Source of the DNA: Diphasiastrum complanatum
Taxonomy: Eukaryota; Streptophyta; Lycopodiopsida; Lycopodiales; Lycopodiaceae
Length of the DNA stretch: 64,000 nucleotides
Direction of reading: 5' to 3'
Assembly (NCBI GenBank): GCA_029204225.1
Contig: CM055115.1
Location: 10,483,855-10,547,854 of the forward strand
The position numbers and the translations under genes are program-made. Of the stretch, positions 1 to 64,000 are shown one piece after another; within the stretch, counting starts at the first letter, position 1, and each line of letters begins with the position of its first letter. The notes beneath the pieces were generated by a model that ran no database searches, was not told the origin of the DNA, and worked only from the letters and a program-made list of their open reading frames with translations.

Positions 1-195
1 GATCACAAAATTAGCGCAACAAGACAACATATATTTGTGTGTTAGCTCAAGTGAACCATGGTGAATTACCTAAGAGGTCAGAATGAGGGGTGATGTAGAG
101 AAGAGATATATCCATAAGGCTGGAAGAACACCATGCATGAGAGAATTTACAATTGTGCCAAACATAGAGCTTATGATTGCATAAGATGAAATGGC
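1..195. repeat. Dispersed repeat, copy 1
   Basis: This stretch recurs with only scattered changes at 35690-35877, for example the shared runs 'gtgttagctcaagtgaacc' and 'ccataaggctggaagaac'. No coding signal is seen in either copy. It continues out of the window on the left, so its full length and nature (solo LTR, MITE or other) are unknown. Confidence 0.8.
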
Positions 196-710
196 TATGA
201 ATACTCATGATTATGTGAGAGAGATGAGAGAGATTAGTGATCTTATTTGAAGATTGTGAGGAGATTGATTGCATTTAAAGCATTAGATCCAATACAAATG
301 CTTTTAGAGAGGTGTACTCTCAAATGAGAGATTTTTCTCAGAAGATAATTCAATAAATAAAGTTTTAGCTAGAGCATCTCATGTGCTGCAACACTTGTTA
401 TGATTATGATCACTGAATATGTTGCTTTGTATTTGTTGCTTAAATTTGTTAGAAATTTCATGATATGCATTTTAATAGATAAATAGCACATTGCATGTCA
501 TAATCGTAACACAAGAGCTCCAGTCATCAAAATCATGCATGTAGAATATAGTATGTAGTGCAAGTTCATTGTTCATAAAACAAATTGAGAGAGCATTTCA
601 TGTCTACATTGGAGACATAGCATGTTGTGATATGAATGTTGCTTGATAATCATTTATCATAGATATCTATGGAGAATATGGGAAAACATTAAATATAGAT
701 TGAGCTTTTA
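196..710. other. Intergenic, nothing recognised
   Basis: AT-rich sequence with no open frame of useful length and no protein similarity I can see on either strand. Confidence 0.6.
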
Positions 711-1080
711 CAAGGAATTATTGGGGTGTAATCTCAAATGGACATGGAAAATTCATAATGTTTTTTTCAGGTTACTCGAATATCCTACTTTGTAGATGAG
801 ATGTCATATAAGTAGTGATTAGGCATGAACAAGAATCCATTGTAAAGAATCAACCTCATTGACATCTATTCCAAGAGTAATATTCAAGATAGAAGGCTTA
901 TATCTAAATTGATGAGTTAAATTTAGAAAAAAGTTCTTTTATCACTTTAATATGACAATATGTGAAGATAATTTGGTGACAAGAGATAAAAATATAGAAA
1001 AATTAACTAATCTACTTGTATCTAGGGTGACACAAACACAACAGGAAATCCAACTAGCTTAAGAAAGAAATGTCGTAACT
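711..1080. repeat. Direct repeat R1, copy 1
   Basis: About 370 bp, repeated at 1680-2050 in the same orientation with roughly one change in ten bases. Both copies open with 'aaggaattatt' and close with 'gaaatgtcgtaac'. The closing bases, read on the minus strand, are 'gttacgacatttc', which resembles an LTR start. The two copies flank the 60-bp minisatellite, so this is either a long tandem period of about 970 bp or an LTR-like pair. Confidence 0.8.
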
Positions 1081-1086
1081 GTTAGG

Positions 1087-1600
1087 CAAATACGAAGTTG
1101 GAAATGGACCGTAGGCAACCGCCAAGGCAACGGTTGTGGTCTATTACGGTTTGATATGAAGTTGGATGGACCGAGGGCAATTGCCAGTTATTGAGTTGTA
1201 GTCTATTACAGTTTGATTCGAAGTTGGATGGACCGAAGACAACTGCCAAGTAGAGAGTTGCGGTCTATTACGGTTTGATTAGAAGTTGGATGGACCGCAG
1301 GCAACCGCCAAGTCAACGGTTACGGTTTGTTGCGGCTGTGGATGGAAAAAGACCAAAGGCAACTGCCAAGTCGTGAGTTATGGCCTGTTGCAGTTTTGGA
1401 TGAAAGGAGACCAAAGGCAACCGCCAAGTAGCGAGTTGCAAATTTGGATGAAAGAAGACCGAAGGCAACCACCAAGTCAATGGTTACGGTCTATTACGGT
1501 TTGAGATGAAGTTCGATGAACCAAAGGCAACCACGAACGAAATGATTGTAGTCTAGAAGCGGTCTTATTATGGTGGATACAAAAGTAGTAGTGAATCGAA
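1087..1600. repeat. Minisatellite, about 8 degenerate units of ~60 bp
   Basis: The core 'gaagttggatggaccg..ggcaaccgccaagt..' recurs about eight times, at roughly 1091, 1157, 1221, 1283, 1341, 1399, 1447 and 1507. Units vary from about 48 to 66 bp, and later units lose the first few bases. A 72-codon frame at 1286-1504 merely reads through the repeat and is not called as a gene. The array sits between the two R1 direct repeats. Confidence 0.85.
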
Positions 1601-1679
1601 AGACAATGATTACAGTCTATATGCCAAAGCAATGCACTATGGACCGAAAGGCAATAGTTGCATTCTGTATGCAGAAAGG

Positions 1680-2050
1680 TAAGGAATTATTAGGGTGTAA
1701 TGTCAAATGAACATGGAAAAATCATAATGTTTTTTCATGCTAGTTGAATATCTTGCTTTGTAGATGAGATGTCGTATAAGCAGTGATTAGGGATGAACAA
1801 GAATCCATTGTAAATAATCAACCTCATTGACATCTATTACAAGATTAAATATTTAAGATAGAAGGCCTATGTATCTAGATTGATGAATTAAATTCAGAAA
1901 AAAGCTCTTTATCACTTTAATATAACAATATGTGAAGATGATTTGGTGACAAGAGGAAAAAATATAGAAAACTTAATTAATCTACTTGTATCTAGGGTGA
2001 CAAAAACACAATAGGAAATCCATCTAGCTTAAGAAAGAAATGTCGTAACG
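1680..2050. repeat. Direct repeat R1, copy 2
   Basis: Second copy of the 711-1080 sequence. Homology starts at 'aaggaattattagggtgt' and ends at 'gaaatgtcgtaacg'. The sequence between about 1600 and 1680 decays from minisatellite-like into unique sequence. Confidence 0.8.
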
Positions 2051-2675
2051 TAATATCAATTACCTTGAGGATAAGTAGTGCACACACAGACTAATACTTG
2101 AGCTAGACAAAAGTTATTGCAAATCAAATGCTCGCTAATAGTATCACTATGCATCTTTCATTATCTTTTGGGAAAGAATACTATAGGCATTGTCTCTTAT
2201 AGCATCATATAACTTCCCTCATCATGAGGTTAACCTCTACTGAGACATTGTTTATTAGGGACACATGTAGTTCCTAAGAATTATCGGCAAAAAAAAGAAA
2301 AATCTAGAAAGTTACCTCCAAAAAATCAGGTAACATTTAACAAATTTAAATTATCCTTTAGGATAGGATCATGAATGGAAACTGGTATTTCAATACAAGG
2401 TTGGACTATACTATTCATAATGTTCTATATAAAATGGGACTAGACGAAAAATTGCATAGATGCTTAGAAATATCTGATATTTGCATTACAATCTAGGATC
2501 TTCATTATATCGTTAGATGATACCAATTCAAATGGATGAATCAAAGTAATACCTCAAACCATTTCTAATCTCTTTGGTGGACTATACGCATTTTGTTTTG
2601 TGAGTATGAATTAATTTCTATGATCTTGTTGGGCGGAGAGAACATTTGTTCTATTCCTTATCAACCCCATCAGAT
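2051..2675. other. Possible 5' LTR of the copia element, otherwise unassigned
   Basis: There is no reading frame. The last bases ('..ccccatca') lie two to three bases upstream of a canonical copia primer-binding site, so the right part is probably LTR ending in CA. I cannot find the TG start or a second LTR copy in the window, so the LTR length is unknown. Confidence 0.4.
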
Positions 2676-2687
2676 TGGTATCAGAGC
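2676..2687 (+). other. Primer-binding site (tRNA-iMet type)
   Basis: TGGTATCAGAGC is the standard Ty1/copia PBS complementary to the 3' end of plant initiator methionine tRNA. It marks the 5' end and plus orientation of the element that follows. Confidence 0.9.
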
Positions 2688-2689
2688 TT

Positions 2690-3060
2690 AGTTCAATAAA
2701 CCAAGATGTTGTTATGACCTTGGTTTCTTCTCTTCCAAAGTCATATGAATACTTTGTGGTAATGATCTCGACACAACCTAACCTCACTCTTCAAAAGGTG
2801 ATCGGTCATCTTCTTCAGAAAAAAAAAATGTGGAGAAAGACTAGCGGCCTGTCCATCAGAGACAAATCCATGGCCCTGTACACCAAGAAGAAAGACTATT
2901 CCAAGGGCAAGAATTAGGTGCAGCAGCAGAAGCCTCATATTCAACCTGAGAATAGTGGATCGCACAAGAAGCTCTTATGTAGATATTACAAGAGAGCTAA
3001 TCACGACATCAAGGAGTGTCGTATCCACATCTACAATGAGGCAAAGAGGCAACAACAGCA
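2690..3060 (+). pseudogene. copia gag C-terminal half (UBN2 / zinc knuckle)
   Basis: The frame around 'LVSSLPKSYEYF' matches the conserved copia gag core (compare LLxSLPxSYExF). A TAG at about 2916 interrupts it. The nucleocapsid knuckle near 2975-3020 reads C-RYY-K..NH-DIKEC, so the second Cys of CX2CX4HX4C is lost. The N-terminal gag half is absent. Known role of the family: capsid formation and RNA packaging in the virus-like particle. This copy cannot encode a complete Gag. Confidence 0.8.
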
Positions 3061-4260
3061 ACAGCCAGACTCCTCCAATGCGGCGGAATTCATGGAGAAA
3101 AATTCACACTTGTTAATGGCTTACAATAGTGGTAACAAAGACCGTGATAGCTTGTACCTGAATACCGGCGCTACCCAACACATGACCTCTTACAAGGAAT
3201 AGTTTACCGAGTATGCAGCTTACAGCAGAGATCAATTCATCTACCTTGGAGATTCAAGCACCATACGTGTGGAAGGCAAAGGGACAGTCAAGATCACGTT
3301 CAACAATGATCTTTCCATTTGTGTTCCCAATGCCCTTCACGTTCCTCAGCTATCAAAGAACTTGTTATTAGTTTCTAAGATAACTGATGAGGGCTACATT
3401 GTTACTTTCTCATCTGATTAGTGTACAATATTTGAGGAAGATACTACTCTGACTACATGCACTAGAGTTGAAAATCTTTATGTACTCTCTAATTCAGTTG
3501 CATTAGCTAGTATCTCTAATGAAAATGTAAATGCTAATGCTATTTTGTGGCATAGTCGATTTGGACACGTGAATACAATATCATTTTCGTATATGCATTG
3601 TAATAATTTAGTTGATGGATTGCATTTCCCTTCTTCATTAGATAGGAAAATGCATCTATGGCAAAAGCTCTAGCCCAAATCACATTTCATCAAAACAAAG
3701 CATGTATTGGATCTTGTACATAGCGTTCTTTGTTGTCCAATGCCAACTTCGTCGTTAGAAAATGCAGTTTATTTTATCACTTTCATAGATGATTATTCTA
3801 GATGGTCTGTCTACAGTCATGTTCATTAAGCACAAATCAGATGCCTTTGAATGCTTCAAGAGATTCAAGGTGATGGCTGAGACTCAAACATCTACAAAAG
3901 TGAAAGCTCTCTGAATTGATGGTGGCGGCGAATACCTTTACCACTCTAACAAGAGGTCCAACGACATGGCAAAACATGGTATTAGAAGACAATTCACCAC
4001 TTCCTATTCACCTCAACAGAACGAGATTGCAGATAGGAAGAATTAAACTCTTCTCAACTCAGCCAGATCCATGCTACACCAATCACATCTACCTACGAAG
4101 TTTTGGGCACAAGAAGGTACTGCCACAGCCAGTTACATGTAGAACAGATCCAGCACCAAAGCCATCAACAACAAAACTCCTTACGAAGTTTGGCATGGAC
4201 ACAAGCCTAGTGTCAGCCATTTAAAAATCTTTGGTTGTGTATGTTTTTTCATGTTTCTAA
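3060..4260 (+). pseudogene. copia protease and integrase region
   Basis: The protease motif reads 'LYLNTGATQHMTS' near 3150-3185. The usual catalytic D of D(S/T)GAT is N here, so the protease would be dead. A gag-pre-integrase segment ('ILWHSRFGHVN', about 3544) follows. Integrase pieces follow in shifted frames: 'FITFIDDYSRW' near 3775 (first catalytic Asp), 'IDGGGEY' near 3917 (second Asp region) and 'TTSYSPQQN' near 3995. Several stops and at least two frameshifts are present. Confidence 0.8.
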
Positions 4261-4276
4261 ATAGCTTAGGAAGAAG

Positions 4277-5085
4277 TTGGATCATAGGACAAATAAACAT
4301 ATTTTCATTGGCTATCTTGATGAACATAAAGCCTATAAAGTTTATGATCAATCCACCAATGTAGCATTTGTCTCTAGGGATGTAATTTTTCAAGAGCATA
4401 CATACTATGATTTTAAACAACCATCAATAAAGGATGCTATGTCATTTCATCCTATTCTACGTAGCATGGATTCTTCCAACGTTGATGTTCCTTCTACAGA
4501 ACCTGCAGCTACAGTTACAAAAGTCGAGCAACTGACAATACCTGTCATCATACCAGACGAAGCTAGCTCGAACAAATCTGAAGAAAACCAAGAAGAAGCA
4601 TCATCGCATCCCGGTCCACCAAGTGTCCGCAGATCCTCACGGACTCGAACAATTCCTGAGAGGTATACACCTCAGTCATTCTGGAGTTCATCAAAAGAAC
4701 CATAGACCCTAGCTGAAGTAATTAACTCCAAGGATGTTGTGAAGTGGCAAGAAGCCATGGAAAGCGAGTACAAATCACTTTTGACGAACCAGACCTGGAC
4801 ACTGGTCGACTTCCCCACTCACAAGAGAGTTATTGACAACAACTGGATCTTCAAGAAGAAGATCAACTATGATGGTTCCATTGCAAAATGAAAAACACGG
4901 CTAGTGGCTACAAGATTCACTCAAGTCCAATGAGTCGATTATCAAGAAATCTTCAGTCGTGTCATCAAGATGTAGTCAATTAGGACTTTGATTGCATTAG
5001 CAGCCGCAAAAGACCTCAAAATGCACCAGATGGATGTCAAGACAACATTTTTCAACGGCAACAGCACTATTCGTATGAAATAAGT
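4277..5085 (+). pseudogene. copia integrase C-terminus, linker and partial RT
   Basis: From 4277 a 142-codon open frame covers the end of integrase ('[17 protein letters not shown]', '..SRDVIFQE') and an acidic linker ending in the 'RRSSRTRTIPERY' type motif typical of copia. After a stop at 4703 the RT starts ('KWQEAMESEYKSLLTNQTW', 'NNWIFKKK') and runs with three or more stops to about 5080 ('MHQMDVKTTFFNG'). It ends before the YVDD catalytic motif, so no active polymerase is possible. Confidence 0.8.
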
Positions 5086-5520
5086 AATATTTCGTGCAAA
5101 CGGGAAGTCTTTGGCATATTCCCTAGATTCCACCTAAAAATGCCAATTTTTGCATATTTTTTAAAAACATGGGAGCACAAGATAAAGAGAAAAAAAATTG
5201 CCCAAAAAATAGGGGGATAAAACTCTCCAAATTTTCAGCTTAAAATTTTGAAATGCTTTACAAAAAGACCATTTTTATTTTGAAACAATGGCCATTCATC
5301 AACTCATGCTAGAAGTTGCAATGTTTTTACATTCTTCCCAAATCGACTAATAATTGCAAGATAAAAATCTTAATAAATGATCTACTCCAAATAAAATTTC
5401 AAATTTGTGCAAACAAAAAACTTTTAATGCCATGAAAATTTGAGCTAACAATTAATATCTAAAATGCATCATCATCGGTATCAATACCTCCAGACTCGCA
5501 TCATTATTGGAATCTACCCA
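5086..5520. other. Intergenic, nothing recognised
   Basis: AT-rich with several A and T runs. Nothing recognisable follows the broken RT. Confidence 0.6.
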
Positions 5521-5521
5521 A

Positions 5522-5597
5522 GGGAGTTGGCTCAATTGGTTAATGCTTGACATCCAAAGTTTCTTTGGTCTCAAGTTCGAGTCTTCCATTGGAAACC
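5522..5597 (+). repeat. tRNA-derived, SINE-like relic
   Basis: 'TGGCTCAATTGG' (5528-5539) fits a pol III A box (TRGCNNAGYGG), and 'GTTCGAGTC' (5575-5583) fits a B box (GTTCRANNC), at the spacing found in a tRNA. The acceptor and anticodon stems do not pair cleanly, so a working tRNA is unlikely. A tRNA-derived SINE head or a tRNA pseudogene is the simplest reading. I cannot delimit a SINE tail. Confidence 0.4.
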
Positions 5598-5901
5598 AAG
5601 AAGCATTATTGGAATCTGTAGAAGGTGAGAGAATGTAGATGAGCCATCCTCTTCGGCACTATCCACAAGAACATCATCCTCATCTCTTTGCAATCCAAGC
5701 TTAGCTTCAATTTGTTTATGTGTCCTTCTGGAGGACGTTCCAGTCTCGTTAGGGCAGACTTTAGTTGGAAGTCGTGCTTTGATAATATCTTTTGTTGCCT
5801 TTCTAATGCGACCAGACAATGTGCTTACTTTTGCAACATTTGCAGGACGTCTCTTCTCCAAGAGTGTCCTCATTCTTGTAATCAACTACATTAAGATGGA
5901 A

Positions 5902-6084
5902 TGAACCCCAGGTTCGATCCCAGAGATCGAACATGAGGTTCATCCACAAACAACTAAAACTTTCAAAGCCCTCACCCTCACCCCAGGATTTGAGGTACAA
6001 AATAAATCAGATTAGTGGTGTATGGTGCAAAACTACTTCTTAGAAATAGAGGATGAACCCTGGGATCGATCCCAGAGTTCATCC
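5902..6084. repeat. Hairpin repeat family H1, first cluster
   Basis: Two units, at 5902-5944 and 6052-6084, share the form 'gaaccctgggatcgatccc' followed by 'agagttcatcc'. The unit is nearly self-complementary (GAACC..GGATCGATCC..GGTTC), so each can fold into a hairpin. The family resumes at 6636-6872. Confidence 0.7.
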
Positions 6085-6635
6085 AACTCACTCTTTTCAG
6101 GTTCTTGGTATACAATACATTTTCAACACGTTTTGAGTACTCAAAAATCTGAAACAACCAAGAAGAAATTGCCAAATCTTCCTATTCTATATAGGACCTC
6201 ACAAGAAAGAGGGCCTCGCTGCTCCTATCTTGTAAACAAAATCAATTTTCTTGAACCCCTCGCAGCTCCTATTCAATGGTGGCGTACCAAGCTATAAAAA
6301 CAAACAGCGTATTTATGTTGCACAGTAGTGTGCCTCTGAAGTACGAAATACGAAATCCGAAATAGAATTACAGAAGGCACAGCCTTCACGCTATCAGCTA
6401 CCCATGTCAGCGCAGATCATGCCAGCTTATAATTGCGTAGATCTTGATTCCTGAAGGTTAAGCTATCTCTGTCAGCATTCCGAAGCAACGATGGCATGTT
6501 AGTGGTGGCGGACAATCAGCATGGGACTGTCAGCGATGGCCTATTTGGGTTGTTTTGTCAGTGACGGTCTCAGGGATGGCCTCAGCGATGGCCGCAGTAG
6601 GATTTTGTTGGCCATAGAAGCAAAAAAAAATCATG
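6085..6635. other. Intergenic, nothing recognised
   Basis: Short open frames only. A run of imperfect 'tcagcgatggc'-type words near 6480-6600 looks like a local low-complexity duplication. No gene is supported. Confidence 0.5.
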
Positions 6636-6872
6636 GCTGAACCTTGGAATCGATTATTGGGATCGATCTCAGGGTTCATCCATGAGTTTTCCTATGTTTT
6701 AAACCCACAGGCCGATCCCTCTGAACCTTGGAATCGATCCCTGGGCTTGACCCCAGGGTTCATCCATGCGTTTTTCTATAGTTTGAACTCACAGGTCGAT
6801 CCCAGGGATCACCCATTGGTTTTTCCTTCATTGAACCCAGAGATCGATCCGAGGGATCGACCCCAGGGTTCT
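6636..6872. repeat. Hairpin repeat family H1, second cluster
   Basis: Four units at about 6636-6681, 6719-6761, 6790-6815 and 6833-6872 repeat the GAACC..GATCGATC..GGTTCATCC design. Spacing is 50-80 bp. The 103-codon frame at 6633-6944 is produced by the repeat ('EPWNRSLGS..PGFIH' recurring) and is not treated as a gene. Confidence 0.75.
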
Positions 6873-6944
6873 AACCCATATTTTCTCATTACTTTGGACC
6901 GTTATTTCTCCTGGACCATTAGATACGTTGCTCTTTTCCTGTGA

Positions 6945-7348
6945 ACCGTGGGCCAAGGTTTTTCGAACTACTTTTTACTACTATTCATCTGTGGGCCGGG
7001 GTCTTTGCACTAATTTATATTCTATTCTATTCCGTGTGTGAAATGCAACTATCTCACGTATAAAATTTGTTGTTTCGAAGTACATAGATATTGTACTTTT
7101 TAGGTTTGAACCCTAGATCAATGCTTAATGAGGCAAACATGGGGGAGACATGAATATTTTCATAGTCAAGCTACATAGATTAGTGTAAAATGACTTTTAT
7201 TGGGCCTTATTAATAAAATTTTTACTTAAAATGAGTGATTTATTGACTAAAACTTTTATAATTATTAGGTGTTTCTTTATTAATTTTTCAATGTTTTGTA
7301 CCATAAAATTCTATTTTAGTTTCTAAATGTCGTATTCACATTAAAAAA
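6945..7348. other. Intergenic, nothing recognised
   Basis: AT-rich sequence leading into the ORF at 7349. It could hold that gene's 5' region or an upstream exon, but I see no convincing frame. Confidence 0.5.
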
Positions 7349-7939
7349 ATGCGGTTGTTTTTTTATAGAAACATAGTTGTTTTTAATTTCTATTGTATAA
7401 TGCATAATGGATTCATATGTTATTTTCGACAAGAAGCTTACAAAGCGCATGTCTGTGCCAAAACTCAACATAGAGGAAAGCACTATAAAAAAGAATCTAG
7501 AACTTTGAATGAAGGCCGTAAAGATTCAAATGTGGATCCTACAACAAAAGGAGTATCAAGCTATTCATTTACAAACTTTCCTTACATTTCCTTGTCATCA
7601 ACTGATAGGCAAAATCTAACTATGTCTAAATTGAGAGGTGATGACACATTTAAAGAGTCAAGGATGTTAAGAGAAGTCAAAGATTTGTATTATGATGAGA
7701 ATGATTCAAATGTTGTGGTCTTCATAACTGAAAACAAAGGACAAACTAGATTATTCAGTGTCAGTGAAATCCTTTGTGTAGTTCAGCGCATAACTCCGTC
7801 ACATTTACAAAATGAAATGAGGGAGTGCTTTGAGGAGAGTGGAAATTTGATTCGTACATTGTCTAGTTATTTGTTTGGAATCACGCAAGCATCTGCATCA
7901 AATTTAGTTCCATTAAAATGTGAAAATATAGTAATTTAA
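7349..7939 (+). CDS. Unknown protein, 196 codons (YYDE/ENKG family)
   Basis: I do not recognise a named family. The first ATG gives 196 codons, but the start is uncertain: the opening 30 residues are hydrophobic and atypical, and an upstream intron is possible ('..attcatatg' lies ahead of 'CYFRQEAYKAH'). Residues about 105-150 carry 'MLREVKDLYYDENDSN' then 'ENKGQ'. The unrelated-looking ORFs at 16238 and 33915 have matching words, 'MLGQICDNYYDEDDDS' and 'ENKGS'. The protein is soluble, moderately charged, and shows no membrane segment beyond the suspect N-terminus. The frame is intact and its codon usage looks normal, unlike the surrounding retroelement wrecks. Best guess: an exon or remnant of a host gene family that has been dispersed by repeats. 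Confidence 0.5.
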   Translation: MRLFFYRNIVVFNFYCIMHNGFICYFRQEAYKAHVCAKTQHRGKHYKKESRTLNEGRKDSNVDPTTKGVSSYSFTNFPYISLSSTDRQNLTMSKLRGDDTFKESRMLREVKDLYYDENDSNVVVFITENKGQTRLFSVSEILCVVQRITPSHLQNEMRECFEESGNLIRTLSSYLFGITQASASNLVPLKCENIVI

Positions 7940-8144
7940 GGACCAAAAATGGATCTTAGAAGATCCACAAGGTTGATTGTGTGTTTGATTAACAATCTAT
8001 CACATACTAGTCAACCAAAAACAAGATCTAGTTTAGCAGCTAGATAGAAAACAAGTAGAGACAATCAAAACATCGATCAAGAACTGAATCCCAAGTTCAC
8101 ACGTGTGAAAATCAGGCTGTTGTACGGCCTGTGGACAGAGGTTA

Positions 8145-8330
8145 ATGTGTGCCAAAGCTGGGTTTCATTGGAATCATTCACTATCATCATACAAAGAGAC
8201 AAAATCTAAGTTTCCTCTTGAGGCTCCAAAATATGGAGAGTGGAAAGACATAGTAAAAGACACTTCCTTTGCAAAGTTAGGTGAAAATCGAGCATGTAAT
8301 AAGGAAGTAGACTCAACTTTCTTGCCCTAA
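8145..8330 (+). CDS. Small ORF with a faint RIN4/NOI-like motif
   Basis: A 61-codon frame. Its middle, 'APKYGEWKDIVKDTSFAKL', recalls the 'PKFGxW' signature of plant RIN4/NOI proteins, in which a short conserved peptide is the target of pathogen effectors. The similarity is only a few residues, and the acylated C-terminal Cys motif of NOI proteins is absent. It lies 200 bp downstream of the 7349 ORF on the same strand. It could be an exon of the same gene, a separate decayed fragment or chance. Confidence 0.25.
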   Translation: MCAKAGFHWNHSLSSYKETKSKFPLEAPKYGEWKDIVKDTSFAKLGENRACNKEVDSTFLP

Positions 8331-8760
8331 AGTGAAAACCCTAGCCTAGATCCTAAAGTCATGCTTGGTAGGTACAAATCTCATCATAAATCAAGGTCTA
8401 GATCCTACAAAGTAGGAATCACTACCGAATGGACACAACCACTCCTCTTGACTCGTGGTAACCTACATTAGGTATAGATTGCCATGTGGCACTTTGGCCA
8501 TACAAGTGACTAACAAACATTAGGGCTCTTTTTGGACTCAAGAAGGGCCTCTTCCTTGCCTAAACGTGTTTGCTAATTAGAATTAATTAGCTCGCTTATC
8601 GTCCTACGTGGCAGTTTACCATGGGTTTATCATGAGTTAAGTCACACTTCAATAGGTTATCAAGGACAAGTAATTCAATGTAGTTTAAAATCTAAATAAA
8701 AAGATGTCCAAAAGATTTTCAAGGCCTTCAAAAAACCATTTTATACCTTGAATTGAAAAA
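8331..8760. other. Intergenic, nothing recognised
   Basis: No coding or repeat signal beyond short AT-rich words. Confidence 0.55.
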
Positions 8761-8762
8761 AA

Positions 8763-8793
8763 AGGGGGCCCAATATTTCATTAGGCCCCCAAA
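8763..8793. repeat. Hairpin at the edge of the GC-rich block
   Basis: 'gggggccCAAT' at about 8763 and 'ATTaggccccc' at about 8780 form an inverted repeat with a 5-base loop ('atttc'). It sits at the left border of the compositionally distinct block. Confidence 0.6.
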
Positions 8794-8819
8794 TTGAAAA
8801 ATAAGTTCAAAAAAAAAAA

Positions 8820-9140
8820 TGGGGGAGACGGCATGGAGTACAACACCCCCCCCCCCCCCCCCCCCCCCCCCGCCCCCCCAACTTGTACACCCGCCCCCTT
8901 GTCATTTTCCCTCCCCCACGTCCCCCTCGTACCCATTTCCTCCCCCTCCCATCGCACAGTCTCCTTCCCCCGAGGCCGCTGGCCCGATTGCACGTGTAGC
9001 AGCCTGGGGGAGAGACATCCCTGTTGGCTTGCCATCCTCTGCCCTCAATGCCCTCACTTCAGGCCCCTGTTGGCACACTTCATCCTCAGTGGGGGTGGGC
9101 GTTGTACCCCATGCCCCCCCCCCCCCCCCTCACGGTTTAG
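8820..9140. repeat. GC-rich block with poly-C tracts
   Basis: A 26-base C run (8846-8871), one G, then seven more C's open the block, and a 16-base C run (9114-9129) closes it. The sequence between is unusually C-rich on the plus strand, in contrast to AT-rich flanks. 'acaacaccccc' near 8842 and 'gttgtaccccatgccccc' near 9100 suggest related edges. Proline-rich frames here are consequences of poly-C and are not genes. The minus strand is G-rich and could form quadruplexes. Confidence 0.75.
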
Positions 9141-9143
9141 GGT

Positions 9144-10240
9144 TTAGGTGTAAGATGATGAGCCTTCCCTTTGATCACCTTGACCATCATAGGTGAGCCT
9201 CAATGGCTCGGTCCTTGCCCTTGTAGATCTTCTTGGAGTTCTTGGAGTTATTGCATATTGAGGTGGATCCTCAAGTTCTTCTTCACTTGGAAGCTCCTCC
9301 TCCATCCTAGCATGATCCATGGCATCAAGATGATTAGTAGCATTATCATCCAAATCACAAGCATGTCCTCATAAAAAATAACATCCCTACTCACTATCAC
9401 CTTGCTAGTGATGGGATTGAAGACTCTATATCCTTTGCTATTCTCACCATATCCTACAAAGATGGAGGTTGCATCATCCTTCTTCCTTGTATCCAAGGAT
9501 TGGTGTACATAGAAAGTGGATCCAAAAACTTTGAGATCCTTGAGATTGGGCTTCTCTCCAAATAGAGCTTCAACTGGCGTGATTCCTCCAATGGCTAGGT
9601 TAGGCAATCTATTTCACAAATAATTAGCACAAGCTATTGCCTCACCCCAAAACGGTCTGGATAGAGAAGCATCTAGCCTTAAGGCCTTAGCACACTTTCA
9701 AAGAGATCTATTTCTTCTCTCACTCACTCCATTTTGTTGAGGGGTGTATGGACATGACAACTCCCTCTTTATGCCATTAGAACTACAAAAGTCAGTCAAC
9801 TTATTGTAGATATATTCACCTCCATTATCACTCCTTAAAACCTTAATCTTGGTACTAAGTTGATATTCTACCGAAGTATTGAACTTTACAAAAGAATCAA
9901 ACACCATAGATTTGCTAGACAAGAGGTACATCCAACAATATCTAGAATAGTCATCAATGAGGATTACATAATACTTGGCACCACCATTAGGCTCATGTGA
10001 AAAGCTATGAACATCCGAATGGATGACTTAAAGAGGAGAGCTTGATCTTGATGTAGATCTTGAGAAGGGTAGTTTATGAGCCTTTTAGAGGCTACATGCT
10101 TCACATATCTTCCCACACTTTGACATATGCTTGGGGAGGCCGAGTGCAAGCTCCTTTGCACACATGTTTCCATGGCTTTGAAGTTGGGGTGGTGCATAGT
10201 TCCACCTTGCAAATTCAATGTATAAATTTTTAACAAAATA
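9144..10240 (-). pseudogene. Ty1/copia integrase fragment
   Basis: Read on the minus strand from 10240 downward, this is a copia pol slice. A broken gag-pre-integrase region is followed by the integrase core at 9931-9698 ('VLRSDNGGEY', 'CPYTPQQNGVSERRNR') and the integrase C-terminus at 9607-9360 ('SIFVGYGENSKGYRVFN', 'SRDVIFYED'). The linker 'RRSTRARTEP' ends at about 9200. The second catalytic Asp (SDNGGEY) is kept. Stops occur near 9694 and 9610, and a frameshift occurs near 9995. No LTR, PBS or RT is attached: it is truncated on both sides and abuts the poly-C block at its 3' end. Confidence 0.85.
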
Positions 10241-10610
10241 ATATCTACAGCAGAAGATTAATGCATGCTATGAATCAATGCGTTCCACATTAAGCAAGAA
10301 TGAGTGATCTTCAGACACCAAAGCAATAAAGAATGCATAGCATTTCTCATCAAAATGATACATATATATATACTGCTTGGCTCATATGTGGCCTACACCC
10401 AAACAGTGCTTCACGGCAGCCATGGTGTATCAATCACAACGGAAACAATTTTATGAATTGGAAATTTTATTGCCATCATAACCTTTACTTGTCTTTGCTC
10501 ATCAATCACATCCTCAAAAGTAGAAAATGGTCACTCTATGAGATGTCATATGTTGGGTGCATTCTATCAACTAACCATCATGTTTCTAATCCAAAGAAGC
10601 TAGAAAGAGT
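10241..10610. other. Intergenic, nothing recognised
   Basis: No protein similarity seen. The 110-codon frame at 10333-10665 is composition-driven and ends by running out of frame into the gypsy fragment. Confidence 0.5.
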
Positions 10611-10612
10611 CC

Positions 10613-12012
10613 AGCCATCGCCGGTATATTTATGCATATGCAGAAAGGACTTACATTCTATATGAAGTTCTGAAGAAGGGGGTAGTATACAAAAACACTA
10701 TTCGGTGGTATAAGGCATTCCAAGATTTAATAGACAACTTGGTAAATGCCCCAATTTTGCGGCCACCAGATTGGAGCAAGTCGTTTCATGTTCATGCAGA
10801 TGCATCTCAAACGACGGTGGGTTTTGTTTTAGCGCAACCGGGGGAAGAAAAAGGGTATGGTCACCCGGTTTCTTATGCAAGTAAGATGCTCAAACCTGCA
10901 AAAAAGAACTATTCAACTACGGAGAGAGAGGCACTAAGTTTGATTTTTGCTCTTCGCAAGTTTCGACATTTTCAGTTGGATAATAGATTCGTTGTCTACA
11001 TGGATCATCAGCCTTTACTATATTTAGTTCATAAACTAGCAATTGCTAGTAGGATTGCAAGATATTCTATTCCAGGAGTTTGAATTTGATATTCGGATCC
11101 GACCAGGCAGAGTACATACGATCGCAGATCAATTGTCTCGCATTGAGATGAGGAATACTGAGGCAAGCATTGATGAAATGCTAGATGCTCAGTTGTTTAG
11201 CTCGGAGACATTATATGAGTCCTAGTATAGTGACTTATATAATTTTTTAATGCATGGAACATTTCCGGGACATTTTAAGCGTTCATGATCAAGTGTTAAG
11301 ACGATGTGTCCAGTTGCAAGATATACGGGCTATTATTGATGAAGCTCATTCAAGGTCCATGGGTGGACGTTTCCCCACCAAAATAATTGTGCATAAGATT
11401 TTGCAGGCAGGGCCAAGGCTGTGGAAAGATACTATGGCATTCTATCATAGTTGCGATGTTTGTCAATGACAAGGGCGGTCGGTTCGCAGATGGATTATCC
11501 ATTGGTACCACTACATCCAATAGAGCCATTTCAACGATGGGGATTAGATTTTAGTGGTAAAATTAACACAACTTTGGCAAATGGGCACAAATATATTGAC
11601 GTAGCAACTGATTACACTACGAAGTGGGCAGAAGCGAAAGCCTTGCTGAACAATACCGCAAAATCGACTGCCAAATTCATATTTAATAATATTTTAGCTC
11701 AATTTGGATGTCCATTAGAAATTGTGTCTGATAGAGGTCCACATTTTGTGAATAATAAAGGAGATTGGCATATTTCTTCCGAATTAATCCCAAGATGTCA
11801 ACTTCTTATTATCCGCATGGTAATGGACAAGCCGAGGCTACCAATAAAACTTTGAAGGCTATTATAGAAAAACAAGTGTTGAAAAAGGAGGTTCATGGCA
11901 TGAATTTCTACAACCAGCGTTATGGGGTGTACTGCACAGCCTATAAGATTTCTATTGGATACACACCATTCCAATTGGTTTATGGCACAGATGCTATTAT
12001 GCCATATGAGTT
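10613..12012 (+). mobile_element. Ty3/gypsy fragment G1a (RNase H to integrase)
   Basis: A slice of gypsy pol whose domains match, in the same order, the larger fragment at 16840-19545. Homology starts at 'gtatatttatgcatatgc' (10622; partner 17706) and ends near 12012, where the two copies diverge. The parts are the end of RT, RNase H at 10735-11080, integrase zinc-binding region at 11254-11469 and integrase core at 11480-12012. Both ends are truncated and no LTR is visible. Confidence 0.85.
10735..11220 (+). pseudogene. gypsy RNase H
   Basis: 'FHVHADASQTTVG' carries the first RNase H Asp, and 'NYSTTEREALSLIFALRKFRHF' carries the Glu and the characteristic helix. 'YMDHQPLLYL' is the third conserved block. 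The frame is open to 11083. A frameshift then moves to the next frame, where 'RIRPGRVHTIADQLSRIE' (about 11097-11150) is the usual end of RNase H. It is nearly intact compared with the rest of the element. Confidence 0.8.
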
Positions 12013-12028
12013 CACGATTAAAGTTTGA
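11254..12028 (+). pseudogene. gypsy integrase
   Basis: The zinc-binding segment runs 11254-11469 (CDVC at the end, then a TGA). The core follows in the next frame: 'PFQRWGLDFSGKI' (first Asp), then 'CPLEIVSDRGPHFVN' (second Asp) near 11708. A frameshift at about 11765 moves to a third frame, where 'YYPHGNGQAEATNKTLK' (catalytic Glu) lies near 11808-11860. Homology to the sister copy stops at about 12012, before the C-terminal domain. Confidence 0.8.
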
Positions 12029-12813
12029 ATAAATCAAACTTGTCTTCAATCGGGATTGTATCTGATCTATGTACTAATAGAACAATATTAGTTTTGATTG
12101 AATACGCGTGCAGAAATTATGTGCGGAAAGTAAGAGACAACTTAAGACAATTTTAGACAGTTAGAAATTGTTGATCAAAAACGAATTTATAATTCTGAAT
12201 CTGATTCAATATACATCTCTTGTTGTCTTATCTCGTTGTTGTGTCTCTGATTGAATGAGTTGGTTACAACGAGTAGTGCACATGTATTTATATTGCTACA
12301 GGACAGGTCTTTTGGCCTTTCAATTTTGTAACAGTAGATCTAACCATTTATGATGGTTGATATTCAAATAGACACTTTGTTTTTAAGGTCGAATAATTTC
12401 TATTCGCAAATATTTCGTGACACTCTGTCTCTTCTACTCAGCTTTGTGTTTCGCAAATTATTCGCGACAATTGTCTCGTCGTGACATTTTCATGTTTCGC
12501 GAATTGTTCGCGACAGATGACAGTTTCGGAGCTTGAAGTAGAATCGAGAACATTTCACGAATTTTTGTGACAATTTCACGACATCTGAGGTTTGAACAGG
12601 AAACAGAATATTTTCGAGACAAGATTCTGTTTGCAAATCTTTCTAGTTGACTGCAAGACAAAGTTCGCGAATCGTTCGAGGTTGATTACGAATAAAAATG
12701 TTTTGACTTCGCGTTTGTTTCTTATCCTTTGTCAAGTAAACTGCGCGCTTTGTTAGTAGAATCAAGATCTGTTCGATTAGTTGTTCTACAGATAGTCAAC
12801 TTGTTACAGAGAT
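12013..12813. repeat. Unassigned region with repeated TTCGCGAA-type palindromes
   Basis: There is no coding frame. Between about 12404 and 12690 the words 'ttcgcaaatatttcgtgaca', 'tttcgcaaattattcgcga', 'tttcgcgaattgttcgcga', 'cacgaatttttgtgaca' and 'gttcgcgaatcgttcga' recur. Each is a diverged copy of an imperfect palindrome. The region could be the LTR or leader of the element to which the ORF at 12814 belongs. Confidence 0.5.
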
Positions 12814-13077
12814 ATGGCTGAGAACAGAGTACAAAGAAGGCCACAACGATGTCAGGAGGATGTTCCAACGGTCGAGACAGAACATGGGATACCCTTGAAT
12901 TTTCAAGTGCTTTTACAGCTAAGGCAACAGCGAATAACTAAAATGGCGAGGCAGATGCTGGCAGACCAACAATTGCAACATCAATCGATGACAACACAAT
13001 CAGTGGCAAGCCAACAGGTGGAGAGGCAGTTGGACAAAGTCAACAGGTGGAGAGGCAGCTGGACAAAAATCAGTTAG
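12814..13077 (+). CDS. Small Gln/Arg-rich ORF, unknown
   Basis: An 87-codon frame from ATG, rich in Gln and Arg ('QLRQQRITKMARQMLADQQ'), ending in a short internal duplication ('QVERQLDKVNRWRGSWTK'). It resembles the low-complexity N-terminal part of a gag or a regulatory accessory ORF, but I cannot name it. It follows the palindrome-rich leader-like sequence by about 100 bp. Confidence 0.35.
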   Translation: MAENRVQRRPQRCQEDVPTVETEHGIPLNFQVLLQLRQQRITKMARQMLADQQLQHQSMTTQSVASQQVERQLDKVNRWRGSWTKIS

Positions 13078-13097
13078 GAGGATTTGAGTGCTGGAAC

Positions 13098-13205
13098 ATG
13101 GGTTCTTGGATTATTGGCGTGCCTATTTTGTTTTGGATATGTATAGGCATACTTGTCTTGCATAGGCTGCTGACTATAATGAGCAGATGGAAGATCAAAA
13201 TGTGA
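13098..13205 (+). CDS. 35-residue putative single-pass membrane peptide
   Basis: ATG at 13098 opens a 35-residue frame whose residues 4-21 are strongly hydrophobic ('WIIGVPILFWICIGILVL'). A basic tail follows ('HRLLTIMSRWKIKM'), giving one predicted membrane span. It begins 20 bp after the 12814 ORF stops. It could be the remnant of an envelope-like or accessory frame, or chance. Nothing else supports expression. Confidence 0.25.
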   Translation: MGSWIIGVPILFWICIGILVLHRLLTIMSRWKIKM

Positions 13206-13871
13206 AGTAATCAATAAGTATTGGGCTATGGAAAATTTTGTACATCAATTTCGATTATAGTGAAATATGAGAAAATGGTGTACACTTGATTAACTATGGA
13301 GTGTGTAGGCATATATACATTTGAATTGCTTTATAAAATGAGTAATCGTTAAGAATTATATGAATTAATTTTCTAGGAAGTGCGGAAGTGCACTAAATAT
13401 TGTTACATGTGGACGTAATACAAAATATTGTTCATACCAGTTCTTCAAGTGATTTTGGTTAGGATTGTATGATAATTTTTATAACGGGTACTTGGAAAAT
13501 GCTATGTATACCCGATTTCATTATAGTTTAGCAACTAGATTAACCATAGCGCATAAGTTGCAATTATATTATGGGTTGTGTGCATATTTTGCCGTGTTAC
13601 AATGACATTGTTATAGTCCCTTCAGTTCGGAACAGATATGATGGTGAACGGCTGACTGATTACATCCATACAAAGTGATGAGTCCAGTCAGAGTAGTACA
13701 AATTTTGGCAGGAGTCGGATTTGAAGGCATAGGCAGTATTGGCATGGGCGGTTTTACACGGCAAAATGAAGGTAAACAATTCTGAAATCTTAACATGAAG
13801 CTCTATGTTTTCTGTGGTGGAATATTTTTATGAAACTAAGCAAAGTTTCAAGGCACACAATGATGTACATA
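13206..13871. other. Intergenic, nothing recognised
   Basis: AT-rich sequence without a supported frame. It ends where homology with copy B (31152) begins. Confidence 0.55.
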
Positions 13872-14082
13872 GTAGTACCATTCAAAGACATGCCAAGTTT
13901 AAACCTTGGCTGGTCGGATAATGTCGGAATTTTGACACCTTATACACAGTGATAGTGAAATATGTGGATGATTCATATCCACTATTATGGAGGATATATT
14001 GTCGTTGGGAGGAGGATTTTCAGCAGCGAGTACAACAGACCAAAGGTTGCATCACTGAAAGAAAGGCCAACAAGGGAACCCA

Positions 14083-14490
14083 ATGAACCGTAACATACAA
14101 ACCTTAGAGTTTCACCATTTTATAGCGATTGTGACGAATCAAATGCAGGAGCTGTTCTTGAATAAAACCTACACACCAATCACCATTGAATGGCTAAACA
14201 AACTAATGTTGACAAAGCAAACACCACGATTGGTATCAGGCATCATAGATGATTATCAGAATCTCTTACTCAAGCCATTGCGGTATGGATTGACCACCCC
14301 CTCACCAAGACCAAGGGTTTGGACATCACCACCTATGATGGAGAGATACAAACCAATTACGATTGATGCACAGGGCAGAGGTGAATCCGTGACTCATTGT
14401 TCAAGAATGCATACATCAAGTGAAAGTGAGAGTGAACACAATAGCAAAGACGTCAAAAAGAGAAAGCGACAGAAGAAAGCTGGGAGATGA
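14083..14490 (+). CDS. ORF-P, conserved in both long-repeat copies
   Basis: 135 codons, not recognised. The N-terminal half is ordinary ('NKLMLTKQTPRLVSGIIDD'), the middle is proline-rich ('TTPSPRPRVWTSPP') and the C-terminus is a Ser/Glu then Lys/Arg tail ('SSESESEHNSKDVKKRKR'), like a nuclear localisation signal. The sequence is kept from 'MLTKQTPRL' onward at 31490-31774 with few replacements, while the part upstream is broken by stops there. It sits just upstream of an LTR-like block, the position of accessory 3' ORFs in some plant gypsy elements. Confidence 0.5.
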   Translation: MNRNIQTLEFHHFIAIVTNQMQELFLNKTYTPITIEWLNKLMLTKQTPRLVSGIIDDYQNLLLKPLRYGLTTPSPRPRVWTSPPMMERYKPITIDAQGRGESVTHCSRMHTSSESESEHNSKDVKKRKRQKKAGR

Positions 14491-14507
14491 ACTCGGTTTT
14501 TCCCGCT

Positions 14508-15320
14508 GGGGAATATGTGTTAGGCCTTTTTGGCCATAACAATGGACATTGTAAATATGTGGTTGTTAATGTAAGTGTAGGATTGTTGGTTATGTAATTG
14601 AAGTTTTATTTACACAAAGATGTAATTATGTTGTAAGGTCTTGAAGTTAGGAGACATCATGGTAGGACATTTATGAAGTTAAAGTTGATAGGTTAGTTAA
14701 CGTTTAGTCATATCCGGGAGGAACCCGAATAGTTCGTAAGTGACCACAAGGTCATCAATTGTGGTTTCCATGCGGTCTCTATGCGAAGCTGAACTAACCA
14801 CTTGTGGTCATTACAAAGGGTTTCAATACTGGATTGCAGTATCCTCACAAAAGTATAAATAGGACATTTGGAGCCAGATTGGGGGCTTTTGGATTTTTGT
14901 TTAGGCAGTAGTATGTTCAAAAGACTAAGGGTGAGAGCCGAGTGTTTTAAATGTTCAGTACTCCAGATTTATATTGTACTACATGCAACAAGATGAATTT
15001 TCTTGCCTAAGACCTCTTATCAATGGCAATGTTGACTCTGTTTGCTATTCAGTTTGTAATTTTAGGTGTTTGGAAATGTTGACTATGTTTGCTAGTCAAT
15101 CTATGGAATGCAATTGAGCAGTGTTACTTCCTTGTGTATACATATTCTTGCGATGGTTAGCTTTGGGTTCTATAATAACAATGTTCTGTTAATTGGTTGT
15201 TCTGTACTATTGCAATGGACTAGAATATATGAATGCACTAATTAGCTTCAGGGGAGTTGTTCATAGTTTATTAAGGGTTTTGTTGCCATAATTTGCTTGT
15301 GACATTGCGACTTTATAATG
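14508..15320 (+). mobile_element. LTR-like block, copy A
   Basis: It begins about 15 bp after the ORF-P stop with 'tgtgttaggcctttttggcc' and contains a clear TATA box. The downstream 'caagatga..ttcttgcctaa' sequence is partly duplicated inside the block ('caatgttgactctgtttgc' and 'atgttgactatgtttgcta'). No second LTR or target-site duplication is found, so the right boundary near 15320 is estimated. Partner: about 31795-32610. Confidence 0.5.
14854..14860 (+). promoter_or_regulatory. TATA box of LTR-like block A
   Basis: 'TATAAAT' followed by AGG about 350 bp into the block. It is preserved in copy B at 32138-32144, which supports a promoter role. Confidence 0.55.
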
Positions 15321-15609
15321 CACCGTTCTGGAATAAACAAAAGAAATAACAACCTGGTCTCTAGAAGCTAGCAAGAATAGCAAATAGCAATATCTTGCCA
15401 TCCCTTTTTACAATGAAAAATTGATGTTGGAAACTGAAATCATTTTACCAAGAAATGCATTTTTCTTCAAAAGACAAACCTTGTACAAAACTTCTAAAAT
15501 AAATTGATATTCAGTAACAACTCATTTATTTGTCACTTGGCTCTTTTGTGATTACATCAATTTAATTTGAGCATTTTTGAATAATAATTTTGAGCATCTT
15601 TCATACCAG
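15321..15609. other. Non-coding part of long repeat A
   Basis: Shared with copy B (32640-32935), for example 'gaataaacaaaagaaataac' in both. No function seen. Confidence 0.6.
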
Positions 15610-16080
15610 ACATCGATATGTGGTATCGTTCTCAGGTATCATATATTGCCAATGATACGACAAGTTGATACCGCGTAATAATAAAAAAAGACTTTCTGTA
15701 ATAATAGAGTCATTTGTAGATGACACGACAAATCGATACCAAGTATTTGCCGTATCAAATTGAAAAATGATATGAGAGATCGATACCGAGAAATCAATAT
15801 TGGATATCGATCTGCCATATCAAATTGACAAATGATATGAGAGATCCATACCGGGCATCACTTTCTCATATCATTTTTCAATTTGATAAGGCGGATCAAT
15901 TTCGCATATCAAACTGACAAGTGATACTAGAGATCGATACTTGGTATTGATATCTAGTATCATTTGTAAATTTGATACTATAGATCGATACCCGATATCG
16001 ATTTTCCGTATCATTTGTCAGCTTGATATGGCAAATCAATACCAGGTATCGATCTGTAGTATCAAAATGACAAATTTTAG
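15610..16080. repeat. Array of alternating palindromes (TATCGATACC family), copy A
   Basis: Units of about 50 bp alternate two inverted motifs. One is 'TATCAAATTGACAAATGATA', whose ends are complementary; the other is an 'ATCGATACC..GGTATCGAT' core. Neighbouring units often appear as reverse complements of each other, so the array can fold into extended hairpins or cruciforms. Nine or so units are visible between 'cagacatcgatatgtgg' and 'gtatcaaaatgacaaat'. Unit sequences differ by 10-25 percent. Confidence 0.85.
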
Positions 16081-16237
16081 TGACAAACTAAAGAAAAAAT
16101 ATTGTTTTTAAGATGCACATTTTGACAATTTTTTGTCTACTTTCTCTTTATTTTTAGCAAAATTGGTTCGCATGCATATTCTATATTGCAAATAGCCGAC
16201 TTAAAAGAGAGTTTTATGACTATTTGGTAACTTTCTC

Positions 16238-16690
16238 ATGTTTATCCTTATTGTAATAGCAAACTCACACAAAAGATCAAATCTAAAGTCTAGGAGAGAT
16301 TTGTTACTCCTAAGGCGACACATAAGAAGCGGAGGACTGGTCATCCCGGAGGTGAGGGTGACTCACCCGCAAAAGTCTCAACTGTTTGTGATAATCCACA
16401 GCCAAAAAAAAATTGTTGTAGTGAAATTTTCTGAAAAGATCAGTTATCATTCATACGAGGCATATCAGTGGGCTATCATCACAAAAGGTGATAAACTATG
16501 CTTGGTCATGTCTAGAAATAAAGGTATAGCTCCATTTAGTGAACCAAAAATGCTTGGTCAAATATGTGATAATTACTATGATGAAGATGATGATTCCAAG
16601 ATATTGTTCAAGGCTGAGAACAAGGGCTCATTCAAGGAGGTTTGCTTTTTCGAAAGCAATTGCAGTGTCGAGAATTGCCTCCCTATATAA
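16238..16690 (+). CDS. Unknown protein, 150 codons (YYDE/ENKG family), copy A
   Basis: It is not a recognised family. The frame runs from ATG 16238; the true exon may start at 16260, because 'attgtaatag' before 'CAAACTCAC' resembles an acceptor site. Conserved words are 'SRRDLLLLRRHIRSGGL', 'ISYHSYEAYQWAIITKGD', 'PKMLGQICDNYYDEDDDS' and 'AENKGSFKEVCFFES'. The second half matches the broken copy at 33915-34360 nearly throughout and the 7349 ORF over about 50 residues. It has no membrane segment or signal peptide. It lies between the palindrome array and gypsy RT, so it has been picked up by, or is part of, the long repeat. Confidence 0.5.
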   Translation: MFILIVIANSHKRSNLKSRRDLLLLRRHIRSGGLVIPEVRVTHPQKSQLFVIIHSQKKIVVVKFSEKISYHSYEAYQWAIITKGDKLCLVMSRNKGIAPFSEPKMLGQICDNYYDEDDDSKILFKAENKGSFKEVCFFESNCSVENCLPI

Positions 16691-16919
16691 CGATCGCCAT
16701 GTGAAGATCTTCAAGAATCCTGTCACATGCAAACCAACATGACACATGTGGAGCGTAAACCACCCAACCAACATGAAGAAGCCAGTCAATACCCTAACCA
16801 CTTCACCCCCCAAGCCACAGTTACTGAATACAAGAGAGGAGAGGAAACTGACAAACTTGCGCGGTTGCATCCTACTCAGATTTCTAGGGAAGAACTGATA
16901 AAGATTAATCTACGATAAA

Positions 16920-17640
16920 CTATGAGGCATATCAAAGGAAAGCTATCAGCACACCATTGATGTCACCATCGATGCACAACCTGTACTCCATCAACGATAT
17001 AGGATGAATCCAAAACATGTAGAACGAGTTAGAGCTGAAATTGAGAAACTTGTAAAAGTTGGTTTTATATACACTATTCACTACATGTCATGGGTGAGTC
17101 CTTTTGTGATTGTTCCAAAGAAAAACAGTAATTTACGAGTTTGTTTAGATTACCGTAAGCTCAATTCGTTTACGATAAAGAATCATTTTCCATTGTCGTT
17201 AACAGAGCAAATATTGGATGAGGTCATGGGACATAAGCTATATAGTTTTCTTGTGGATGTAGTGGATATAACCAAATACAGATTGCTAAGAAAGACAGGG
17301 AGAAAACAACGTTTATTACGGAATGGGGTGCATATGCCTACAAGGTAATGCCATTCGGGATGAAGTATTAGCCAAGAGCCTTTCAAAAAGTGATGACAAA
17401 GGCATTTTATGACTATCTAGATAGATTTTTGATATTTTTCCTGGATGATTTTTGTTTGTACGGTGATGTGGATGATCATCTAGCATACTTGGAGAAGTGT
17501 TTTCAGAGATGCTATGAATTTGGCATTTGTTTGAATCCAGATAAATGCACTTTTTGTGTGCGACGCATAGTGCTCCTAGGATAGATCATCTCAAAAGAAG
17601 GTCTGTCAATTGATCCGGCAAAAATAGAGGTCATCAAGAA
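16920..17640 (+). pseudogene. gypsy reverse transcriptase
   Basis: The frame opens as 'MNPKHVERVRAEIEKLVKVG', then 'WVSPFVIVPKKN' and 'LRVCLDYRKLN'. 'SFLVDVVDITKYR' is the position of the first catalytic Asp (usually F-x-D-x-x-SGY), with the SGY changed. The catalytic pair reads 'FLDDF' near 17440. A frameshift near 17330 and stops at about 17346 and 17580 separate the pieces. It is inactive. Confidence 0.85.
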
Positions 17641-18110
17641 CATGCGGGTTCCAAAGACAGCGAAAGAGATGCAGACTTTCTTAGGCATGACGAGCAACCA
17701 TTGCCGATATATTTATGCATATGCGGAAAGGACTTACATTCTATATGAAGTTCTAAAGATGGGAGTATTATACAAAATCACTATTCGGTGGTATAAGGCA
17801 TTTCGGGATTTAATCGATACCTTGGTGAATGCCCCAATTTTGCGGCCACCAGATTGGAGCAAGTCATTTCATGTTCATGCAGATGCATCTCAAACGGTGG
17901 TGGGCTGTGTGATCACCCAGTCTGTTATGCAAGTAAGATGATCACACCTCTGGAAAAGAACTATTCAACTACGGGGAGAGAGGCGCTAAGTTTGATTTTT
18001 GCTCTTCGCAAGTTTCCACATTTTCAGTTGGATAATAGATTTGTCATCTACATGGATCATTAACCTTTACTATATTTTCATAAACTAGCAATTGTTGGTA
18101 GGATTGCAAG
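17641..18110 (+). pseudogene. gypsy RT end and RNase H
   Basis: 'TAKEMQTFLGMTSNHCRYI' is the usual RT-RNase H connection. RNase H blocks are 'FHVHADASQTVVGCV' and, in the next frame, 'NYSTTGREALSLIFALRKF' (the TER motif is now TGR). A TAA replaces the Gln of the YMDHQP block at 18061. Downstream, 18110-18400 keeps the end of RNase H in broken form. Confidence 0.8.
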
Positions 18111-18399
18111 ATGGATGATTCTATTTCAGAAGTTTGAATTTGATATTCGGATCTGACCAGACAGAGTACATACGAGTGTAGATCAATTGTCTCACATTGA
18201 GACGAGGGATACCGAGGAGGGCACTGATGAAATGCCAAATGCTTAGTTGTTTAGCTCGGAGACATTATATGAGTCCTGGTATGGTGATTTATATGATTTT
18301 TTAATGCATGGAACATTTCTGGGACATTCTAAGAAATCTCAACGGTGCCAATTGATTTGGTGATCCCGTGACTTTCAAGTAATTGAAGGTCAGCTATAT

Positions 18400-19341
18400 A
18401 AACACGGTCATGATCAAGTGTTAAGACGATGTGTCCAGTTGCAAGATATACAGGCTATTATTGATGAAGCTCATTCGGGGTTTCCGGGTGGACACTTCCC
18501 CACCGAAATAACCATGTGTAAGATTTTGCAGGCAGGGCCAAGGCTGTGGAAAGATACTACGACATTCTATCATAGTCGCGATGTTTGTCGACGACAAGGG
18601 CGGCCAGTTCCCATGATGGATTATCCATTGGTACCACTACAGCCAATAGAGTCGTTCCAGCGATAGGGGTTGGATTTTATTGGTAAAATTAACCCGGGTT
18701 TGGCAAATGGGCACAAATATAGTGAGTAGCAATTGATTACCCTACGAAGTGGGCAGAAGCGAAAGCCTTGCAGGACCATACCGCAAAATCCACTGCCAAA
18801 TTCATATTTAATAATATTTTAACTCAATTTGGATGTCCATTAGAAATTGTGTCTGATAGAGGTCCACATTTTGTGAATAATAAAGGAGATTGGCATATTT
18901 CTTCCGAATTAATCCCAAGATGTCAACTTCTTATTATCCGCATGGTAATGGACAAGCCGAGGCTACCAATAAAACTTTGAAGGCTATTATAGAAAAACAA
19001 GTGTTGAAAAAGGAGGTTCATGGCATGAATTTCTACAACCAGCATTATGGGTGTATCGCACAGCCTATAAGATTTCTATCGGATACACACCATTACAATT
19101 GGTTTATGGCACGTATGCTATTATGTCGTACAAGTCCATCTTGCCAACTCTCCGCATTCAAGGTGCATATAATCTGGGCAACAATGAAGTATTGCGTGAG
19201 CGGTTAATTCCATTGGAAAAACCAGAGGAACATCAAGGCTATGGTTACTGGCAGAATCGGCAGACCAAAAAACAACAAGCTCGATGGTATGACAAGCACA
19301 TCCATGAGCGAGAACTAAAGAAAAGAGATTTGGTACTGTAG
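18400..19341 (+). pseudogene. gypsy integrase with C-terminal domain
   Basis: The zinc-binding part (18418-18600, ending 'HSRDVCRRQGRP') and the start of the core are open to a TAG at 18664. The middle is frameshifted. 'HFVNNKGDW' and 'YYPHGNGQAEATNKT' are readable near 18868-18975. 'YRTAYKISIGYTP' begins at about 19055, and the C-terminal domain with 'RLIPLEKPEEHQGYGYWQN' is open to 19341. Confidence 0.8.
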
Positions 19342-19660
19342 TACCCGGGGTGTATTACAAATACTCTGAAATCCAAGGATCAACATTGGGAGGGGTCGGT
19401 ACCACACAAGATTCTAGACATATTTGGTAATAATGTGTTGATTTCTTGGAAGAACCCACCGTGGGTGCCGTTTATTGTAAACAATAGCAAGATAAAGGTT
19501 TATCACCCTCATGAAAAAAAGGGGAATATCAATAGAGGGGTAATATATTCCTTATTCGACATTATGAAGGTAGGCATTACATTCAACCAACGTCAGTTGG
19601 GAGAATTGTGGAGAAAGCCTGGATGACGATTTCGTACGGAGACGCATGTGAAAGCAAAAC
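19342..19660 (+). other. Tail of the gypsy pol and untranslated sequence
   Basis: In frame after the TAG at 19339, coding similarity continues ('KILDIFGNNVLISWKNPP', about 19410-19460), then fades near 19545. The rest is unassigned. Confidence 0.5.
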
Positions 19661-19669
19661 ACGTGGAAA

Positions 19670-19694
19670 AATATATATATATATATATATATAA
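19670..19694. repeat. (TA)n microsatellite
   Basis: About 12 TA units between 'gtggaaaaa' and 'attttgaggtt'. Confidence 0.9.
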
Positions 19695-19699
19695 TTTTG

Positions 19700-19893
19700 A
19701 GGTTAGTTTTTCGGGAATTGCAACATCTTTGGGCAGACATATTATGTATCAGTGTGATGCTAGAGTCGCCAACAAAGTAGTAAATGTTGAAATCTGAAAA
19801 AGTGTGTATCAAACCTCTAGACAAGAGATACTTATCAGAGTGGCTATACCAAGCTTTCCTAAATCCGTACAAGGCCTTCTTCATCAAGTGCAC
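19700..19893 (-). pseudogene. copia RT fragment, reverse orientation
   Basis: On the minus strand 'LMKKALYGFRKAWYSHSDK' matches the conserved copia RT block L-x-KALYGLKQAPRAWY with two Pro/Arg residues missing, followed by 'FSDFNIYYF'. It is about 190 bp. It abuts the plus-strand copia at 19893 head to head, showing rearrangement or nested insertion. Confidence 0.7.
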
Positions 19894-20323
19894 TACTTCA
19901 GATCAAGCCTACAAGTTGTTCGATCCCATCGAGTCAAATATATTCACTAGCCGGGATGTCATCTTCATAGAAGATCAGTTTCAAGACCTCAAAGGAAAGG
20001 GCAGTTCCCATGTAGCCAACCTATCAGATTCTCCTGACGCTTTGAATTTTCCATTTCCACAGGCAACTATTCCCATTGAAGGCCCAAGCTCTTCTACTTT
20101 TGATGAACAATGAATCAACGGCGGGTCAAAAGAAGATGATCTTGCATTTCAGCAACTATAGTATGATGGAAATGATCAACTTCCTCTGTTACCTAGAAGA
20201 TTTTCAAGAACAAGCAGACCACCCAACCGGTATATCGACTAGTCTGCAGCCTACCTTGTTTAGGAATCGACGTCTGTCGAAGAGGCACTCAGTCAGCTTG
20301 ATTCCGATCTCTGGAAAGAAGCT

Positions 20324-21118
20324 ATGGATAAAGAGTGTTCATCTCTTATCAAGAACCAGACATGGACGATTGTCGAATTGCTTGCTAGCAGAAATGTAGT
20401 TAATTGCAAATGGATTTTCAAATTAAAGTACAACACAGATGGAAGCATCAACAGAAAAAATGCACGACTTGTTGCCAGAGGATTTTCTCAGGTATACAAC
20501 GTCGATTACACTAAAACTTTTAGTCCAGTAGTCAAGCATTCTTCTATTCGACTTTTGCTATCATTTGCCGCTACAGTAGATTTGGAAATACATCAAATTG
20601 ATGTACAGACAGCATATCTAAATGGAGTTATCGAAGAAGACATTTGCATGGTACAATCCAAAGGTTGTATTATCGAGGGTAAACACAATCATGTGTGAAA
20701 ACTCCATAAGACACTTTATGGCTTGAAGCAATCTGCTTGAGCATGGTTTCACAGGATCAATACTTTTCTTACTGATCACGGCTATGCACCTAGCTCTTCA
20801 GATTCAAATGTTTACTTCAAAGCAGTGCAACAATCTTTTATCATTATCACTTTATATGTGGATGATACATTGTTTTTCAACAACAATACCGATCTGATAA
20901 AAGAAGCTAAGACAATGCTATCTTTCGAATTCAACATGAGCGATCTAGGCGAAGCACATTTCTACCTTGGTATACAAATCCACATAGACAGAAAACAGAA
21001 GTTGATCTACATCACACAACATAGGTACTTCTACAACATTTTAGTCAGATATAATATGATCAATTGCAAAGTAGCTCTCTCGCCAATGGAACCAAGACTC
21101 AAATTTTCAAAAGACTAG
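20324..21118 (+). pseudogene. copia reverse transcriptase
   Basis: 'MDKECSSLIKNQTWTIVEL' opens the domain. 'WIFKLKYNTDGSINRKNAR' and 'LVARGFSQVYNVDYTKTFSP' are the classical copia blocks. 'IHQIDVQTAYLNG' holds the first catalytic Asp and 'LYVDDTLFF' (near 20857) the catalytic pair, so active-site residues are kept. It is broken by TGA at 20696 and at 20738 (in 'LKQSA*AWFHR') and by TAG at 21116. It is one of the better preserved RTs in the window. Confidence 0.88.
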
Positions 21119-21129
21119 TGTCCTCAAAT

Positions 21130-21800
21130 AATTCACGAGAAGTAGCAGATGTGTGAGTATCCTTACCATTCTTTTATAGGATCTCTTATGTATGCCATGA
21201 TCTGTACTAGGCCAAACATTGTTTTTGCAGTCAACTCTCTCCAGAGTCATGAGATATCTTCAAGCTACTATGAACTTTTGCATTTGTTATGTCCTAGTCG
21301 GCAATGAAAAACTCAATTTCCTCAGTGGTTACACAAATGCGAGTTGGGAAGGAGATGTAGACACTCGTAAATCTACTTCCAGATTTAAATTCTTCTTCAA
21401 CAATGGTCCAATTTCCTAGAACAGTCACAAGTAATCTTTGATAGCTCTATCTTCCACTGAATCAGAGTATATCGCAGCCTCTCAAGCTACAAAGGAGACA
21501 ATTTAGTTGAGAAACTTATTTTCAGATATCGGTCTGAATCAATATGCTCCAACGACATTATTTTGTGATAATCAAAGTGCCATCGCTTTATCAGCCAACC
21601 CTATATTTCATTCCAGGAATAAGCACATTGAACTGAAGTATCATTTTGTCAGAAGCAAAGTTCTCAACAAAGAGGTCAGATTGTAGTATTGTAGAATGAA
21701 AGATATGACAATTGATATTTTTACCAAAGTATTAAGTTTGGATACACACAGAAGATGATGTGTAGAACTAAGTTTGAAGGTCAAGGCATTTAAGGATTCA
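21130..21800 (+). pseudogene. copia RNase H
   Basis: It starts 'MCEYPYHSFIGSLMYAMICT'. A deletion and frameshift around 21230 removes about 20 residues. 'NEKLNFLSGYTNASWEGD' carries the first RNase H acidic residues as N-A-S-W instead of D-A-S-W. 'ALSSTESEYIAASQATKE' and 'LFCDNQSAIALSANP' follow, then 'KHIELKYHFVR'. Four or more stops are present. Confidence 0.82.
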
Positions 21801-21802
21801 GA

Positions 21803-21813
21803 TTAAGTGGGAG
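21803..21813 (+). other. Polypurine tract
   Basis: 'ttaagtgggag' immediately precedes the TGTTGG of the 3' LTR, the normal place for plus-strand priming. Confidence 0.7.
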
Positions 21814-22010
21814 TGTTGGATTATTCTCCTTCTTACCAATCAACAAATTGGTTTTTACCACAGTGTCGCATTTCATTTTCTCTCACTTTGGCTTTCTCAC
21901 CTGTCAGGAAATACATGGAGTTTTACCTTAGTGCCACTTCAGTTTTTCATTTTTGGTGAAGCTGTCGCCTGTCAGGAATCTCGTGTAAAACCTCCAACTT
22001 GCCTAATCTT
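21814..22010 (+). mobile_element. copia 3' LTR (partial)
   Basis: It begins TGTTGGATTATT and contains 'accacagtgtcgcatttcat' and 'acctgtcaggaaatacatgg'. The same words appear in reverse orientation at 52190-51900 (5' LTR of the minus-strand copia) and in a short piece at 48060-48117. It is cut off near 22010 by the next fragment. Confidence 0.75.
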
Positions 22011-22600
22011 CTCATCATATGTAAGCCTAGGTGAGCTTTGTCTCTACCTTGATGATCTTCTTAGAACTTGACTTGGAGAGGCATCTCCACAATCACCATC
22101 CAAATAACCATCTTCATCACCATCAAAAATGTCACACTGATCAACATCAACAAAATTAAGCTTATCCACATTCTCCTCTTCAAAGACAATGTCCTTTGAA
22201 ATGTGAACTTTCTTTGACTTAAGAATGTATACCCTATATGCTTTCTTTACTTAATTACAAATATTCCATTCAAGAATCCAAAAGATGAGTTGACATATCA
22301 AGTAATACCAAAGATCTTCAAATTCTCCAAGCTTGGCTTCTTACCAAAACAAATTTCAAATGAACTCTAACCATCCAAGTCTTCATTTGAGAACAAAGTT
22401 AGCACACATCAAAGCTTTACCCCAAAATGACTTAGGAAGATTTGCATTCACCCTCATGGATTTAGCTCTTTCAAAAAGATTCATCTTCCTCTCTTCCACA
22501 CCATGTATGACCTTTGAGTCTGAAAGCTTTCTCTTGATCCCATGTGCCACACAAACCTCTTTGAACTTTGTTGATTGTATATGTTGTACTATACCAACAG
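22010..22600 (-). pseudogene. copia integrase/linker fragment
   Basis: Minus-strand frames read, from 22580 down, 'HGIKRKLSDSKVIHGVEER', 'LFERAKSMRVNANLPKSFW' and 'RVYILKSKKVHISKDIVFE', the order expected from the end of the copia integrase core into the linker. Stops and frameshifts are frequent. It represents a different copia family from the element to its left. Confidence 0.7.
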
Positions 22601-23100
22601 GGTTAATATAGATTTTATAGTAAATAATCTCTTTCCCACAGAGGACAGCGTTAGAAAGTTATGTTTTTTGGTACAATTATGGCAAGTGGGTTCCAGTGTT
22701 ATTCTGGTTGTCGACAGACATTAAAAAGTAACCAGTATTACTTATGTTTGGGATGGGTAATGTTAATAAATTCAGAACAACAATCTGGTCTCTATCGAAT
22801 TGAATGAAGCGCGTTCTAGAGATGAGATGTTATCAGAGTAGGACAACACTACTACACTCTGGCTAATTAAGGTGTCAACAGAGAATCGAGAATTGTTCGA
22901 TGTATTTGCGACTCTGTAGACAATTAATTAATTGCGTTCGTGAACTATTTGTTTCTAGACAAAAGTCCTCAACAACTAAATCCCAACTTAATGGTTAAAG
23001 AACACAAAGAGTTTAAGAACACGTTAGCATTGATAGGGTCTTTAGTTTTTCCGGTGCTAAGTCGCGATAGATAATCAGTATTCGTATGATAATTTCCTTG
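22601..23100. other. Unassigned, probably part of the reversed gypsy element
   Basis: No readable domain. It lies on the downstream side of the minus-strand gypsy RNase H that follows. Confidence 0.4.
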
Positions 23101-23545
23101 ACGAAGCTCTACTTGATAAGTAAATTCCTACAGAAGTAGAACCCATTGAGCAATTTGTCCTAATAAATCTGGTTTATTTACAAGATACTTAAGACAATAA
23201 TGGTCCACATGAAAAATAAATGCATATCCCAGCAAATAATGTCGACATTTTTTAACAGTGAAAATCATGCCAAGTGCTTCCCTTTCTGTAGCCGAATAAT
23301 TTTTCTCTAATGCACTGAGTTGTTGACTCACATAGTAGATGGGATGATCCTTCTTCTGGTCGTCCTTCTAGCTTAGATAGACGCCAATAGCAAATGCAGA
23401 AACATCCACATAATTGTGAAATAAAATAGCTTAGTTGGGTGGTCTCAGAATAGGAGCATTGATTAACCTTTGCTTAAGATCTTCGAATGCTTTCTGCTGT
23501 TCATTCGTCCACAAGTATTCCACTTGTTTCTTCACTCGAACTGTG
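23100..23545 (-). pseudogene. gypsy RT end and RNase H fragment
   Basis: Minus-strand sequence matches the plus-strand gypsy at 46840-47230. 'ALEKNYSATEREALGMIFT' and 'HYCLKYLVNKPDLLGQIA' are readable, and the 'NAPILRPP' block is encoded near 23430-23455. It is truncated on both sides and carries stops. It belongs to the same family as the 45440-47925 element. Confidence 0.8.
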
Positions 23546-23642
23546 AGACAAAGCTATCTGCATCATCGGAAGAAGTCCCATTAAAATAATCGTATTTAAT
23601 TTTAGAGATAGAAGTGAAACGTGCAGCCCTCCATACCGAGAC

Positions 23643-23649
23643 TATAAAA
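23643..23649 (+). promoter_or_regulatory. TATA box, element X copy 1
   Basis: 'TATAAAA' in 'gactataaaagaactggga', duplicated at 52100-52106 with the same flanks. It lies about 515 bp upstream of the gag ATG. Confidence 0.5.
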
Positions 23650-24157
23650 GAACTGGGAAAAATCTCAGAACCGAATAAAACAATGGATGAAGATTAAAAC
23701 TGATTAGTCGATTTGTAAGAATGAGAATAATCCAAGAGCCAGTTCTACCCTAGCTATATTTGTGTCAGATTCTCAGTCTTAGAGTTTGACGAAGGTTATT
23801 TCCATAGAATTTATCAGGAAAGCCTGATCAGAGAGTTTGTTTTACCAAAAATACCACTGTTGAACCTTCGCCGAGTCATCCCTCACCTAAGGGACCTTCA
23901 CCAGTTTCAATTTTAGGTTCTGATTTTCCAGATCAAGTCTTTGTCAATTTTTGGGTCAAATCTGATTCAGTTTGATTTTGATTTTGAGTACTTTTTCATT
24001 TTGAGAAGTATCGATCAGTTGATCTTAGGAATCTTTTTAATGATATATGAATTCGATTCTTGTCAAGTGGAAGAGATCTAGCACATTTAATCTGAGATAG
24101 TTTTGATTGAAAAATCTAGATCCACTCTCATTGTCTACTTGATCTAGTATGTAATAA

Positions 24158-25173
24158 TGGAAAGCCCTGGAGGTGCTCCTCAGAAAGTCAATCCAATCAT
24201 TGTTAGGAGAGCACCCCGTTTGGATCTACCCAAATACAATGGATTAACAGATCCGGTTAGATTTCTTCAGATCTATTCTGAATCTTGTGAAGTCTATGGC
24301 GAAGTTTTTCCCTAGGATAAACTTAAGCTTTTTCCTATGGCCTTAATAGGCGCAACACAAGATTGGTACTATAATCAAGATGAAACTGAAAATCAAGAAA
24401 ATCACAGAGTTGCAGAATGTCCAAACAAAGACAAATTTGTAAATTTGATGACAATCAAGCAAAGACCAACAACTCAGAATAAACCAAGTGTACCCTTGAT
24501 GGTGGTTACCAGAGCACAGAAGCACAAAGAACTTGTAGCAGTTCCAGTACCTACTGATTCTATACCATTAACTGATATACCAACAACATCTGAAGTCTAT
24601 CCAAATCTTCATGCAGAAAAAAGAAGATATCAGGATATGATCCAGTGGATTAAACATTTGCAAGAAGAAGAGGAGCTTGAAGCTGCTAGAGCAACAACTG
24701 AAGTTCATTCTTCACTAGTACAACCACCAAACAATCCACGCACAAATATGAATGCTTAGTTGCATCATCATGAAGAACCCTTCAAGATGACTGAACCAGA
24801 AGCGCCGCAAACAGAACTGCTCATGAATGTTTTTTTTAGTAAGATCAATATTTCATTGGGAGAGTTCCTAAAGTTGTTCCCAAAAGCAAAAAAAGTATCA
24901 GCGCAAAAGTTAACTCAAGCTGAACCAAAAGTACATCAAGAACCACTTTTTTGTGCCGAATTTGAAGAATCTAATAAAGTACTCCATGTTAGAGCAGCTT
25001 GGAAAAGTGAACAAAAAAATATCACCTTGCTAATACAGCATAGGCAATTTTCTAAAGAAGCAGCCCTGATAGATGGCGGTTCGGGAGTTAACTTGATTTC
25101 TACAAAGCTATGTGCAAAATGGGGCCTTACAAAGATAAAACCCGCGACTTCTGCTATTAAGTCGATGAACTGA
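24158..25173 (+). pseudogene. gypsy gag (internally deleted) and protease
   Basis: ATG at 24158 opens 'ESPGGAPQKVNPIIVRRAP', the gag N-terminus also seen at 52614. A TAG at 24314 interrupts it. At 24392 the sequence jumps to the end of gag ('NHRVAECPNKDKFVNL'), losing most of the capsid and knuckles. The protease domain lies near 25020-25150 with 'ALIDGGSGVNLIS', the D(S/T)G site as DGG. A TAG at 24757 separates linker and protease. Confidence 0.8.
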
Positions 25174-25867
25174 TCTTCGATAAAGACTGTATCTCGACTG
25201 AATAAGATCTGCTGGGTATCCAGGTCGTACAGCTTGTAAGTGTTATCAGATGAAGTGTATCCAATCACGATGGTCTTGAGACCTTGGAAGTCGAATTTCT
25301 TCCTTGCCTCTTTCGGGATCTTCGTATAGGAGATGCATCCAAATACTCATAGGTTCTTCACAGAAGGCTTAGAGCCAATCCACACCTCATGGGGCATTAT
25401 GTCTGAGAGAGCCTTGATTGAATATTTGTTCTGGATGTAAGCTGTAGTGGAGACAACTTCGACCCAGAAGCTCTTGGGCAGTGATGCATGTGCCAACATA
25501 CATTTTGCTTATTCAACCAGAGTACGGTTCTTCCTCTCGGACAAGCCATTTGACAAAGGAGAATATGGATTGATAAATTGCTACTCAATGCCTTGGCTTT
25601 GGCAGCACTCCTTAAACTTAATAGAGATATACTCTCCACCGTTATCAAACCTCGAGACTTTGATCGTCCTTCTAGTCTCTTTTTCTACACGCTCCTTGAC
25701 GACTATGAAGCAATTGAATGCTTCTGATTTCTTCTTGATAAAATACACCATAGTCTGGAGAATAAATCAATAAAATTTATGAAATACTTTGTATCCTTCA
25801 GAGAAGGATTTTGCATTGGGCCACAAATGTCTGTATGCACAACATCTAACAATTCTCTAGCAGTATG

Positions 25868-26754
25868 CTAATGGCTTGATCTAAATGATTTCCTTGTCTG
25901 TCTACCAACTAAACAGCCTTGACAGATAGGTAACTCTACTTTATTACTAGGATAGTCTAAATCAAGAACAATAGAATGTTTAGACATTTGTTGTACAGAA
26001 GCATGATTCAGGTGACCAAGTCTATAATGCCAAAGTAAACTTTTATTTGCTTGAATAGAAGTACTGAGCGCCTGACTAGAGGCAGAAAAACAATGACTTA
26101 ATCTGTACAAATATCCATGCTCTTTCCGAGTGCTAGGATCTTGCATGTTCTATCAACTACTTTGCACTGATCACATTTGAATTTTATTTTATGTCCTGGA
26201 TCTGTGATTTTGCTTATAGAGAGCAGATTTGTAGGCAAGTTGGATACATACAGGACTTTAGAAAGTAGCTTAGACTAATCATTTGCAAAGCTTAACCTTA
26301 TAGTACCTTCACCTTTAATAACTTGTGTGCAGTTGTCGCCAAGGTGAATGTACTTCTTGGCACTATATGGTGTATAGGACTCAAAACAACCAATGAGGCT
26401 GGTCATATGCTGAGTGGCACTAGAATACATGAACCAAGAACTGTCATTGGATGCTCCTTTTTGGCTGGTCATGAAGGCATCATGATCTGCTTATTGAATG
26501 AACTGTGAAACTTGCGTAGCTGCATTGACTACTTGATTTGACTTTCCCTTGTTGTTATTCTTTGCTTGTAGTATTCGGAAGTCTTGAATCTCATGGTTGT
26601 TTCTCTTGGAGTATCTACAAATTTGATTGTTCTTTGTGCTGTGTTGGTTTGTGGTCTTGCTTTGATTGCTTCGGGCCTTTTTTCTTCTTCTGCTTAGTCG
26701 TGCCTTTGTTGGTGCACAAGGCGTGAGAATTAGCTGAGGAACTAGAAGATTCAT
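25868..26754 (-). pseudogene. copia knuckle, protease and gag-pre-integrase
   Basis: From 26754: a degenerate knuckle ('ICRYSKRNNHEIQDFRI', one Cys left). Then the protease motif near 26430 reads 'YSSATQHMTS' in place of DSGATQHMT, so the catalytic Asp is lost. 'FESYTPYSAKKYIHLGDN' follows. 'LLWHYRLGHLNHASVQQMS' (26050-25990) is the gag-pre-integrase motif with intact HxxxxH-like spacing. Confidence 0.8.
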
Positions 26755-27415
26755 TTCTCTGCATATCTTCCTACAACAACATGACTCTTCAAAGAGTCAG
26801 CTCTGGATGCATCATGATGATCATCACCTAGCTGTCGTATGAGCTTGGCAAGCTTGTAAGCAGTTGCATTACTGTGTCTTGATTGTCTATGACAGATCTG
26901 ACAACGGCCATTTGCTTCAACAGGTTCTTGAATTGGTTGATGTGATTCTATAGAGAATCACCATTCGCCATCTTGAGAGAGTACAGTTTCTTCCTGAGAT
27001 GTAGCTTGGAAGGTATATCTCACACTTCGTATAATGTGCTCAAGGTGTCCCAGAGCTTTCATCTGGAGATTGCTACTTCGTCAGCTTCGGGTATTCCCTC
27101 TATACCTATAACATCATACAACTCCTTAGCCATTAGCACGGTTCTCATCTTAAATTTTCACAGATGGTAATTAGATCCATCAAGCTTGACTATGATAGGA
27201 CTGGCTTTCCCTTGGGAATCCATTTGGAAAATTAGTCTAAGTGATAGGAGTAACTATCAGTGACTTAAGTATGAAAATCTGGTGCTAAATTATAGAACAA
27301 GATGACAATCACTCTATCACCTAGTAGAGTCTTGTTTCTGTGGAAGCTTATCAGGCTATAGAAATAGCTCTGAAATGAAACCACTTAAAGGATCAGAGAG
27401 GTTCTGATATCTTTT

Positions 27416-27427
27416 GCTCTGATACCG
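27416..27427 (-). other. copia PBS, mutated
   Basis: The minus strand reads CGGTATCAGAGC, one base off the canonical site. The copy at 55720-55731 is canonical. Confidence 0.85.
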
Positions 27428-28116
27428 TGTCCGATAGATAGACGAAATGGGAGGATTAGTCCCTTCAAATTCTCTCAGTGCGTGCACTATTGGTGACTTA
27501 GTAGGAAAACACAAGAACATAACAATTTTAGAGCTTCCAATGCACGGTGGTAGCGGAAGCGAAGAGCAAATAACCAAACAAATCAGATGGCTAGACAAAA
27601 AATAGAAAAGCATTGCAGTATTGACACAAATCTGAACACAAAGCTAATCACAATCTATAAAAGGTTATGAACCTATTATTGACAATCTGTCTAAAAGAAA
27701 GAATCAATGCATAAAAGCATCTACAATGTCTATCTCCCGTGTTACAAATCATACTCCATCCTCTCAATCTATATACAAATTTTACAGGTGTGCAGATGAA
27801 GAAGGTACAAAAGTGTTTGTGCCGTCTGTAGGAGATTGTTTGTCCACTGCCTTAGAAAATCGTCTATCCAATGCCTTAGAAAATCATTTGTAGGGTACCT
27901 TTGTCTTTCTGTAAGGGCACCATCGTCATTTGTCTTCGCAAAAAATATGAAGGTGGGACTTTGTCATATTATTTGCCTGCTAAATTTACTTGTATTTATT
28001 TAGACTATGCAACTGTCATATTTTTCACTTGCCAAAAAGCGCAAGTAAAAATGCAGCAACATGAATGGAGGCAAAATAACATAGCATTTAGGAGAGTAGA
28101 GAAAATAAATCCAACA
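27428..28116 (-). mobile_element. copia 5' LTR in element X copy 1
   Basis: The minus strand begins TGTTGGATTTATTTTC (28116) and ends ATCGGACA (27428) directly before the PBS. The intact copy at 55732-56400 ends ATCCAACA, so the LTR has inverted TGTTGGAT/ATCCAACA termini. It is 689 bp. The 61-85 codon frames inside are not genes. Confidence 0.85.
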
Positions 28117-28900
28117 TCCTGGAGGCGAGATTATTGTTGTCAGGATTGGTAAATTTTGTTGTTGATGCCCTCCATCATTTGCTAGCACAATTTATTAAGG
28201 AATGGTAGTTGTTGTAATAGCGGAGCATACCGTGCATTTGCCAAAGCTCCTCAGTTATATCCTTAACCCATGAAGGTATTGGAACTGGTCATTTCTCTTC
28301 CGAAACGACCGCCAAAAAAATCTTCTTGGCAAGATTTTGGTGGCCAACTATCTTCCAAGATACCCACACTTACATAAAGGCTTGTTATGTCTATCAACAG
28401 ACAAATTTTTTTAAAAAAACGACCGACTATATGCCTTTACGCCCTGTCACGACTGATCAATCTTTCCAGAAATGTGGGATTGATTATCTTGGACTAATTA
28501 GTCCCATTGCTAGACACACTCAATCTAGCTATGTCGTAGTGGCTATAGACTATTGTACGAACTAGAGCTGTTCACAATGCTGATGATCATTCTACCCCAA
28601 AATTTCTCTACAAACAGGTTATCATCCATTTCGGATGTCCTCTAGAACTTATAAGCGATAGTGACAGTCATTTCCTTAACTCTATCATCACATTTCTACT
28701 TTCAAAATTATTTGTGGTACATCACAAAAGTTTCCCATATTATCCATGATGCAATGGCCAGGCGGAATCCACTAATAAAATCTTATGTCGTATTCTAACC
28801 AAGGCCGTCGAGTCTAGCCGATCCAATTGGGAACTGAAATTTCACACTGCTCTATGGGCCTATGTTACGACATTTCCTACTCAGGGGATCAAAGCTAAGG
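28117..28900 (+). pseudogene. gypsy RNase H end and integrase, element X copy 1
   Basis: 'GKFVVDALHH' is a damaged GKxNxxADALSR motif. The zinc-binding region then has 'HEGIGTGHFSSETTAKKI' and 'KACYVYQQT'. The core is open from 28326: 'QKCGIDYLGLISPIARHT' gives the first Asp. The second Asp region 'CPLELISDSDSHFLN' and 'CNGQAESTNKILCRILTK' follow in other frames. It ends at 'ALWAY', close to where the antisense module starts. Multiple stops are present. Confidence 0.8.
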
Positions 28901-29099
28901 GGAAAACAACATAACAGGATACAGCACCACTATGTGTTCAGTGTCGTGCTATTACGAGAATGGTCGTACATGTCTCAAACACAAAGCTAACTAGGGGATC
29001 CCTGACATGTTCTATCGACCAAGCCCTACCTCTATAGCTAATAGAGGTTTTCCAGGCCTCTAGAGACATAGCCTATAAAGGGTTATACTCACTTTCTCG

Positions 29100-29749
29100 G
29101 TCTTCTTGAAACTTATGACCTACACTAATGATATCTTGCTCACTTGCGAAGTTCCAGAGCTACCTCCTTCTCGTATTCTTCTCGAGGATCTCTTCCAGAA
29201 TCCTTGATGAGATCATCTCTAACAGATACTCTGGCAATGGATCGGGAAGCCCTAGATGCAATTCAGTGTATTGGGTAAAGGATCCTCCTAACTCTTTCCA
29301 CGTAGAATCTTCACTCAACTCATACACTACAAGGGAGCTACATTCGGCAGTATGTCTAACTCTGAACAGTCTATCTCAAACTAGGAGATGTCTATGGAAA
29401 TCCCTAGAATAGAGATAATGATAAACCCTTCCCTTTCTACTCAACTAGAAGAAGTCACTTCGTAGAGGTAGCTCTTGCAATCCTAACCCAGTCATAACAA
29501 TCCAGGCCCAGATCTCATCCTAACAGCACTTTGAAGTTCTATGGAGCGTGTTGCTACCAAGACCCATGAGTCGTTCATTGTAATGTACACGGATGTTTTG
29601 ACTCTAAATCCCTCATTATCAACTTCAATGGCTAAATCGCCAGCCCTTACAATTCCAATGGTGGTGTCTAATGATATCAGTTCTAGTGAAGCCCATCCAA
29701 TTATTCCGACTACGGGGCAATACCTCCTTGGGTTTGAGGTGTAGGCCAT
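29100..29749 (-). pseudogene. Antisense ORFs of the module, copy 1
   Basis: The first frame (29749-29492, 85 codons) begins 'MAYTSNPRRYCPVVG' and keeps 'SLELISLDTTIGIVRAGDLA'. The following frame, in which copy 2 encodes a 162-codon ORF, is interrupted here. I do not recognise the protein. The first frame's length and sequence are kept in all three copies, which argues for past selection. Confidence 0.6.
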
Positions 29750-30249
29750 ATACTACTTGACTGCTTCTCTGACATGTCAAGCTCTCAATATAACTAACAC
29801 TCCTCAATCAATAATCATTCACATAAGCATCTATGCATGTGTGGGCTTCTAACATTTCTATAAGGGGATCAGAATACAGACATCCCTAGTCCTACCATAA
29901 TCTAACAGTGGTAATATGCAGGGCTCTGGAGTTGCTAGGATCTCTGCTAATCTAGCAGCACCAAAGATGGACACAACCGTTGTTGGTACATTATTTTCAG
30001 GCCTATAAGGTGCAGCAATGTACGGAATATTAGGACCTATGAGGGCTTGGACGAAACATTCTCGATGCTTATTGTCATTAGGTAGTGAATCATGGCTGTA
30101 TTATAAGACCCTTTCCCAAAGTATTCGTTAAGTACACCCCTTCCATCTAAATAGTCATAGGAGCTGTGCTAATAGTGAATAGTCAAGAACCATGTGTTCC
30201 AACGGGTTATCTTGACTATTGTGGTTCTAGATGAAGATCGACAATAGGT

Positions 30250-30534
30250 TTGTTCATAACTCATGTAGTGTGTTCCAACCACAGTGAGCTTAACCTCACT
30301 CTTGTGTTACAAGGAGACGAGGATGACTTGCTCAATTCATTCATCACATTTACTCAAGCAACATTCCTTAAAGGCTTTCTCCATGCATTTAGACAAAAAC
30401 CAATCATTTTGAGCAAACTAGCAATTCTGCTAGAGTCTAAAACTATCATCATCTCAAATCACAACTATCCTGCATTTAACTTTCTCTTGAGACATAAAAA
30501 TACATTGTTTACGAGTTCTTTTAGCATGCTATAA
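30250..30534 (+). CDS. 94-codon ORF of the module, copy 1
   Basis: It reads 'FITHVVCSNHSELNLTLVL' and has exactly the same length at 38862-39146 and 58616-58900. No family is recognised. The middle is mildly hydrophobic ('IILSKLAILLESKTII'). It lies in the gap between two stretches that look coding on the opposite strand, so it could be an independent small gene or an accident of a conserved non-coding segment. Confidence 0.35.
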   Translation: MFITHVVCSNHSELNLTLVLQGDEDDLLNSFITFTQATFLKGFLHAFRQKPIILSKLAILLESKTIIISNHNYPAFNFLLRHKNTLFTSSFSML

Positions 30535-31489
30535 TCTTTCTTTATGAAGACATGGAAGAAAACAATATGCATTAAAGATTTTTCAATATGAAGCTGTAAT
30601 CACTGCTGCGACATCTATGACATACACAATTGCATCATCTATCACAGATTGAATATGCAGGTAGCAGAGTGTGAGAACAAAATGAGGAAACTTACATGTG
30701 AGGTTCTCTTCTCAGGTCTCCTCCAGCTCCAGCCCACAGGAAATCAGAGACCAATCATGCAAAGGTTAGGCTTCCAGAAGTGTGTAGTGTTGCTGGAGTT
30801 CACCTTGTAGACACCAAGAAGTGTTGCTCCTAAGTGCAGACTGGTTGCCAGAATGACTGATAGCCATGCAAGATCCAAAGTGAGCTCATGCAGTTCACGG
30901 GCAGCTTGATATCGGCTTCCTCATCAATCTTCTACAAACTGTGTTTAGGAAGTTTCAATCGACAAAGCAACAGAGACAACATCCTTCGATTGCTCCATAG
31001 CAGACAACAATGACAACTCTATTTCAATGATGGCTCTTCAACGATAATCAGACATACATTCTCAGTGGGTCCCCATATCAGTGATGGAGTTAACATTTGC
31101 TCAAATTAGTCCTAGGATTTGGAATTATTCTCACTCAGAATATCCATTACTAATGATGTACCATTGAAAGACAAGCCAAGTTTAAACCTTGGTTGACCAG
31201 AGAATGTCGGAATTTTGACACCTTATACACAATGATAGTGAAATATGTGGATGATTCATATCCACTATTATGGAGGATATATTGTCGTTGGGAGGAGGAT
31301 TTTCAGCAATGAGTACAATAGACCGAACGTTGCATCAGTAAACAAAAGGCCAACAAGGGAACCCAATGAACCGTAACATATGAGACCTTAGAGTTTTGCC
31401 ATTTTATAGCGATTGTGACGAATCAAACGTAGGATCTGTTCTTGAATAAAACCTACACACCAATCACCATTGAATAGCTAAACAAACTA

Positions 31490-31774
31490 ATGTTGACAAA
31501 GCAAACACCACGATTGGTATCAGGCATCATAGATGATTATCAGAATCTCTTACTCAAGCCATTGCGGTATGGATTGACCACCCCCTCACCAAGACCAAGG
31601 GTTTGGACATCACCACCTATGATGGAGAGATACAAACCAATTACGATCGATGCACAAGGCAGAGGTGAATCTGTGATTCATTGTTCAGGAATGCATACAT
31701 CAAGTGAAAGTGAGAGTAAACACAATAGCAAAGACGTCAAAAAGAAGAAGCAACAGAAGAAAGCTAGGAGATGA
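31490..31774 (+). pseudogene. ORF-P, copy B, N-terminally broken
   Basis: 94 codons from 'MLTKQTPRLVSGIIDDYQN' to the basic tail. The upstream part seen in copy A is interrupted here by a TAG in place of the Trp in 'IEWLNK'. The tail reads 'KDVKKKKQQKKARR', a possible nuclear localisation signal. Confidence 0.5.
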
Positions 31775-31794
31775 ACTCGGTTTTTCCCGCCGGG

Positions 31795-32610
31795 GAATAT
31801 GTGTTAGGCCTTTTTGGCCATAACAATGGACATTGTAAATATGTGGTTGTTAATGTAAGTGTAGGATTGTTGGTTGTGTAATTGAAGTTTTATTTACATA
31901 AAGATGTAATTATGTTGTAAGGTCTTGATGTTAGGAGACATCATGGTAGGACATTTATGAAGTTAAAGTTGATAGGTTAGTTAACGTTTAGTCATATTCA
32001 GGAGGAACCCGAACAGTTCGTAAGTGACCACAAGGTCATCAATTGTGGTTTCCATGCGGTCTCTATGCGAAGCTGAACCGACCACTTGCGGTCATTATGA
32101 AGGGTTGCAATACTGGATTGCAGTAACCTAACAAAAGTATAAATAGGACATTTGGAGCCAGATTGGGGGCTTTTGGATTTATGTTTAGCCAGTAGTGTGT
32201 TCAAAAGACTAAGGGTGAGAACTGACCATTTAAAATATTCAGTACTATAGATTCTATATTGTATTGCAGGCAGCAAGATGATTTTTCTTGCCTAAAACCT
32301 CTTAGCAGTGGCAATGTTGACTTTGTTTGCTGTTCAGTCTGTAATTTTACATGTTTGGAAATGTTGACTATGTTTGGTAGTCAGTCTAGGAAACGCAATT
32401 CAGTAGTGTTATTTCCTTGTATCTACCTTTCTTTTTTATGGTTAGTTATGGGTTCTATAATAGCGATGTTCTGTTAATTGGTTGTTCAGTACTATTGCAA
32501 TGGACTACAATATATGAATGCACTAATTACCTATAGGGGGGTTGTTCATAGTTTATTAAGGGTTTTGTTGCCATAATTTGCTTGCAACAATGCGACTACA
32601 TAATGCACCT
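31795..32610 (+). mobile_element. LTR-like block, copy B
   Basis: It begins 'tatgtgttaggcctttttgg' and contains TATAAAT at 32138-32144. It tracks copy A closely. The right end is set where copy B has an insertion relative to A, and is uncertain. Confidence 0.5.
32138..32144 (+). promoter_or_regulatory. TATA box of LTR-like block B
   Basis: 'TATAAAT' followed by AGGAC, as in copy A. Confidence 0.55.
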
Positions 32611-32939
32611 CCAAACGATTTGGCAAAGCTCCAACAATAATATGTTCTGGAATAAACAAAAGAAATAACACCCTAGTCTATGGAAGCTAGCAAGAAGAGC
32701 AAATAGCAATGTCTTGCCATCCCTTTTTCCAATGAAAAATTGATGTTTTACCAAGAAATGCATTTTTCTTCAAAAGACAAACCTTGCACAAAACTTCTAA
32801 AATAAATTGATATTCAGTAACAACTCATTTTTTTGTCACTTGGCTCCTTTGCGATTCTTAAAATGATATACAATTTGTGTGTCAAGAACATCAATTTAAT
32901 TTAAGCATTTTCGAATAATAATTCTGAGCATCCTTCATA
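32611..32939. other. Non-coding part of long repeat B
   Basis: Matches 15321-15609 apart from about 30 extra bases near 32608-32640 and near 32855. No function seen. Confidence 0.6.
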
Positions 32940-33760
32940 CCAGACATCGATATGTGGGATCGTTCTCGGGTATCATATACTGCCAATGATACGACAGGTC
33001 GATACCACTTATCAACTTGTCATATCATTTGTTAAAAAAAGAGTTTTTTGTAATAATAGAGTCATTTGTAGATGACACAAATCGATACAAGGTATCTGTC
33101 GTATCAAATTGAAAAATGATATGAGAGATGGATACCGAGAAATCGATATTGGATATCGATATGCCATATCAAATTGACAAATGATATGAGAGATCCATAC
33201 CGGGTATCGATTTCTCATATCATTTTTCAATTTGATAAGGCAGATCGATACATGGTATCAATTTCACATATCAAACTGACGAATGATACTAGAGATCGAT
33301 ACTTGGTATTGATGTCTAGTATCATTTGTAAATTTGATATTATAGATCGATACCCGATATCGATTTTCCATATCATTTTCAGTTTGATATGGCAAATCGA
33401 TATCAAGTATCAATCTGTCGTATCAAATTGAAAAATGATATGAGAGATGGATACCGAGAAATCGATATTGGATATCGATATGCCATATCAAATTGACAAA
33501 TGATATGAGAGATCCATACCGGGTATCGATTTCTCATATCATTTTTCAATTTGATAAGGCAGATCGATACATGGTATCAATTTCACATATCAAACTGACG
33601 AATGATACTAGAGATCGATACTTGGTATTGATGTCTAGTATCATTTGTAAATTTGATATTATAGATCGATACCCGATATCGATTTTCCATATCATTTTCA
33701 GTTTGATATGGCAAATCGATATCAAGTATCAATCTGTCGTATCAAATTGACAAATTTTAG
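32940..33760. repeat. Array of alternating palindromes, copy B
   Basis: Same design as 15610-16080. About 16 units are present because the central part is duplicated. The two 85-codon frames at 33174-33431 and 33493-33750 are identical because of that duplication and are not genes. Confidence 0.88.
33101..33738. repeat. Perfect 319-bp tandem duplication
   Basis: 33101-33419 and 33420-33738 appear identical base for base, with a further partial start at 33739 ('gtatcaaattga'). Copy A has only one such segment. Confidence 0.88.
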
Positions 33761-33914
33761 TGACAAACTAAAGAAAAAATATTGTTTTTTAGATGAACAT
33801 TTTGACAATTTTTTGTCTACTTTCTCTTTATTTTTAGCAAAATTTGTTCGCATGCATATTCTGTATTGAAAATAACCGACTCAAAAGAGAGTTTTATGAC
33901 TGTTTGGTAACCTT

Positions 33915-34360
33915 CTCATACTGTAATAGAAAACCCACACAAAAGATCAAATTTAAAGTCTAGGAGGGATTTGTTACTCCTAAGGCGACACATAAGAAGC
34001 GGAGGACTAGTCATCCCGGATGTGAGGGTGACTCACCCACAAAATTCTCCACCATCTGTGATAATCCACATCCAAAAAAAGATTGTTGTAGCGAAATTTT
34101 CTGAAAAGATTAGTTATCATTCATACGAGGCATATCAGTGGGCTATCATCACACAAGGTGATAAACTATGCTTGGTCATGTCCATAACTAAAGGTGTAGC
34201 TCCATTTAGTGAACCGAAAATGCTTGGTCAAATACGGGATAATTACTATGACGAGCGACGATTCCAACATATTGTTCAAGACTGAGAACAAAGGCTCATT
34301 CAAGGAGCTTTTCTTTTTCGAAAGCAATTGTAGTGTCGAGAATTGCCTCCCTATATAACG
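33915..34360 (+). pseudogene. YYDE/ENKG family, copy B
   Basis: The frame is open at 33971-34285 ('RSGGLVIPDVRVTHPQ', 'KISYHSYEAYQWAIITQGD', 'PKMLGQIRDNYYDE'). It then frameshifts by one base near 34248, after which 'ENKGSFKELFFFESN' continues in another frame to about 34357. The start codon of copy A (16238) is deleted here. It is a broken relative of 16238-16690. Confidence 0.7.
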
Positions 34361-34500
34361 ATCGCCAAATGAAGATCTTCAAGAATCCTGTCACATGCAA
34401 ACCAACAGGACACATGTGGAGAACCATCCAACCAATATGGACAGGCTAGTCAATACCCTAAGCCATAGTTAAGAACACAAGAGAGGAGAGGAGAAATTGG

Positions 34501-34843
34501 TTCAAGAAACTGAATTCACAATAGGGAGATGCGCGAGTTTCCATAGGATATATTTCTCCAAGAGAGAGAGAATATTCCTCCTAGGATCCCCATTCAACCT
34601 GTATTGAACTATTGACCTCCTATTCTTGAAGTAGTCATTCACCATGCATGTGCTCCTATGTCCGATTATAGGTCTGGGCCCTCATCTGATTATTGATTAC
34701 TTGATACGACCACGTCCAAAATGATGTAGCATAACTAAGAACCACATACAACTGGAGTGACCGGCTATCCACGTCAGGAATTATTCCGATGCCCTTGTAT
34801 AGGACATGGACATAACATTCTTCTCCTTGAACCAATTCTATCT
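34501..34843. other. Intergenic, nothing recognised
   Basis: Downstream side of the reversed chromovirus relic. No LTR recognised. Confidence 0.5.
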
Positions 34844-35165
34844 CTAGAAGTGAAACCTAGGGAAGTTCTTCTTTAGGCTTTCGACCCGCTCCCACGAATC
34901 ATGATCCTTAGTTCGTCCCTTCCACCTGATCAAGCACTTAGAGATAGAACAATTTCTCAATTGTTCATCTCTGCTTCTGAGTACTTTGTCAGATTCCAAA
35001 GGAACACTAGGCAATAAGTCCTCCAAATGGGTAAGATCTTCCTCTGAACCAACTACGTCACCTTCATGTAAACAGATGGTGAAGATCTAGTTCGTCAGCT
35101 ATAGAACCAATTTTCTTTATTATTTGAAATGGTTCACAATATCTATATGTTTGCTCTTTATATGA
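34844..35165 (-). pseudogene. Chromovirus (Ty3/gypsy) integrase tail with chromodomain
   Basis: From 35165 down, 'YRYCEPFQIIKKIG..ADELDL' matches the end of chromovirus integrase (RYYGPFxIxxKIGxVAYxLxLP). After a gap, the frame 35026-34844 encodes 'VLRSRDEQLRNCSISKCLI' then 'RWKGRTKDHDSWERVESL', a chromodomain with the WKG and SWE motifs. Chromodomains direct chromovirus integration to chromatin. No other part of this element is present. Confidence 0.85.
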
Positions 35166-35689
35166 AAAACTCCATTTTCGAAGATGAAAATACCCAGTCC
35201 ATGCATGAATAGACTATCAATGTGAATCAAATGTGAACTAGCCTTAAAGATTTTTTATGGTTTATTTGAAATCCCAATTTTGGCTTCCCACTAAAGAAAC
35301 TCACTTTTTATATGAATATATAATACCCAGGTACGTTGCAAAGACATTCTTGGAAATCAAAGAAAAATCGTGAGTCACGTATGCATTTACAACATCTAAT
35401 TTCAGAGAGTTCATCGCAGCAAATTGAGGTCAAAAATGTCTAGAACTTGCAAGTTGATGAGAAACAAATACTAGCAAACATCAAATTTATGTTGTTTGTA
35501 TCAAACAATATGACCAATACGCCTGGAGAAGTTAATGCAAATTGCTTTTTGTCAAAAATTTGCATGGGCTAGTTAGATTTTTAGCTTGGAACATCACCTT
35601 CCATGTTCCAAATATAAAGTTTTATTTCTAGAATAAAGAATGGTATGAATCTGATTAAAAACTTGAGAACGGCTCCCTCCTCTTCAAGA
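35166..35689. other. Intergenic, nothing recognised
   Basis: AT-rich, no frame. Confidence 0.55.
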
Positions 35690-35880
35690 TCACAAAATTA
35701 GAGCAACATATATTTGTGTGTTAGCTCAAGTGAACCATGGTGAATGACATAAGAGGTCAGAACGAGGGGTGATGTAGAGAAGAGATATATCCATAAGGCT
35801 GGAAGAACACCATGCATGAGAGAATTTACAATTGTGTCAAACATAGAGTATGTGATTGCATAAGATGAAATGGCTAGAGT
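35690..35880. repeat. Dispersed repeat, copy 2
   Basis: Partner of 1-195 in the same orientation, with a few substitutions and a short deletion of 'gcgcaacaag'. It ends at 'gatgaaatggct', where the copies diverge. Confidence 0.8.
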
Positions 35881-36879
35881 GTGAGAACAAAATGAACAAA
35901 AAAAAAACTGTGATTAAAGTGTCCTTTCTTGATGAATGTTATACACTTTTTAAATGATTTGAAAAGGATTTTTAACATATAATATGTATATGGAAAGTTT
36001 TCTAATATTTTATGTATGCTTGAGTTTTATAGTACACAATTGTGTCACACCCAATTGAAACGCGGTTTATGTACTATCAAATTGTCAAATTTTCGAAATT
36101 AAACAATGTCTCAAAATTCTCAAGTCCATTTTTTAAAATGCATTTTGCCACAGTCCAAAATTAATTGATACTTGTTGTAGCTTTCGGATATCCTTTAGCC
36201 ATGGTGTGTCTCTTGGTTTGCCCCTCGGCCTAGGAGGAGGTGGAGGATTTCATTGGCCTCCTTGAATAGGGATACCCCCATGGTGTATACATGCAGTTTG
36301 TTTCCTACGCGCTATCAGGACCCAATAGTGGATTAGCGCGCGCGTAGAGATCTCCCAAACTCATATGACAAGTCCAGGTGCGTCAAACCGATATCACAAT
36401 ATATTATAAATGTTGAGCTATCGATAGCGAATGGGTGCGTTGATACTGCATAGAAATCCAAATGATCAAAAACTGAAAGCAAATTTTTTTATGAATCATG
36501 CAGTTGATAATATAGTGCCAAAATCACTAATCATTGTTGTCATAGTGGTTAGATCAATGCATGGGTATAAGTTCCAAATCTAAAATTATATGCAATATCA
36601 AATCATTAATAAATGTCCTAGATGAAGTAGATACTGATATAGGAGTTGAAGCTGAAGCTTCGATTATCACATTAGGGGAAATATGGGCTCAAAACCCAAA
36701 AATATTGAAAATGAATATGAAAGTTGGATGAGATGAGAAAATCGTTGTACCATTAATGTATATGCATTGTCAAATCATGGTTAACAAGGTTAACCAGAGT
36801 TAATTCGTGGCGGCAAAATAGATTAGTGTTTTAAATTTACGCCAACACATTTTCTCAGATTCATGGCTTTTTGTCTATG
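35881..36879. other. Intergenic, nothing recognised
   Basis: AT-rich with short frames only. A small GC-richer patch near 36180-36350 contains 'gcgcgcg' but no gene. Confidence 0.5.
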
Positions 36880-37200
36880 CTAATTTCCAAATTCATAGTT
36901 CATTGTTTCGGATTTTTGCATGCACATTACGAATGGCGCCATCAAGGAAGCCGTGCTCCTCAATCGACTTTGTGCTTCTATTCAACAAGATAGATGATAA
37001 TGGATTATGGGTGCCAAGAAAATATTCAAAAAACTCTTGGGTTTTGATGCATCCATCATCAATAGGAGGATTTTGAAAAAGCAAAATTTCAAAACTATCA
37101 TTTCGATCTTATTGGAACGCTAGAATTTTGGATTTTGGAACATCATCAGGAAGAAAATCTATTTCTGAAAATCTAGTCCAACATGTATATATGCATTTAG
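36880..37200 (-). pseudogene. Fragment related to the unknown gene at 60288-62925
   Basis: The minus-strand frame 37084-36893 contains 'EHGFLDGAIRNVHAKIRNNE', preceded by 'LLFQNPPIDDGCIK'. The gene at 60-62 kb has 'HPGIFDATFRSVHAKICIF', preceded by 'CIFEPIDSQHF' at a comparable distance. The shared pattern (F/L)D-x-x-x-R-x-VHAKI plus PID suggests a second copy of one family. No known domain. Only about 60-80 codons are left. Confidence 0.4.
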
Positions 37201-37552
37201 AGATAAATGCGCAAGGATTCCACCATCAGGATCGCAAAAAAAGCAACTATGAGTATTGATATTTTGGATACTTAGATTTTTGTTATTCATATATGTCTAA
37301 TAGTAAACTTGCCAATATGATCATTTTTCTCTTGCAGGTTTATATCCATCCAACATAAATGAATGGGAGTCGAGTGGATCTTTAGCAGATGTGTTAGATG
37401 TTATTGTTACGACATTTCCCACTCAGGGGATCAAAGCTAGGGGAAAACAACATAACATAATACAGCACCACTATGTGTTCAGTGTCGTGCTGTTACGAGA
37501 ATGGTGGTACACGTCTCAAACACAAAGCTAACTAGGGTATCCCTGACATGTT

Positions 37553-38041
37553 CTATCGACCAAGCCGTACCTCTATAGCTAATAGAGGTTGTCCAAGCCT
37601 CTTTAGACATAGCCTATAAAGGGTTATACTCACTTTCCCAGTCTTCTTGAAACTCACAACCTGCACTAATGATATCTTGCTCGCTTGCGAAGTTCCAGAG
37701 GTACCTCCTTCTCGTAGTCTTCTCGAGGATGTCTTCCAGAATTCTTTGATATCATTTAAGTTTCCTAACACATACTCTGGCAATGGATCGGGAAGCCCTA
37801 GATGCAATTCAGTATATTGGGTAAAGGATCCTCCTAACTCTTTCCACGTAGAATCTTCACTCAACTCATACACTATAAGGGAACTACAGTCGGCATTATG
37901 TCTAACTCTGAACAGTCTATCTCCAACTAGGAGATGTCCATGGAAATCTCTGGAATAGAAATAATGATAAACCCTTCCATTTCTACTCAGCTGGCATAAT
38001 TCACCTGGTAGAGCTAGCTCTTGTAATCCTAACCCAGTCAT
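37553..38041 (-). CDS. Antisense ORF 2 of the module (162 codons)
   Basis: Best preserved of three copies. It starts with an ATG that overlaps the stop of ORF 1 as ATGA, an arrangement kept in all three copies. Conserved words: 'RNGRVYHYFYSRDFHGHLL', 'GDRLFRVRHNADCSSL', 'STWKELGGSFTQYTELHLG' and 'LPDPLPEYVL'. The C-terminal 60 residues differ between copies because of frameshifts. It is soluble and aromatic-rich, with no membrane span. It is not matched to any family I know. It could be the continuation of ORF 1 after an ancestral frameshift rather than a separate cistron. Confidence 0.55.
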   Translation of the reverse strand: MTGLGLQELALPGELCQLSRNGRVYHYFYSRDFHGHLLVGDRLFRVRHNADCSSLIVYELSEDSTWKELGGSFTQYTELHLGLPDPLPEYVLGNLNDIKEFWKTSSRRLREGGTSGTSQASKISLVQVVSFKKTGKVSITLYRLCLKRLGQPLLAIEVRLGR

Positions 38042-38295
38042 AACAATTCAGGCCCAGATCTCGTCCTAATAGCACTTTGAAATTCTATGGAGCGTGTTGC
38101 TACCAAGACCCATGAGTTGTTCATTCTGATGTACACAGCTGTTTTGACTCTAAGTCCCTCATTATCAACTTCAATGGCTAAATCCCCAGCCCTTACAATT
38201 CCAATGGTGGTGTCTAATGATATCAGTTCTAGCGAAGCCAATCCAATTATTTTGACTACGGGACAATACCTCCTTGGGTTTGAGGTGTAGGCCAT
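38038..38295 (-). CDS. Antisense ORF 1 of the module (85 codons)
   Basis: It begins 'MAYTSNPRRYCPVVK' in the same place in all three copies. Core 'SLELISLDTTIGIVRAGDL' then 'VDNEGLRVKTAVYIRMNNS' and 'WVLVATRSIEFQS'. Coding similarity also continues upstream of this ATG on the minus strand in copy 3 (58545 to 58150). The ATG may therefore be internal, with the true start farther up. Function unknown. Confidence 0.5.
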   Translation of the reverse strand: MAYTSNPRRYCPVVKIIGLASLELISLDTTIGIVRAGDLAIEVDNEGLRVKTAVYIRMNNSWVLVATRSIEFQSAIRTRSGPELL

Positions 38296-38861
38296 ATACT
38301 AATTGACTGCTTCTCTAACATGTCAAGCTCTCAATATAACTAACACTACTCAATCAATAATCATTCACATAAACCTCTATGCACGTGTGGGCTTCTAACA
38401 TTTCTAGAAGAGGATCAGAATACAGACATCCCTAGTCCTACCATAATCTAGCAGTGGTTATATGCAGGGCTCTGGAACTGCTTGGATCTCTGCTAATCTA
38501 GCAGCACCAAAGATGGACACTATCTATTGTTGGTACATTATTTTTAGGCCTGTAAGGATGGTGATGTACAGATAAGGTGTAGCAGTGTACGGAATATTAG
38601 GACCTATGGGGGGGCTTGGATGAAACATTCTCGATGCATATTGTCATTAGGTAGTGAATCATGGCTGTATTATATAACCCTTTCCAAAGTATTCCTTAAG
38701 TACACTCCTTCCATCTAAGTAGTCATGGGAGTATTTCAAGTGTAGCGTGCAATTCAACACCCATCTTGGTTAGTAGATGGATGACAGTTAATAGTCAAGA
38801 ATCGTGTGTTCCAACGGATTATCTTGACTATTGTGGTTCTAGATGAAGACTAACAATAGGT

Positions 38862-39146
38862 TTGTTCTTAACTCATGTAGTGTGTTCCAACCACAATGAG
38901 CTTAACCTCACTCTTGTGTTCCAAGGAGACGAGGATGACTTGCTTAATTCATTCATCACATTCACTCAAGCAACATTCATCAAAGGCTTTCTCCATGCAT
39001 TCAAACAAAAAGCAATTATTCTGAGCAAACTAGCAATCCTGCTAGAGTCTAAAACTATCATCACCTCAAATCACAACTATCCTGCATTTAACTTTCTCCT
39101 GAGACATAACAATACACTATCTACGAGTTCTTTTAGCATGCTATAA
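38862..39146 (+). CDS. 94-codon ORF of the module, copy 2
   Basis: Same length and about 90 percent the same residues as at 30250 and 58616 ('QGDEDDLLNSFITFTQATF' shared). Role unknown; see copy 1. Confidence 0.35.
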   Translation: MFLTHVVCSNHNELNLTLVFQGDEDDLLNSFITFTQATFIKGFLHAFKQKAIILSKLAILLESKTIITSNHNYPAFNFLLRHNNTLSTSSFSML

Positions 39147-39699
39147 TCTTTCTTTATGAAGACATGGAAGTAAACAATATGGATTAAAGATTTTTCAATA
39201 TGAAGTTGTAATCACTTCTACGACATCTATGACATACACAACTGCATCATCTATAATAGATTGAATACGCAGGTAGCAGAGTGTGAGAACAAAATGAGGA
39301 AAGTTACATGTCAGGTTTTCTTCTCAGGTCTCCTCCAGCTCCAGCCCGCAGGAAATCAGAGACCAATCATGCAAAGGTTAGGCTTCCGGAAGTGTGTAGT
39401 GTTGCTGGAGTTCACCTTGTAGACACCAAGAAGTGTTGCTCCTAAGTGCAGACTGGTTGCCAGAATGACTGATAGTCGTGCAGGATCCAAAGTGAGCTCA
39501 TGCAGTTCACGGACAGCTTGATATCAGCTTCCTCATCAGTCTTCTACAAACTTTGTTTAGCAAGTTTCAATCGACAAAGCAACAGAGACAACATCTTTCG
39601 ATTGCTCCATAGCAGACAACAACGACAGCTCTAGTTCAATTATTCTCACACAGAATATCCATTGCTAATAGCGATTCCCTCAATGGTTTTAGTAGCCTG

Positions 39700-40936
39700 A
39701 TAACAAAGCTCTCACTCTCTCATAGACCAATGTTTGATATTCAATATTCAAACATTTGTGAAATGCACTTGATTAGCAGGAATACGTACAAGTCATCATG
39801 CAGAACTTCCTCATTTATTGAAAAGTCTATACTCAGAACTGCACATATGGATCAGTGCTTTGATAGGAGTCATGAAATTAGTTATCTCATCACTATATAG
39901 AGACAGATAAAAGTATTCAGAGAATCCATATTTCAAAAGTGATGTAAGATCAGTACAGACCATAATTAATACAACTGCTTAAATGCACGGTGAGCACTCC
40001 CATCGATTGAAGGTAATCTCTCAGTTTCACATCAAAGTAGTGATGTCTGCTCAGGCCCGATAGGTGCTGCTTAACGCAATCATGCTCATGTAGGTACTGA
40101 ATCAATGGTCTCTTCAAATGATCGCACCATAAACTGAAACTCGACTAAAAACTGAGTGGTATTCGCACGATCAATGACGATTGTTCTCAGCTGCAGCAGT
40201 AGCGATGGAATTCCTCAAATCTTTCATTGAGGATAGAGAGCAACATGATGATACTTCTGTGAGTCAACACGTGTTCAGAGGATGCTCACGTTGTCAGCTA
40301 GGATTTATCTCCCTATCCCATCTGTCAATGATCATGATCTGCATCAATCGCTCAGTATGCAGCCTCCACAAATATTAATCAAAGTACTTAATGCAACAAC
40401 GTTGGTCAATCAAAATTTGGAGCTCTGAGACTCTGCCCATATCAGCTCTTGAGCAGGAGTAGACTTAACCAGTAATCCATTGTTCTCATAATCAAAGTAC
40501 CATTCCCCTGAAGCTCTACGTACTTGGGTGATCAATACTCTCAGAAACAGGATATTCAACAGTACTGACGTTACTTAGAGTAAATGAGATGCCTTCAACT
40601 ACATATCTCTCCATGAACATATTGAAATCTACCACACTCTCCATCTTTGATATGTGTTGGCTCTGTGACAGTGATTTTGTCAGATCAACTCAAGAAATTA
40701 TTTTGCACGATCCTTTCGGCTCTCGTGAAAGGAAAGTTGGTCACCATCACCCTCAACAAATTACGTAAAGAGGGAATATCACCATCGCACCTCTGCAAGG
40801 CTATTCGATAAAACAAACATGAAAGCATAATGATATGAAAAAACAGAGCTGGTTCTCGATCTGGTTCTGTTTGCGTGAGGCTGGCCATGCATGTATATGT
40901 GTCAATGGATGATGGCCCAACCTTTCGATTTTTCAT
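39700..40936 (-). pseudogene. N-terminal half of the antisense gene, broken
   Basis: It starts at ATG 40936 ('MKNRKVGPSSIDTYTCMAS') with 83 open codons. Shifted frames then read 'MESVVDFNMFMERYVVEGI', 'ASGEWYFDYENNGLLVKST', 'YLWRLHTERLMQIMIIDRW', 'HLSGLSRHHYFDVKLRDYL' and 'SLYSDEITNFMTPIKALIH'. These stretches recur in copy 3 over the shared part, with different lesions. The pieces are clearly protein-like but unassigned. At least six frameshifts or stops are present. Confidence 0.55.
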
Positions 40937-40959
40937 TTCATCCTACCCTTTGACTATTC

Positions 40960-41510
40960 AACATTTCATTTTCAAGGGTTCATGTAGACTTTTTTGGATT
41001 TGTGCCATGTGGACTCTTAAATAGCATTGAAGAGTGTGGATAGGGCCAATGGGCACCCATGACCAAAGTACATGGCCCATGTGCGTCAATGTTCTCATCC
41101 AATAGAAATGTCCCATTTGTTAACATGAGTCAAGGTCTTATGCCCGGTATTTCAAATTCTGTCAGCATCCTTTTAAATTCGGACAAGTATGAAGGTTTTG
41201 CCCATTTTGGTCCCATGGCCCATTGTCCTAGTGTGATATTTGATACTTGTAGTGCCCAATTTTCTGGTGATGGTATTTCTCATTCGGCTTTTGATTGACG
41301 TTTTTGGTCCAAAAAGATCAGTTGGAGAAGAATGTTGGTCTTTGTCAAAAATTCTTGACATTTTCCAAATATCCAGGTGCTCGAAAATAATGGCCAGTCT
41401 CTTACTTCCACATAGGCTGGATGAAAGGAGAACCTGAAAAAAAGTCTCAAACATCATATTATATTAATATAAAATTCGGTTACATTGGCAATCCACCGAA
41501 AATTCGGCAA
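40960..41510. other. Intergenic, nothing recognised
   Basis: Frames of 65-94 codons occur on both strands with no similarity. 'ccaatgggcacccatg' type words hint at small inverted repeats. It separates the module from the host-gene pair. Confidence 0.45.
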
Positions 41511-41514
41511 GGTC

Positions 41515-41649
41515 ATGGATCAAAACAGAAATTACACAGCCATTTCTAAGGCTGATTTAGTTATCAAGCCTCTCGGTAGTCCATTTTGGGTGGACTGGGA
41601 CCCCTTCGGCTATGGCTATACGGGCCAAAATTTTTGCCGGTCACACTAA
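41515..41649 (+). CDS. Small ORF/possible upstream exon, unknown
   Basis: ATG at 41515 opens 44 codons with protein-like composition ('SPFWVDWDPFGYGYTGQNF') ending in TAA. The TAA is followed immediately by a perfect 5' splice consensus, GTAAGT (41650). The next plausible acceptor ('ttcttctctag', ending 41693) would give an intron of only 44 nt, too short for a plant. It may be a decayed first exon of the 41710 gene or a separate fragment. Confidence 0.3.
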   Translation: MDQNRNYTAISKADLVIKPLGSPFWVDWDPFGYGYTGQNFCRSH

Positions 41650-41709
41650 GTAAGTAGCATATTTGATGAAATAGCATGTCATTTCTTCTCTAGTTTAGCC
41701 CGATTTATC

Positions 41710-42761
41710 ATGTCAATAAATTGGCTAACATTTATTCACACTGATATTGGACAGCTACAATATCGAGGTAGAACTACAAAAGATCTAGTTGATAGTGGGA
41801 TTTTTTTTTATGAATCAATGTACATTCTTGATACAAAAGGAAATTTTGGACAAATAGTACCAATTCCATTACCTAGTTTTGAAAGTGATGAATGGATTGC
41901 ACCAGATGCTACGGTTTCAAAATCATTTTGTTGCAAGATATATAATGATGTAAAAAATTCATTAAAAATGAGCACAAGATCAAAAACAGTCATACTGAGT
42001 TGGTTTATTTTCTTGAATATATGTGTGGATTTCTTTTCAAGTGTCAATGTACACAAAACCCCATCGATGTTTGTATGCAAAAATTTATCAGATAGTTTAT
42101 TATCTGAACTTATGGATGAAGGCTGGGACAAGAGATCAGATGGAGAAATAGAATGCAAAATTAAAATATCTTCCATGTGCTTCTGTTATCAAATTGAAAA
42201 ACAAATGTTGAGCTTATGCTTCCATTATCAAAGATGGAAAAAAAATAAAGGTAAATGGGTGCTACTTGATCAAGACTTGGAAGCCAGTGGCCATTCAAAA
42301 CAAAAAAATATTGATATTATATACAATGATGTCGTTTTGACGTGTGTTGAGATGGAAGAAGATTGGAGTCTAAATTACATCAAGCGGGAACTATTGCTCC
42401 TACAAGATGATGTACTTTCAGACTTCAAATTCATTTTCAATGGTAAACTCGTAAGTAACTGTAAACACTCGATCTTTTATGAATAGTTTCAATCAAAACT
42501 TTCTAATACAATCTCTATACTAATCGTAACTCACTTTGTATTAGTTTTATGCAGGTACGTATAAGACATGAGCTCGAGACCAAATGCAGAGATATTGGCG
42601 AAACAATCCAACTTATGGAAGAACATTGAGATTCACTATTAGCAAATACATGCCAATCATCATGTCTTTTTATCAATATAGAAAATTGCATTCCAGTATT
42701 ACACTATGGACACAACTTGATTGTAAGAATCTATATTGATATCAATAAAAGAAACCCATAA
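41710..42761 (+). CDS. Unknown intron-containing gene, possible ubiquitin-like C-terminal part
   Basis: Exon 1 (41710-42450) has 247 codons without interruption. It ends exactly before GTAAGT in phase 0, and a 104-nt intron (42451-42554, ending 'ttttatgcag') leads to exon 2. Exon 2 reads 'VRIRHELETKCRDIGETIQ', reaches an in-frame TGA at 42627, then continues in the same frame for 43 codons ('CLFINIENCIPVLHYGHNL') to a TAA at 42759. The first 200 residues match nothing I know. From about residue 200, 'DWSLNYIKRELLLL', 'DFKFIFNGKLV' and 'ETKCRDIG' resemble the helix, strand and turn pattern of ubiquitin-like folds. That is inference only. The next gene, which converges on it, contains a SUMO-protease-like domain. 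The TGA could be CGA mutated at a methylated CpG. Confidence 0.6.
42451..42554 (+). other. Intron of the 41710 gene
   Basis: GTAAGT donor, T-rich tract and 'tgcag' acceptor. 104 nt, phase 0. Removing it joins two stretches that share a frame, which supports the call. Confidence 0.65.
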
Positions 42762-42830
42762 ACGGGTTGTTTACATGTAAAATGATTGTATCTTTTTTTT
42801 TTTTATGTATCTCTATTTACAAACAGATAT

Positions 42831-44010
42831 CTATTTAATCAAATTTTCTATATTTTCTTTACCAATAATAGGAACTGATAAAGGAACAACTCCTATAATC
42901 TCGCCTTCCTCTGTTTCGGGAAGGGCCTCAATGCCTTTCAAGCCAAGAGGACTCTCTGCTATAATATAGCCTTCCTCTATATTAGAAAGGACTTCTATTT
43001 ATTTTTGATCATATATAATAAGATTTGCATCCTCAGACAACCTGAAAGGCTGTTAAGGCAGGAGCAACTTGCTTTTGAGGGCCCTCGATCTCAGGTGCAA
43101 TGCTTACACCGTTCTCGGCATAGGTTCTGATCAACGCTTGCCGAAATCTATATACATCGTCAGGAGTATACGGCTCAAGAGTGAACTGTCATCACAAAAC
43201 ACGAGAATCAGCAAATTACAAACAATGATAAAAAGGAAATATGAATTAGAATGAAAGGAACTACAAATGAACATAATATTACCTTTTAAATATCTACATC
43301 CACTTGTAAATTATACCACTCAAAAAATAGCTTCGTATTGTACATGACAAACCATGCACAACTAAAAGCGTCCTTTTGCTATACACACTGCATATATAGA
43401 ATAAAAATTAGTAATGTTATGGTAGATTATTTATTTATGCTATGATGATAGATTTGAACTAAAAATGGAATACATGCATATTAGAGATAAATTGAATATA
43501 CCTTGAGAGATCTAATGGTTATCTCTCCAACTGAGGTTGTCGTTGTCGAATGACATCATGAACTAGAGAATCAAATTCTCTATGTGTATTTGCAGCTGAG
43601 TTTAATTTTACATTATTTATCTTTACAGAAAGAATGTTCAGGATCCAATGCCGACTGCAACAACCAAAATACGAATATCGATAAATCCATACTTATGAAA
43701 GCAATCCTTATTTATTAAAACAATGTCGCATGCAACAATCCAGATTAAAGCAACAAAAACAAAAGAGCAATCCTTACTTATTTTCATATGGAATCAAATA
43801 AAATTTCGCCACAGGACTGCATTCGATAAAATACACAGCCTTCTCAAAATTGGCTTCTTTTGCCTTTATCGATCCTATGAAAAAAGGACTAACAACAAAA
43901 ATTATACCATGGGAATCAAAACTAATACTATTCTGCAAAAAAGATCCTCCGGCTTCTACTATTACATTTGAAATTTTTGAAGTTTTATCTTTCAGCTCGA
44001 CACAAAATTT
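42831..44010 (-). pseudogene. Ulp1/C48-like cysteine protease domain
   Basis: Exon 1 ends 'VAKFYLIPYEN' at an AA/GTAAGG donor (43778). After a 123-nt intron, exon 2 begins inside the codon that gives 'NRHWILNILSVKINNVKL'. This reproduces the C48 pattern IPY-x-x-x-HWxL, with the catalytic His. The catalytic Asp, expected about 17 residues on ('LDS'), reads 'LNS', so it may be Asn. Exon 3 has 'QKDAFSCAWFVMY', matching Q-x5-C with the catalytic Cys and oxyanion Gln. Exon 4 carries 'TPDDVYRFRQALI' and an acidic tail. Stops in exons 2-4 disable this copy. The same domain occurs in SUMO proteases and in several plant DNA transposons, so a transposon origin is possible. Confidence 0.78.
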
Positions 44011-44526
44011 GGACCTAATCTAAAGCTTTTACTTGAATCTGAAAAAAAAGATCAAAAATTTGCTAAGAAGATCAATTTTATTAGCTAGATAGGCCTCATA
44101 TTGGTTATAACGGTCAGAATCAAAATATACTTGGGCAGGATCTTATGAAATTCTTACAAAAAGATTATGTACAGGAGCAGAAAAAGAAATAGATACAAAA
44201 TTTACAGATTTCTCTATTATTTTGTCGAGCTCCTCTTGGGTAATCAACACTTTTGGTGAAGAAACCTGTTGAGGAGTTGGATGAATAACAGCAAGAGAAA
44301 GGGGTGATGATTCTTGATCTGAATCAGATTCTCCAGCATCTAACTCAAAGCTCAAGACGATACGGGGTCTCTTGGTCGAGATAACTGTAGGAGGAAGAGA
44401 AGCAGTTGGCCTTCGAGATCCAGCCTTCTTGGGGATAGGCTGCTTCCTCTTCCTCGTAGAAGTAGTCGGCAAATTGGTTCTATCCAGAGGTAGGTCTCTG
44501 GAGGTGCTAGCGTTACCAACATGCAA

Positions 44527-44788
44527 ACCATAATAACCATCCCAAAGTCTTCTGAGAATGACGAAATCTTTTGGCATGATGGTGACACGCTTAGCATGCA
44601 CTGCCAAAAGACAAGTATCCTCAAAAAACTGGGACAAAAGATCTTCTGCAACAGCCTGTAAGGCCTGCATGGTTGTCACGGCAAAACGAACATCTAGCCC
44701 AAGTGACAGAGTGACATTCCTTACAGATTGGCCGAAAGGAGCTCTAGGGATCAACAGTTCAACTCTGGAGTTTTCTAATCTCCCTCAG
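44527..44788 (-). pseudogene. Histone H3 fold domain of the fusion
   Basis: Minus-strand 'LREIRKLQ' then, after a small frameshift near 44764, 'ELLIPRAPFGQSVRN', 'LDVRFAVTTMQALQAVAED' and 'FFEDTCLLAVHAKRVTIMPK' match canonical H3 (LREIRKYQ, ELLIRKLPF, DLRFQSSAVMALQ, FEDTNLCAIHAKRVTIMPK). Loop 1 has the length of ordinary H3, not the longer loop of CENH3, though 'LIPRAPF' and a divergent N-terminus recall CENH3. The tail lacks the canonical ARTKQTARKS sequence. An ordinary H3 ends within about 5 residues after this fold; here about 128 more residues follow before the first stop. Identification of the fold is secure; its subclass is not. Confidence 0.9.
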
Positions 44789-45071
44789 CCAGACCTGCTT
44801 CCTACCACATCTACAGCCAAAACTAGGGGGAACACGAGAAGAGGGCGCTTGAGATCGATACCAGAACTGAATATCAGTTTTGAGCGCAACATATACAGAG
44901 AATATTTTAAGAAATGAGATGCGCGCTCAAAAGCGATATTGGACTGACAGCGGTATCGGCCTCGAGTGCACTGTGAGAAAGCGGACGATTAATTGATTTA
45001 AGGGCGTGCCTGAGAGTGATATTGGGAGCTAAAAACGAAAATTTTGTGAAAAAAAATGAAAATTCCGAAGA

Positions 45072-45081
45072 CTTATATATA
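45072..45081 (-). promoter_or_regulatory. TATA box of the H3-Ulp1 gene
   Basis: The minus strand reads TATATATAAG. An A/T- and C/T-rich leader without an ATG follows for about 180 bp to the proposed start at 44892. This fits a plant core promoter. Confidence 0.5.
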
Positions 45082-45094
45082 CAAAATTTTTGCA

Positions 45095-45440
45095 CGTGTG
45101 AAAAGATGATGGAAGACACATGTCGTCATTTGACACATCCATGTGGAATGTCCGTACTGACAATGATAACCTCATTATGAGGCCACGTGGGTTGGGACAT
45201 GCGCACAAATCCCTTTTCGACGCTTGTCATTCTCACACGTGACAGATGTTAGATCAATCATTGTCTGTATGGCATATTAATTCTACCCAATCATACATCG
45301 ATACGTGTTCCATGGTAAATCCTCCACATGTGTAAAAGCCATTCACAATGAATTTCATTGTTATCAAACCACTCGGTTTGTCATCCTATTCTGTGATGAA
45401 TGGACAACCTTGGCTTTATCAATCAAACACAAGTGTACAT
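45095..45440. other. Upstream region of the H3-Ulp1 gene and gypsy leader
   Basis: Contains several 'cacgtg'/'acacgtg' words (about 45093, 45182, 45235, 45303), which in plants are G-box-like. No coding frame before the gypsy acidic region. Confidence 0.4.
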
Positions 45441-45762
45441 TGGAAATCCAGAGAGCTCAGACTGGTGAGACCAATAACCGAGGTAAGCCAGCAGAACAAA
45501 TCATAACCTGGAGTCGTGACAAATATGAAGGTGAAACTCCTTTGTCCGACACCAGCTTTACATCAGAAGAATCTTCGTATGTCTTGAATATTTTTTCCAA
45601 TGAATCTGATATTGAAGTGTAGTACTTTGAATGTTATGAGAATGCTGATGACGAAGAATTCTTCGATGTCTGCGACGCTGAAGCGGATGTTTCGTATGAA
45701 GAAATTAACGTTCAGACACGAACTCGAAAGAGTCTGACGAATCTGAACACGAATTTGGTAAC

Positions 45763-46796
45763 ATGAACCAGGTTGACGACAAGAAAACGTCTGTGGAGTC
45801 AACCATGTGCAAAATTCATGGCCATACCAAGGCCAATATGAAAGAAGGTATCATTTTACCAGATTGTACTAAACTGATTGAACTTGCACCTGGCAGATTT
45901 GTGCATGTTTCAAAGTCACTTGGAGAATCGGAGTTAGTGGAATTCACTAAACTATTGAAGGAGTATCAAGATGTTTTTGCCTGGTCGCTCGACGATTTGA
46001 AGGGTATACCTACAGAATTTGGAGAGCACCGAATTGATCTTAAGGAAGATGCTATACCTATTCGACATATATAGTATCGTCTCAATTCTAAGTTCCCTCT
46101 CATGCTTAAGAACGAACTTAACAAGCACCTTAAGGCAGGTATAATCTATCTCGTCTTAAGTAGTGAATGGGTTTCACCCATTGTTGTCATCCCAAAGAAG
46201 AAGACTGGCAAAATACGAATATGCTAGGATTTCCGCAAACTCAATGTTGCCACAAGGAAGGACCATCATCCTCTGCTTTCACTGATTCCATCCTAGATCA
46301 GGTTGCTCTTCAAGAGCGTTATAGTTTCTGTGACGGCTTTTCTGGATATAATCAGGTTGGAGTGCGAAAGGAGGATCGTTCAAAGACCACATTCACTACA
46401 GATTGGGGCACTTATGCCTACAACAAAATGCCCTTTGGTCTTTGTAACGCTCCAGCAACTTTTCAGCAAATAATTATGTTAATTTTTGCTACCTTCCTGA
46501 GAACTTTTCTCGAAATATTTATTGATGATTTCTGTGTATATAGTGATATAAAGACACACCTACAGAAGCTGAAATTAACATTGCAACGGTGTCGAGATAC
46601 TTGTTTATCTCTTCATCCAGAGAAATGTTTTTTTGGTATGAAAGAAGGAATATTGCTTGGACACAGAATATCTAACAGAGAAATAGAAGTCGACAAAGAT
46701 AAAGTTGAGCTTATAAAGAATCTCCGGATACCAACCAATTTACGTGAACTAAGAGCTTTCTTAGGACATGTTGGCTATTACAGGAGATTTATTTAA
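45763..46796 (+). pseudogene. gypsy G2 pre-RT and reverse transcriptase
   Basis: Pre-RT, 45763-46074 ('FTKLLKEYQDVFAWSLDDL', 'FGEHRIDLKED'). A TAG at 46072, then 'WVSPIVVIPKKKTGKIRIC' with a TAG before DFRKLN. From 46310 the frame is open: 'FCDGFSGYNQVGV' (first Asp with SGY), 'MPFGLCNAPATFQ', 'LEIFIDDFCVYS' (catalytic pair) and 'LHPEKCFF'. All catalytic residues are present, but the domain is split by stops and a frameshift near 46200-46310. Confidence 0.87.
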
Positions 46797-47240
46797 AATC
46801 ATGCTTCTATTGCTGCCTCTCTTACACACCTACTGAAGAAACAAGTGGAATACTTGTGGACGAATGATCAGAAGAAAGCATTCACAGATCTTAAGCACAG
46901 GTTGATCAATGCTCCTATTCTGAGACCACCCAACAGGGCTATTTTATTTCACAGTTATGTGAATGTTTTCGCATTTGCTATTGGTGTCTGTCTAAGCCAG
47001 AAGGACGACCAGAAGAAGGACCATCCCATCTACTATGCGATTCGATAGCTCAGTGCATCGGAGAAAAATTATTCGGCTACAGAAAGGGAAGCACTTGGCA
47101 TGATTTTCACTATTAAAAATTTTTGACATTATTTGCTGGGATATGCATTTATTTTTCATGTGGATCATTATGCTCTTAAGTATCTTGTAAATAAACTAGA
47201 TCTATTAGGACGAATTGCTCGATGGATTCTACTTCACAAG
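46797..47240 (+). pseudogene. gypsy G2 RNase H
   Basis: 'LRAFLGHVGYYRRFI' ends RT. 'NAPILRPPNRAILFHSYVN' follows, with the first acidic residue replaced (the usual CDAS reads YVNV). 'SEKNYSATEREALGMIFTI' and 'FHVDHYALKYLVNKLDLLG' are present. A TGA replaces a codon at 47123. The domain ends at the deletion junction near 47238. Confidence 0.82.
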
Positions 47241-47925
47241 ATATGGTTGTCCACTCGAACTTGTAAGTGATCGAGATACACATTTTTTAAATGACACTAT
47301 ATGTTTGCTGACAACTTATTTCCTGATCAAACACAGAAAAACTACACCGTATAATCCAAAAGCGAACGGGTTGACAGAAAGAACTAATGGAATCTTATGT
47401 AAGATCCTGACTAAAATTACTATTGCACATCCAACAGATTGGGATCAGAAACTACCATCAGTTCTTTGGGCTTATCGCAACACACAGAAAATCACGACGA
47501 AATAGACACCATATTTTCTTACATATGGTATGCATCCTATTTTTCCAATTGAATTTGAGGTGAAAGCCTTTCATATTCAAGCTCAACGAACAGATGCAAA
47601 ATGTATAAACGAAAGGTTGACTAATATTGAAGAACTAGCTGAAGCTTGAGAGACTTCACAAAAACTAACGGAAGAAATCCAGAAACAAAGAAAGAAGAAA
47701 TATGACAGTCATATAAAAAAATGTGATCTTAAATCTGATGATCATGTGCTGATATATGACAATCGCCATCAAAAGTTCCTTGGAAAACTCCATATGCGAT
47801 GGCTTGGACCTTATAAAGTCATAGAGGTGTTTGACAATGGTTCTGTGCAATTTCAATCACTTGAAGGTGAACTATTACCGACACGTATTAACGGGTCTAG
47901 ACTGAAGAAATACGACCTTTGACAA
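47215..47925 (+). pseudogene. gypsy G2 integrase, 5' part deleted
   Basis: RNase H sequence passes directly into 'YGCPLELVSDRDTHFLNDT' (second catalytic Asp). The zinc-binding domain and first Asp are missing, a deletion of several hundred bases. 'YNPKANGLTERTNGILCKI' carries the Glu. After a TAG at 47503 the C-terminal domain is readable ('MRWLGPYKVIEVFDNGSVQ', 'LPTRINGSRLKKYDL') to its normal stop. Confidence 0.82.
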
Positions 47926-48059
47926 AAAAAATTTATTTTATTTTTATTTTTTCTATTTTTATTATTTTCTAGTATTTTTTTGAAATTAATCGTGAATTTT
48001 CTTTTATCTTGTCTAAATTTTTTTCACGACTTTTTTTTATTTTTTTCCTAGAAATTGAA

Positions 48060-48117
48060 AATGAAATGAAATGTGACACTGTGGTAAAAACCGATTAGTT
48101 GATTGGTAAGAAGGAAA
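48060..48117 (-). mobile_element. copia C3 3' LTR remnant
   Basis: The minus strand reads 'ggaggag' PPT then TGTTGGATTATTTTCC and 'accacagtgtcacatttcat' before passing into unrelated sequence next to gypsy G2. Confidence 0.75.
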
Positions 48118-48339
48118 ATAATCCAACACTCCTCCTTAATCTGAATCCTTGAATGCCTTGACTTTCAAACTTAGTTCTACACATAATCTTCTGTGTGTAT
48201 CCAAACTCAATACTTTGGTGAAAATATCAACTGTCATATCTTTCGTTCTACAGTACTACAATCTAACCTCTTTGTTGAGAACTTTGCTTCTGTTCAATGT
48301 GCTTACTCCTGGAATGAAATATAGGTTGGCTGATAAAGC

Positions 48340-48840
48340 GATGGCACTTTGATTATCAGAAAATAATGTCGTTGGAGCATATTGATTCAGACCGATATCT
48401 GAAAATAAGTTTCTCAACCAAATTGCTTCCTTTGTAGCTCGAGAGGCTGCGATATACTTTGATTCAGTGGAAGATAGAGCTATCGAAGATTACTTGCAAC
48501 TGTTCTAGGAAATTGGACCATTGTTGAGGAAGAATGTAAATCTAAAAGTAGATTTACGAGTGTCTACATCTCCTGCCCAACTTGCATCTGTGTAACCACT
48601 GAGGAAATTGAGTTTGTCATTGCTGACTGCTCCATAACAAATGCAAAAATTCATAGTAGCTCGAAGATATCTCATGACTCTGGTGAGAGCCTTCCAATGT
48701 GTTACACTAGGATTAGTCATAAACTGACTAAGAGAGGTGACTGGAAAAGCAATGTCTGGCCTAGTACAGATCATGGCATACATAAGAGATCCTATAATAG
48801 AATGGTAAGGATACTCACACATCTGCTACTTCTCTTGAAT
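48340..48840 (-). pseudogene. copia RNase H
   Basis: From 48822: 'MCEYPYHSIIGSLMYAMIC', 'YTDASWAGDVDTRKS' (intact D-A-S-W), a TAG at 48505, then 'ALSSTESKYIAASRATKEA' and 'DNQSAIALSAN'. It is closely related to 21130-21800 but less damaged. Confidence 0.83.
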
Positions 48841-49620
48841 GCAGTACATCCAAAAACTTGTAAGTTTGATAAAGAAGGTTTGGTACCTATCCAAATTTTG
48901 AATGATGTTTTGTTTGAGAAGCCTTTGGTAGGACATTTGTTCTGAATATAGGTTACTGTTGAAACAGCTTCTGCCCAGAAGCAATTCGGAAGAGTCTCAT
49001 GTGATAACATGCACTTTGTTCATTCAACTAAGGTTTTGTTCTTTCTCTCATCAAGACCATTTGGCTGAGGTGAATAGGAGGTAATATATTGTTGCTCAAT
49101 GTCGTTGTTGAGGCAGTACTCCTTGAATTCATTGGAGATGTATTCTCTCCCATTATCTGACCTCAGTGCTTTGATTCGTTTGCTAGTTTGATTCTCAGCA
49201 TGCTCTTTGAATTGTCTGAATTTGATGAAAGCCTCTGACTTCTGTTTAATATAATAAACAATTGTCCTTATAGAACACTCGTCAATGAAGGTAATAAAAT
49301 ACTTTGCATCTAACAATGAAGGAGTTTGCATTGGTCCACACATATTTGTGTGAACATCATCTAGTAGACCTTTTGCTGCATGCATATGGTTTGATCTAAA
49401 AGGAATCCTAGCCTGCTTTCCGAAAATGCAGCTATGATAGACAGGGAAATTGACCTTACCAGAAGGATAGTCGAGATCAAGAACCATGGATTGTCTGTAC
49501 ATGTTCAAAATAGATGCATGATTTACGTGTCCTAAGCGATGATGCCATAGTAATGCTTTATTGACTAAAATAGAGGTTTTCAAGGCTTGACTAGACTCAA
49601 AATAACAATGTGCCAATCTA
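48792..49620 (-). pseudogene. copia integrase
   Basis: The core frame 49616-49020 is open for 198 codons: 'LLWHHRLGHVNHAS', 'TFIDECSIRTIVYYIKQKS' (first Asp), 'ALRSDNGREYISNEF' (second Asp) and 'SYSPQPNGLDERKNKTLVE' (Glu). The usual GP and C residues of the zinc site are partly kept. After a frameshift near 49015, 'TYIQNKCPTKGFSNKTSFK' and 'LSNLQVFGCTAF' follow, and then the frame runs straight into RNase H sequence at about 48840. Confidence 0.85.
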
Positions 49621-49780
49621 TATAAGTAACCCTGCCTCTTGCCGAGTGCAAGGAACTATCAATAATTTTTCATAGATTAGATTCGAATTCTACCTTATGA
49701 CCTAAATCTGTAATTCTACTTACTGATAACAGATTTGTAGAGATTTTAGGAACATATAAGACTTTTGATAGTAATTTGAA

Positions 49781-49996
49781 TTAATCGTGCTGGAATCGCA
49801 ATCTTACAGTACCTTCAACTTCAATAGTGAGAGTACTATTGTCACCAAGATGAACAAATTTCTTCGTGTTATAAGGCATGTAGAAGTTGAAGATCTCACG
49901 TTGATTGGTCATATGTTGAGTTGCTCCATAATCCAAAAACCATGAATCATCCAAAAATGTGCTTTGATCTTTGACCATGAATGCACCTTCATCCAC
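49781..49996 (-). pseudogene. copia protease
   Basis: 'SWFLDYGATQHMTNQ' is the active site with D kept and S replaced by Y. 'KKFVHLGDNSTLTIEVEG' follows. Open frame of 71 codons. The region to 49620 continues in a broken frame. Confidence 0.8.
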
Positions 49997-50002
49997 TTTG
50001 AC

Positions 50003-50775
50003 CTAGGGGGATGGTGAAACTGTGTTTGCTTGTTGACCAAGTTGCTTGGCTGCATTCTTCGCTTGGAGAATTCGACAATCCTTGATCGCATGGTTATTGC
50101 ACTTGCAATACTTGCAAAACATCTTCTTCTTCAACTTTGAATTCAATGATTGTTCTTGACTTTGAGTCGGCTTATGTTGCAGCCTTCTTGGAGCTTTCTG
50201 CTTTTGTCGCTTAGAGCCTTTGTTGACATATAGAGCCTGAGAGGAGGAAGTCGACAAAGTGTCTTGACTTCTTCTATTATCTTCTTGCAAACATAGTGAT
50301 AACTCTAGTAAGAGTTAAGTCTGAGTGTGTCGATATTATCATCACTTAGTTCTCATATGTAGAGGGCAAGCTTGAAAATGTCATAATTGTGTCTTGATTG
50401 TATATGACTGATCTGACAGCGGCCATCTATTGCAAGAGATTCTTAGACTGGTTAATGTGATTCTGAAGAGAATCACCAATAGACATCCCTCACGTCATAT
50501 AGTGAGTTCTGGATGTCCCAAATGCCTTTTCACGTTTCAGCCTCAGCTATGTGTCCAATCTGTGTATCTGATATATTGAGGATAATAAGCACAAAAGCTT
50601 TACCGTCCTTTGATTTCCACTTTGAGTCGTCATCTTCAGGTTTTACTTCTGTACCTGTAACAACATCTCATAATTCACTGGCAACTAGCAAGGTCTTCAT
50701 CTTAAATTTCCACAAATGATAATTGGATCCATTCAACTTGTCTGCGGTAAGACTGGCTTTACTTTGAGAATTCAT
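50003..50775 (-). pseudogene. copia gag
   Basis: ATG at 50775 ('MNSQSKASLTADKLNGSNY') starts the UBN2-type gag; stops and shifts break it between 50690 and 50290. The last 95 codons are open and include an intact knuckle, 'CKYCKCNNHAIKDC' (CX2CX4HX4C), at about 50120-50080. Confidence 0.83.
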
Positions 50776-50969
50776 CTGGAACTTAGTCTGTCGATTGTAT
50801 CGATGATGCTAAGATGTAGTAATCCCAACAATAGGAACCCAATTCTCTGCTACTGAAAGATTGAAAAGAACTGAAGAGTTTGATATCGATTTGATATTGC
50901 AAAAAATATCAAGTATTAGAGCTTTCACTCTGATATTATGAAGGAATAAGATAAAGAAGTAGTGAAATA

Positions 50970-50981
50970 GCTCTGATACCA
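50970..50981 (-). other. copia C3 primer-binding site
   Basis: The minus strand reads TGGTATCAGAGC, directly after an LTR ending TGACA. It is perfectly canonical. Confidence 0.92.
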
Positions 50982-52190
50982 TGTCAGAAATAGGTTAGAT
51001 AATCGTAGCGGAAACTTCCTACTTCCGTTGCATGACTATGCCTATAAAAAATTGAACAAAGTAGTAGTGATGGGAATCACGTTCAATCTTTAGCAACTAA
51101 CTTTGAAATCGCTAGATACTAAGTGATTACGTAGCCAAACATGAAGTATTGAATTCTCAAACAATTTTATCAGTTACAAAGGAAATATAGAGATGCATGC
51201 ATTCTGACAAATTTTGAACGCAATAAAAGACAGGTATTGATTCATAAAAACAAACTCAGATGCTAATGAGTGCAAAACATTAGCAGATAGAAACCGCGCA
51301 CTCTAAGATGTCTCTGAGTAACTCAGGTTAAGTCTGATAACAAGCAACTATGCTGATAAGCAACAACGCAATAGCAACTCTAAAATATAACTATAAACCT
51401 GAGCTAGAATGCTCAAGAGAGTTCAAGCTTAAAAGCTTGATAGAGAGCTAACTTGCAATACTTGCTGATATTAAACTGCTTACATTAAAACTGCATGAAT
51501 ATGATTGCCTATTTATACTAAGAAATTAGGTCGTCAATTGCAATTGCCAGCTGGCTGGTATCCACTGGCATCCATCCGGTTCCTTGTCATTGATTGCTTA
51601 TAAGCGGTGAAATTGGCTATAAACGTTTTGTCTACATAAATAAACCAAATTGTCACTTCTGCAAAAATGAACTAAAACAGCCATAGGCAACACTGTCGTA
51701 AAAGGCGATAGTATCGGGATTTTGCAAAAAACATGACAATGCCTTAAAAACTGATTTAGGATTGCCCTACACTTTGCCAGAGTCATTTCCTTAACTTTTG
51801 AGGCTCTTTGGAGAAAACGAAAAGTGCAACATTTTGTCAAGTGAAAAATGCAATTTTGCATATTTGCTTGCAAATCCTGATAGGCAAAAAAATGCGAAAA
51901 GGTAAATTGCATAGTTACACGAGATTCCTGATAGGCAACAACGTTGCCAAAAATGAAAAACCGAACCAGCACTAAGGTAAAACGCCGTGTATTTCCTGAC
52001 AGGTCAGAAAGCCGAAGTGAGAGAAAATGAAATGCGACACTGTGGTGAAACTCCGTGTAATTTTGCAGATTGTCTAAAAACACTTGTAAAACTGTAGACT
52101 ATAAAAGAACTGGGAAAATTTGCAAAACCGAATAAAACAATGGATGAAGATTAAAACCGATTAGTCGATTTGTGAGAAGGAGAATAATCC
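50982..52190 (-). mobile_element. copia C3 5' LTR
   Basis: About 1.2 kb from '..TTGGATTATTCTCC' (near 52189, the TGT start mutated) to TGACA at the PBS. It shares 'ccacagtgtcgcatttcatt' and 'acctgtcaggaaataca' with the LTR at 21814. The 161-codon frame at 51598-52083 is a chance frame in the LTR. The first 90 bp of the LTR is also the left edge of composite element X. Confidence 0.7.
52100..52106 (+). promoter_or_regulatory. TATA box, element X copy 3
   Basis: 'TATAAAA' in the same context as 23643-23649, about 510 bp upstream of the gag ATG at 52614. Confidence 0.5.
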
Positions 52191-52613
52191 AAGAGCCAGT
52201 TCTACCCTAGCTATATTTGTGTCAGATTCTCAATCTTAGAGTTTGACGAAGGTTATTTCCATAGAATTTGTCAGAAAAGTTTGATCAGAGAGTTTGTTTT
52301 ACCAAATATACCACTGTTGAACCTTCGCCGAGTCAGCCTTCGTCTAAGGAACCTTCACCAGTTCTAATTTAAGGTTCTGATTTTCCAGATCAAGACTTTG
52401 TCAAATTTTGGGTCAAATCTGATTCAGTTTGATTATGATTTTGAGTATTTTTTCATTTTGAGAAGTATCAATCAGTTGATCTTAGGAATATTTTTAATGA
52501 TATAGGAATCCGATTCTTTTCAAGTGGAAGAGATCTAGCAGAATTAATCTGAGATAGTTTTGATTGAAAAATCTAGATCCAATCTCATTGTCTACTTGAT
52601 CTAGTATGTAATA

Positions 52614-53900
52614 ATGGAAACCCCTGGAGGTGCTCCTCGGAAAGTCAATCCAATCATTGTTAGAAGAGCACCCCGTTTGAATCTACCCAAATACAATGGA
52701 TTAATAGATCCAATCGAATTTCTTCAGATCTATTTTGAATCTTGTGAAGTCTACGGTGAAGTTTTTCCCCAAGATAAACTTAAGCTTTTTTCTATGGCCT
52801 TAATTGGTGCAGCACAAGATTGGTACTATAATCAAGATGAAATTGAGAATACAGATTGGGAGACTATCAAACGAGCCCTTATCACACGGTTCAAACCTCG
52901 AAAGTTTATGGAAGACCCTTTCCTACTTCTAAGTAAAATTAAAATGGGGAAGCAGGAAATGGTTTGAGATTACATTGAACGGGTAAAACGACTTAGATCT
53001 GAGTGCAAACCTGAGCTGATCAATGAAAATGCCATGATTATGTGGTTTTTGTCAGGTCTACCTAAAAGGATCAGATGTGAGCTAAAACGCCATAATGAGT
53101 ACGCAATTTTGCAAAATGCTATGGATGATGCAGTACAAGAGGAGGATGAAGATTTAGACGATGAGCCGAATATCAGTATGTTGCCTTATACAGCAGGGCA
53201 GACCACTAAAACATCCACCACTATTGCATCAACGAATGTCAATGCTACTACAGAGATGATGCTCAATGAGTTTGAGAAACTTGGAAAGAACCAGCAGAAA
53301 CAGATGGAAAAGTTGCAGTCGCAATTTGATGAGAAGATCGAAGCATTGGAAGATTTCAATGGACAAGCAAACAAGAAACCTGAGAAGTTTGCTAAGACTT
53401 TTCATACCAGGGAAAATGTTTGGTGTTCTATTTGTATGGAAAATCACACAGTAAATGAGTGTCCTCAATTGAAAAAATGAATGGAAATCAGTATATGCCA
53501 TTTGTGTAATTTGCCTGATCATGAGACTGCTTTTTGCAACTTCAATACTCATATAATTCAGCAATGGTATGCCTAGATAGGATATCGAAAACCACATTAT
53601 GGAGGAAATCCAACAGCTAGACCTCGTCAATTTGCTCTTGGATACCCGGAACGATTAGTCTTACCTACCCCACCAAAGCACCCCACTCCTCCTTCCAATT
53701 TGATGGAACCAGAATCTTAAAGAGGTACCAAGCAATGGAATTATAGTAATGATCATAAAGGTGGATCTTCAGAATAGTATGCTATTTATGCTATCGCGCA
53801 ACAACAAGCATCTAGGAACTGGACCAGAGCACCACTTGGATGCTTTGCACGTGGAGAAAATCACAGAGTTGCAGAATGTCCAAACAAAGACAAATTTGTA
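52614..53900 (+). pseudogene. gypsy gag of element X, copy 3
   Basis: ATG at 52614. The retrotransposon gag domain reads 'KYNGLIDPIEFLQIYFESC', 'MALIGAAQDWYYNQDEIEN' and 'RFKPRKFMEDPFLLLSKIK' to a TGA at 52965 where Arg is likely (..MV-x-DYIERVKRL). It resumes in frame to 53480 with 'MWFLSGLPKRIRCELKRHN'. Knuckle 1 is 'CSICMENHTVNEC' and knuckle 2, after a stop, 'CHLCNLPDHETAFC' (CX2CX4HX4C). A degenerate third is 'CFARGENHRVAEC'. Several knuckles in a row are usual in plant gypsy gag. Confidence 0.85.
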
Positions 53901-53903
53901 AAT

Positions 53904-54640
53904 TTGATAACAATCAAGCAAAGACCAACAGCTCAGAACAAACCAAGTGTACCCTTGATGGTGGTTACCAGAGCACAGAAGCAGAAAGAACTTGTAGCAG
54001 TTCTAGTACCTACTGATTCTATACCATTAACTGATATACCAACAACATTTGGAGTCTATCCAAATCTTCATGCAGAAAAAAGAAGATATCAGGATATGAG
54101 CCAGTGTATTAAACATTTGCAAGAAGAAGAGGAGCTTGAAGCTGCTAGAGCAACAACCGAAGTTCATTCTTCACCAGTACAACCACCGAACAATCCACGC
54201 ATAGATATGAATGCTTAGTTGCATCATCATGAAGAACCCTTCAAGATGACTGAACCGGAAGCGCCGCAAACAGAACTGCTCATGAATATTTTTTCTAGTA
54301 AGATCAATATCTCATTGGGAGAGTTCCTAAAGTTGGTTCCAAAAGCAAAAAAAGTATCAGCGCAAAAGTTAACTCAAGCTGAACCAAAAGTCCATCATGA
54401 ACCACTTTTTTGTGTCGGATTTGAAGAATCTAATAAAGTACTCCATGTCGGAGCAGCTTGGGAAAGTGAACAAAAAAATATCACCCTGCCAATACAACAT
54501 AGGCAATTTTTTAAAGAAGTGGCCGTGATAGATGGCGGTTTGGGAGTTAACCTGATTTCTACAAAGCTATGTGCAAAATGGGGCCTTACAAAGATAAAAC
54601 CTACGACTTCTGCTATTAAGTCGATGAACTTGCAAATTGT
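53904..54640 (+). pseudogene. gypsy linker and protease of element X, copy 3
   Basis: Linker at 53904-54216, TAG at 54216, then an open frame 54219-54734. The protease site reads 'AVIDGGLGVNLISTKLCAK' (copy 1 has DGGSGV). The tail of this frame, from about 54633, is already reversed copia sequence, so the last 30 codons are artefactual. Confidence 0.8.
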
Positions 54641-55731
54641 CGCCAAGGTGAATGTACTTCTTGGCACTATATGGTGTATAGGACTCGAAACAACCAATGA
54701 GGCTGGTCATATGCTGAGTGGCACCAGAATCTAGGAACCAAGAATTGTCGTTGGATGCTCCTTGATGGTTGGTCATGAAGGCATCATGATCAACTTATTG
54801 AATGAGTTGTAAAACTTGTGTAGCTGCATTGACTACTTGATTTGACTGTCCCTTGTTGTTATTCTTTGCTTGTAGTATTCGGAAATCTTGAATCTCATGG
54901 TTGTTTCTCTTGGAGTATCTACAAATTTGATTGTTCTTTGTGCTGTGTTGGTTTGTGGTCTTGCTTTGATTGCTTCGGGCCTTTCTTCTTCTTCTGCTTA
55001 GTCGTGCCTTTGTTGGTGTACAAGGAATGAGAATTAGCTGAGGAACTAGAAGACTCGTTTTTCTGCATATCTTTCTACAACAATATGGCCCTTGAAAGAG
55101 TCAGCTCTGGATGCATCGTGATGATCATCACGTAGCTGTCATATGAGCTTGGCAAGATTGTAAGCAGTTGCATTAATGTGTCTTGATTGTCTATGACAGA
55201 TCCGACAATGGCCATTTGCTTCAACAGGTTCTTGAATTCGTTGATGTGATTCTATAGAGAATCGCCATTCGCCATCTTGAGGGAGTATAGTTTCTTCCTG
55301 AGATGTAGCTCGGAAGGTATATCTCACACTTCGTATAATGTGCTCAAGGTGTCCCAGAGCTTTCATATGGAGATTGCTACTTCGTCAGCTTCGGGTATTC
55401 CCTCTGCACCTATAACATCATACAACTCCTTAGCCATTAGCACGATTCTCATCTTAAATTTCCACAGATGGTAATTAGCTCCATCAATCTTGACCATGAT
55501 AGGACTGGATTTCCCTTGGGATTCCATTGGGAAAATTAGTCTAGGTGATAGGAGTAACTATCAGTGACTTAAGTATGAAAATCTGGTGCTAAATTATAGA
55601 ACAAGATGACAATCACTCTATCGGCTAGTAGAGTCTTGTTTCTGTGGAAGCTTATCAGGCTATAGAAATCGCTTTGAAATGGAACCACTTAAGGAATCAG
55701 AGAGGTTCTGATATCTTTCGCTCTGATACCA
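54633..55731 (-). mobile_element. Reversed copia gag-protease remnant, copy 3
   Basis: From the PBS at 55731-55720 (TGGTATCAGAGC, canonical) to gag ATG at 55527, knuckle region and the protease at 54760-54640 ('SWFLDSGATQHMTSLIG', the catalytic DSG intact here). Everything after the protease is lost at the junction near 54633. Confidence 0.83.
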
Positions 55732-56400
55732 TGTTGGATAAATAGATGAAATGGGAGGATCAATCCCTTCAAATTCTCTCAGTGCATGCACTATTGGTGG
55801 CTTAGTAGGCAAACACAAGAACATAATAATTTTAGAGCTTCCAATGCATGGTGGTAACAGAAGCGAAGAGCAAATAACCAGACAAATCAATTAGATGGCC
55901 AGACAAAAAATAGAAAAGCATTGCAGTATTGACACAAATTTGAATACAAAGCTAATCACAATCTGTAAAAGGTTATGAACCTATTATTGACAATCTATCT
56001 AAAAGAAAGAATCAACGCGTAAAAGCATCTACAATGTCTATCTACCATGTTACAAATTATACTCCATCCTCTCAATCTATATACAAATTTTATAGGTGTG
56101 CAGATGAAGAAGGTACAAAAGTGTTTGTGCCGTCTGTAGGAGATTGTTTGTCAAATGCCTTAGAAAATCGTTTGTAGGGTACCTTCGCCTTTCTGTAAGG
56201 GCACCATCGTCATTTGTCTTCGCAAAAAATACGAAGGTGGGACTTTGTCATATTTTTCACGTGCTAAATCTACTTGTATTTATGTAGACTATGCAATTGT
56301 CGTATTTTTCGCTTGCCAGAAATCACGAGTAAAAATGCAGCAGCATGAATGGAGGCAAAATAACATAGGATTTAGGAGAGTAGAGAAAATAAATCCAACA
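55732..56400 (-). mobile_element. copia 5' LTR in element X copy 3
   Basis: 669 bp with perfect 8-base inverted ends TGTTGGAT/ATCCAACA on the minus strand, directly abutting the PBS. It is the intact version of 27428-28116. Confidence 0.9.
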
Positions 56401-57190
56401 TCCTGGAGGCGAGATTATTGTTGTCAGGATTGGTAAATTTTGTTGTTGATGCCCTCCATCATTTGCTAGCACAATTTATTAAGGAATGGTAGTTGTTGTA
56501 ATAGTGGAGCATACCCTGAAGAAAGCCGTGCATTTGCCAAAGCTCCTCAGTTATATCCTTAACCCATGAAGGTATTGGAACTAGTCATTTCTCTTCCAAA
56601 ACAACTGCCAAAAAAATCCTCTTGGCAAGATTTTGGTGGCCAACTATCTTCCAAGATACCCACACTTACATAAAGGCTTGTTATGTCTATCAACAGACAA
56701 ATGTTTTTAGAAAAACGGCCAACTATATGCCTTTACACCCTGTCACAACTGATCAAGCTTTCCAAAAATGTGGGATTGATTATCTTGGACCAATTAGTCC
56801 CATTGCTAGACACACTCAATCTAGATATGTCGTAGTGGCTATAGATTATTGTACCAACTAGAGCTGTTCACAATGCTGATGATCATTCTACCCCAAAATT
56901 TCTCTACAAACAGACTATCGTGCATTTCGGATGTTCTCTAGAACTTATAAGTGATAGTGACAGTCATTTCCTTAACTCTATCATAACATTTATACTTTCA
57001 AAGTTATTTGTGGTACATCACAAAAGTTTTCCATATTATCCATGATGCAATGGTCAGGCGGAATCCACCAATAAAATATTATGTTGTATTCTAACCAAGG
57101 TCGTCGAGTCTAGCCAATCCAATTGGGAACTGAAACTTCACGCTGCCCTATGGGCCTATGTTACGGCATTTCCCACTCACGGGATCAAAG
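56401..57190 (+). pseudogene. gypsy integrase, element X copy 3
   Basis: The same organisation as copy 1: an RNase H tail, a zinc-binding region ('KACYVYQQTNVF'), then a core with 'FQKCGIDYLGPISPIARHT' (first Asp). After a TAG at 56859 the second Asp region and 'CNGQAESTNKI' follow in broken frames. It ends 'ALWAYV'. The first core Asp and the GP motif are better kept than in copy 1. Confidence 0.82.
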
Positions 57191-57419
57191 CTAAGTGGAA
57201 AACAACATAACAAGATACGCACCACTATGTGTTCAGTGTCGTGTTGTTACGAGAATGGTCGTACACGTCTCAAACACAAACCTAACTAGGGGATCCCTGA
57301 CATGTTTTGTCGACCAAGCTGTACCTCTATAGCTAATAGAGGTTTTCCAGGACACTAGAGACATAGCCTATAAAGGACTATAATCACTTCCTCAGTCTTC
57401 TTGAAACTCACGACCTGCA

Positions 57420-58545
57420 CTAATGATATCTTGCTCGCTTGCGAAGTTCCAGAGCTACCTCCTCCTCATATTCTCCATGAGGATCTCTTCCAGAATCCTT
57501 GATGATATCATCTAAGTTCTCTAACACATACTCTAGCAATGGATCGGGAAGCCCTAGATGCAATTCAGTGTATTGGGTAAAGGATCCTCCTAACTCTTTC
57601 CACGTAGAATCTTCACTCAACTCATACACTACAAGGGAACTAGAGTCGACATTATGTCTAACTCTGAACAGTCTATCTCCAACTAGGAGATGTCTATGGA
57701 AATCCCTGGAATAGAAATAATGATAAACCCTTCCATTTCTACTCAACTGGCAGAAGTCACCTGGTAGAGGTAGCTATCCCAATCCTAACCCAGTCATAAC
57801 AGTCCAGGCCCAGATTCGTCCTAATAGGACTTTGAAGTTCTATGGAGCGTGTTGCTACCAAGACCCATGAGTCATTCATTCTAATGTACACGGATGTTTT
57901 GACTCTAAATCCCTCATTATCAACTTGAATGGCTAAATCCCCAGCCCTTACAATTTCAATGGTGGTGTCTAATGATATCAGTTCTAGTGAAGCCCATCCA
58001 ATTATTTCGACTACGCGGCAATACCTCCTTGGGTTTGAGGTGTAGGCCATATACTAGTTGACTGCTTCTCTGACATGTCAAGCTCTCAATATAACTAACA
58101 CCCCTCAATCAATAGTCATTCACATAAACATCTATGCGTGTGTGGTCTTCCAACATTTCAAGAAGAGGATCAGAATACAAACATCCCTAGTCCTACCATA
58201 ATCTAGCAGTGGTAATATGCAGGGCTCTGGAGTTGCTAGGACCTCTGCTAATCTAGCAACACCAAAGATGGACACAACCGTTGTTGGTACATTATTTTCA
58301 GGCCTGTAAGGATGTTGATATACAGATAAGGTGTAGCAGTGTACGGAATATTAGGACCTATGGGAGGGCTTGGACGAAACATTCTCAATGCTTATTGTCA
58401 TTAGGTAGTGAATCATGGCTCTATTATATGACCCTTTCCCAAAGTATTCGTTAAGTACACTCCTTCCATCTAAATAGTTATAGGAGCTGTTCAAGTGTAG
58501 CGTGAATTTCCCAACCATCTTGGTTAGTTGATGGCTGACAGTCAA
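57420..58545 (-). pseudogene. C-terminal half of the antisense gene, copy 3
   Basis: From 58545 a frame of about 130 codons with a single stop reads 'KMVGKFTLHLNSSYNYLDG', 'SYNRAMIHYLMTISIENVS' and 'VSIFGVARLAEVLATPEPC'. Another frame gives 'LEMLEDHTRIDVYVNDY'. ORF 1 follows (58050, 'MAYTSNPRRYCRVVE'), then ORF 2 (57746-57420, 'RNGRVYHYFYSRDFHR' to 'GRDPHGEYEEEVALELRKR'). It shows that the reading frame originally extended well upstream of ORF 1. No known family. Confidence 0.55.
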
Positions 58546-58615
58546 AAGTCAAGAACCGTGTGTTCCAACGTGTTATCTTGACTATTGTGGTTCTAGATGA
58601 AGACCGACAATAGGT

Positions 58616-58900
58616 TTGTTCTTAACTCATGTAGTGTGTTCCAACCACAGAGAGCTTAACCTCACTCCTATGTTGCAAGGAGACGAGGATGACTTGCTCA
58701 ATTCATTCATGACATTCACTCAAGCAACATTCCTTAAAGGCTTTCTCCATGCATTCAGACAAAAGGCAATCATTCTGAGCAAACTAGCAATCTTGTTAGA
58801 GTCTAAAACTATCATCACCTCAAATCACAACTATCCTGCATTTAACTTTCTCTTGAGACATAACAATACACTGTCTACGAGCTATTTTAGCATGCTATAA
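58616..58900 (+). CDS. 94-codon ORF of the module, copy 3
   Basis: Third copy of the frame at 30250 and 38862, same length, about ten replacements. Shares 'LLESKTIITSNHNYPAFNF' with copy 2. Confidence 0.35.
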   Translation: MFLTHVVCSNHRELNLTPMLQGDEDDLLNSFMTFTQATFLKGFLHAFRQKAIILSKLAILLESKTIITSNHNYPAFNFLLRHNNTLSTSYFSML

Positions 58901-58949
58901 TCTTTCTTTATGAAGACATGGAACTAAACAGTATGCATTAAAGATTTTT

Positions 58950-60287
58950 CAATATGAAGTTGTAATCACTTCTGCGACATCTATGACATACACAATTGCA
59001 TCACCTATCACAGATTGAATATGCAGGTAGCAGAGTGTGAGAACAAAATGAGGAAACTTACATGTGAAATTCTCTTCTCAGGTCTCCTTTAGCTCCAGCC
59101 TGCAGGAAATCAGAGACCAATCATGCAAAGGTTAGGCTTCCGGAAGTGTGTAGTGTTGCTGGAGTTCACCTTGTAGACAGCAAGAAGTGTTGCACCTAAG
59201 TGCAGACTGGTTGCCAAAATGACTGATAATTGTGCAGTATCCAAAGTGAGCTCATGCAGATCACGGATAGTTTGATATAAACTTCCTCATCAGTCTTCTA
59301 CAAACTGTGTTTAGCAAGTTTCAATCGACAAAGCAACAGAGACAACATCCTTCGATTGCTCCATAGCAGATAGCAATGACAGCTCTAGTTCAATGATGGC
59401 TCTTCAACGATAATCAGACATACATTCTCAATAGGTCCCCATATCAGTGATGGAGTTAACAATTGCTCAAATCAGTCCTAGGATTTTGAATTATTCTCAC
59501 TCAGGATATCCATTGCTAATAGCGATTCCTCACTGGCTTTAGTAGCCTGATAACAAAGCTCTCACTCTCTCATAGACCGATGTTTGATATTCAGTTTTCA
59601 AACATCTGTGGAATGCACTTAATTAGAAGGAATACGTACAAGTCATCATGCAGAACTTCCTCAAAATCATTGAAAAGTCTATACTCAGATTTGCACATAT
59701 GGATCAGTGCTTTGATAGGAGTCGTCATGAAATTAGTTATCTCGTCACTATATAGATACAGATAAAAGTATACTGAGAATCCATACTTCAAATGTGATGT
59801 AAGATCATTACAGACCAGTACTCATAATACAACTGCTTAAATGCACAGTGAGCACTCCCATAGAGATCGATTGAAGGTAATCTCTCAGTTTCACATCAAA
59901 GTAGTGATGTCTGCTCAGGTCCGATAGGTGCTGCTTAATGCAATCATGCTCATGTAGGTACTGAAACAATGGTCTCTTCAAATGATCGCACCATAAACTG
60001 AAACTCGACTGAAAACTGAGTGGTATTCACACTATGAGGATGGTCAATGACGATAGTTCTCAGCTGCAGCAGTAGCGAAGGAATGCCTCAAATCTTTCAT
60101 GGAGGATAGAGAGAAACATTATGATACTTATGTGAGTCAACGCACGTTCAGAGCATGCTCATGTTGTCGGCTAGGATTTATCTCCCTATCCCTTCCGTCA
60201 GTGATCATGATCTGCATCAATCGCTTAGTATGAAGCCTCCATGAATCTTAATCAAAGTAGTTAGTGCAACAACGCTGGTCAATCAGA
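58950..60287 (-). pseudogene. N-terminal half of the antisense gene, copy 3
   Basis: The frame 59791-59591 is open for 66 codons ('LYLYSDEITNFMTTPIKAL', 'CKSEYRLFNDFEEVLHDDL'), where copy 2 has a stop. Upstream, 'HLSDLSRHHYFDVKLRDYL' and 'VIDHPHSVNTTQFSVEF' are readable in shifted frames. It is truncated at 60287, so the start seen in copy 2 is missing. Confidence 0.5.
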
Positions 60288-62925
60288 ATTTGGACAATAA
60301 CATCTCTACAATTATAACCATATATCTCTCATCAGATTCCTCAAACCCATAATTTGAGTCTTCAAATGAATCTGTATCTAGAGGTGATTCCAAACGGTCT
60401 TGATGTGCTAGAAAGGAGTGAGGCATATCTATACTTTTTGGAATATTGATAGTCACCATAGTCCAACCGATGTTGTTCATGAGCTTTGCCACACAATATG
60501 ACATTCTATATAAGGACACAGACCAACTTGGAGCACAAAAGGATTCAATAATGCTACTCACACCTCGCCAATGCTTTGCTTTCTTTTTGTGATCTAGCTT
60601 ACATGACACAAAATGTTTTGTCGATTTTTCACTATCCTCAAAACACAACCTCAAGAGTTTGAATTTGCTTTGCATGCACTCGTTGACATCATTCGGGGAC
60701 TTAGCATTGTAGAGAACAAATAGAATAGGCTGCAAATTTGGAACAATTATATTGTTCTCTTTCAAAGGAGTTGCCAGTTTGTAGTAACCTTAAAAAATAG
60801 AACACCATACATCACGCATTGCTTTGATGCTTGATTTGATACCTTATTTTTCTATTGTGATCCAAAAAGAGAACAATCACACAGACTTTGTGCTGTGGCA
60901 TGAGAGTTGTCAAAAAATAGTGGCGCACCATTGACAAAATGTAAATAAAATCTAGAAACTCCAAGTTATTAAATATATACAATGTGGGACGCTCCCATAG
61001 CGAAGAAGGAAGTGTCATAAAACTTGATTCCACAACAGATGGCCTCCACGTTTTTAGAACTTTTTACGTTATAGAAAAACCTCCATTCGGTGTTACTAGA
61101 GTTCCTAGTGTCATGCTCAATATTGTGGGCAGCAAGATATTTTTGTTTTATATTTCTACAACCACTCTCAAGGGTTTAGGTATAACACCAGTCAATTTTG
61201 AAGTTATACCTTTTCCTTTGCCATAGTGTGCTCTAACCCAATTTCGACAAAAAGTCACATCAATGACTTTTGAGAGTTGTTTTATGCTCTCTTTGTTGTA
61301 ATCCATATCTGAAGGCAAGTCTTCTTCTGTAGTAAGCAAATACTTTACAACACTTAGTGCAGCCATCTCACGAACCATCAAGAGAACTCCTTCATCAATG
61401 TGTTTTTATTTGTTTTTTCTTCCAAAATACAATTCTTCATTTACAAGCTTCTTTAGGATACGATTGCACATGGCGTCCGGCATATACCTCAAACATCTGA
61501 ACAACCGAATAGGTATGGCTTTGTTTTTTGTCTTCCTCGATCCCAATGCAGGTTCGTTGTAGGAGATCCAATCATTCACATAAGATTTCATGACTTGCAT
61601 AAAATTGTTGAATGCTTCATCTGAACAGAAGATTATTATTGTGTACTTCTCAAATTTGTCATACAACGATGTAATCGTGTGTTGTACTGACAAAAATCCA
61701 GCAATACTACTGCCAAGGACCCCGTGCAAACCGAGATAAAATGTTCTCAACTATTGCTCAGAATTTAGCTTCACTCCTCTAACAAAGTGTGGTCAACTCA
61801 ATGAGATCCATAGATCACATGCACGGTCCATGATTTCCGGTATACTGCTCTCTTTTCTCTTCTCTTCCGGCTCGTGATTGAGTCTGTTAGATTCAAGAAT
61901 GTAACAAGATGCATTCTTGAATATACATATCTTGGCATGCACGGACCTAAAAGTGGCATCAAATATCCCAGGATGTATCCTATTTTGATTCAATGCAACC
62001 TTTGCCAATTCATCACATGCATATAAAAAATGTTGACTGTCGATAGGTTCAAAAATACAATATAACAAAAAGCAATTTTAGCACAATCCATCCAATCTGG
62101 ATCCAGGATTGAGATCCACCTCCTTGTGGTAAGTGTTTTTGTAGACCTGCTCATTCTCTGCTCTAACAACACGCATGAATTCGCTATACATCTTTTTAAA
62201 CATAATTGGTGCTTCGAAAGTAATTTTTTCCTGGTCATCTTTCTTGAATGAAATTGGCCTCAAAGTGACGTTCATCGATGCGGGTGGTGGACTTTTGGGT
62301 TGTTCGAATTACCAGCGAACGAGTGATCCAAAGCTCGTTGGTTCGTGAAGAGTGAGGCACACTGGATATTTTTGCTTTCCATCCAGAACATAGTATTTTT
62401 ATCTCATATGTATCCGATGTCAACAATTACAAAATTGTCGAGATTGACATTTGCATCACCCTCAAACTCAGGGACTTGCTCTTCCTTGACCATATGCCCT
62501 TCATCATCAGATACATTGCATTATGAGCCGGATAACATTCCCGATTGATCCACTCTCGGCTCCATTGGAACAATTTCCATTTCTGTTACATCTTCAATCA
62601 TAGAAACTGCAGCAGATCCAATAATTGCGGCATCAGAAAAAACACTTTGTATTCCATCAGCATTCATTAATAGCTTATCTTTTTTACATAGGGCCATCAA
62701 GGGAACCCTCATAGTTATGAGTAGATTCATTTGAATCATGAGTTGGTGGCTCAACAGTAAAATGTGCAATGTCCACACAAGACAAAATAACATGATGCTT
62801 AGAACCATCTTGGCTGCGAGTCATAAACTCAGCTTTGTCGAAAAAAAAATTTGTCCTGAAGGTAGATACCACGGATGGCACAAAGAATTTCAACATTGTC
62901 CATGGAGAATTCGGACTCGCCAATT
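60288..62925 (-). pseudogene. Large unknown gene, decayed, minus strand
   Basis: A chain of open minus-strand stretches with protein-like composition runs for 2.6 kb, broken by about ten stops and shifts. It starts 'MASPNSPWTMLKFFVPSVV' (62923). Later stretches include 'KKMYSEFMRVVRAENEQVY', 'HPGIFDATFRSVHAKICIF', 'YDKFEKYTIIIFCSDEAFN', 'LFRCLRYMPDAMCNRILKK', 'RNWVRAHYGKGKGITSKLT' and 'AKLMNNIGWTMVTINIPKS'. The last 160 codons (60765-60283) are open and end in an acidic segment. It may be a single protein of about 850 residues or several exons. I recognise no domain. A short relative lies at 36880-37200. Confidence 0.5.
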
Positions 62926-63218
62926 GATTTAGTGGATATTACAACAAAGGCTTTCACATGAAGTCCACTGGGGCTTAGTTTTTGGTGCTCTTCAGAGTCA
63001 TTTTAGTTTTTACTCACATTCCTTATCAAAAGTAAGCTAGTTTTTCTTAATATTTTCTTAGAGTACTTTAGATTATCTCTGTTTAACATATTCAAAATAT
63101 TCTATGGTAATATTCATTCTAAATACTAATGCATGTGTATTTTTTATTTTGTAAATAGAAACGTTTCAAAAAGTTTTTAGTTTGAGGAAGGGATAGAATT
63201 CGTTAAAATAAAACAAAT
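62926..63218. other. Intergenic, nothing recognised
   Basis: AT-rich sequence. It may contain the promoter of the minus-strand gene to the left, but no TATA can be singled out. Confidence 0.45.
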
Positions 63219-63230
63219 GTTATATATATG

Positions 63231-63305
<75 letters not shown>
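63219..63305. repeat. (TA)n microsatellite, ~85 bp
   Basis: Almost pure TA with two TATG interruptions near the left end. Confidence 0.95.
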
Positions 63306-63307
<2 letters not shown>

Positions 63308-63311
63308 GGAT

Positions 63312-63617
63312 TTGCACCTCCCGGCATGGCCAGAGGTTCAGCCTACCCCATTTTTGTTTCTCAATGATGCGTTGGTTGAGGCTGCTATTAAAGCTATCAA
63401 TTGTTTCGTTTTGAATTGGGTTGAGTGGACCATGGATTTGATCATGGCGAATATCAGTCGGTTCGCTTCGGGTTTCTCTAATAGAAGTGTTGACCCCTCT
63501 CCTAGTGGTCTTGACTTATCTACTAGAGATGTTGACTCCTCAAGTAGAGGCATTGAATCTGCTACTAGAAGTGTTGACTCCCGTAATACATTTCGTGTGT
63601 TAGATTCCAATGCTTGA
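63312..63617 (+). CDS. ORF with heptapeptide repeats, unknown
   Basis: A frame of 101 codons that begins inside a hairpin-repeat unit, so its first residues are doubtful. An ATG at 63432 or 63444 is an alternative start. Five 21-bp repeats at 63475-63579 encode heptapeptides of the form S-x-R-x-(V/L/I)-(D/E)-S: 'SNRSVDP', 'SPSGLDL', 'STRDVDS', 'SSRGIES' and 'ATRSVDS'. The opposite strand is also open here (63640-63338), as expected from a repeat without stops. Plus-strand coding is favoured only weakly. Confidence 0.3.
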   Translation: MHLPAWPEVQPTPFLFLNDALVEAAIKAINCFVLNWVEWTMDLIMANISRFASGFSNRSVDPSPSGLDLSTRDVDSSSRGIESATRSVDSRNTFRVLDSNA

Positions 63618-63726
63618 TCTGTGGCTTCTATAACATGCATTATGGAAGCAGTATCTGTGAAAGCCTCTATTCATGAATCCCTTTGAAGAGGAACTTCAAT
63701 TTTTTTTTTTCAAAGAAATTGTTTTT
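63618..63726. other. Spacer before the hairpin array
   Basis: Unique sequence with a run of ten T's near 63700. Confidence 0.5.
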
Positions 63727-64000
63727 AAAGCTGAACCTCACGTTGCGGCTGGAGGCTTAGCCCCTCACGGTGTTTTTATAGAAGTAAAAAATTTGAGGGG
63801 TCGAACCTCCCGCCGTGATGGGAGGTTCAGCTCTAAAATGTTTTTACAATAAAAAAAATTGAGGGGATGAACCTCCCACATGGCAAGAGGTTCAGCCCTA
63901 AAATGTTTTTAAAAGAAAAAAAATTGAGGGGCTGAACCTCAAACTGCGACGGAAGGTTCAGCTCTAAAAAAAACTTTTAAAAGAAAAAAATTTGGAGGGC
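63727..64000. repeat. Hairpin repeat family H2, ~75-bp tandem array
   Basis: Four units run to the window end and beyond. Each has an inverted repeat GAACCTCCC..GGGAGGTTC around a variable 8-10 base loop (clearest at about 63804-63830). An A/T-rich spacer ends in 'ttgagggg'. A lone, related unit lies at 63314-63343 ('acctcccggcatggccagag'). Confidence 0.85.

Follow-up and report, generated by a model that had tools for sequence, protein, structure and literature searches.

A divergent histone H3 fold with an open C-terminal extension and a possible C48-like remnant downstream, in a probably decayed gene of Diphasiastrum complanatum

Can a histone H3 fold and an Ulp1-type SUMO protease have been joined in one protein? 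The question is raised by a minus-strand locus of the window, by which we mean the whole 64,000-nucleotide stretch of Diphasiastrum complanatum DNA that was analysed, where the first-pass annotation had proposed a single gene encoding both. Histone H3 normally ends soon after its third helix. The presence here of an H3 fold with an unusual open C-terminal extension is solidly established, and a fusion of this fold to a C48 protease is plausible.

The histone fold (Table 1) is recognised by the core-histone profile PF00125, which matches residues 5-80 of a minus-strand open frame of 213 residues, running from 44784 to 44146, with 65.6 bits (E 6.3e-18, cutoff 26.4), and by a PDB search with this ORF, in which the best chains are those of H3 in solved nucleosomes (E 1.1e-14). 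On alignment, 35 of 75 residues are identical to chicken H3 without internal gaps, and H3 gives the highest score; the corresponding values are 33/74 for a CENP-A chimera and 34/75 for Arabidopsis CENH3, each with a gap of two residues. The fold is a divergent H3. The assignment to CENH3 was rejected, as the longer loop 1 of CENH3 is absent, the loop being of the H3 type, and the score to H3 is higher; some CENH3-like residues are nevertheless present, LIP, AED and KDF resembling Arabidopsis CENH3. The window gene shares with H3 and its variants, CENH3 included, the histone fold, with a loop 1 of the length found in H3; the long open C-terminal extension and the lack of a recognisable N-terminal H3 tail set it apart from them. 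The AlphaFold2 model of the ORF, built on seven aligned sequences, contains three histone-like helices at a mean pLDDT of 52.3, and the best Foldseek match of this model is 8xjv_Y, a chain of a nucleosome entry (48% identical, E 0.037), with none of the matches at E <= 0.001; this outcome is no more than consistent with a histone fold.

The remnant of the αN helix lies in a frame of its own that then runs into a stop, and the fold itself is read in another frame (ELLIP..., from 44760), so that the fold announced by the first-pass annotation is real but its start at 44788 takes in residues that are out of frame. The frame of the fold is closed upstream by a TGA at 44787-44785, its first methionine is residue 39, within the fold, and no N-terminal H3 tail could be recognised by eye in the three frames upstream. 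Further upstream, a CACGTG beginning at 45098 lies near the TATA-box-like candidate promoter, both being matches to consensus patterns only.

On the C-terminal side, the H3 frame stays open as far as a TAA at 44145-44143. The linker contains the basic stretch KRKQPIPKK at 44451-44425 and a helix predicted with low confidence near QEELDKIIEKS. In simulated sequences built from the trinucleotide statistics of the window, a stop-free run of 213 residues occurs in none of 300 sequences of 3 kb and in one of 60 sequences of 64 kb. The linker was probably coding, because such a run is rare in simulated sequence. The continuation of the frame through a basic linker towards the protease, as first described, is correct up to this TAA and not beyond it, since three stops (44145-44143, 44031-44029 and 44022-44020) precede the PYEN that closes the next putative exon.

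Table 1. Coordinates of the features of the H3-fold gene in the window
Feature	Position	Strand	Basis or remark
Candidate promoter, TATA-box-like TATATATAAG	45072..45081	minus	consensus pattern only
H3 αN helix remnant LREIRKLQS	44762..44788	minus	frame differs from that of the fold; resembles LREIRRYQKS of H3
H3 histone fold (α1-α3)	44527..44784	minus	PF00125 match, PDB H3 chains, chicken H3 identity
Open linker, 127 residues	44146..44526	minus	open frame; basic, then acidic
Putative first part of C48-like domain, ending ...FYLIPYEN at GT donor	43778..44019	minus	ORF, splice site
Putative His-motif exon, NRHWIL (HWIL 43650-43639)	43502..43654	minus	LNS where C48 has the Asp motif
Putative Gln-Cys exon, QKDAFSC (43378-43358)	43283..43387	minus	TAG close upstream of the motif; second stop further on
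Last exon, FTLEPYTPDDV...	43036..43185	minus	80-88% identical to the end of O6H91_Y440400 (P0007)
Possible C-terminal tail	42834..43040	minus	shifted frame, one stop; 50% identity between its first part and the end of P0007

Downstream of the linker, the landmarks of the proposed splicing are found in part. GT..AG sites at 43777/43655 link YEN to NRHWIL, and the QKDAFSC motif is present, both as the first-pass annotation had it. The precise splicing through to the cysteine is not as it had described: if the His exon extends to the donor with the best score, it is interrupted by an in-frame TAA (43521-43519), and QKDAFSC itself is preceded by a TAG. Of the 23 splice pairs in 43540-43330, four lead in frame to QKDAFSC, all of them with stops. 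Widening the interval to 43640-43330 gives 17 in-frame joins out of 63, four of them stop-free; in these four, part of the His exon is lost and at most 38 residues separate the histidine from the cysteine.

Is this downstream half a C48 protease? The query was assembled with stops read as X and with exons joined by hand at the proposed GT..AG sites, the joins being guided by the same His and Cys motifs as those scored. Against the joined exons, the Peptidase_C48 profile PF02902 gives 13.3 bits over profile positions 87-192 (E 0.075 for a search spanning 24,736 models), below the Pfam cutoff of 20.7, and a shorter joined piece, also below this cutoff, gives 12.7 bits. As the first-pass annotation had already proposed C48, the chance for this model alone is far smaller than that E-value. 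In Pfam scans, neither the exon at 43778..44019 alone nor the reversed control matches any family, and C48 is no longer matched once the Cys exon is left out of the joined piece; two of ten shuffles match some family (E 0.036 and 0.25), in neither case C48. DUF5070, an unrelated family, scores 14.1 and 15.7 bits, above C48. The search of solved structures with the read-through of the protease half returns no protease, only nine weak, chance-like matches (E 0.44-0.81).

Pairwise alignment is more favourable with yeast Ulp1, where histidine and cysteine fall in register and 2 of 500 shuffles do as well, than with SENP1, where the cysteine is not reached and 28 of 500 shuffles do as well. The distance between these two residues is 60 in the window, against 66 in Ulp1 and 70 in SENP1. 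Of the catalytic residues, His, Gln and Cys are present in order, the Asp position reads Asn by eye, and the residue after the cysteine is Ala and not Gly, again by eye. Because the Asp motif reads LNS, the encoded enzyme may have been inactive. The window exons thus share with the Ulp1/SENP SUMO proteases (PF02902) the HW.L and Q-x5-C motifs in their proper order, but they differ from them by a score below the family cutoff, a probable Asn for Asp and stops in the likeliest exon model. We conclude that there is modest support, from the sub-threshold profile match and from the aligned motifs, for a C48-like remnant downstream of the H3 fold: of the C48 protease first announced, the His and Gln-Cys motifs in register with yeast Ulp1 are retained, and the profile match of the second half stays behind DUF5070.

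The window copy is probably a pseudogene, because the αN helix is out of frame, the likeliest joins contain stops and the tail, compared with P0007, has slipped into another frame and carries a stop. Relatives were sought in protein databases. The H3 ORF retrieves six proteins (P0001-P0006, of 278-351 residues) that combine histone folds with long extra parts; P0003 is extended on both sides of the fold and the other five of the six carry long N-terminal parts. The Pfam domains listed for the six are PF00125 and, in one of them, PF15511, with C48 in none. The full read-through retrieves the same six proteins and P0007, which is also the only protein retained among the 1214 candidates of a C48-centred search (E up to 10). 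P0007 is the D. complanatum hypothetical protein O6H91_Y440400, to whose end the last exon is 80-88% identical depending on the stretch aligned, the similarity starting at the predicted acceptor; this second occurrence means that the last exon is not unique. P0007 has the last exon in common with the window gene, whereas its first 327 residues have no reported match to that gene and the protein has no listed Pfam domain. An intact H3-C48 protein, or any paralogue with both domains, was not found in these searches, which cover annotated proteins and miss unannotated copies of elements; a second copy of the gene is not present within the 64-kb window, and no H3-C48 fusion is reported among the titles and abstract openings listed from the open-licence literature. 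A viral origin was rejected, since scans of IMG/VR, which detect close relatives only, gave no relative of the H3 ORF, of the exon read as 43774-44019 or of the last exon. As a separate observation, the last exon follows in P0007 on 327 residues that are unrelated to the gene, and this protein ends in ECNFLY, which is read at 42693-42676 of the window; it is a chimeric transcript or an annotation error.

The best explanation that we can offer, held with slightly less than even confidence, is that the locus is a decayed, intron-containing copy of an H3 + C48-like gene belonging to a repeated and perhaps mobile family, the intact form of which would be a fusion protein. The H3 and C48-like pieces lie on the same strand and in the expected order, with a common frame as far as PYEN. 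The intact protein would comprise an H3-type fold, a basic and acidic nuclear linker, an Ulp1/C48-like cysteine protease and a short C-terminal module. The pairing of the H3 fold with H4, or its handling by H3 chaperones, would bring the protease to chromatin, where the removal of SUMO or of a similar modifier would favour the expression or the spread of the element. We infer a single transcript, deSUMOylation and mobility as parts of this scheme. Of the single H3-C48 protein of the first-pass annotation, the H3 fold and the open extension are upheld and a weak likeness to C48 remains, but the copy looks decayed and the protein searches yield no intact relative.

The separate-genes explanation, according to which a divergent H3 pseudogene with a lineage-specific C-terminal tail adjoins an unrelated, decayed ULP-like element and never formed a fusion, is a serious if doubtful competitor. 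It accounts for the stops at three places between the halves and for the decayed Gypsy and Copia pieces nearby, and H3-fold proteins with long extensions do exist (P0003 on both sides, the other five N-terminally), none of them listing C48; the shared strand and frame of the two halves argue against it, as does the fact that 15 of the 112 GT..AG pairs in 44300-43960 would remove the stops lying between the H3 ORF and PYEN. A more specific form of the preferred fusion reading, in which a lycophyte mobile gene family would fuse an H3 fold to an ULP1-like protease, so that an element could place a SUMO protease within the nucleosomes of its own chromatin, is unlikely. Least probable of all, that the downstream exons encode no protease and that HW and Cys motifs arose by chance in an unrecognised H3-fold protein would agree with the C48 score below cutoff and the higher DUF5070 score, with the PDB search devoid of protease matches and with the unconserved Asp and the Ala for Gly (by eye), but against it stand a histidine and a Gln-x5-Cys that are ordered, near the expected spacing and in register with yeast Ulp1.

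Could the family be mobile? In plants, CACTA and MULE elements are known to carry ULP1 (C48) domains as passengers, and KI-MULEs lack TIRs (PMC2528002, PMC13317346). The Kaonashi elements (KI-MULE/KIU) and the CACTA-ULP elements of flowering plants likewise carry an ULP1 (C48) domain, but no H3 fold is mentioned in the passages on them in the two papers (PMC2528002, PMC13317346), unlike the situation in the window gene. Another difference is that none of the 14 ORFs scanned next to or near the gene encodes a recognisable DNA-transposon transposase, MULE and CACTA included, and only the reverse transcriptase and integrase of retroelements are recognised in them; decayed Gypsy and Copia pieces surround the gene. 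A TIR element is not supported: 24 inverted pairs, all weak, occur in 40200-46200, and the only one to flank the gene (17 nt, 88%, 42427-42443/45339-45355) is short and has no matching target-site duplication of 4-11 nt. The suggestion of a transposon protein in the first-pass annotation gains a little from the second occurrence of the last exon, in P0007, but these 14 ORFs yield no DNA-transposon transposase, and the inverted pairs give no convincing ends.

In Arabidopsis, SUMO is already linked to the loading of CENH3 by way of αKNL2 and ULP1d (PMC12903445). If an ULP protease tied to a histone fold were true, it would indicate chromatin as the target of the ULPs borne by elements and would make the question of their target testable.

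Other features of the window deserve mention. No RNA family reaches the Rfam gathering threshold in it. The plus strand contains at 41650-42483, in a tail-to-tail arrangement with the H3 gene, a stop-free frame of 278 residues, without a Pfam match and with only a chance-like NCBIfam match; none of 60 simulated sequences of 64 kb has a frame as long. A block of 3 kb is repeated at 37465-40421 and 57219-60294, about 19.8 kb apart and with 86-96% identity; two of its minus-strand ORFs, which were scanned, have no Pfam match. Finally, the plus strand carries at 33120-33747 a tandem repeat of two ORFs of 103 residues each, identical to one another and at a distance of 319 bp.
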